Positions 1 to 27,307 of a stretch of DNA of 27,307 bases are shown here, in pieces (within the stretch, counting starts at the first letter, position 1; every line of letters starts with the position of its first letter). Origin of the DNA: a virus; IMG/VR virus record IMGVR_UViG_3300009100_000276, positions 1 to 27,307 of that record. One strand, 5' to 3'. Position numbers and translations under genes: made by a program. Under the pieces are notes generated by a model, which was not told the origin of the DNA, did not search any database, and worked only from the letters and a program-made list of their open reading frames with translations.

Positions 1-531
1 ACCGCCGTCCGTGATGCCCAGGGCGTGGTCGTTGACCACCAGACCGCCGGCCGTCTGCTCCTGCTCGAACTTGCAGTACTGGACGCGGATGTTGTTGTCC
101 GTGTTACCGTTGATGCGCGTCACGAAGTGCTTCGTGTGCACGGTCGAGGACAGGGCCGCCCAGTTGACGTACAGCCCTTGCAGGACGATGTACGCCGGGT
201 CGGAGGCGCCAGCATTGTCGAACGACAGCAGCGTCTGGGATGTGGTGTTGTCCTGGAAGCGAAGCTCGGCCAGGTCCGGGTTGGCGCTGGCGTTGTCCAC
301 GCCCTGCACCGTGAGGCCCGGATCGCTGAAACTGGTGCCGTGGTTGCGGTTGACGATGTTCACGCCGCTGGCCGAGGAGACCGTGAGCGGGCCGTCGTCG
401 GCCACCACGTTCACCACGTCGCCTTTGGCGGTGGCCAGGGCCATTACGGCCTGCCACGTTGCCTTTCGGTTCGCGTAGGTCGTCCCGTCGTTGGCATCGT
501 TTCCCGACGCCCCTACCCAGAAAGTGGCCAC
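1..531 (-). CDS. Beta-helix-like virion protein, 3'-truncated by window edge
   Basis: An open frame of 177 codons runs from a GTG at 531 off the left edge with no stop. The N-terminus (VATFWVGASGNDANDGTTY) matches the opening typical of right-handed parallel beta-helix (pectate-lyase-like) proteins, in which a G-x-DxNDG segment is followed by alternating short strands; V/N/D-rich strand repeats continue to the edge. Such proteins occur in phage tailspikes and fibres, so a virion-surface or adsorption role is inferred, not shown. The frame overlaps the end of the upstream methyltransferase gene (stop at 513) by 19 bases, and a GGGGA stretch sits just before the GTG. A depolymerase or a purely structural spike are both possible. 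The C-terminus, where an active site would help, is not in the window. Confidence 0.6.
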   Translation of the reverse strand, partial: MATFWVGASGNDANDGTTYANRKATWQAVMALATAKGDVVNVVADDGPLTVSSASGVNIVNRNHGTSFSDPGLTVQGVDNASANPDLAELRFQDNTTSQTLLSFDNAGASDPAYIVLQGLYVNWAALSSTVHTKHFVTRINGNTDNNIRVQYCKFEQEQTAGGLVVNDHALGITDGG

Positions 532-1034
532 TTAATTCCCCAGAAGAAAAGGTCCTTGTGGCCGTGGTCAACCTGGAAGCGGTGTGACTCAAAGGCCTGT
601 GTGTCGAAGTCTTCTGCCACCCGGTTCCCGTAGTAGTCGTTCGTAAAGGGCGCATCCGCGGGGCTGGTGCGTGTGGTGCCGTGCTCGCCGCGGCCCGTGG
701 TGGCGCAGGTGAAGAACACCAGCCCGCCGGGATTGCAGAGCCGCACCATGTTGTCCCAGGTCTCGCGCCAGCGTCGGTTGTGCTCGAACATCTCGGAGGA
801 GCACACGACGTCAAACTGGCCGAAGAGTGCCGGGTCTACCTCCGCGCCATCGGCCACCACGTCCACGCCGGGGCCTGGTCCGAGGTCGATACCGGTGTAC
901 TGGCAGGCAGAGAAGAGATCCTTGATGCCGCCGTTGATGTACAGGCTACCGACTTCCAGGACCTTCTTCCCGTAGAAGAAGTCCGGGCGCTCCCGGCGCA
1001 CCTGCTCCACGAAGTTACGCGCCTGGAAGTGCAT
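513..1034 (-). CDS. Class I SAM-dependent methyltransferase
   Basis: The 173-aa protein has a Rossmann methyltransferase signature. Motif I is VLEVGSLYINGG (about residues 25-36), an acidic strand-2 end is seen in YTGIDLGPGPGVDVVAD, and the post-motif FDVVCSSEMFEH is followed by the LCNPGGLVFF strand typical of the Methyltransf_11/23 group. It therefore probably transfers a methyl group from S-adenosylmethionine; the acceptor cannot be read from sequence. The ATG at 1034 has a GGAG ribosome site seven bases upstream, and the gene overlaps the end of the glycosyltransferase gene by 20 bases. Lying between a tandem glycosyltransferase and a beta-helix protein, it may methylate a sugar placed on a virion or cell-surface component. 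That is inference from context; DNA or small-molecule methylation is not excluded. Confidence 0.75.
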   Translation of the reverse strand: MHFQARNFVEQVRRERPDFFYGKKVLEVGSLYINGGIKDLFSACQYTGIDLGPGPGVDVVADGAEVDPALFGQFDVVCSSEMFEHNRRWRETWDNMVRLCNPGGLVFFTCATTGRGEHGTTRTSPADAPFTNDYYGNRVAEDFDTQAFESHRFQVDHGHKDLFFWGIKWPLSG

Positions 1035-2661
1035 CGACAGTCTCCGGGCGGAAGGCGCCGTCCGAGAGGCCGACCAGGCCCCGGGAGACGCCGCGGTAGT
1101 GGAACACGAAGCTGCTGGCCGCCACGGCAGTCTTGCGTCCGGCGAAGCCCCAGCGGATCTGCAACTCCAGCTCGTTCTCCGTCATCGGGTGGCCGGGGTC
1201 GAAGACGTTCTTGGAGTCGAAAGCACCCGCGAACCAGGTCTTCGTGCGCGCCACCAGGCAGAACCCGTTCAGGATCTCCGGCAGCAACGCCACTGTCTGG
1301 CCATCGTCCGTGGCGCCCAGCATCGGCCGGGTCGGCAGGGTCTCCGCCGGCTTCTCGGCCGCGGCATCAGCCGCCCACGCGATGTCGGCCTCGGAATCGG
1401 TAAGGCACTCCACCCGCTGGCGCTTCGTGCCGAAGCCGGGTGCGTTGGTCACTGGGCCGACGAGGTCGTGGTCTTGCAGAGCCGTCAGCACGCCGCGATC
1501 ACAGCTAGGGGAAAAGATCAGATCCGAGTTACCGCAGACCGTGTACTCCATGCCAAGCGAGCGGGCGATGTCGAGGCCGTAGTTCCAGGAGCGTGTGAGC
1601 CCGCCGTTCTGCTCGAAGCGGTAGGCGTGCTCGATGCCCAGGCCCTTGGCCCAGGCCGCGTACTCCTCGGCCGTCACCCCGGGGCTGGCGTCGTCCACGG
1701 CAATGATAACCGTGGGGAGGTCCTTGGTGTTCTCACGGAAGGACTGGGCCGTCTTGGCGGCGTAGTCCAGGTGCCCGTAGGTGGGCAGCACGAGAGCGAT
1801 GGTCGGGTCCGTGTAGGCTGGCCGGGCGCGGCCGCGTACCTTCGGCGGGCTGTCCTCGGGCAGCTTGTATTCGGTCTGGGACGCGGCATCATAGTGCGCG
1901 CACTCGACGCGGCCGTCCACAAACACCTTCCAGCCGGCTTCGTGCATCAAACGGCAGAAGCGCATGTCGTGGCCCCAGTTGTGGCCCTGCTCGCCCGGCT
2001 CCGTCGGGATGGACTTGGAGTCGGCCCAGATCGGCACGCCGGGATTGTTGGCGATCAGTTCCTTGACGGCCTTCACGCGCGCGAGCATGAAGCCGGCGCC
2101 GGCACCGAAGATCTCCTCCGGCTCGGCAGCTGGGCCAACGGTGAGGCCCCAGTACGCGCCCTTCATCCAGTCCTTGTAGATCAGTGGCTCGGTGGGCGAG
2201 GTGCGCGTGGAGTACACTGCGGTGACCAGTCCGGCCTCCGGATGCGTCTCCATGAAGTTGTAGAGCTGGAACAGGCCCATCGGCGGGACAAGAACGTCGT
2301 CGTCCCAGTAGAGGATATACCCATCTTCCTGGACGGTCTCCAGGGCGCGCGTGGTCAGGATCTGCCGGGCCTCGCCGGAGAGCATGCCCCAGCGGAAGAT
2401 ATAGTGCATCGCCATCGAGAGCGGCGGCACGAGAGCCATCTGGGAGACCAGCCACGCGGCCGGCAGCACGCCGGGCACCGCCACGCTGGGCGCCTGCCAC
2501 TCAGTGCCGTCCGGGGTCTTGAACTTGCTGAACTGGTCCTTGGTGCCGATGGGCACGCAGGCCACGATGCGCGGCAGCTGGTAGATCTTCATGGGCGGGC
2601 GCTTGCTACCTTCCAGCGAGACGTCGCCCTTCAATGTGTTATGTGCGAAGTGCTCTTTCAC
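1015..2661 (-). CDS. Tandem two-domain glycosyltransferase (GT-A / GT2-like)
   Basis: The 548-aa protein appears to join two GT-A-type domains. The first (about residues 30-260) has an acidic DDD at 120-122 within YILYWDDDVLVPP, a GAGAGFMLARVKAV segment and a late CAHYD histidine. The second (about 285-540) starts with IALVLPTYGHLDYA, carries VDDASPG near 323, an NSD at 378-380 as a possible metal-binding triad, and LNGFCLVARTKTW followed by an acidic NELELQIR helix, the usual GT2 order. It probably transfers sugars from nucleotide-sugar donors. The GTG start at 2661 is chosen for the GGAGGAGG site just upstream. Placement among virion genes suggests glycosylation of capsid or tail proteins, or of host surface glycan; the acceptor is unknown. 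The fusion is discussed in the findings. Confidence 0.8.
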   Translation of the reverse strand: MKEHFAHNTLKGDVSLEGSKRPPMKIYQLPRIVACVPIGTKDQFSKFKTPDGTEWQAPSVAVPGVLPAAWLVSQMALVPPLSMAMHYIFRWGMLSGEARQILTTRALETVQEDGYILYWDDDVLVPPMGLFQLYNFMETHPEAGLVTAVYSTRTSPTEPLIYKDWMKGAYWGLTVGPAAEPEEIFGAGAGFMLARVKAVKELIANNPGVPIWADSKSIPTEPGEQGHNWGHDMRFCRLMHEAGWKVFVDGRVECAHYDAASQTEYKLPEDSPPKVRGRARPAYTDPTIALVLPTYGHLDYAAKTAQSFRENTKDLPTVIIAVDDASPGVTAEEYAAWAKGLGIEHAYRFEQNGGLTRSWNYGLDIARSLGMEYTVCGNSDLIFSPSCDRGVLTALQDHDLVGPVTNAPGFGTKRQRVECLTDSEADIAWAADAAAEKPAETLPTRPMLGATDDGQTVALLPEILNGFCLVARTKTWFAGAFDSKNVFDPGHPMTENELELQIRWGFAGRKTAVAASSFVFHYRGVSRGLVGLSDGAFRPETVDALPGA

Positions 2662-2684
2662 GGTTCCTCCTCCAAGGAAGTGGA

Positions 2685-2706
2685 GGGGCGGACCGAAGCC
2701 CGCCCC
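2685..2706 (-). terminator. Strong intergenic hairpin with UUCG loop
   Basis: Between the 139-aa gene (stop 2716) and the glycosyltransferase start, minus-strand RNA folds into a 7-bp GGGGCGG/CCGCCCC stem. A G-U and a C-G pair extend it to close a UUCG tetraloop. The plus-strand version has an A-C mismatch at the same place, so the structure is meant for minus-strand RNA. No U-run follows, so it may be a partial terminator, a processing or stability element, or a way to lower downstream expression. Confidence 0.45.
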
Positions 2707-2715
2707 ACCTTCAGA

Positions 2716-3135
2716 TCACACGTCCGGGATGTTGTTCGCGTGCTCAGACACGTACAAGAACAGCTTGACGTCCACGTCCCCGTGCCCGTCGCCAGCGTCG
2801 TTCGTAACCGTCACGATGAGCTGCCCGCCAGCCGAAATCGCGGCGCGGCTGTTGGCAGCCAAAGCGCCCGCAATCGGCAGCTCTTGGATAGCAGTCGTGA
2901 GGTTTGCCGAAGCGACGAAGCCGTCGGTGTCCGTCGAGTTGCCGACGATGATCGCCGGGTCCGAGGTCACAGACTGGGCGCGGGCGCAGACGGCCACGAG
3001 GACCGCCTCCATACCCGCAGGGAGCTTGGTCTTGCGAACCGTGGCCGTGCTGGTCGTGCCGTTGGCTTCGACCGACAAGTCCAGGGTCATGTACGCACCG
3101 GAAGCCGGAGGTCCCAGACGAGTTGGGCTCGTCAT
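2716..3135 (-). CDS. Putative virion (decoration or fibre) protein
   Basis: The 139-aa protein lies directly downstream of the major capsid gene with a nine-base gap. It is rich in Val, Thr and Ala in alternating patterns (for example TLDLSVEANGTTSTATVR and GGQLIVTVTNDAGDG), suggesting an all-beta fold. It has no signal peptide, transmembrane segment or recognisable catalytic motif. The ATG at 3135 is preceded by GGAGACACC, a good ribosome site. Position next to the capsid gene makes a capsid decoration or head-completion role likely, but I do not recognise a named family. Confidence 0.6.
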   Translation of the reverse strand: MTSPTRLGPPASGAYMTLDLSVEANGTTSTATVRKTKLPAGMEAVLVAVCARAQSVTSDPAIIVGNSTDTDGFVASANLTTAIQELPIAGALAANSRAAISAGGQLIVTVTNDAGDGHGDVDVKLFLYVSEHANNIPDV

Positions 3136-3144
3136 GGTGTCTCC

Positions 3145-4056
3145 TTACGCACCCGGGGAGGCCACCCAACCGCGCCAGTCGGCAACGGCGGTGGACATCC
3201 GGTACGTCATCTTGGACTTCATGTTGCCGGTCTCGAAGTCGAGAACGTGGTCGCTGACCGGCTCCTTGCGCCAGTAGACAAGCAACTTGGCCTGGTTCGC
3301 CGGAGCGCCCAGGAACCACGAGTCACTGTCGGTGATGTACTTCGACATGACCGGCAGGAGGCCCAGGTTGTTGACCGTGTTGATGTCGTTGTTCGCCGTG
3401 CCCGGGCGGTTCTCGGACTTGAGGACCGTCACGACCTGCCAACGGAGAGCCGTCGGGAAGCAGAGCACTGCGGGCTGAAGCTCGATCGGAAGACCGCGTT
3501 CATCGCGGAGATCGTCGAACTGGGTGATGGCCGCCTCCAGGGTCGCCGTGGCGAAGTCGCCGCTGGCGAGGTTGTCCTGGGTGCTGCCGTCCACCTGGGG
3601 ATGCGAATTGTTGAACAGCGACACGCCATCCGGCGAGAGCTGGCTGACGAAGCCGTTGTTCAGGACGTTCCAGATAACCGTTTCAATCGAGACCTGCGCA
3701 GCGCGGCCCATCGCCGGGGCGGCATTGGAGATGACACCGTCGATGTCGTCTTCCTGGCCTTCCTCGGAGATCTGGAAACCCTTCGCGTACGTGGCGTGAA
3801 TGGCGCGGTTGTCGTAGAGCTGGAAGATCGTGTCGTAATCGACCGCCCCGCCGTCCTGCTCCTTCTGGCTGAAGAGGCCGAAGCCGGAGAACCCGGTCGT
3901 CTCTTCGAAGGCACGGGACGAGGAACGGACGTCGAACACGCGAGGGTACGTCAACGCCGGAGCGTCGAAGTTCTCGTAGAGAATCTCGTCAATGAACGGC
4001 AGGCGACTGAAGAAAAGATCGCTTGCCTTCAGCCGAGTCATAAGGGAGGGCATCAT
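3145..4056 (-). CDS. Major capsid protein (HK97-fold type)
   Basis: The 303-aa protein has features I associate with a common class of tailed-phage major capsid proteins: LFNNSHPQVDG in the middle, then LRDERGLPIELQPAVLCFP, a RPGTANNDINTVNNLGLL segment, and a C-terminal YITDSDSWFLG followed by a membrane-free beta region ending WRGWVASPGA. Length fits an HK97-fold subunit without a long N-terminal delta domain, in keeping with a separate scaffold gene upstream. Two adjacent ATG codons (4056 and 4053) could start it; AAAGGA lies upstream. It follows the scaffold-like, 236-aa and decoration-like genes in the order expected for a head module. The family call is by motif memory, not by search. 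Confidence 0.85.
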   Translation of the reverse strand: MMPSLMTRLKASDLFFSRLPFIDEILYENFDAPALTYPRVFDVRSSSRAFEETTGFSGFGLFSQKEQDGGAVDYDTIFQLYDNRAIHATYAKGFQISEEGQEDDIDGVISNAAPAMGRAAQVSIETVIWNVLNNGFVSQLSPDGVSLFNNSHPQVDGSTQDNLASGDFATATLEAAITQFDDLRDERGLPIELQPAVLCFPTALRWQVVTVLKSENRPGTANNDINTVNNLGLLPVMSKYITDSDSWFLGAPANQAKLLVYWRKEPVSDHVLDFETGNMKSKMTYRMSTAVADWRGWVASPGA

Positions 4057-4076
4057 GGCTTGTTATCCTTTCTTAG

Positions 4077-4631
4077 TTAGACGCCAGCGTCTTTCGCCAG
4101 GTGGAGCACCCGACGATTGATCTGCACAACGAGGTCGCACCACGAGCTACCGAGCGCGTTGCCGACTTCCTTGGAGACCTCAACGATTTTAAGGTGGAGG
4201 CCAGTGGCTGGGGTTGCCGACGCGGCGTGGCTGGAGAAGTCCAGTTCCGCCTGCGACTGGCCGGTCGCCGTGGAACCCAGAGAGGCGTTCAGAACGGCGC
4301 AGTTCTCGCCGATGACGGCGATAGTGGTGACGGAGTTGTCATCCGCCTGGACCACGTATTCCTGCCCCATACCCTTGTCCAGGTGAACCAGGACTTCGGA
4401 AGGGGACGCGGAAGCGGCCTTGTAGTGGGCCGCCACACCGAGGATGTCGAGAGCTGCCGACGTGTTGAGGTAGGTGCCAGTGGCGCCCACCACAGTCCCG
4501 TCGCTACGCAGCCGAACGAGCTGACCCTCGAAGATGACCGTGGCGCCAGCCGTGTACTTCCTCACCGGAGGAAAGTCCCCGTTGGCATTCCGCAGAACGC
4601 GGATGCCCATAGGGGTGTCACGATTAGCCAA
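4077..4631 (-). CDS. Putative head decoration/structural protein
   Basis: The 184-aa protein begins with ANRDTPMGIRVLRNANGDFPPVRKY, an opening like that of many phage structural proteins encoded just before the capsid gene. It contains beta-rich segments such as YTAGATVIFEGQLVRL and HLDKGMGQEYVVQADD that resemble small barrel-like decoration proteins. The start is a TTG at 4631, chosen because it precedes the conserved-looking N-terminus and has GGAG nine bases upstream; no ATG gives this start. It sits 20 bases before the major capsid gene and would be co-transcribed. Role as a capsid stabiliser is inferred from position and fold impression. Confidence 0.65.
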   Translation of the reverse strand: MANRDTPMGIRVLRNANGDFPPVRKYTAGATVIFEGQLVRLRSDGTVVGATGTYLNTSAALDILGVAAHYKAASASPSEVLVHLDKGMGQEYVVQADDNSVTTIAVIGENCAVLNASLGSTATGQSQAELDFSSHAASATPATGLHLKIVEVSKEVGNALGSSWCDLVVQINRRVLHLAKDAGV

Positions 4632-4637
4632 GTTAAA

Positions 4638-5345
4638 TCACTCCTGTGGAGTATCCTCCGGGCGCGGGAACATGCGCGTCCCCACGACTGGGGCGCCCTG
4701 CCGCAGGCGGGCCTTGCTGGCGGCCTGGTAATCCTTCAACCGTTGCCGGCTGACCATACCAGGAGCCGTGCGGGCCTCCCTGAAGCTAGGTTCGTCGTCG
4801 TCGCGGAGCCCGTCGCCGTAAGTGCTCCCAAACTTACCGAAGGACTTGTTCTTGTGTTGAGCCGCGTCAGCCAGGTGGCGGTTGGACTTGTCGAAGTTCT
4901 TCTGGCGCCGACGGGCGTAAACGCCCTCGTCGATCCAGCAGAGCACAACGTCGCCCCTACGGACCACGTCGTCGATTTTGACCATGCCTTCCATGCGGCT
5001 GGGCGGATCGGGGATGTACAGATCCAGTTCCCGTCCGATGGCGTCGTCGTAGCGAACTGGGGTCCAGCCACGCATGCCGCGACCTTGGGCGCGATAGGCG
5101 GGCGAGATCCAGCGCAGGACCTTGCCAGGAGGGTTGCTCAGGATCCGAAGAGCATTCGTAACGTCCCACGGATCACGCAGGACCTGGGCACGCTCGACTT
5201 CTTCCTCGGTCGCCTCGGACGCCTTGCGGCCATCCGTCGGCAGAGCGGTGGAACCGTCGAACACACCCGGTAGTTCAGCCTTGACCTCAGCGGCCTCGGC
5301 CTGGAGCCTATCCAGCTCCTTCTGCATTTCTTCACGCGACGACAT
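4638..5345 (-). CDS. Hypothetical phage head-module protein
   Basis: The 235-aa protein (236 if the in-frame GTG at 5348 is used) starts with a charged, probably coiled-coil stretch (EEMQKELDRLQAEAAEVKAEL). It continues with a mixed central region (LYIPDPPSRMEGMVKIDDVVRRGDVVLCWIDEG in sense, split here only for description) and ends in a basic, likely flexible tail with many Lys, Arg and Asp. The start overlaps the stop of the scaffold-like gene. I recognise no family. Position between scaffold and decoration genes suggests a head-assembly or packaged internal protein. Confidence 0.6.
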   Translation of the reverse strand: MSSREEMQKELDRLQAEAAEVKAELPGVFDGSTALPTDGRKASEATEEEVERAQVLRDPWDVTNALRILSNPPGKVLRWISPAYRAQGRGMRGWTPVRYDDAIGRELDLYIPDPPSRMEGMVKIDDVVRRGDVVLCWIDEGVYARRRQKNFDKSNRHLADAAQHKNKSFGKFGSTYGDGLRDDDEPSFREARTAPGMVSRQRLKDYQAASKARLRQGAPVVGTRMFPRPEDTPQE

Positions 5346-6241
5346 CACTCATCGCCTCCCAATCTCGTATGCTTGTACAGGTCCGCGTTTTCGGCGTACA
5401 TCTTCGAACGCTCCTTGAGGCGCGTCTTGTTGAAGGTACGCCGCTTCATCTTTCCATCACCCTGTCGGTCGGACGGTAGGGCACTGGCGAGACGCTCTCC
5501 GATGCGCTCCAGGTCGGTCTCGTTGAGTTCGTGCTTCCGAGGCTTCGGCGCGGCCGGTGCCGTGCGCTCCTGGAAACCTGGCGCGACGAAGCTGCCGGGC
5601 GTGATCGCCCGCGCCTCGCCGATGCCCATTTCCCGGGCCACGTTGTTGGCCACGTCATAGACGTCGGTAGGGAATTCCCCGAACCGCTGGCGGCGCGCCA
5701 CGAGAGCGGACTTCACCTTCTGCGAGAACTCACTGTTCGAGTCGCGCAGGGATGGGAAAGCCTGAAATGCGGCCTGCTCAGCACGGGACTTCTCCGAAGC
5801 AAGGTCTTCTTGCTGCTTGCGCTGGTCCCAGATCTGATTGGCGAAACGGGCCTGAGCCCGGGTTGCCTTCTCAGTCTCCAGAAGCTGGCGCTGGTACGGA
5901 GTGAGGGTCCCGCCTTGAAGGTAGGAGTCAATGTGCTCGTCGGAGAAATCTGAGAGAGACGTCGCACGGGGAGCGCCGAAAGGCGACGGCGGAGTCGGAG
6001 ATGACGGCTGAGCCGCCGGTCCCGGTCCTGTCGCGCCCAGCTTCTTCGAGATGGCCTCGATGCCCGCTTGCAGGCTCTCAAAGCGATCCGACAGCTGGGA
6101 GTACTTCCGAGTGAACTCGCCATGCAAGTTCTCCAGACTACGGCCTCCACCTTGGGCTACAGGATTACCGTCCTGAACGGATGCGCCCTCAGCTTCTGCC
6201 CCGGTAGGCGATTCCGGTGTTACGCCTTCGTTTTCAGCCAC
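5345..6241 (-). CDS. Scaffold-like capsid assembly protein
   Basis: The 298-aa product is strongly charged with low-complexity Pro/Ala/Ser regions, a Gln/Glu/Lys/Arg-rich predicted coiled coil (for example LLETEKATRAQARFANQIWD) and a very basic C-terminal helix (KMKRRTFNKTRLKERSKMY). Acidic N-terminus, helical middle and basic C-terminal helix-turn-helix are the known layout of tailed-phage scaffold proteins, where the basic tail binds the capsid subunit. The GTG at 6241 is preferred over the upstream GTG at 6283 because AGGAGG lies seven bases before it. Its place three genes ahead of the capsid protein agrees. No catalytic motif is seen. Confidence 0.75.
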   Translation of the reverse strand: MAENEGVTPESPTGAEAEGASVQDGNPVAQGGGRSLENLHGEFTRKYSQLSDRFESLQAGIEAISKKLGATGPGPAAQPSSPTPPSPFGAPRATSLSDFSDEHIDSYLQGGTLTPYQRQLLETEKATRAQARFANQIWDQRKQQEDLASEKSRAEQAAFQAFPSLRDSNSEFSQKVKSALVARRQRFGEFPTDVYDVANNVAREMGIGEARAITPGSFVAPGFQERTAPAAPKPRKHELNETDLERIGERLASALPSDRQGDGKMKRRTFNKTRLKERSKMYAENADLYKHTRLGGDE

Positions 6242-6323
6242 GATGGGCCTCCTGGATCTGTAACGTCGATCAGCTACGTACACGGGCTGGCCCGCCCGCG
6301 GGGTCTGCGGTCGCCTGGCCAGG

Positions 6324-6620
6324 CTACCGCTCGAAACGTGGTTTCTTCTTCACGCCGCGCGGCATGCCGGGCGGGGTGCCAAACTTCTCGCGTCGGCGGA
6401 TCTCCTCGACGAGGAGGCTATCCACTGGCGAACCCACCTTGCGGGCTTCCTTGACAGTCGGCAGCGCCGGCAGGGAGGGTTGATTCTGGACGGCGCGCAT
6501 GTTTGTACGCGCCCGGGATTGTTCGATCTGAGAAAGGAGGTCGCTGACGCTGGTCTCCTTCTTCTTGGCCTTGGCCGCCAGCTTCTTGCGGGCTGCGGCG
6601 GAGGAACTGGGATCAGGCAT
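6324..6620 (-). CDS. Small basic hypothetical protein
   Basis: The 98-aa protein is Lys/Arg/Ala-rich at the N-terminus (SSAAARKKLAAKAKKKETS) and has a helical middle (VSDLLSQIEQSRARTNM) and a basic C-terminus ending KKKPRFER. It overlaps the end of the 62-aa gene by eight bases and sits between portal and scaffold genes. No family recognised. A small nucleic-acid-binding or head-joining role is possible but unsupported. Confidence 0.55.
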   Translation of the reverse strand: MPDPSSSAAARKKLAAKAKKKETSVSDLLSQIEQSRARTNMRAVQNQPSLPALPTVKEARKVGSPVDSLLVEEIRRREKFGTPPGMPRGVKKKPRFER

Positions 6621-6801
6621 TGCTCAACCTCGTATAAATGGCCAGTATCTCGGCCTCCATCTCTTGGAGGCATTGGATACGCTGGGCTGACCAGCAGGCC
6701 TGCCCGGTGTTGCCGGCCAGGAGCTGGGCGTAGGTTTCTTGGTGCAGCTGCTGGATCTTAGCGTCGAACAGCTTGCGGACCGCGGCCATGAACTCTCTCA
6801 C
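6613..6801 (-). CDS. Small helical hypothetical protein after portal
   Basis: The 62-aa product starts at a GTG whose bases overlap the portal stop (GTGA). It is predicted to be almost wholly helical (FDAKIQQLHQETYAQLL, CLQEMEAEILAIYTRL) with two cysteines. Translational coupling to the portal gene suggests matched expression. An ATG at 6789 is the alternative start. No family recognised; length and helicity would fit a small head-assembly factor. Confidence 0.55.
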   Translation of the reverse strand: MREFMAAVRKLFDAKIQQLHQETYAQLLAGNTGQACWSAQRIQCLQEMEAEILAIYTRLSNA

Positions 6802-9059
6802 TGCACACCGCCCTCAAGCCCACCCAGCCCGACACCCTGCTCGCCGCCACCGCCGCCCGGCTGCTGCGCCAGGGCCGCCATTTGCTGCTTGCGGGCCGCG
6901 TTCTGCTGGTGCCACTGGTAGTGCTGGGCCACCAGGGCGATAGCCACATCGTCGTAGTAATCGAACTCCGGCGAGTGGTACAGTTGCTGGACGTCGTTCA
7001 TGTGCTGGAGGTCGTTGTCCGACCACAGCACGTCCGTCGGCTGATGGTTCCGCATCGCCATGTTCTCCAGCTTCTGCGGCATCGGCGGGTGAGATTCCGC
7101 GCCTTGGCCTGGCAGGTCTGGAAGGATGCGCTCCACGCTGGTGCCGTCGGAGTGTGCCGACAGGAAGTCGCGAAGCAGCTCGCGGAACTTGACCGGATCC
7201 TGCGCGTACAGCGGATTGGTCGCCGCCACCTGGTACCGCATCTGGGCCAGGGTGCGCTGCACTTCTGGGTTCGTGTTCACCGTGTTGCCGGTGAAGGTGA
7301 AGATGAACTTCCCCTTCATCATCTTGCGGCTGGCCATCTCCGGGATGCGTTTGCGCGCGTGTCCGGTCGCCCAGAAGTGCTTCTCGTCCGGCATGAACGT
7401 GTGGTACAGGCCGAAGAGTTGGTGCATCAGCTCCGCGAAGCCCTCTTTCTGGGCCATCGTGATGAGCACATCGATCTTGAGGTTGCCCTCGGAGATCAGC
7501 GCCATCGTGCCGCGCGCGGTGCGCGGGGCATTGCGGAACTGGGTATTGCCGCCCGAGAGCGGGCTGGTGCCCAGGCGGTCGGCCATCATCATCATGGATT
7601 CCATGATAGTGAGATCCGACAGTGGCGCCTTGCCCCAGTCCGGGAACACGACGCCGCCCGGGTCCGGGGTCGGGATCATGTCGCCAGGGCGCAGGCGCTG
7701 AAGGGCGTCCGGATCCTGCGGCAGGGCCGTGGGTCGGAAGAAGCCGATGGGGTTGTTGATGATCGTCTGGCGGTCATTCACCTGGTTGATGGTGATGTTC
7801 GCCTGGATGTTCAACGGCGCCAGGAACTGCGCCAGCCCTGGGCAGTAGAATCGGTCGCTGGGCGACAGGAAGTGGATGGTAGCGAAGGGCCGGCGGCCGT
7901 GCGGGTTCGCCATGTCCAGGAAGGTAATGTGCATTACCTTCTTCAGAACTGGGGAGACCTGGACCACCACATCCTCGACCATGCCGTCGCCGTTGATGTC
8001 CTCGCGCAGGTAGATTTCGTAGAACAGCAGCTGGTTGGACTCAATGCCCGACAGGTTGTTGGGCTGCACGCCCTCCACGTCGTCCTTGAGGTCCGCCAGC
8101 CGGCGGTTGTTGTAGGACGGCTGCTGGTCTTCGCTGAGGGACTGGGCGTAGGCCTTGAGGCGTTGCTCGTCATCCTCGGTCAGTACCCAGGGGTCGTAGT
8201 CCTTGCTGGCCTCAGTCTTGACGTCCTCCAGATACATCCAGTGCTCGTGCGTGATGCGGCGCGCGCTCTGGACGCCCTTGGTGCGGTACGGCACGATGAA
8301 CGCCTCGGCCTCCACGACGGAGACCTCTGGGCAGTCCATGATCAGCGTTGGCCGGTTGACGATCAGCTCTACCTCGTCCACGAACTGGGAATTGTTCGTG
8401 AAGGTGACGCGCACGTTCTCGACGATGCGGCGGTCCTCGACGATGGTCAGGCGGATCTCCGCGCCCTTGTCCTCGTGGATGGCGTACTGGGCGGGTCCGA
8501 AGATCTCGTCCAGAACCTCTTGCGGGGTCTTCTCGCGGGCCTGGCCGACTGGCACGCCGACCGAGGACAGCTCGCCCTGCTTGTAGTGGGTCTTGATGCG
8601 CCGGATCTCCGCTGTGTTGCGCCACACCGTGCGCCAGCGGGTCTTCACGATGCCCACGCCGTCCAGAAGCATGTTCCGGAACCAGCTATGGGTCGTGATG
8701 TAGAAGTCCGGGATGTCGTTTTCCAGGGCCCAGTTGATGAACCGCTCCTGGATACGGGTCTCCTGCGGGTCGTAGTCCTCGGCCGTGCGCGAGACCAGGA
8801 CGTGCGGGTCCACGTTCCAGATGGCGTTGTTGAGCCGCGGCACCAGCCGCTCGACGTTCTCGAAGATCAGCGGGAGATGGATGTCGCTGGCGTCCTCGCC
8901 CCAGTTGATGTCTGGGCGCGGGATGTCGCCGTAGTACATGGCGCGTGCTTCCGCGCGCTGGTCCTCCCACTCCTGGCGATTGAGTAGGTCGTTTTCGACC
9001 AGCTGACACAATTCAATGCCGCGCTTGGAGCGCCAGTCTTCCGTCATCTGGAGCAGCAT
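6798..9059 (-). CDS. Portal protein (large, P22 gp1-like)
   Basis: The 753-aa protein has the size of the long portal class exemplified by P22 gp1 rather than the ~400-500 aa HK97 type. Seen features are an N-terminal helical region with HLPLIFENVERLVPRLNN, a repeated beta wing area, the AQFLAPLNIQANITINQVNDR helix and NPIGFFRPTALP that resemble the clip/stem part of such portals, and a Gln/Gly-rich C-terminal tail (QQPGGGGGEQ) that may form the barrel end. Portals form the dodecameric ring at one capsid vertex through which terminase loads DNA. The gene follows the large terminase and a 123-aa gene. The ATG at 9059 has GAGG upstream. Exact subfamily is by impression; the portal role is well supported by length and context. 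Confidence 0.8.
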   Translation of the reverse strand: MLLQMTEDWRSKRGIELCQLVENDLLNRQEWEDQRAEARAMYYGDIPRPDINWGEDASDIHLPLIFENVERLVPRLNNAIWNVDPHVLVSRTAEDYDPQETRIQERFINWALENDIPDFYITTHSWFRNMLLDGVGIVKTRWRTVWRNTAEIRRIKTHYKQGELSSVGVPVGQAREKTPQEVLDEIFGPAQYAIHEDKGAEIRLTIVEDRRIVENVRVTFTNNSQFVDEVELIVNRPTLIMDCPEVSVVEAEAFIVPYRTKGVQSARRITHEHWMYLEDVKTEASKDYDPWVLTEDDEQRLKAYAQSLSEDQQPSYNNRRLADLKDDVEGVQPNNLSGIESNQLLFYEIYLREDINGDGMVEDVVVQVSPVLKKVMHITFLDMANPHGRRPFATIHFLSPSDRFYCPGLAQFLAPLNIQANITINQVNDRQTIINNPIGFFRPTALPQDPDALQRLRPGDMIPTPDPGGVVFPDWGKAPLSDLTIMESMMMMADRLGTSPLSGGNTQFRNAPRTARGTMALISEGNLKIDVLITMAQKEGFAELMHQLFGLYHTFMPDEKHFWATGHARKRIPEMASRKMMKGKFIFTFTGNTVNTNPEVQRTLAQMRYQVAATNPLYAQDPVKFRELLRDFLSAHSDGTSVERILPDLPGQGAESHPPMPQKLENMAMRNHQPTDVLWSDNDLQHMNDVQQLYHSPEFDYYDDVAIALVAQHYQWHQQNAARKQQMAALAQQPGGGGGEQGVGLGGLEGGVQ

Positions 9060-9065
9060 AGAACC

Positions 9066-9437
9066 TCAGTCTTGGTCAGACGCTATGTAGGAGATTGACA
9101 CGACATCCGTGGCGCTGTCATTTACGACTACGACACTGGTAATCGAGGCGGAGAAGGCTGCGTAGGCGATGGACGTGCCGACGAGCGCCAAGCCGGAGGC
9201 CTGGCCGTTCACGCGGATTGTGACCTTGGAGCTGGCCTGCAGCAGGAAATTACGCGCGACGGCGATGCCGCCGAGAGAAAGGGTCACTGACTCCGCGGCT
9301 GCGACCTCCAAAGACTGAGCCGAGTGCTCCGTGAAGTCCGCCGCCACGGGATTGAAGTTCTGGTCGTAGAGAACCTTGTTGTTGTTCCTCAAGACCCTCA
9401 CGCGAACGCTGGGTTGGACCTGGATAACGTCGGCCAT
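9066..9437 (-). CDS. Hypothetical beta-rich protein overlapping terL
   Basis: The 123-aa protein (ADVIQVQPSVRVRVLRNNN onwards) is beta-rich with many Val/Ser/Thr/Ala residues and no catalytic motif. Its ATG at 9437 is preceded by GAGGAGA, a strong ribosome site. The first 188 bases lie inside the terminase frame, shifted by one base. The amino-acid pattern looks natural, whereas the overlapping terminase tail looks like an out-of-frame read, so this is the older coding frame here. A minor virion protein is likely given the neighbours (terminase and portal). Confidence 0.65.
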   Translation of the reverse strand: MADVIQVQPSVRVRVLRNNNKVLYDQNFNPVAADFTEHSAQSLEVAAAESVTLSLGGIAVARNFLLQASSKVTIRVNGQASGLALVGTSIAYAAFSASITSVVVVNDSATDVVSISYIASDQD

Positions 9438-10995
9438 CGGTCTCCTCGCGCGCCAGGGCATTCGCCATAGAGCGCAGCATGCTGTGGGTAAGACGCATCT
9501 GGTACACGTACCGGATGCAGTCGATCATGTCGTCGTTGGCCTTGATGGCCGTCTGCTTTTCGCCCTTGGCGCCCTGGAGCTTCGAGGAGCCCCAGCGCTC
9601 GTAGATGTAGTTCTCGAAGTTGTTGCGTACCGTCGGGCAGGTGTGGTATACCACCAGGCCGGGCTTGGACCACTCGTACTTGAGCCGCAGGGCCTCGTGG
9701 ATGGCGTTGATGCCGGCGTCCTTGTTGCGCTTGTAAGCGTCGGTGCACTGGATGCCGTAGTCGCCGAACTGCTCGGACACGGTCTCGCCGGAGGTCTTCT
9801 CCATCTCGTTGGCCGAGGTGTCGATGATGTACATCACCACAGGCTCAGTCTGGGCCGTGCGGCGCCAGATCGGGATCATCTTGTTCTTGGCCCAGTGCCG
9901 GCGCTCGCCCGCGTAGTGCCAGCCCTCCATCTCGCGCATGCGCTCGACCACGCCCGCCACGGTGCGGAGAGCGGGGTCGAACAGCTCGCGGTAGGCGTGC
10001 AGCTGGTTGTCCGGGCTGACCGCCACCCACAGCACGGCGATAGGCTTGCGCGGGTGCGGGTCGATCACACAGACGCGCGGCCAGCTCCTGGGGATGCCAG
10101 ACTCGGGGAGCGGCATCCAGAAGGGCTCCTCGGCGACCCACTCCGGGAACACTGTGCCCGCCAGATGGAGCGCCTTGCCGTGCTCGCGCGAGGCCCGCTC
10201 GTCAACTGGCAGATCCTCCAGGAACGACTCGATGGCCTTGTCTGGCAGGTGCCCGCCGTGGGAGACCGCATTGTCCCAGATGGACATGCGGCGCATCCAC
10301 ACCCGGCCGTCGCCGTTGTTCGCCTTCGCCACGAGCACCTGGTTCGTCCAGGGCTCGGAGAGCGGCGTCATCGTCAGCCAGCAGTGCCCGCTGAAGTCAA
10401 CGAGACCACGGCGCAGAGCATTGAAGATTCTCTGCGGCGGCGGTTCATCGCACCAGAACCAATGGCCGTTAGGGCCTTCAAAGGAATCGGGGTCCTGATC
10501 ATATGACATGAGATGTATGACGGAGCCGTTAGCAAAGTCATACCGAATAGGTACCCCTCTAGGATTTTTCTGAATGTTCGTAATCGCACCGGCTGGGGCC
10601 CATTCCATCAGCTTGGGGTGAACGGTTTGGAGGATGTTGACCTCGAAGGTCTTTATCGCAATGCGCCCGGTGTTAGGTACCGGGATAGGATCACCTGAAG
10701 GCAGACGAACAAGACGATGAGGATCGCCGTTAGGCAGCCAAGGACGCTCACCCAGCGCGTGCGCAACCGCCTCGACCGCGCCGCACGTCGTCTTGCCGCT
10801 GCGGTTGCCTCCCAGTACCACACGGACATCGCAGAGTTCCGCGGCATGAAAGTCACGTTGCTTTGCGTGCGGTCGATAGAAGGAGATCTTGTTGGCACCG
10901 ACTGTTTCCTTGAGCTGCCGGATCTTCAGGTATAGAGCTTTGAGGGCCTCGTATTCACTCGATTGGGTCTGAGGCGCCGAGGAGTCCTGGGTCAT
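9250..10995 (-). CDS. terL: Terminase large subunit
   Basis: The 581-aa protein is the DNA-packaging ATPase/nuclease. Walker A is GGNRSGKTT at residues 62-70, Walker B is FWCDEP with D183 and E184, and the nuclease domain shows acidic positions D312 (VCVIDPHP), D392 (YIIDTSAN) and D488/D489/D492 in KANDDMIDCIRY, in RNase-H-like order. It would pump genomic DNA through the portal and cut concatemers. The ATG at 10995 has GGAGAG upstream and overlaps the 108-aa gene by 41 bases; an in-frame codon at 11016 is the alternative. The last ~62 residues after D520 are Arg/Gly/Ser-rich and overlap the next gene in another frame, so a normal family member would end near residue 519. See findings. Confidence 0.92.
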   Translation of the reverse strand: MTQDSSAPQTQSSEYEALKALYLKIRQLKETVGANKISFYRPHAKQRDFHAAELCDVRVVLGGNRSGKTTCGAVEAVAHALGERPWLPNGDPHRLVRLPSGDPIPVPNTGRIAIKTFEVNILQTVHPKLMEWAPAGAITNIQKNPRGVPIRYDFANGSVIHLMSYDQDPDSFEGPNGHWFWCDEPPPQRIFNALRRGLVDFSGHCWLTMTPLSEPWTNQVLVAKANNGDGRVWMRRMSIWDNAVSHGGHLPDKAIESFLEDLPVDERASREHGKALHLAGTVFPEWVAEEPFWMPLPESGIPRSWPRVCVIDPHPRKPIAVLWVAVSPDNQLHAYRELFDPALRTVAGVVERMREMEGWHYAGERRHWAKNKMIPIWRRTAQTEPVVMYIIDTSANEMEKTSGETVSEQFGDYGIQCTDAYKRNKDAGINAIHEALRLKYEWSKPGLVVYHTCPTVRNNFENYIYERWGSSKLQGAKGEKQTAIKANDDMIDCIRYVYQMRLTHSMLRSMANALAREETDGRRYPGPTQRSREGLEEQQQGSLRPELQSRGGGLHGALGSVFGGRSRGVSDPFSRRHRRRA

Positions 10996-11281
10996 TTCTC
11001 TCCACCGCGAGTACAAGTTCGTAGATGCGCCCGAACCAGTCGTCCTTGAGGAGCGTGGTGCGCACCTGGCACAGGCCCAGATCCGCGTGCTCCACCAGGC
11101 CCATCTTGAGGGTCACGACCGGGAAGTGGCCGAAGCGGCTGTACCACTCGCGCAGGGCGTTGAACAGGAAGTAACCCAGCGCACTGGGGCGGTCGGACGT
11201 GCGGATGCCGTCGAGTACGAAGGCTATCGTCTCTTTGGCGGGTGACTCAATAGTAGCGAGCGCGACGCCGACCTTGGCCAT
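10955..11281 (-). CDS. Hypothetical 108-aa protein before terminase
   Basis: The product (AKVGVALATIESPAKETIAF onwards) has a mixed alpha/beta pattern with hydrophobic core segments (YFLFNALREWYSRFG, VVTLKMGLV) and no known motif. The ATG shares bases with the stop of the fibre-like gene (TAATG), so the two are translationally coupled. The 3' end overlaps the terminase start by 41 bases. No family recognised; its position suggests a packaging- or virion-related helper. Confidence 0.6.
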   Translation of the reverse strand: MAKVGVALATIESPAKETIAFVLDGIRTSDRPSALGYFLFNALREWYSRFGHFPVVTLKMGLVEHADLGLCQVRTTLLKDDWFGRIYELVLAVERNDPGLLGASDPIE

Positions 11282-12720
11282 TATGGTGCCTCTGCGAGGT
11301 ATTCGATAAAGGAGCCCGCGTAGACCGTCGTTGCCGTGACGTCCGAGGTGTTCTGCGACCACCGAAAAATGAAGGTGCCGCCGGAGGCACCAACGCGAAG
11401 GAATCCGTGAAACCACATGATGTTCAGCTCATTGGCCGTCATCAAGATGGGGTTATCTGATGTCCCAGTAGCGTCACCAAGAATGTTCGCTATCGCTGTG
11501 GCGCCGTCATCGAGCTTCCATGAGGTGACCAGAATGTCGGTCGTTGTACCGGAGTGCGAGACTTGCCACTTGAAGTCTGGAGTCGCACTGGTGGAGAAGA
11601 ACACGATCATGCCACGGATGGCATAGTTGGTGTTAGCTACGGTAGTGAACTGGAGATCGGCATCGTCGTTTACGGTGCTGTCGCTGGTGAGGTCTTGGTT
11701 GACGGTCTTGACCTTGACCACCCATACACCAGTACTGGTGCCGCCCGGTAGTGCCCACTTTACGCCCGTGGCTTCTGCCGAATCTGCGGTCAGCACGTGG
11801 CCGTTTGTGCCTACCGCCCTGGCCACCACGTTCGTGCCGTTGTCCACCAGCAGATCGCCCTTGGCCGAGGTCGGCGAGAGCGCGTCCATTGCGGCCGTCT
11901 GCGTCGTCTGGCCGGTGCCGCCATGTCCGATGGCGAGCGTGCCCGTCAGGCCGGCCACGTCCACATTGGCGAACTTGACCTTCTTGTGTGCGGCTGCGGA
12001 GACGTCGTAGGTGGCAAAGAAGTCCGCCGCCTCGTCGGGCGACGTGTCCTCGGTCAGCTCGTTGATGTCGAGGTCGAAGGTCCTGGAGGCGCTGATGTCC
12101 CCGCCGCCGGCAAGGCCGACGCCCGCGGTGAGCGTGACCGACGTGTGGTTGATGTGCTCGTTGGCCACGAAGCCCGTCAGGTTGTCGTGGTCGATGTTCC
12201 CGATCAGGATCTTCTTGTGGGTGCCGGCCGACGTGTCGTAGGAGGCCAGGAAGTCCGCGGCCTCGTCCGGGTTGGTGTCCTCCGTCAGTTCCGTGATGTC
12301 CAGATTGAACGTGCGGTTCGCGGAGATGTCGCCGCCGCCCGAGAGCCCCACACCGGCCGTGAGAGTCACCGAGGTGTGGTCAATGTGTTCATTCGCCACG
12401 AACCCGGTGAGGTTGTCGTGGTTGATCTGGGTCTCGTCCACGGTCAACGTCACGTTGGCCGCGGCGAGGTCCGGCTGGGACACCGTGAGGATGGCGTTGC
12501 CGGAGAGGATGTCGAAGATCGTCGTGGCGGCGCCACTGGGCAGGTCGGAGATGAGCGAGAGGCCCAGTACGCCGTCGATGACGGAGAGCACGAAGTCGTC
12601 GGTGGCCGGGACTTGGGTCTCCAGGCCGTCGATCAGGTCGTCGGTGTCGAGCCGCAAGGCATGCCGCAGCGGGATGCCGTGGCGGTCGCTGACTGTGCCG
12701 CGGATGTCAATGTCCGGCAT
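11281..12720 (-). CDS. Fibre-like virion protein with two 77-aa repeats
   Basis: The 479-aa product has a short N-terminal part, two tandem repeats starting HDNLTGFVANEHI (residues 101 and 178, each with LTAGVGLSGGGDIS or LTAGVGLAGGGDIS and ELTEDT.PDEAADF), then a GHGGTGQTT collar-like motif with KGDLLVDNGTN at about 266-296. It ends in a beta-rich C-terminal domain (about 330-479, VWVVKVKTVNQDLTSDS and FRWSQNTSDVTATTVYAGS) resembling trimeric jelly-roll receptor-binding heads. These modules are typical of phage fibres and head fibres. The ATG at 12720 has GGAGG five bases upstream and overlaps the candidate small terminase by 14 bases. Placement next to terminase genes, not tail genes, is unusual; a capsid fibre is equally possible. 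Confidence 0.75.
   Translation of the reverse strand: MPDIDIRGTVSDRHGIPLRHALRLDTDDLIDGLETQVPATDDFVLSVIDGVLGLSLISDLPSGAATTIFDILSGNAILTVSQPDLAAANVTLTVDETQINHDNLTGFVANEHIDHTSVTLTAGVGLSGGGDISANRTFNLDITELTEDTNPDEAADFLASYDTSAGTHKKILIGNIDHDNLTGFVANEHINHTSVTLTAGVGLAGGGDISASRTFDLDINELTEDTSPDEAADFFATYDVSAAAHKKVKFANVDVAGLTGTLAIGHGGTGQTTQTAAMDALSPTSAKGDLLVDNGTNVVARAVGTNGHVLTADSAEATGVKWALPGGTSTGVWVVKVKTVNQDLTSDSTVNDDADLQFTTVANTNYAIRGMIVFFSTSATPDFKWQVSHSGTTTDILVTSWKLDDGATAIANILGDATGTSDNPILMTANELNIMWFHGFLRVGASGGTFIFRWSQNTSDVTATTVYAGSFIEYLAEAP
11968..12420 (-). repeat. Tandem intragenic repeat, ~231-bp period
   Basis: Two consecutive coding repeats (12420-12190 and 12189-11968) encode near-identical 77- and 74-aa units. 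The protein identity is high while many third codon positions differ, so the duplication is not recent or is under protein-level selection. Confidence 0.8.
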
Positions 12721-13288
12721 CGAGACCTCCGACGTCCAAGTCTTCCAACTTGGTCACCTCGGCCTCTATGAGCTTCATGCCCAATTGATCTTCAAGCTTG
12801 GAGACGCTCTCCCCGAGCGTGTCGCCATCCTTGTCAAGGCGAACTTGGAGCAGGGTCAATAGGCCACCGCCGCGGAGGTCGTTCCGGATGGCGCCCACCA
12901 GAGCTTCGATGCTGTTGGGAAGGAGGTTGCCGGGCCCGGAGGCGGTCTCGCGGTCCTCGTGCTCCTGGAGGCGTCGGTCGAGCACCGCGAACTTGTCCAC
13001 GCTGATGCCCATCCCAGTCATGCGCTGCACGTAGCTGGCATTCTCTGGGATCTCCAACTTGTCGATGATCGACTCCACGTGGCCGGCAATCTTGCCGGCA
13101 ATGCGCGCCATGGCCTCCTTGCGCTCCTCCACCAGCTCCTGGGGTGAGCGCAGTTTCAGGATGCGGTAGACCGTGGACTGGTCGATGCCCAGGGTCTTGG
13201 CGACATCCTTCTTGGTGTAGCCCATAGCGACCATCTGGTAGATGGTCTCCTTCTGGATGTCAGTTAGAAGCTTGTCGCCCTTCTTCAA
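12707..13288 (-). CDS. Helix-turn-helix protein, candidate terminase small subunit
   Basis: The 193-aa product has an N-terminal helix-turn-helix (about residues 8-45: KETIYQMVAMGYTKKDVAKT, then LGIDQSTVYRILK). This is followed by long helices (RKEAMARIAGKIAGHVESII) and a charged C-terminus with a coiled-coil-like VSKLEDQLGMKLIEAEV. DNA-binding small terminases have this order, and the gene lies upstream of terL. The start is taken as TTG at 13288 because GGAG precedes it by about six bases and upstream in-frame sequence (to 13495) is Arg-rich, non-protein-like. An ordinary transcription regulator is the main alternative. Confidence 0.6.
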   Translation of the reverse strand: MKKGDKLLTDIQKETIYQMVAMGYTKKDVAKTLGIDQSTVYRILKLRSPQELVEERKEAMARIAGKIAGHVESIIDKLEIPENASYVQRMTGMGISVDKFAVLDRRLQEHEDRETASGPGNLLPNSIEALVGAIRNDLRGGGLLTLLQVRLDKDGDTLGESVSKLEDQLGMKLIEAEVTKLEDLDVGGLDAGH

Positions 13289-13529
13289 CTTTGTCTCCGT
13301 AGAATAGAAAAGGCGCGCGGCTCGCTCTTTCCGCCCGAATCTGTGCACAGTCGGAACGGAATCACGCCTGCGGTCGTAGGGCCGGGCACGAAGCCGCACG
13401 ACGCCCATCGCAGGGAGCGAACTCACGCGGGGAGCAAGGCAACGACGCCCGCCGCGCGCCAAGAGAAGGCGACCGAAGCCGGAGGAGGGACGCACCGGGG
13501 ACGTGCGAGTAGCCTCGGCCGCCGGGGAA
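13289..13529. other. 241-bp gap between protease and helix-turn-helix genes
   Basis: This is the longest gap inside the minus-strand operon. It has very GC-rich repeats of CGC and GCCGG type and no convincing gene; in-frame extensions read as Arg/Pro-rich shadows. I see no good promoter or terminator. It could hold a processing site or the remains of a lost gene. Confidence 0.4.
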
Positions 13530-14093
13530 TCACGCCAGGATCTCGTCCGCGAGACCGAAGTCCACGGCTTCCTTGGCGCTCATAAAGACATCGAATGCGA
13601 ACTTTTGTCTGAAGTCCTCGCGGCTGAAGCCGGGAACTTTCTCGCGGATGCGCGGCAGGAAGATGTCTTCCATCTCCACGCCCGTCCGCTTGTTCTCCAG
13701 CACCCGGCGCTCCACGTCCTTCACGTGCCCGCCGCACCAGTCGCTGCCGTAGTGGACAAGGACTGAGGCGTGCTTTGTCAGGAGGCGCTCGTCAGCGGAC
13801 TGGAGGATGATGCCGCCCATAGACATCACTGAACCCATGCCGATCATCCGGATCGGGTTCTCACAGGCGGTAACGGTGTCGTATAGAGCCATGCCCGCGT
13901 ACCAATCCCCACCAATCGTGGAGATCTTGATCGTGATGTCCCCGGGAGTGCGGTCCAGGATGTGAAGGGCCTTGATGGCCGGCTCTACGCTGTACTCTGC
14001 AATCTCTTCCATGAGAAAGATCGTACGGGAGCTGAGGTCGATCCCGTGATCCATGCACTTGTCAATGTCGTCGCGCTGGAGCCGCTTGGCCAC
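13530..14093 (-). CDS. ClpP-like serine protease (probable head maturation protease)
   Basis: The 187-aa protein fits the ClpP/S14 fold. The nucleophile is Ser91 in GSVMSMGGI, the base His114 in VLVHYGS, and Asp168 in FAFDVFMSAKEAVDFGLADE matches the ClpP catalytic Asp. The ITIKISTIGGDWYAGMALYDT oxyanion region is also present. Phage ClpP-like enzymes cleave scaffold or capsid pro-proteins during head maturation, which is the likely role here. It starts at a GTG (14093) overlapping the preceding 47-aa gene region. Unlike the usual portal-protease-capsid order, it lies before the terminase genes, so recruitment for another proteolytic task cannot be ruled out. Confidence 0.82.
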   Translation of the reverse strand: MAKRLQRDDIDKCMDHGIDLSSRTIFLMEEIAEYSVEPAIKALHILDRTPGDITIKISTIGGDWYAGMALYDTVTACENPIRMIGMGSVMSMGGIILQSADERLLTKHASVLVHYGSDWCGGHVKDVERRVLENKRTGVEMEDIFLPRIREKVPGFSREDFRQKFAFDVFMSAKEAVDFGLADEILA

Positions 14094-14094
14094 G

Positions 14095-14238
14095 TCACTT
14101 CCCCTTCTTCTTCACCCGTTTCGGCAGCCTCTTACGTTGTTCCTTGCTGGTATGCTTGACCATCTCGCAGCCCCACTGTTCGCCGCGCCCGCAGGCAGCG
14201 CCGGCCTTGCCCAGTTGGGCCTTCGATTTTGCTGGCAT
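14095..14238 (-). CDS. Tiny Lys/Cys-rich protein (47 aa)
   Basis: The ATG at 14236-14238 shares bases with the stop of the 45-aa gene (TAATG). The product starts MPAKSKAQLGKAG, has two Cys (CGRGEQWGC) and ends in a strongly basic RLPKRVKKKGK tail. The MPAKSKAQ opening resembles short phage proteins of the DUF3008 kind, but the rest differs. A nucleic-acid-binding packaged peptide is possible. Confidence 0.55.
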   Translation of the reverse strand: MPAKSKAQLGKAGAACGRGEQWGCEMVKHTSKEQRKRLPKRVKKKGK

Positions 14239-14375
14239 TATCGTGCCTTCACTTTGGCGCTCTTGCCGCGCCCAACCACTCGCTTCGCTGCGGCCTTGAG
14301 GCCGGCCGTTGCGGCCGCGAAAACAGGGAGCTTTTTCACGATATTGCGCTGCGCGTCGTCTCTATACTCGGCCAT
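14238..14375 (-). CDS. Tiny basic protein (45 aa)
   Basis: The ATG at 14375 has an AAAGGA site six bases upstream. The product (AEYRDDAQRNIVKKLPVF, then an Ala/Lys/Arg-rich tail ending GKSAKVKAR) is strongly basic like histone-H1-type tails and could bind DNA inside the head. It lies three bases after the methyltransferase stop and is coupled to the 47-aa gene. Confidence 0.55.
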   Translation of the reverse strand: MAEYRDDAQRNIVKKLPVFAAATAGLKAAAKRVVGRGKSAKVKAR

Positions 14376-14377
14376 GA

Positions 14378-14890
14378 TTAGTCCTTTCGAATCACAACAA
14401 TGCGCCCGTCGCACTCCAGGTCGGCGCCGGGCAGATTCTTGAAGTACTCCCGGCTCTCGCCGTTGTTGAAGGGAGCGTGGAGGTCTTCGATGATATACAG
14501 GCCGCCACTGGGCATCTTCGGGAAGATGCCCTCGAACGAGGCCTTGTGCTCGTGGAAGCGGTGCCCGCCGTCGTCGATCACCAGGTCGAAGGGCGGCAAG
14601 ATGGCGAGGACCGCCGGGTCCTGCTGCTGGCCCGTGATGACCGTGCAACCTGGGACGGACACTTTGGTCTGGTCCAGGCCGAAGATCTCCGCGAGCGGGA
14701 AGAAGTCGCGCCACATGCGTAGACTGCCTCCCTGGGCCACGCCGATCTCCAGCATGCGGAACTTGGTGCGAGCCCAGCCTTGCAGCAGGAGGTCGTAGAA
14801 GGGTGTGTAGCCCTGGGGCCCAAGCTCACCGCGGCTGTGGGTGGTGCCCTTGTCGGTCTGGTACTTGTTTGCCAGATCCGTGAGCGTCAT
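14378..14890 (-). CDS. CmcI/TylF-like class I methyltransferase
   Basis: The 170-aa protein has the pattern of small CmcI/macrocin-O-methyltransferase-like enzymes: a YTPFYDLLLQGW lead, motif I FRMLEIGVAQGGSLRMW, an acidic strand end IFGLDQTK, and FDLVIDDGGHRFHEHKASFE with GGLYIIEDLHAP. Family members transfer methyl groups from SAM, often to sugar or polyketide hydroxyls and with a divalent metal bound by acidic residues such as the D-D-G-H and E-D motifs seen here. The acceptor is unknown. Its start overlaps the stop of the secreted-protein gene (ATGA). With the left-hand methyltransferase and glycosyltransferase it suggests glycan modification by this phage. Confidence 0.78.
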   Translation of the reverse strand: MTLTDLANKYQTDKGTTHSRGELGPQGYTPFYDLLLQGWARTKFRMLEIGVAQGGSLRMWRDFFPLAEIFGLDQTKVSVPGCTVITGQQQDPAVLAILPPFDLVIDDGGHRFHEHKASFEGIFPKMPSGGLYIIEDLHAPFNNGESREYFKNLPGADLECDGRIVVIRKD

Positions 14891-15228
14891 TGGTCCACGT
14901 AGCCGAGGGTGTCACCCAGCGCCGGGACGCGGCCGAGCTGCGACCAGACGCCGTTGGCCTGGTCGTAGTACCACGCCTCCGCGCTGTCGCCGGCCGCCAC
15001 GCCTATAGATTTCCCGGCGCCGTTGGCCTTGAAGAGGCTGTCGGGGTTCACGCCTGGGATGGCGATAACCACCTTCCACAGGCTCCCGCAGTTCGAGATC
15101 CCGACCCATTCGGTCGGCGAGAGGCGCGCGTACTCCGCGGCGATGCAGTACACGCGCTTGGCCTGGGCGGTGACGGCCAGGAAGATGGTGGCTGCCACCA
15201 CGGCGAGGGCGAGGAGGAAGGTTCTCAT
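14887..15228 (-). CDS. Secreted small protein with signal peptide
   Basis: The 113-aa protein starts MRTFLLALAVVAATIFLAVT with a typical signal peptide and an AQA-KR cleavage site near residue 23. The mature part has two Cys (C28 and C47) and a CGSLWK motif, then a beta-type pattern ending VPALGDTLGYVDQ. The ATG at 15228 overlaps the lipoprotein stop (ATGA). It resembles the lipoprotein next to it (shared Cys spacing, CG-(S/N)-(L/V)-W and a P-x-x-GDTL end), so the two look like duplicated paralogues. Role unknown: envelope-located superinfection exclusion or a lysis accessory are guesses. Confidence 0.65.
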   Translation of the reverse strand: MRTFLLALAVVAATIFLAVTAQAKRVYCIAAEYARLSPTEWVGISNCGSLWKVVIAIPGVNPDSLFKANGAGKSIGVAAGDSAEAWYYDQANGVWSQLGRVPALGDTLGYVDQ

Positions 15229-15521
15229 CTTGGTCCTGTGGTGTAAAGTGTGTCTCCCTGTGCTGGGCACTTCGGGAGGCGGATCATGCGCTGGCCGTCC
15301 TCGGAGAGAATGAAGCACTCCGGCTCAGAGTCCCCGGAGAAGCGCCTTTCCCAGACGTTCCCGCAACTGTCGTAGCCAAGATCTACGTCCGGTTCTAGCG
15401 GGGTGTAGCGGGCAACGCACATCAGCTCTGGGCGGTGGAGAGGGTCGTTCTGAGGCGGGATCAATCCAGCACAGCCCGTCATACTCAGCAGGGCGGTAAT
15501 GGTCGCGACAGTCCATTTCAC
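15225..15521 (-). CDS. Small lipoprotein, paralogue of adjacent secreted protein
   Basis: The 98-aa protein starts at a GTG (15521) overlapping the upstream stop (GTGA). A short basic-hydrophobic signal leads to LLSMTGC, a lipobox with the lipidated Cys at residue 17. The mature part contains C35 and C53 (DSCGNVWE) and ends LPKCPAQGDTLYTTGPR. A bacterial lipoprotein sorted to the envelope is expected. A spanin outer-membrane subunit is conceivable from size and lipidation, but no Pro-rich spanin pattern or partner with coiled coil is seen. Confidence 0.65.
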   Translation of the reverse strand: MKWTVATITALLSMTGCAGLIPPQNDPLHRPELMCVARYTPLEPDVDLGYDSCGNVWERRFSGDSEPECFILSEDGQRMIRLPKCPAQGDTLYTTGPR

Positions 15522-15940
15522 TTGAACTTCCTCTGTTGGCGGGCGATCCGTGCCTCGATGCCGGCGCCGTAGGCCTTCTGGGCGCGCTGGGACGGAGTGC
15601 CGCGACGTTTCTCCATGATCTTCTCGGCGCCGCCCATGAGCACATCGCCGATGAGGACGTTGATGGGCAGCAGGCCCTCGCCCAGCTCGCGGACGAACTT
15701 CTTGGGGTGGAACTTGACCTTCCCCTCGGGCGAAATCCACAGGCCGGACTCCTCCAGCGGCGGAGGTGCCAGCTCCGGCGCCTTGGCCGGCCGCATCATC
15801 CCGCCGCCGGGCAGACTGGGCGGGGCCTCGGGGAGGGGAGGGGCGCCGAGGACGGGCTGCCGCGCCGCATTCTGGCCCTGGATGCTACGCTCCATTACTG
15901 AAATGTCGCGTAAAAGGTCTTCTCTACTACGTTTAGGCAT
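15518..15940 (-). CDS. Hypothetical 140-aa protein
   Basis: The product from ATG 15940 starts PKRSREDLLRDISVMERSIQ, has a Pro-rich middle (LGAPPLPEAPPSLPGGG) and a helical, basic C-terminus (SQRAQKAYGAGIEARIARQQ). A start at 15952 is possible. Its start overlaps the stop of the upstream leader ORF. No family recognised; disordered Pro-rich linker plus basic tail would fit a scaffold- or linker-type virion protein. Confidence 0.55.
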   Translation of the reverse strand: MPKRSREDLLRDISVMERSIQGQNAARQPVLGAPPLPEAPPSLPGGGMMRPAKAPELAPPPLEESGLWISPEGKVKFHPKKFVRELGEGLLPINVLIGDVLMGGAEKIMEKRRGTPSQRAQKAYGAGIEARIARQQRKFK

Positions 15941-16244
15941 GGTCTTGTCCATTTTTGAGGCGCGCCAGAGCCCACGAAGAGGCGTGGAGGGTACTCCCAG
16001 CATCCCCCTGGCCTCCAAAACCCCGCAGAACTCGATTCTGCGCGTTCTGGACCCCTTCCTGAAGGGTTTCAGGAAGGAAGAGACAGCGTTCCCAGTAGAA
16101 GTAGTCCTCGATAGGTAGTTCTTGGGCTACCTGGGAGACGGCTATATGACTATGGAATATGATTTGGTGAACGTCTGAGCCAGTTTTCGGTCCGTTGTGC
16201 CGGTTACCGTCGCCCAGGTTGTATTGCAGACGATTTTCGAACAT
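15933..16244 (-). CDS. Doubtful first gene of the late operon (103 aa)
   Basis: An ATG at 16244 follows a strong GGAGGAGGGG site and opens a 103-aa frame with a plausible composition (SHIAVSQVAQELPIEDYFYW). However, two perfect hairpins lie inside it (16024-16042 and 16054-16077), and the base composition is more AT-rich than the neighbours. It may be a real leader gene or a structured untranslated leader that happens to be open. I know no homologue. Confidence 0.42.
   Translation of the reverse strand: MFENRLQYNLGDGNRHNGPKTGSDVHQIIFHSHIAVSQVAQELPIEDYFYWERCLFLPETLQEGVQNAQNRVLRGFGGQGDAGSTLHASSWALARLKNGQDHA
16024..16077 (-). promoter_or_regulatory. Two perfect tandem hairpins in late-operon leader
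   Basis: In minus-strand RNA, a 10-bp perfect stem (CCTTCCTGAA/TTCAGGAAGG, loop ACCC; 16077-16054) is followed by a 7-bp stem (CGCAGAA/TTCTGCG, loop of five; 16042-16024). The second is trailed by GGGTTTT, like a weak intrinsic terminator. A competing pairing CAGAAC/GTTCTG (16049-16044 with 16031-16026) would break the second stem. This is a possible attenuator or antitermination site; no experimental support. Confidence 0.45.
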
Positions 16245-16291
16245 CCCCAACCCCTCCTCCTGTGCAGTCTACCTCCCACCGCAACACATTA

Positions 16292-16320
16292 ACTGTACTG
16301 TCAAGGGGTACATCTGTCAA
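16292..16320 (-). promoter_or_regulatory. Sigma-70-like promoter of the late (minus) operon
   Basis: On the minus strand TTGACA (16320-16315) is followed by exactly 17 bases and TACAGT (16297-16292). A second TTGACA occurs inside the spacer region (16304-16299). Transcription would start near 16285, about 40 bases before the ATG at 16244. The near-repeat CTTGACAG around both TTGACA boxes could also be an operator. Confidence 0.6.
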
Positions 16321-16443
16321 GCAACTTCCGGGCCAGCCCCAATGGGCGGTCGCTAGTCTGCCGCCGCCGCGGCGACGTGTCAAATTTCGCGCACCCGGTC
16401 CTCCGGGGAGCTGGCCTACGGCCCGTAGGGCACCGGATACTGG

Positions 16444-16549
16444 GTCGGCTAGCCCAAAGTGGCATGTTTTTAGGGCCCAGGCGGCCGGCGGCGTTTGCAT
16501 CTCGGGAGGGCGATTGAGACTGGGTCCTGGGCACTTTGGGCTAGCCGAC
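16444..16549. repeat. 18-bp perfect inverted repeat, 70-base interior
   Basis: GTCGGCTAGCCCAAAGTG (16444-16461) is exactly complemented at 16532-16549. Inside, CCCAGG (16476-16481) and CCTGGG (16526-16531) can extend the stem, and an extra AGCCGACC half-copy lies at 16558-16565. It could form a cruciform or large hairpin, mark ends of a vanished mobile insertion, or be part of an origin or terminator. Confidence 0.6.
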
Positions 16550-16667
16550 CAGCCTTTTAGCCGACCGGGGCGCCCCGAGGAGCTTTAGGGCCGCAAGTCC
16601 GGCCTGCACGGGAGGTTGCCAGGGGCGGTACCACGCGCGCGGGCCCTGGTGGGGTGTCAAATTTTCG

Positions 16668-17087
16668 CTAGCACGCAGGGGGACGTTGACTCGCACCACG
16701 CCGCAAGTCCAATGGCCACTAGGTGTTAGCCACTAGCCACTAGTCGGCAGGGCGCATATCGATTGTGGCGCGCGGCAGGGTGCGCACGCAACTGGCCACT
16801 AGCAGGCAGTGTGCTAGCTAACTGGCCACTAGCAGGCAGGATACGGTGCCGCTTGCGCGCAGTGGCCCTGGGGATTGGTGCTAGGTGCCAGTTGTGCGTT
16901 GGCACGGGGTTTTTTGTGGTGGCGGTTAGTATCCTGCACGTCGCCCCTTGCTGGCCACTAGTAGGCTAGCAGGCTAGCCTAAGTCTGCTAGCACCAATAC
17001 ACTAGCAGGCAAGTACCAATGACACTATGTCCCAGTAGGTTAGCAGCATGTGACAATGTGCACTTACACTGTAGGCTAGCAGGCTAG
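16668..17087. repeat. CTAG-dense iteron-like repeat field
   Basis: The tetranucleotide CTAG occurs 15 times in these 420 bases, far above what base composition predicts (about one or two). Perfect repeats: AACTGGCCACTAGCAGGCAG at 16790 and 16820; GTAGGCTAGCAGGCTAGC at 16961 and 17071; the core GCCACTAG six times between 16715 and 16961. Such arrays are typical of replication-initiator or repressor binding sites. Confidence 0.7.
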
Positions 17088-17147
17088 CACACAGTCTCAA
17101 GTACACTGTGCGCGCCCCGCGGCGCTTAATCCAGCTGGTCTAATACG

Positions 17148-17156
17148 TGCTATGCT
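17148..17156 (+). promoter_or_regulatory. Possible extended -10 promoter for early module
   Basis: TGC-TATGCT matches an extended -10 element about 48 bases before the first plus-strand ATG at 17204. No good -35 is present. Weak call. Confidence 0.3.
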
Positions 17157-17165
17157 CCCCATCAG

Positions 17166-17183
17166 CTGGCGCAACGGCGCCAG
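17166..17183 (+). promoter_or_regulatory. 5' leader hairpin before first early gene
   Basis: CTGGCGC and GCGCCAG pair around an AACG loop, a perfect 7-bp stem ending seven bases before the GGGAG ribosome site. It may protect the transcript or regulate translation. Confidence 0.4.
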
Positions 17184-17203
17184 AGAACAGGGAGAAACGG
17201 AAA

Positions 17204-17416
17204 ATGTCTCATATCGGACACCTTACACTGCGGCAGGTCAATGCCGCATTCGAGCATGGTTCGGTGACAGAATCCGATGTGCAGGAATACCTTGCACTGT
17301 GGAACGCCACGCCGGGCCGTTATAGCCATGCATTCCTCTGGGACGGTTTCATTCGCCAACACTGCCCAGAGTATCAAGCAATGCACTGTCCAGTGTGCAA
17401 GGCAGTAAAGCCATGA
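17204..17416 (+). CDS. Small early protein with C-terminal CPVC
   Basis: The 70-aa product (SHIGHLTLRQVNAAFEHGSV onwards) is mainly helical, with a hydrophobic middle and a C-terminal CPVCKAVKP plus an upstream HCPEYQAMHC, possibly a Cys/His metal site. ATG 17204 is chosen over an upstream codon because GGGAG and an AAA spacer precede it. Its stop overlaps the next gene (ATGA). Unknown function; first gene of the early-type operon, so a host-takeover or regulatory role is plausible. Confidence 0.55.
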   Translation: MSHIGHLTLRQVNAAFEHGSVTESDVQEYLALWNATPGRYSHAFLWDGFIRQHCPEYQAMHCPVCKAVKP

Positions 17417-17514
17417 GAGCAACCGCCGCCGTGATCATCCTGGCCGCCACCTTGTGGCACGTGCTGGGATCGATCATGGTCAACCTACAGGGAGTGTTGG
17501 AACGTGTACACTAG
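17413..17514 (+). CDS. 33-aa single-span membrane peptide
   Basis: ATG 17413 overlaps the previous stop (ATGA). The product MRATAAVIILAATLWHVLGS plus a short tail is one hydrophobic helix. It is coupled on both sides (its end overlaps the next GTG start). Small phage membrane peptides often affect host envelope processes; no function can be assigned. Confidence 0.45.
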   Translation: MRATAAVIILAATLWHVLGSIMVNLQGVLERVH

Positions 17515-17734
17515 GCCACCATGCGGCATGTGCGACGCGCCCAGCGACGTGCGCGATGCCGCAGGCACATGGTGCGCGCGCCATAGCGCGGAGGGGTTCG
17601 AATCCCTGCGCTACGCTTGCAAGGGGTGCGGCGTGCACTATCACCCCGACCGCCTGGACAACGAAACCACCCTATGCTTGCGCTGCACGGCGGACGCATG
17701 GGAAACCGACGATCAAGGGATGCGGAACGTATGA
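17504..17734 (+). CDS. Small Cys-rich zinc-binding-type protein
   Basis: The 76-aa product carries CGMC (residues 7-10), C24, then CKGC and CLRC (about 40-43 and 58-61), the spacing of a treble-clef or zinc-ribbon pair. GTG 17504 or in-frame ATG 17528 could start it. A nucleic-acid or protein-binding regulator is likely. The T-loop-like GGTTCGAATCC within the gene (17597-17607) is not a tRNA. Confidence 0.55.
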   Translation: MYTRPPCGMCDAPSDVRDAAGTWCARHSAEGFESLRYACKGCGVHYHPDRLDNETTLCLRCTADAWETDDQGMRNV

Positions 17735-17979
17735 CCACGACAAGCGACAAGCGCGCCCTGTTTCATTTCTGGATTAAGCTTCCAGGTGGCAAGCGCGCCC
17801 ATCGTTACTGTATCGCGACGCCAGACGGAAACTATATTGGACCATTCTGGAGCCGCAAGGAAGCAACAACCCACGCGGCAGGCGGCTGGACACTTGGAAG
17901 TCTGGCATCCGCCAACGTGCACGCCGAGTGCACACCCGGTGCGACGTTTGTAGGATACGTGGAGTGGCGCCGTGGTTAA
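17731..17979 (+). CDS. Hypothetical 82-aa early protein
   Basis: The ATG overlaps the previous stop (ATGA). The product is a compact alpha/beta sequence rich in aromatics (ALFHFWIKLPGGKRAHRYC, GPFWSRKEATTHAAGGW, VGYVEWRRG) with no named motif. It overlaps the start of the GP88-like gene by eight bases. Confidence 0.55.
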   Translation: MTTTSDKRALFHFWIKLPGGKRAHRYCIATPDGNYIGPFWSRKEATTHAAGGWTLGSLASANVHAECTPGATFVGYVEWRRG

Positions 17980-18643
17980 ACTCACCTTGAAACAGGCGGA
18001 CGCAATCCACGGCGGGTTGTCCAATCCGTCAAAAATACCCGGCAAGGCCATAGGGTTGCCCGCGGCCGCATGTCCCACAGGCGCACGCCTTGCCGCGGCG
18101 GGAATCAACGGGCCGTGCACAGATTGCTACGCCATGAAAAACTTCTACGCCATGCCCGGGACGCAGGCAGCGCAGGCCAGACGGCTTGCGGCCATTCGCG
18201 GCCCGGAATGGGTGCGCGCGATGGTTACGTCGGTCGCGCGGCAAACGTGGTTTCGCTGGCACGATTCCGGCGACGTGCAGGATATGGCACACGCCTTGCG
18301 TATACTGGACGTAGTGCGCCAGACGCCCAATACGCGCCATTGGCTCCCGACCCAGGAATGGGGTATCTTCCGGCGTCTCGTGCGCGCCGGAGTGACGATG
18401 CCCACGAACCTAGTGGTGCGATTCTCCGCGCGCCAGTACGGGGACAAGCCCCGGCCGCGCGTCTGGCGCCTATGGTCAAGCGTAGTGGCGCCGGAAGCAT
18501 GGGACAACCTGCGCGCGGCGAACGCAAGCGGGGACACATCGCAGGGTTTCGCGTGTCCCTCACACGATCAAGGGAACGCATGCGGGGACTGCCGCGCGTG
18601 CTGGGATCCCGCGGTGACGCACGTGGTATATCGGAAACACTAG
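17972..18643 (+). CDS. GP88-domain-like phage protein
   Basis: The 223-aa product shows the layout of a widespread phage family that I associate with the Pfam 'gene product 88' domain: GNPSK-like GGLSNPSKIPGKAIGLPA, a Cys-rich CPTGARL...GPCTDCYAMK, WFRWHDSGDVQ, PNTRHWLPTQEW, NLVVRFSARQYG, and a C-terminal CPSHDQGNACGDCRACW. The conserved Cys clusters suggest a metal or Fe-S centre; the family's function is unknown to me. The GTG start overlaps the previous gene. It would be in the early operon. Confidence 0.7.
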   Translation: MVKLTLKQADAIHGGLSNPSKIPGKAIGLPAAACPTGARLAAAGINGPCTDCYAMKNFYAMPGTQAAQARRLAAIRGPEWVRAMVTSVARQTWFRWHDSGDVQDMAHALRILDVVRQTPNTRHWLPTQEWGIFRRLVRAGVTMPTNLVVRFSARQYGDKPRPRVWRLWSSVVAPEAWDNLRAANASGDTSQGFACPSHDQGNACGDCRACWDPAVTHVVYRKH

Positions 18644-18655
18644 AAGGGCTTTGAC

Positions 18656-18841
18656 ATGTTATACGGAATTCGCGCGCCTTGGTGGCCGTTTGACCCGCCA
18701 CGTTGCGAAACGTGCGGCGCATGGCACCACGCATGCGATTGTCTCGCGAGAGCGGCAGTGGAGCGTGTAAAAATCAAGCGGGCATTGCGCAAGCAATTGA
18801 TGGAGCAAGGGATCAGCTTGGAAGACATCAAGGGACTATAA
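18656..18841 (+). CDS. 61-aa protein with CETC/CDC motif
   Basis: The product (LYGIRAPWWPFDPPRCETCG and HHACDCLARAAVERVKIKR) has a small Cys/His cluster followed by a basic helix (KRALRKQLMEQGISLEDIK). AAGGG lies about eight bases upstream of the ATG. A small zinc-binding DNA- or protein-binding factor is likely. Confidence 0.5.
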   Translation: MLYGIRAPWWPFDPPRCETCGAWHHACDCLARAAVERVKIKRALRKQLMEQGISLEDIKGL

Positions 18842-18844
18842 AGC

Positions 18845-18893
18845 GGCCCGGCCGCGCCGTAAGCGGCCCCAGCCTAACGTCGGGATAGGCGCC
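18845..18893 (+). ncRNA. Two-hairpin RNA element, copy 1 (before DUF932 gene)
   Basis: A 49-base 5' leader element has hairpin 1 GGCCGC-GCCGTAA-GCGGCC (18850-18868) and hairpin 2 GCCTA-ACGTCGGGA-TAGGC (18872-18890), with a 3-base spacer and 25 bases before the ATG at 18919. The copy at 19973-20022 keeps both stems by paired changes. A CCC (18847-18849) could pair with GGG in the second loop as a pseudoknot. Likely a cis-regulatory RNA; identity unknown. Confidence 0.6.
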
Positions 18894-18918
18894 GACACTT
18901 GCTAAGGGAATTGACACA

Positions 18919-19962
18919 ATGGCACATAAGATTGTCCAGGGAATCGACCGGGTTGCGGCAACGCAAGCCCGCACTATCTGGCACGCGGACGAGACGCTTG
19001 GGGTTTCGCTGCGGGACTTCACTTTGACCGATCCGGAGTCCACGTTGCTGGAAATGGCCGGATACGTCTGGCCAGTGGACGCGGACAATGACGTCGCGCG
19101 CACGGTCGGGTTGCAGACTGCGGACGGGATCACAATTCCGTCGCACGTCGCGACTGTGTCACGCACTGGCCGCGTCCTGGGTGTCGTCGGAAGCGATTAC
19201 AACCCGGTGCCATTCAAGGTGATTCTGACCGATTGGTTGTATGCACTGGCGCTTGCGGGAGCGGCCCCGGAAACCCTGGGGACGTGCGACGAGGGCCGCA
19301 ACATGTTCGCCTCGGTGTTGGTTGCCGACGCGTTCCGCGTCCCTGGGGACGAGCACGAGACGCGCCCGTATTTCAACCTTGTCAGCAATCATACGGGACA
19401 GGGCGGCATCAAAGGCGCGTTTGCGACGTTCCGGCCCGTGTGCTTTAACACGGCCAGCATGTTCGGCGAGATTCACGACAAGGGCGCGCACAAGGTGCGG
19501 GATGCCTGGGTGCTCGTGAAGCACACGCGGTCGGCCACCCGCAGCATCAAGGAGGCCGTGGCGTGGATCGTGGACGGGCGCAAGCGTGCGCAAGAGGAAC
19601 AGGAATTGCTTGCGCGCATGGCCGGCGTCACGGTGTCCCAGGCCAACGTCGGGAATTTTGTCGAGCGGTATATTTCACTCGGCGACACACCCAAGGCGGA
19701 AGCCCGGCGCAGCGGCGAGCGGGACAAGTTTTTCGCTGCAATGGGCGCCGCGGACCTGGGCGCGCATGCGCTCACGGGGCGCGGAATCACCGCTTACGGC
19801 CTGTTCCAGGCGGTGACTAACTTCGAAGACTGGCAGTCCACCGTGCGCCGCACGGATGACACGCCGGTCGCGACACGTCGGGCCTTCCGCGCCTTCATGG
19901 GCGAGCGGGAGCCGGAGAAGCAGACCGCCCGGCAGCACATCCTGGAACTTGCGGGCATCTAA
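18919..19962 (+). CDS. DUF932 (phage/plasmid-like TIGR03299) protein
   Basis: The 347-aa protein has the DUF932 hallmarks: RVLGVVGSDYNPVPFKVILT after a beta strand, a central TLGTCDEGRNMFASV and then FNLVSNHTGQGG, and RPVCFNTASM matching the family's R-V-C-N-T motif. The C-terminal half is helical and Arg-rich. DUF932 proteins are common in phages and plasmids; some are suspected to act in DNA metabolism or recombination, but their function is not settled. A GGGAAT site and copy 1 of the RNA element lie just upstream; it is the largest gene of the early module. Confidence 0.85.
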   Translation: MAHKIVQGIDRVAATQARTIWHADETLGVSLRDFTLTDPESTLLEMAGYVWPVDADNDVARTVGLQTADGITIPSHVATVSRTGRVLGVVGSDYNPVPFKVILTDWLYALALAGAAPETLGTCDEGRNMFASVLVADAFRVPGDEHETRPYFNLVSNHTGQGGIKGAFATFRPVCFNTASMFGEIHDKGAHKVRDAWVLVKHTRSATRSIKEAVAWIVDGRKRAQEEQELLARMAGVTVSQANVGNFVERYISLGDTPKAEARRSGERDKFFAAMGAADLGAHALTGRGITAYGLFQAVTNFEDWQSTVRRTDDTPVATRRAFRAFMGEREPEKQTARQHILELAGI

Positions 19963-19972
19963 ACCCGTAACG

Positions 19973-20022
19973 GGCCCGGCCGAGCCCTAATCGGCCCCCA
20001 GCCCGACGCGGGGATGGGCTCC
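19973..20022 (+). ncRNA. Two-hairpin RNA element, copy 2
   Basis: Located 10 bases after the DUF932 stop and 23 bases before ATG 20046. Hairpin 1 is GGCCGA-GCCCTAA-TCGGCC (19978-19996) and hairpin 2 is GCCCG-ACGCGGGGA-TGGGC (20001-20019). Relative to copy 1, the closing pair of stem 1 changes C-G to A-T and stem 2 changes T-A to C-G, with the helices kept. The loop GCC(G/C)TAA is nearly constant. Confidence 0.6.
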
Positions 20023-20045
20023 CGCACCCAAAGGGAGGTCGCGAC

Positions 20046-20276
20046 ATGCGACAACTGGAGCGATTGAATCTCAAGAACCCCGGCACCGTCGGCCGTCTGG
20101 AAATGTGGTACGGCTGGGCGCGCCCGGATGCCGGCGTGATCTGGAGCCGGTTCCCCGAAGCGGGACGAGCGGCCGACTTCTGCTGCGTCGTGGAAACTAA
20201 GGAATGGGACGAGGTGCTAGTGCGCTTTGCACTGGCGGTGTACAGGGAGAACGCGGAGGCGACACATGCGTCGTGA
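20046..20276 (+). CDS. Hypothetical 76-aa protein
   Basis: The product (RQLERLNLKNPGTVGRLEMW onwards) is a mixed alpha/beta sequence with aromatics and an FCCVVETKEWDE stretch; no motif recognised. GGGAGG lies about six bases upstream, directly after RNA element copy 2, so it is probably controlled by that element. It overlaps the next gene by 11 bases. Confidence 0.5.
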   Translation: MRQLERLNLKNPGTVGRLEMWYGWARPDAGVIWSRFPEAGRAADFCCVVETKEWDEVLVRFALAVYRENAEATHAS

Positions 20277-20412
20277 GCGGAGAATCAACGGCCCGATCCT
20301 GTTGGTCGTGATTAGTCTCTTGACATGGGCGGTCGGATTCGGTATCCTGGCTGCCCGCATCATCGGCCAGCAGGCCGGGCATGCTCACACGGAGGAATGT
20401 TGGGATGGCTGA
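20266..20412 (+). CDS. 48-aa single-span membrane protein
   Basis: The product MRRERRINGPILLVVISLLT continues into WAVGFGILAARIIG, one clear transmembrane helix with a basic N-terminus (inside) and a short His/Glu/Cys tail. GGAGG is six bases before the ATG. Unknown role; inner-membrane early protein. Confidence 0.5.
   Translation: MRRERRINGPILLVVISLLTWAVGFGILAARIIGQQAGHAHTEECWDG
20320..20348 (+). promoter_or_regulatory. Possible internal sigma-70 promoter
   Basis: TTGACA (20320-20325) and TATCCT (20343-20348) are separated by 17 bases inside the 48-aa gene. It could drive the 84- and 68-aa genes. Its bases also encode transmembrane residues, so chance is not excluded. Confidence 0.3.
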
Positions 20413-20659
20413 AATGACCGCACAAGAAGCATTCGCGCAGTTCCTGCGGATTGCGCGCCTGGACTTGGTCGTGGAGGAGAGAACTATCACCAAGTTCCTA
20501 TCCAACGCCAGCGTTATTCCAGAAGACAGCCCGGATAGGGTGAGGGTGCCCGTGGCAATTTACACTCTGGAAGAGGGATGTGGGTACGCCGGATTCTACG
20601 CCACGTTCACCTTCGAGGAAACAACCGGGGCGCTGTTGGAATGGGGCGTGTGGGAATGA
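20405..20659 (+). CDS. Hypothetical 84-aa protein
   Basis: The product (AEMTAQEAFAQFLRIARLDL onwards) looks like a helix followed by a beta sheet (VAIYTLEEGCGYAGFYATF) with an acidic character. It overlaps the stop of the membrane protein by eight bases and the start of the next gene (ATGA). No family recognised. Confidence 0.5.
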   Translation: MAEMTAQEAFAQFLRIARLDLVVEERTITKFLSNASVIPEDSPDRVRVPVAIYTLEEGCGYAGFYATFTFEETTGALLEWGVWE

Positions 20660-20862
20660 TATACCCGACCCACTGCGCAACCTGCCGCGCCATCGCCATC
20701 TTTAACCTGTGCCCGGTGTGCGCCTTCCTGGCACGTGTCTTGCCTTGGCTCATGGCGGGGAAGGACCCGAAGATGTCTAACGGGTACACCCACCTGTTTG
20801 AATTTGACAACCCGCCCGGCGGTGGCGGATACTCTGAACGGCCCTCTATCGGCCCGCCATAG
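20656..20862 (+). CDS. 68-aa zinc-ribbon-like protein
   Basis: MIYPTHCATCRAIAIFNLCP contains CATC, and CPVC follows 12 residues later, a small zinc-ribbon core. A Gly/Pro-rich tail (NPPGGGGYSERPSIGPP) follows. The ATG overlaps the previous stop. Probably metal-binding; partner unknown. Last gene of the first plus-strand module. Confidence 0.5.
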   Translation: MIYPTHCATCRAIAIFNLCPVCAFLARVLPWLMAGKDPKMSNGYTHLFEFDNPPGGGGYSERPSIGPP

Positions 20863-20906
20863 CGGGCGCCAGAACTTCCGAAGCCCACCAACTACCTTCC
20901 AATCCG

Positions 20907-20930
20907 GCCCTGGGGACCTCCACCCAGGGC
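20907..20930 (+). terminator. Candidate terminator hairpin
   Basis: GCCCTGG and CCAGGGC form a 7-bp stem around a 10-base loop, followed by TCCCGCCTTTCT. The T-run is short. It may end the early-module transcript. Confidence 0.35.
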
Positions 20931-20991
20931 TCCCGCCTTTCTATCCTGTGTCATTTTGACTACGCGCGCACATTGGGCGCGGCCTGAGCCT

Positions 20992-21016
20992 ACAGTATAC
21001 TGTGTACTGTATACTG
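20992..21016. promoter_or_regulatory. Palindromic operator-like pair
   Basis: ACAGTATACTGT (20992-21003) is a perfect 12-base palindrome. A near copy, CTGTATACTG, follows at 21007-21016. Such paired palindromes often bind dimeric repressors, and the interrupted ribbon-helix-helix gene lies 260 bases downstream. Confidence 0.45.
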
Positions 21017-21033
21017 GGGACTGTGACTGTACG

Positions 21034-21082
21034 CTAGCTTGCTAGCTACTAGCAGGCTAGTACCAGTCTACAGGATAGCTAG
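21034..21082. repeat. Second CTAG-rich repeat cluster
   Basis: Five CTAG sites in 49 bases, including CTAGCAGGCTAG (21049-21060), which is identical to sequence in the field at 16961 and 17071. The two fields bracket the first plus-strand gene module. Confidence 0.6.
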
Positions 21083-21267
21083 ACAGCAAGTATCAAGCAG
21101 TAGGACAGTAAGTACCAATACGAAAGCATGAAAAAGTCAATAGTCGGTTAGTATGCTAACGTACAGTATAAGGAATCTTGGATTGGTCTGGTTCTTGCTT
21201 CTCCCCATCCCAGTAGTGGGCCTCCCCGCGATTACACGCCGATTTTCCAGACACTAGGAGGATTAAC

Positions 21268-21450
21268 ATGGCTGAGTTAATGAATGTACAACTGCCGTCC
21301 AAAGAAATTGCTTAACTCAAGATGCTGGCCGCGGTGCTGGGGACGACGGTTAAGAGCTTGGTACTAGAGGCTGTGCGCGCGAAGCTGGCCGAGCAGCCGA
21401 AATTGATGGAGGCTCTTGACAAGGCGCGCGGTGGTTTGTATACTGAATAA
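21268..21450 (+). pseudogene. Ribbon-helix-helix regulator with in-frame TAA
   Basis: ATG 21268 has AGGAGG seven bases before it. Reading through gives MAELMNVQLPSKEIA, a TAA at 21313-21315, then LKMLAAVLGTTVKSLVLEAV and a helical tail to the stop at 21448. The two parts together match a ribbon-helix-helix (Arc/MetJ-type) DNA-binding domain: a short strand followed by two helices. A Gln codon CAA would restore it with one C-to-T change. It is either a dead or polymorphic repressor gene, a sequence error, or read-through. ATG 21322 could allow re-initiation but lacks a ribosome site. Confidence 0.7.
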
Positions 21451-21680
21451 GTCGTTGTGCTGGGGTGGCGGCAAGGTGCCGCGGCCCCGGTACCGCTCGG
21501 CAAGGCCGGGCGACCGCGACATGCCAGGGCGCCCCAGTTCCGACCCCGGGGATAGCGGGTAAGGGCTGGACGTGGGGACGGCCGTGAACCTAACCATCGG
21601 CGCCCTGGCCAACACACGGGCTGGAAGACCAGCCCCGCAAGCGTGGCCCGGGGATTCCGGAACGGGAAAGATTGTCACAC

Positions 21681-21845
21681 ATGCAAGACGCACAGAAACC
21701 CATAGCGACGCCCGGCCCCGGGCCATTCATTGTCGTCGAGGGCTTTGCCGCGTGCTACGCGGCAGGATGCCACGAGATCGTTTGGGAATCGCCTGGGCTG
21801 GCCTTGTTCAGGGCGTGCCCGGAGCACAGGAGGGAGAAGGCGTGA
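21681..21845 (+). CDS. 54-aa Cys/His protein
   Basis: The product (QDAQKPIATPGPGPFIVVEG, then FAACYAAGCHEIVWESPG and RACPEHRREKA) has C25, C30 and C46-x2-H49, a small zinc-ribbon-like spacing. Its stop overlaps the next GTG (GTGA). The ribosome site is weak. The 230 bases before it hold only GC-rich sequence with a GGGCTG/CAGCCC hairpin. Confidence 0.45.
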   Translation: MQDAQKPIATPGPGPFIVVEGFAACYAAGCHEIVWESPGLALFRACPEHRREKA

Positions 21846-22066
21846 CGAGCGACAAGAGAATCGAGTGGAGGCGCCGCCGCGGGCTTTCTGACGAGGATCC
21901 GCCCATGATAAAGGTCGTGCTCGGCGGTGTGGCGCTTGCGGCCATTGCGGGCGGCTTCGTGAGCGCCGGCATGGTGATCTGGGCGCTGCCGCTGGCTGGG
22001 AAACTGTTCGGGTACAGCGGGCTGACTCTGCTCGCCGTGCTGCTGGCCTCGAAGTTGGTGGACTGA
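21842..22066 (+). CDS. Two-span membrane protein (holin candidate)
   Basis: The 74-aa product begins with a charged segment (TSDKRIEWRRRRGLSDEDPP), then has two hydrophobic stretches, VVLGGVALAAIAGGFVSAGM and WALPLAGKLFGYSGLTLLAV, compatible with two transmembrane helices. GTG 21842 follows GGAGGGAG. Size and topology fit class II holins, and a candidate endolysin lies three genes on, but no family signature proves this. A different small membrane protein is possible. Confidence 0.5.
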   Translation: MTSDKRIEWRRRRGLSDEDPPMIKVVLGGVALAAIAGGFVSAGMVIWALPLAGKLFGYSGLTLLAVLLASKLVD

Positions 22067-22275
22067 TGGGAAGGCCGGTAGGGGCGCGCAAGTGCCAAGA
22101 GTGTGGCGGGGTGCACCTGCCGGACATGTGCCCGGAGGGCCGTGGGCTGCCCCTCGATTGCCCCGGGTGCCTCGGGCGTGGTACAATCGAGGAACGTCCG
22201 TACGGGAAGCGGGCCGGGGACTATACCCTCACGTGCCGGGAATGTGGCACGGTTTATCACTGGAGTGAGCGATGA
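22066..22275 (+). CDS. 69-aa double zinc-ribbon protein
   Basis: Cys pairs CQEC, CPEG, CPGC and CREC are spaced as two zinc-knuckle units (residues about 10-57) in a Gly/Arg-rich chain ending GTVYHWSER. It starts on the TGATG overlap with the membrane-protein stop. Likely zinc-binding and nucleic-acid- or protein-interacting. Confidence 0.55.
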   Translation: MGRPVGARKCQECGGVHLPDMCPEGRGLPLDCPGCLGRGTIEERPYGKRAGDYTLTCRECGTVYHWSER

Positions 22276-23105
22276 TCTTTCCTGATATGCTCTGCAATAC
22301 ATGTGGAGATGACGTGTGGCACGACAAAGATTTAGGTTATCTGTATTGCTCATGCCCGGGGCGTAAGGTGTCGGAGGAGTATTTACTGCAAGGCGGTCGT
22401 CCACCGTCGTGGACTACCTCGTCTGGCTGGTTCCGGCTGCCCAATGTGCCGCAGCCCACGCCGCCCGCCGATCCCAGCAATTGCGCATCCTGCGGCAAGG
22501 GCATGGAGATCGTCGGCCTCAATCAAACGTACCCGCCGAAGCGCGACCCGAACGGGCACGCGATCTGCCCGCACTGCGGGCGCGTAGGCGTCAGCACCGG
22601 CATTCTCAATGAGGGTCCATCGCCAGCGATGCGGGCAAATCCAATGACGGCGCGCGGCACGTTGGCAAGGCTTGCTCTGGATATGGCGCAGGACGAGAAG
22701 TTCGGCAGCACCCTGTTCGGCGACGCCCCGGGCCGGGAGCAATGGGTGCCGGACGCGGACCTGCCCGCAATCTTCAGCATGATGGACTACGACGACCTGT
22801 CGCCGATCCAATTGTCGCTGCTGTGGGCCGCCGAGGGGTGCACCTGTTTCAATAATCGCCCGGGCCCATACAACCCGTGCGAAATGCATGGTAATGCCGG
22901 CGGTGTCGGCTCGCCGACGGACGAGCGGGGATTGTGGCTGCTGAAAGACTCGATCAGGAAACCCGGCACGCAGTGGAAGCCTTCAACTGAACTGGCCGCC
23001 CTGACTGTGGACATGGACGCACACTTCCGCCTGTTGATGGACGATATTGTGAAGCAGATGGCGAAAAATACAGCCAACGCCATCGTTGGGGGAAACGACG
23101 TATGA
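22272..23105 (+). CDS. 277-aa protein with N-terminal zinc ribbons
   Basis: Three Cys clusters stand in the first ~110 residues (CNTC...CSC, CASC and CPHC). A helical domain (about 125-190, TLARLALDMAQDEKFGSTLF) and a CTCF...PCEMHG metal-like patch follow before a helical C-terminus. I recognise no family. It overlaps the previous gene (ATGA) and the endolysin-like gene (ATGA). Zinc-dependent nucleic-acid or adaptor role is a guess. Confidence 0.6.
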   Translation: MIFPDMLCNTCGDDVWHDKDLGYLYCSCPGRKVSEEYLLQGGRPPSWTTSSGWFRLPNVPQPTPPADPSNCASCGKGMEIVGLNQTYPPKRDPNGHAICPHCGRVGVSTGILNEGPSPAMRANPMTARGTLARLALDMAQDEKFGSTLFGDAPGREQWVPDADLPAIFSMMDYDDLSPIQLSLLWAAEGCTCFNNRPGPYNPCEMHGNAGGVGSPTDERGLWLLKDSIRKPGTQWKPSTELAALTVDMDAHFRLLMDDIVKQMAKNTANAIVGGNDV

Positions 23106-23653
23106 TTGAGCTACTGCGTCAGAAGCGCAACCGGGACGAGCTGGCCAAGATACACCCTGCCTTCGTCCTGAACTTTGCCGCGGTCGTGCGCGACCTTGAG
23201 GCACGCGGGCTGCGGCCCCGCCTCCAGGAGACTTACCGGGACCTGGCCGCGCAGGCCAAGAAGTTCGCCGAGGGCAAGAGCGAGATCAAGGGCGCGGGGC
23301 CGCACACCAACGTGATTCTAATGGGCCCCGGTAAATCGCGCCCCGCGGCCCTCGCGACGCACGTGCTCGACGACGACGCGAAGAACCCGGCGGACCCCGG
23401 GAACGCTTGGATCGCCGCGCTGGCAGTGACCGGGGCGCGGCACGGCCTCCAGACCGGGGCAGTGTGGGCGCAGTCCAAGGCCTCGGTGCTGCTGCCCGGG
23501 AAGCCGCACCGGATCATGCTGGAGGCTGCGATTGCCGGGTGGGACGAGCCGCTGGTGAAGAAGCTGCTCGACGAGGCGCGCGGGTTCGACCCATTGCACC
23601 TGGAGGTCAGGAACTGGAGACGCTTCTACGGAGTGGAGGATGTGCATGGGTAG
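23102..23653 (+). CDS. M15/VanY-type peptidase, candidate endolysin
   Basis: The 183-aa product has the pattern of phage L-alanyl-D-glutamate or VanY-like peptidases: a RLQETYRDLAAQAKKFAEGK region after an N-terminal helix, a GPHTNVI histidine (H68), an Asp near the end of ATHVLDD (D90), NAWIAALAVTGARHGLQTG, and DPLHLEVRNWRR with H166. H68, D90 and H166 are the likely zinc ligands, though an insertion separates the first two. It would cut the peptide stem of peptidoglycan. No signal peptide, so a holin is needed. Its place within the replication-side operon is unusual. Confidence 0.7.
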   Translation: MIELLRQKRNRDELAKIHPAFVLNFAAVVRDLEARGLRPRLQETYRDLAAQAKKFAEGKSEIKGAGPHTNVILMGPGKSRPAALATHVLDDDAKNPADPGNAWIAALAVTGARHGLQTGAVWAQSKASVLLPGKPHRIMLEAAIAGWDEPLVKKLLDEARGFDPLHLEVRNWRRFYGVEDVHG

Positions 23654-23849
23654 GAAGAAGGGGCTTGTGCGCAAGAAGAGAGAAGAAGTGTTCTTCCACC
23701 CAAGAGATGACGGTATCTTCAATCAGACGATCATCATGGAGGAGGCGGAAGATCGACTCCGCATGTTCATGCTCGGTAACTCTGCACTGACACGCGAGGA
23801 CGCCAGGGAACTGGGCACCTACCTTGTGGAATGGGGAAGTGGGGAATGA
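23646..23849 (+). CDS. Hypothetical 67-aa protein
   Basis: The product (GRKKGLVRKKREEVFFHPRD onwards) is basic at the start and helical later (MEEAEDRLRMFMLGN). ATG 23646 is preferred because GGAGG lies six bases upstream, at the end of the endolysin gene; ATG 23640 is the alternative. No family recognised. Confidence 0.5.
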   Translation: MGRKKGLVRKKREEVFFHPRDDGIFNQTIIMEEAEDRLRMFMLGNSALTREDARELGTYLVEWGSGE

Positions 23850-24118
23850 TGGAGATTCTTTTTCGCGCGGGCTTCGCGCTCGTGCTTCTGGGGTTCGGGA
23901 TCCTGGCGTACCGGTACGACCGCATGCGGGGGCGCCAGGAGATCCAGCGCTTCTTCCTGGAGGCGCACATGGTGCGCGCCCTCAAGGACGGCCGGCACTT
24001 GGTGCGCATCCCCGCCGCGGCCCTCAAGGCGGCATTCCAGCTGCGGACCCGGGCCCTCAAGGACCCCGGCTTCTGGAACGGCAAGCCCGGGCGGCACCCG
24101 GCGACGGAGAAGAAATGA
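23846..24118 (+). CDS. 90-aa single-span membrane protein
   Basis: MMEILFRAGFALVLLGFGIL is a membrane-anchor helix, followed by a basic cytoplasmic-type part rich in Arg/Lys (AYRYDRMRGRQEIQRFFLEA onwards). It overlaps its neighbours by ATGA at both ends. Inner-membrane-anchored small protein; lysis helper is a possibility because the endolysin candidate is two genes upstream. Confidence 0.5.
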   Translation: MMEILFRAGFALVLLGFGILAYRYDRMRGRQEIQRFFLEAHMVRALKDGRHLVRIPAAALKAAFQLRTRALKDPGFWNGKPGRHPATEKK

Positions 24119-24369
24119 CTGCCGAAGAACAAGCTCGACGCTGGGATAGACTTATAGGCGGGCCGGCCCCGGTCTATGTCATGCTTGAAGAAGCCATTGC
24201 GTTGCTGCGGGAAGGTGAGCAGTTCGACCTGGAGCATCCGATCACGTGTACTACGCATGCTCCGCGCCCTACGGGGCTAGAAGAATGGAAGTGTGACTGC
24301 GGTGTCTGGGAGTACGTGAGGAAGACCAGCCGGTGGCTGAGAGGTGAAGGCGATGCCCCAGGTGCATGA
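24115..24369 (+). CDS. Hypothetical 84-aa protein with CDC
   Basis: The product (TAEEQARRWDRLIGGPAPVY onwards) is acidic and helical, and has CTTH and KCDCGVWEY, a possible metal patch. The ATG overlaps the previous stop (ATGA). No family recognised. Confidence 0.45.
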   Translation: MTAEEQARRWDRLIGGPAPVYVMLEEAIALLREGEQFDLEHPITCTTHAPRPTGLEEWKCDCGVWEYVRKTSRWLRGEGDAPGA

Positions 24370-24520
24370 CTTCCATGTCGGGGATAGCGCCAGGTGCAGC
24401 GTGGTGCTGGAGGGTGAGGAGATCACGTGGGTGTACGTCGGGGACACGCCGCTGACGGGTGATCAGTGGCGGGAACTGGTGCAGCGGGTCAATGAGACGG
24501 ATTGGAGTGAGGAAGAGTGA
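24353..24520 (+). CDS. Hypothetical 55-aa acidic protein
   Basis: ATG 24353 lies inside the end of the previous gene (GAAGGCGATG context). The product (PQVHDFHVGDSARCSVVLEG onwards) is beta then helix and ends DWSEEE. It is acidic and overlaps the next GTG start by GTGA. Real by coupling; function unknown. Confidence 0.45.
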   Translation: MPQVHDFHVGDSARCSVVLEGEEITWVYVGDTPLTGDQWRELVQRVNETDWSEEE

Positions 24521-24900
24521 GTGACAAGAAGCGTAAGGCGGACGAGGCCCTGGCCAGGTTCCAGGCGCGGCAAGAGGCGACGGAGTCGGCAGAGGCCGTG
24601 GACCTGGAGACGGCCGAGGAGATCGCCGAGGAGCTGGACATCCAGCCAGACGTCATGCCGATCCCGGCAGGGATTGTGCGCGGCGTGCTGATCTACGAGC
24701 TGGAGGATGGTACCTTCGGCTATAAGAACCTGGCCGGCGGGCGCTTGGAAATCATGGACGCCATCTCCCTGGGCTCGCGCCTGGTGGAGGGGGCGCGCAC
24801 GGATATGACGGCGCTGAAGACCGTGCAGCTGCTCAAGTCGCAGCCGCAGACCCAGGCGCCTGTGCGCGCGGTTCGCGCTCTCGGGCGGCGGTCCCGGTGA
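24517..24900 (+). CDS. Hypothetical 127-aa protein
   Basis: The product starts with a charged helical part (SDKKRKADEALARFQARQEA) and continues through GVLIYELEDGTFGYKNLAGG to a helical, Gln-rich C-terminus (LKTVQLLKSQPQTQAPVRA). GTG 24517 overlaps the previous stop. No recognised family; the neighbours ahead of the primase suggest a replication accessory. Confidence 0.5.
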   Translation: MSDKKRKADEALARFQARQEATESAEAVDLETAEEIAEELDIQPDVMPIPAGIVRGVLIYELEDGTFGYKNLAGGRLEIMDAISLGSRLVEGARTDMTALKTVQLLKSQPQTQAPVRAVRALGRRSR

Positions 24901-25109
24901 GCTACGTGGACGACCGCTACAAGCTGGCCGTGGAGGTCTACGCCCTTACGCACACGGCCCTGCAGGGACTGAACGACGCGGTGGTGTTCAAGCTGTACGA
25001 CCACCTGGAAGTCGAGGCCTTGCAGCGCACCGTGGCGAGTGCTATGCTCAAAGCGCAGGACTTCAAAGAGAAGATGCAGAGGGAACTGGATGCTGCCGAA
25101 GACGCTTGA
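24897..25109 (+). CDS. Hypothetical 70-aa helical protein
   Basis: The product (SYVDDRYKLAVEVYALTHTA onwards) is almost fully helical (QGLNDAVVFKLYDHLEVEAL, LKAQDFKEKMQRELDAAED). The GTG start overlaps the previous stop, and the 3' end overlaps the primase start. Probably a small partner of the primase, by position only. Confidence 0.45.
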   Translation: MSYVDDRYKLAVEVYALTHTALQGLNDAVVFKLYDHLEVEALQRTVASAMLKAQDFKEKMQRELDAAEDA

Positions 25110-25905
25110 CGACCTCACTGGGCCCTGGAAGCGCACGACGCAGATCGTGTATCGAGACTGCCCAGCTTGTGGCCGGGACACGTGGAAGCTGTACGTGGCG
25201 CCCGACACCGGGATGTGGCACTGCTTCGGATGCCACGCGGCTGGACGCCTCGACATGGGGAACGCCAACGCGCTCGCTCTTCTGTATGCCAAGAAATCCC
25301 AGGGACCGCCCAAGTGGAATCCGGTGGAGCTGCCTCCCTTCAGCCCCCTATCGGATGCGGCGCATACCTTCCTCGCGGAGAAGTACGGACTCTCCCGCGG
25401 GCAGAGCGCCCGGTACTCCCTGGTCGAGGGTGCGGCCGAGCCGTACACCGGCCGCATCATCATCCCCTACTTCGACACCAGGGGCGACACAATCTACTAC
25501 AACGCGCGGGTCTACATGGCGAACGGCCTGCCCAAGTACAAAAGCGCAGACGGCAAGCACCCGCTCTACATGCCGCTGCCGTTGATGCCGTGGCTTTGGC
25601 CGACTCCGCGCCCAATCGTCCTCGTCGAGGGATGCTTTGACGCCATCAAGGCGGCGGAAGCGGGCATGCCGGTAGTCGCTATCGGTGGCACCAGCCTGCC
25701 GCGGCATCTGATGCCGAGCCTCGTGGAGCTGGTCGGCCGGCGCCCGGTCGCCATCGCCCTGGACTCTGACGCCCTGGACAAGTCCCTGGCCCTTCAACGC
25801 AAACTACAACCATTCTTGGCCGGGGAAGTGCGCACAGTTATGCTGCCCGCCGGCCACGACCCGGGCAGCATGTCGATTGACCAACTGCAGGAGGTTCTTC
25901 AATGA
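25090..25905 (+). CDS. DnaG-like primase
   Basis: The 271-aa protein has an N-terminal zinc ribbon (C24-PA-C27 and C45-FG-C48 within GMWHCFGCHAAGRL), a core with GRIIIPYFDTRG, and a TOPRIM part: IVLVEGCFDAIKA (E180, D184) and VAIALDSDALDKS (D225, D227), then HDPGS. It would make RNA primers at the replication fork. Fusion to helicase is absent; the C-terminal helicase-interaction domain is also missing or short, so it is a compact phage primase. ATG 25090 is chosen for GAGGG upstream and the natural N-terminus. The polymerase follows two genes later. Confidence 0.85.
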   Translation: MLPKTLDDLTGPWKRTTQIVYRDCPACGRDTWKLYVAPDTGMWHCFGCHAAGRLDMGNANALALLYAKKSQGPPKWNPVELPPFSPLSDAAHTFLAEKYGLSRGQSARYSLVEGAAEPYTGRIIIPYFDTRGDTIYYNARVYMANGLPKYKSADGKHPLYMPLPLMPWLWPTPRPIVLVEGCFDAIKAAEAGMPVVAIGGTSLPRHLMPSLVELVGRRPVAIALDSDALDKSLALQRKLQPFLAGEVRTVMLPAGHDPGSMSIDQLQEVLQ

Positions 25906-26138
25906 AGGCTGACGCGCGTGGGCGGATCCGGTTCACCAAGGCCGGCTTACGCTTTGAGATTCTACCCAGCGACCCGACCGTGGTCACCATCTACAATCGC
26001 GTGGACAACACCGAGCGGAAGATTGGCACGGTCAACCTGTTCGAGGCCGGGCTGGACCTGATCTTCCAGGGTGGCGACGGGCTCATTACCAAGGGCGTCG
26101 AGACCGCCGAGCCCGTCGGTGTGGGCGGGTACTTCTGA
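25902..26138 (+). CDS. Hypothetical 78-aa protein
   Basis: The product (KADARGRIRFTKAGLRFEIL onwards) is beta-rich and ends VGVGGYF. It overlaps the primase stop (ATGA) and its own stop overlaps the polymerase start (TGATG). A single-strand-binding-like or replication partner role is only suggested by position; no OB signature is clear. Confidence 0.5.
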   Translation: MKADARGRIRFTKAGLRFEILPSDPTVVTIYNRVDNTERKIGTVNLFEAGLDLIFQGGDGLITKGVETAEPVGVGGYF

Positions 26139-27307
26139 TGAAGACTGCCCTGTTTGTCCTCGGGTACGCCTCGCGCAACGCAGCGGAGGAGGGTGCGGCC
26201 ATCTCGGACCAGGACCTGCAGGCCATGACGGCCCTGTCGGACGGCGCCGGGATTGATGCCGACGTGCTGCTGGCGTGCGAGGCACCTGTCACCTGGGGGC
26301 GCAAACCGGGCATCCGCCTGATCCGGGCCGAGCGCGAGCGACTGCTGACCGAGATTAATTCCTCCGCAGCAGACTTCGTTGTCGCGTTCGGCCCGGTGGC
26401 CGTGGCGGCGCTGTGGAACTCGAACAAGATGAAGGCGCTCAAGATGCGCGAGAAGCAGCACGAGGCGCCGGGCGTGAATAAGCCGGTGTGGGTGACGTTC
26501 TCGCTGGAGCAGCTGGCGATGAAGTCCGGGCTGCGGCACGCCATGCACGCGGACCTGCTGCGCGCCGTGCGCGGCCATTCCCAGGTGACCTGGGGGGACT
26601 ACCACATCGGGACGGAGATCCATGCCGACCTCAAAGAGTACCTTGAAACATCTGAACATCCCGTTGTTACTGTGGACCTTGAGACTTACCCTGGGCTGGA
26701 CCCGTTCACCCCGGACGCTCGAATACGGATGGTCGTTGTGTCCCACCGTCAAGGGTGGGCCCAGGTGGTACAAGCTGGCCCGGCAAGCGAGATACCTGAA
26801 TGGGTTCAGGCTCTACTCTGTAACCGTAGATACCTCAAAGTGGGAAGCAACATACGGTTCGACGTTCGGTGGCTTCGACGATTTGGGTACGAGGTAAACA
26901 ACACCTGGTGCTCCCAGCACGCCGAGCACCTGATCGACGAGAACGGCGGCCTCCACGATCTCAAGTCCCTGGTGCTCCAGTACCACCCCGTCCTGGGCGA
27001 CTACGCGGAGGGGCAGCGCGCCCTGGTGGCCAGCCACGGCGACGACTGGGCACCGATCAAGGACGAGGAGATGTACCAGTATGCCGGCGGCGACGGCGAC
27101 GGCGGCATTACCGTGCACCTTGCCCAGGAGGCGAAGATCCGCGGCGCAGGGCTGGAGCGCCCGTACGCGGCCATGCGCGAGTGGTACCCGACGATCACCG
27201 ACATCGAGGTCGCCGGTGCGTGCGTGGACATGGACGAGAGGGCGCGCCTGCGCGAAGCCTACGACGAGGAACTGGGGCGGCTGCGCGTCCGTCCACGCCA
27301 CATACGG
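26138..27307 (+). CDS. Family-A DNA polymerase N-terminal part, UDG-like N-terminus + 3'-5' exonuclease (truncated)
   Basis: The 390 codons run off the right edge with no stop. Residues about 175-330 form a DnaQ-like exonuclease: Exo I VVTVDLETYP (D180, E182), Exo II GSNIRFDVRW (N238, D242), and Exo III YQYAGGDGDG (Y315, D319), then IEVAGACVDMDERARLREAY like the family-A palm lead-in. Residues about 1-150 (LFVLGYASRNAAEEG..., DFVVAFGPVAVAALWN, MREKQHEAPGVNKPVWVT, HADLLRAVRG) resemble the core of uracil-DNA-glycosylase-type folds but lack the clear catalytic motifs, so it may be an inactive binding module. It would replicate the phage genome. The UDG resemblance is inference; the exonuclease motifs are clear. 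Confidence 0.78.
   Translation, partial: MKTALFVLGYASRNAAEEGAAISDQDLQAMTALSDGAGIDADVLLACEAPVTWGRKPGIRLIRAERERLLTEINSSAADFVVAFGPVAVAALWNSNKMKALKMREKQHEAPGVNKPVWVTFSLEQLAMKSGLRHAMHADLLRAVRGHSQVTWGDYHIGTEIHADLKEYLETSEHPVVTVDLETYPGLDPFTPDARIRMVVVSHRQGWAQVVQAGPASEIPEWVQALLCNRRYLKVGSNIRFDVRWLRRFGYEVNNTWCSQHAEHLIDENGGLHDLKSLVLQYHPVLGDYAEGQRALVASHGDDWAPIKDEEMYQYAGGDGDGGITVHLAQEAKIRGAGLERPYAAMREWYPTITDIEVAGACVDMDERARLREAYDEELGRLRVRPRHIR

Follow-up and report, generated by a model that had tools for sequence, protein, structure and literature searches.

Why should a phage carry two nearly alike structured leaders in front of two different genes? The DNA analyzed here (the window) is a 27,307-base IMG/VR virus record in which structural genes, the terminase (9250–11016) among them, occupy the minus strand to the left of ~16 kb, and early-type genes occupy the plus strand to the right. 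The latter include GP88 (17972–18643), a 61-aa gene (18656–18841), a DUF932 gene of 347 aa (TIGR03299, phrog_1221; 18919–19962), a 76-aa gene (20046–20276), a primase gene (25039–25905), and a DNA polymerase exonuclease domain beginning at 26138. The 76-aa protein had no match in Pfam, PHROG, or NCBIfam, and no DUF669 or Sak4 gene was detectable in this 27-kb fragment. A sequence-only reading had placed twin two-hairpin RNA elements in the gaps before DUF932 (18845–18893) and before the 76-aa gene (19973–20022), and had regarded them as selected RNA structures that may tie the expression of both genes to one signal; a covariance-model search, a covariation test, and a comparison with Rfam were named as checks. 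Both leaders were found there with the hairpin order, spacing, and base changes described, and with a mean column identity of 79% over the aligned leaders. Their full extents are slightly larger, 18844–18896 for copy 1 and 19972–20025 for copy 2.

Each copy consists of two hairpins in tandem, and the loop of each can pair with the bases just 5′ of it to give two consecutive H-type pseudoknots on the plus strand. In pseudoknot 1 of copy 1 (18844–18868), helix S1 joins CGGC (18844–18847) with GCCG (18856–18859), helix S2 joins GGCCGC (18850–18855) with GCGGCC (18863–18868), and a UAA spacer (18860–18862) separates GCCG from GCGGCC. Pseudoknot 2 (18869–18896) opens with a conserved CCA, followed by S1 between GCC (18872–18874) and GGC (18888–18890) and S2 between GTCGG (18879–18883) and CCGAC (18892–18896). 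The layout of copy 1 is CGGC-CC-GGCCGC-GCCG-UAA-GCGGCC, then CCA, then GCC(UA)-AC-GUCGG-GA-(UA)GGC-G-CCGAC, after which a 22-nt leader (18897–18918) with a Shine–Dalgarno-like AAGGGA leads to the DUF932 start codon. Copy 2 reads GGGC-CC-GGCCGA-GCCC-UAA-UCGGCC, then CCCA, then GCC(CG)-AC-GCGGG-GA-(UG)GGC-U-CCCGC. Its pseudoknot 1 (19972–19996) pairs GGGC (19972–19975) with GCCC (19984–19987) in S1 and GGCCGA (19978–19983) with TCGGCC (19991–19996) in S2; its pseudoknot 2 (19997–20025), with the same conserved CCA, pairs GCC (20001–20003) with GGC (20017–20019) in S1 and GCGGG (20008–20012) with CCCGC (20021–20025) in S2. The 20-nt leader of copy 2 (20026–20045) carries the Shine–Dalgarno sequence AAAGGGAGG. 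When a descriptor with this layout was run over both strands, the two copies were its sole matches in the window, and 200 Markov-1 simulated windows gave none; the layout was derived from the copies, which makes this test post hoc. The single-sequence folding energies were unremarkable (z = −0.53 and −2.01 versus shuffled sequences), and the case for structure therefore rests on comparison with relatives.

Such relatives were found in IMG/VR viruses. A pattern taken from pseudoknot 2 gave three true homologues in viral contigs, each just 5′ of a DUF669-like gene and behind a Sak4-like gene, and a Sak4 alignment search together with two further sequence patterns enlarged the set to 29 distinct examples besides the two of the window. 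The element stands directly 5′ of a DUF669-type gene in 28 of the 29, usually within a Sak4 recombination operon. Pattern searches that were blind to the genes led almost exclusively to sites before DUF669 genes, the one exception being L153 (IMGVR_UViG_3300000228_000468), where the element precedes a 107-aa gene, with an endolysin-like gene upstream and the terminase large subunit downstream in the record. The same contig, which holds the element outside the DUF669 context, also has a match to the Type II hammerhead ribozyme at 275–334 (+), scoring 38.4 bits versus the Rfam gathering score of 37 bits. Most element-bearing records have a single copy, and two per record, as in the window, are unusual. 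The two window copies are each other's nearest relatives (75% identity), a grouping that is weakly supported (0.43). To avoid circularity, a covariance model (R2) was built from the 29 homologues only, leaving the window copies out. R2 recovered both copies, scoring one at 47.9 bits (E = 1.7e-10) and the other at 39.1 bits (E = 2.3e-8), and the next match in the window reached 12.9 bits (E = 0.06). A DNA pattern from pseudoknot 1 gave 22 matches and no convincing homologue, and a pattern search of genome contigs gave 5 matches, all by chance. BLAST searches of the locus and of one element against phage records returned nothing relevant, so the family is known so far only from uncultivated viruses.

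The homologues and the window copies were aligned in a model-fitted alignment of 31 distinct rows (A6), which was fitted to these helices and whose pair counts lean their way accordingly. Both-side changes occur at 11 of the 17 pairs, including all six pairs of the pseudoknot 1 S2 helix across the 31 sequences and four of the five pairs of the pseudoknot 2 S2 helix, in which 100% of the cells pair. The covariation score was 0.390, versus 0.122 ± 0.014 for shuffled alignments; none of 500 shuffles reached it, and it was lost when the partner strand was slid along. In our own R-scape-like implementation (a G-test with average-product correction, a null that re-places the substitutions on a tree in 60 replicates, the tree taken from the same alignment, and a corrected register in the short-loop rows), predicted S2 pairs of the two pseudoknots filled the top six places among all column pairs, and five of them had E < 0.05 under this tree-keeping null. 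The sequence-only reading had seen one helix per pseudoknot. Its stem 1, GGCCGC/GCGGCC changing to GGCCGA/TCGGCC, was confirmed in the 31 distinct sequences. The invariant GCC/GGC core of its stem 2 also held, but the outer pairs of that stem (T-A to C-G and A-T to G-T) do not stay paired in the relatives and ranked 165 and 1378 in the column-pair test. The two helices it had overlooked are GTCGG/CCGAC, which becomes GCGGG/CCCGC in copy 2 by two double compensatory changes, and CGGC/GCCG, which becomes GGGC/GCCC. The suggested CCC/GGG loop pairing gained no support, the pseudoknot partners being different ones. Some observations count against the tandem-pseudoknot model. Pseudoknot 2 is closed by the same GCC/GGC in all 31 sequences, so that covariation speaks neither for nor against this closure; the closure of pseudoknot 1 by its loop and the upstream bases is short and has two registers; and the predicted minimum-energy fold of copy 2 departs from the model. 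The loop and upstream bases of pseudoknot 1 pair over at least 3 bp in 27 of the 31 sequences, and 0 of 2000 loop shuffles were as high. Several unpaired letters, namely the CCA, the C before S2, and a GAUA, are almost invariant, suggesting that a ligand or protein recognizes them or that they make tertiary contacts.

The position of the element is likewise conserved. In nearly all cases it starts at the upstream stop codon or a few bases off (in copy 1, 2 nt after the TAA at 18839–18841), and it lies between the end of the upstream gene and the next ribosome-binding site. Its 3′ end is 18 to 27 nt from the start codon in all scorable cases, four apparent distances of 14 nt being an artifact of an upstream in-frame ATG. 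The leader between the element and the start codon contains the ribosome-binding site and is 41% A and 8% U, and its predicted mean unpaired probability is 0.69, versus 0.45 for the element. Its unvarying sense orientation and distance favor a role in the mRNA when translation is initiated. Taken with the homologues and the covariation, this constant spacing strongly supports the view that the 5′ leaders contain a selected RNA structure. An intrinsic terminator was rejected, as the sense strand has no terminator-like T-run, and a self-cleaving ribozyme was rejected, as the Rfam ribozyme models have no match there. Copy 2 could also fold differently, its Shine–Dalgarno GGGAG pairing with the CUCCC at the end of pseudoknot 2 (20018–20037) in competition with that pseudoknot. 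Among the cases examined only copy 2 can form such a pairing, and Shine–Dalgarno sequestration was therefore rejected as the common mechanism.

The protein encoded downstream of the homologues fits a DUF669 phage ssDNA-binding protein (SSB), judging from a modeled OB-fold and its PHROG annotation. In PHROG, the DUF669-type proteins have matches to ssDNA-binding families, and the Pfam DUF669 match passes the cut-off in one homologue record (L035) and falls below the threshold in another (L040). An AlphaFold model (pLDDT 81) shows an OB-fold whose best solved relative is the plasmid ssDNA-binding protein PrgE (Z score 9.5–9.8), with bacterial SSBs scoring lower. The DUF669 protein of phage HK620 was shown experimentally to be an SSB that adjoins and works with Sak4 (PMC5928155). 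The link to DUF932 drawn by the sequence-only reading did not generalize: six DUF932-bearing phage genomes had no match to the element above noise, and 29 element-bearing records contain no DUF932. Viral contigs gave no matches to the DUF932 protein as query, and seven aligned DUF932 proteins showed too little conservation for a search. In Microbacterium phage Hendrix, DUF932 is located in the same module as Sak4 and an SSB, and hence can belong to that module. That the two genes behind the window's copies, DUF932 and the 76-aa gene, share a signal is plausible.

Rfam 15 was compared with the window, the region, and eight homologue loci, and nothing was found over the elements (no gathering-level score and no E below 5). 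No report of the family was found in the papers searched, and these tandem-pseudoknot elements apparently represent an unreported RNA family. The closest known RNA in form is STAXI (RF01728), which consists of tandem-repeated pseudoknots close to genes whose products bind ssDNA or otherwise handle DNA (PMC2864571). In our elements, in contrast, the two pseudoknots are unlike each other, and their distance to the start codon is fixed. The STAXI covariance model matched none of 11 homologue records, and its sole match in the window, at 1406–1449 and off the elements, stayed at noise level with 5.6 bits (E = 1.75; cut-off 40.5 bits). UUCG tetraloops, which are frequent in STAXI, are absent, the loops here being of the GCGUA, CGUCA, GCCGUAA, and GGAUAGGCG types; membership in STAXI was rejected. 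In likely working, the closest system is the gene 32 operator of phages T4 and RB69, in which gp32 binds a pseudoknot that lies 5′ of an unstructured leader and, when the ssDNA has been saturated, shuts down its own translation (PMC535899, PMC3014915). Our homologues likewise have a pseudoknot 5′ of an SSB gene's ribosome-binding site, whereas the genes downstream in the window are DUF932 and the 76-aa gene; an unstructured leader before the start codon is predicted here as well. The T4 pseudoknot lies ~67 nt upstream and the unstructured leader of RB69 spans A(−1) to A(−45), whereas our two tandem pseudoknots end 18 to 27 nt from the start. The gene 32 leader is A+U-rich, and ours is A-rich and U-poor. 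The SSB family is DUF669, not gp32, and repression by it is proposed here by analogy.

Here, we propose a mechanism for the element, whose conserved RNA structure, cis position, and association with SSB genes are matters of observation. Because it nearly always precedes an SSB gene in other phages, it is probably a switch controlling the amount of protein made. We tentatively take it to be a translational operator, and the most likely repressor would be the phage's own DUF669 SSB, a reading that we hold possible at somewhat less than even confidence. The protein would bind the pseudoknots beside the A-rich, mostly unpaired leader and block the access of ribosomes, so that synthesis of the downstream protein would require free repressor to be scarce. 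Once the ssDNA is covered, surplus DUF669 SSB would silence the mRNA that encodes it, as gp32 does in T4 and RB69. In the window's phage, the same operator would be used twice and would place DUF932 and the 76-aa gene under the SSB signal, the SSB gene itself not being in the 27-kb fragment. A broader form is a post-transcriptional regulon, in which one tandem-pseudoknot operator stands before several unlinked genes and the level of free phage SSB, and thus of exposed ssDNA, sets the translation of the SSB, DUF932, and others; we consider this extension doubtful. We take the elements to be a new RNA family, one that probably works by SSB feedback and that, unusually, has spread to other genes in the phage of the window.

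Some observations count against an SSB operator. The window fragment has no detectable DUF669 or Sak4 gene, the regulated genes of the window and of L153 are not SSB genes, the conserved unpaired letters hint at sequence-specific recognition unlike that of a generic ssDNA binder, and many AT-rich Sak4–DUF669 loci have no element. The element may instead be the operator of another RNA-binding protein, such as a RegA-type phage repressor or a host or ribosomal protein, that acts on several phage mRNAs, that of the SSB included. Targets that vary by phage (SSB genes, DUF932 and the 76-aa gene, and the 107-aa gene near terminase genes) agree with such a regulator, as do the conserved unpaired letters, but the strong bias toward SSB genes in the gene-blind searches would be left unexplained and no candidate regulator gene lies beside all copies; we regard it as unlikely. 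A ligand-free insulator or stabilizer between cistrons would set translational coupling or guard the downstream mRNA against decay, with the result that the upstream and downstream products differ in amount. The site at the upstream stop codon, where a terminating ribosome would unfold pseudoknot 1, is consistent with this, and so are the constant distance to the next ribosome-binding site and the need for large amounts of SSB. The conserved unpaired letters and the GCC/GGC closure, however, exceed what a mere roadblock needs, and the many similar operons lacking the element also argue against it, making this role rather unlikely.

One common form of riboswitch is a small H-type pseudoknot ahead of a ribosome-binding site, and our element has this form. 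Pseudoknots that bind a small molecule or ion and alter access to the ribosome-binding site would also account for the conserved unpaired letters. Rfam gave no match, however, the downstream genes are not metabolic, and the element strands show no conserved pairing to the Shine–Dalgarno sequence; a riboswitch is thus quite improbable. Chance likeness or a plain sequence repeat lacking RNA function would suit the GC-rich window and its near-shuffled folding energies. It is refuted by the 29 distinct homologues with their compensatory changes and fixed position, and by the recovery of both copies with R2, and its probability is practically nil.

This compact and well-supported phage RNA family, for which no Rfam entry was found, provides the widespread Sak4–DUF669 recombination module with a candidate control element. 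It can now be tested directly whether pseudoknot feedback on ssDNA-binding proteins, as in T4-type phages, arose independently elsewhere. If the co-regulation of DUF932 in the window is true, it would be the first functional hint for this common phage protein. If the regulon reading is true, gp32-type feedback would be widened from one gene to many, and both the RNA and the SSB family involved would be different ones.

Further features were observed around the early genes. In another record, L028, GP88 adjoins DUF932 on the minus strand (10799–12295, reverse-complement coordinates) as in the window, the terminases being 51% identical, and this gene order is kept without the element; the two records suggest that GP88–DUF932 is a conserved gene pair. 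Just 3′ of the 76-aa gene, a sigma-70-like promoter match (20320–20348) has TTGACA, 17 nt, and TATCCT, with 10 of 12 positions matching. Clustered repeats of the CTAGCAGGC/TAGGCTAGC type (families D1, D3, and D18) occur at 16783–17087 and 21033–21159, in apparently non-coding stretches on both flanks of the early-gene block, and are possibly origin-like or regulatory repeats.
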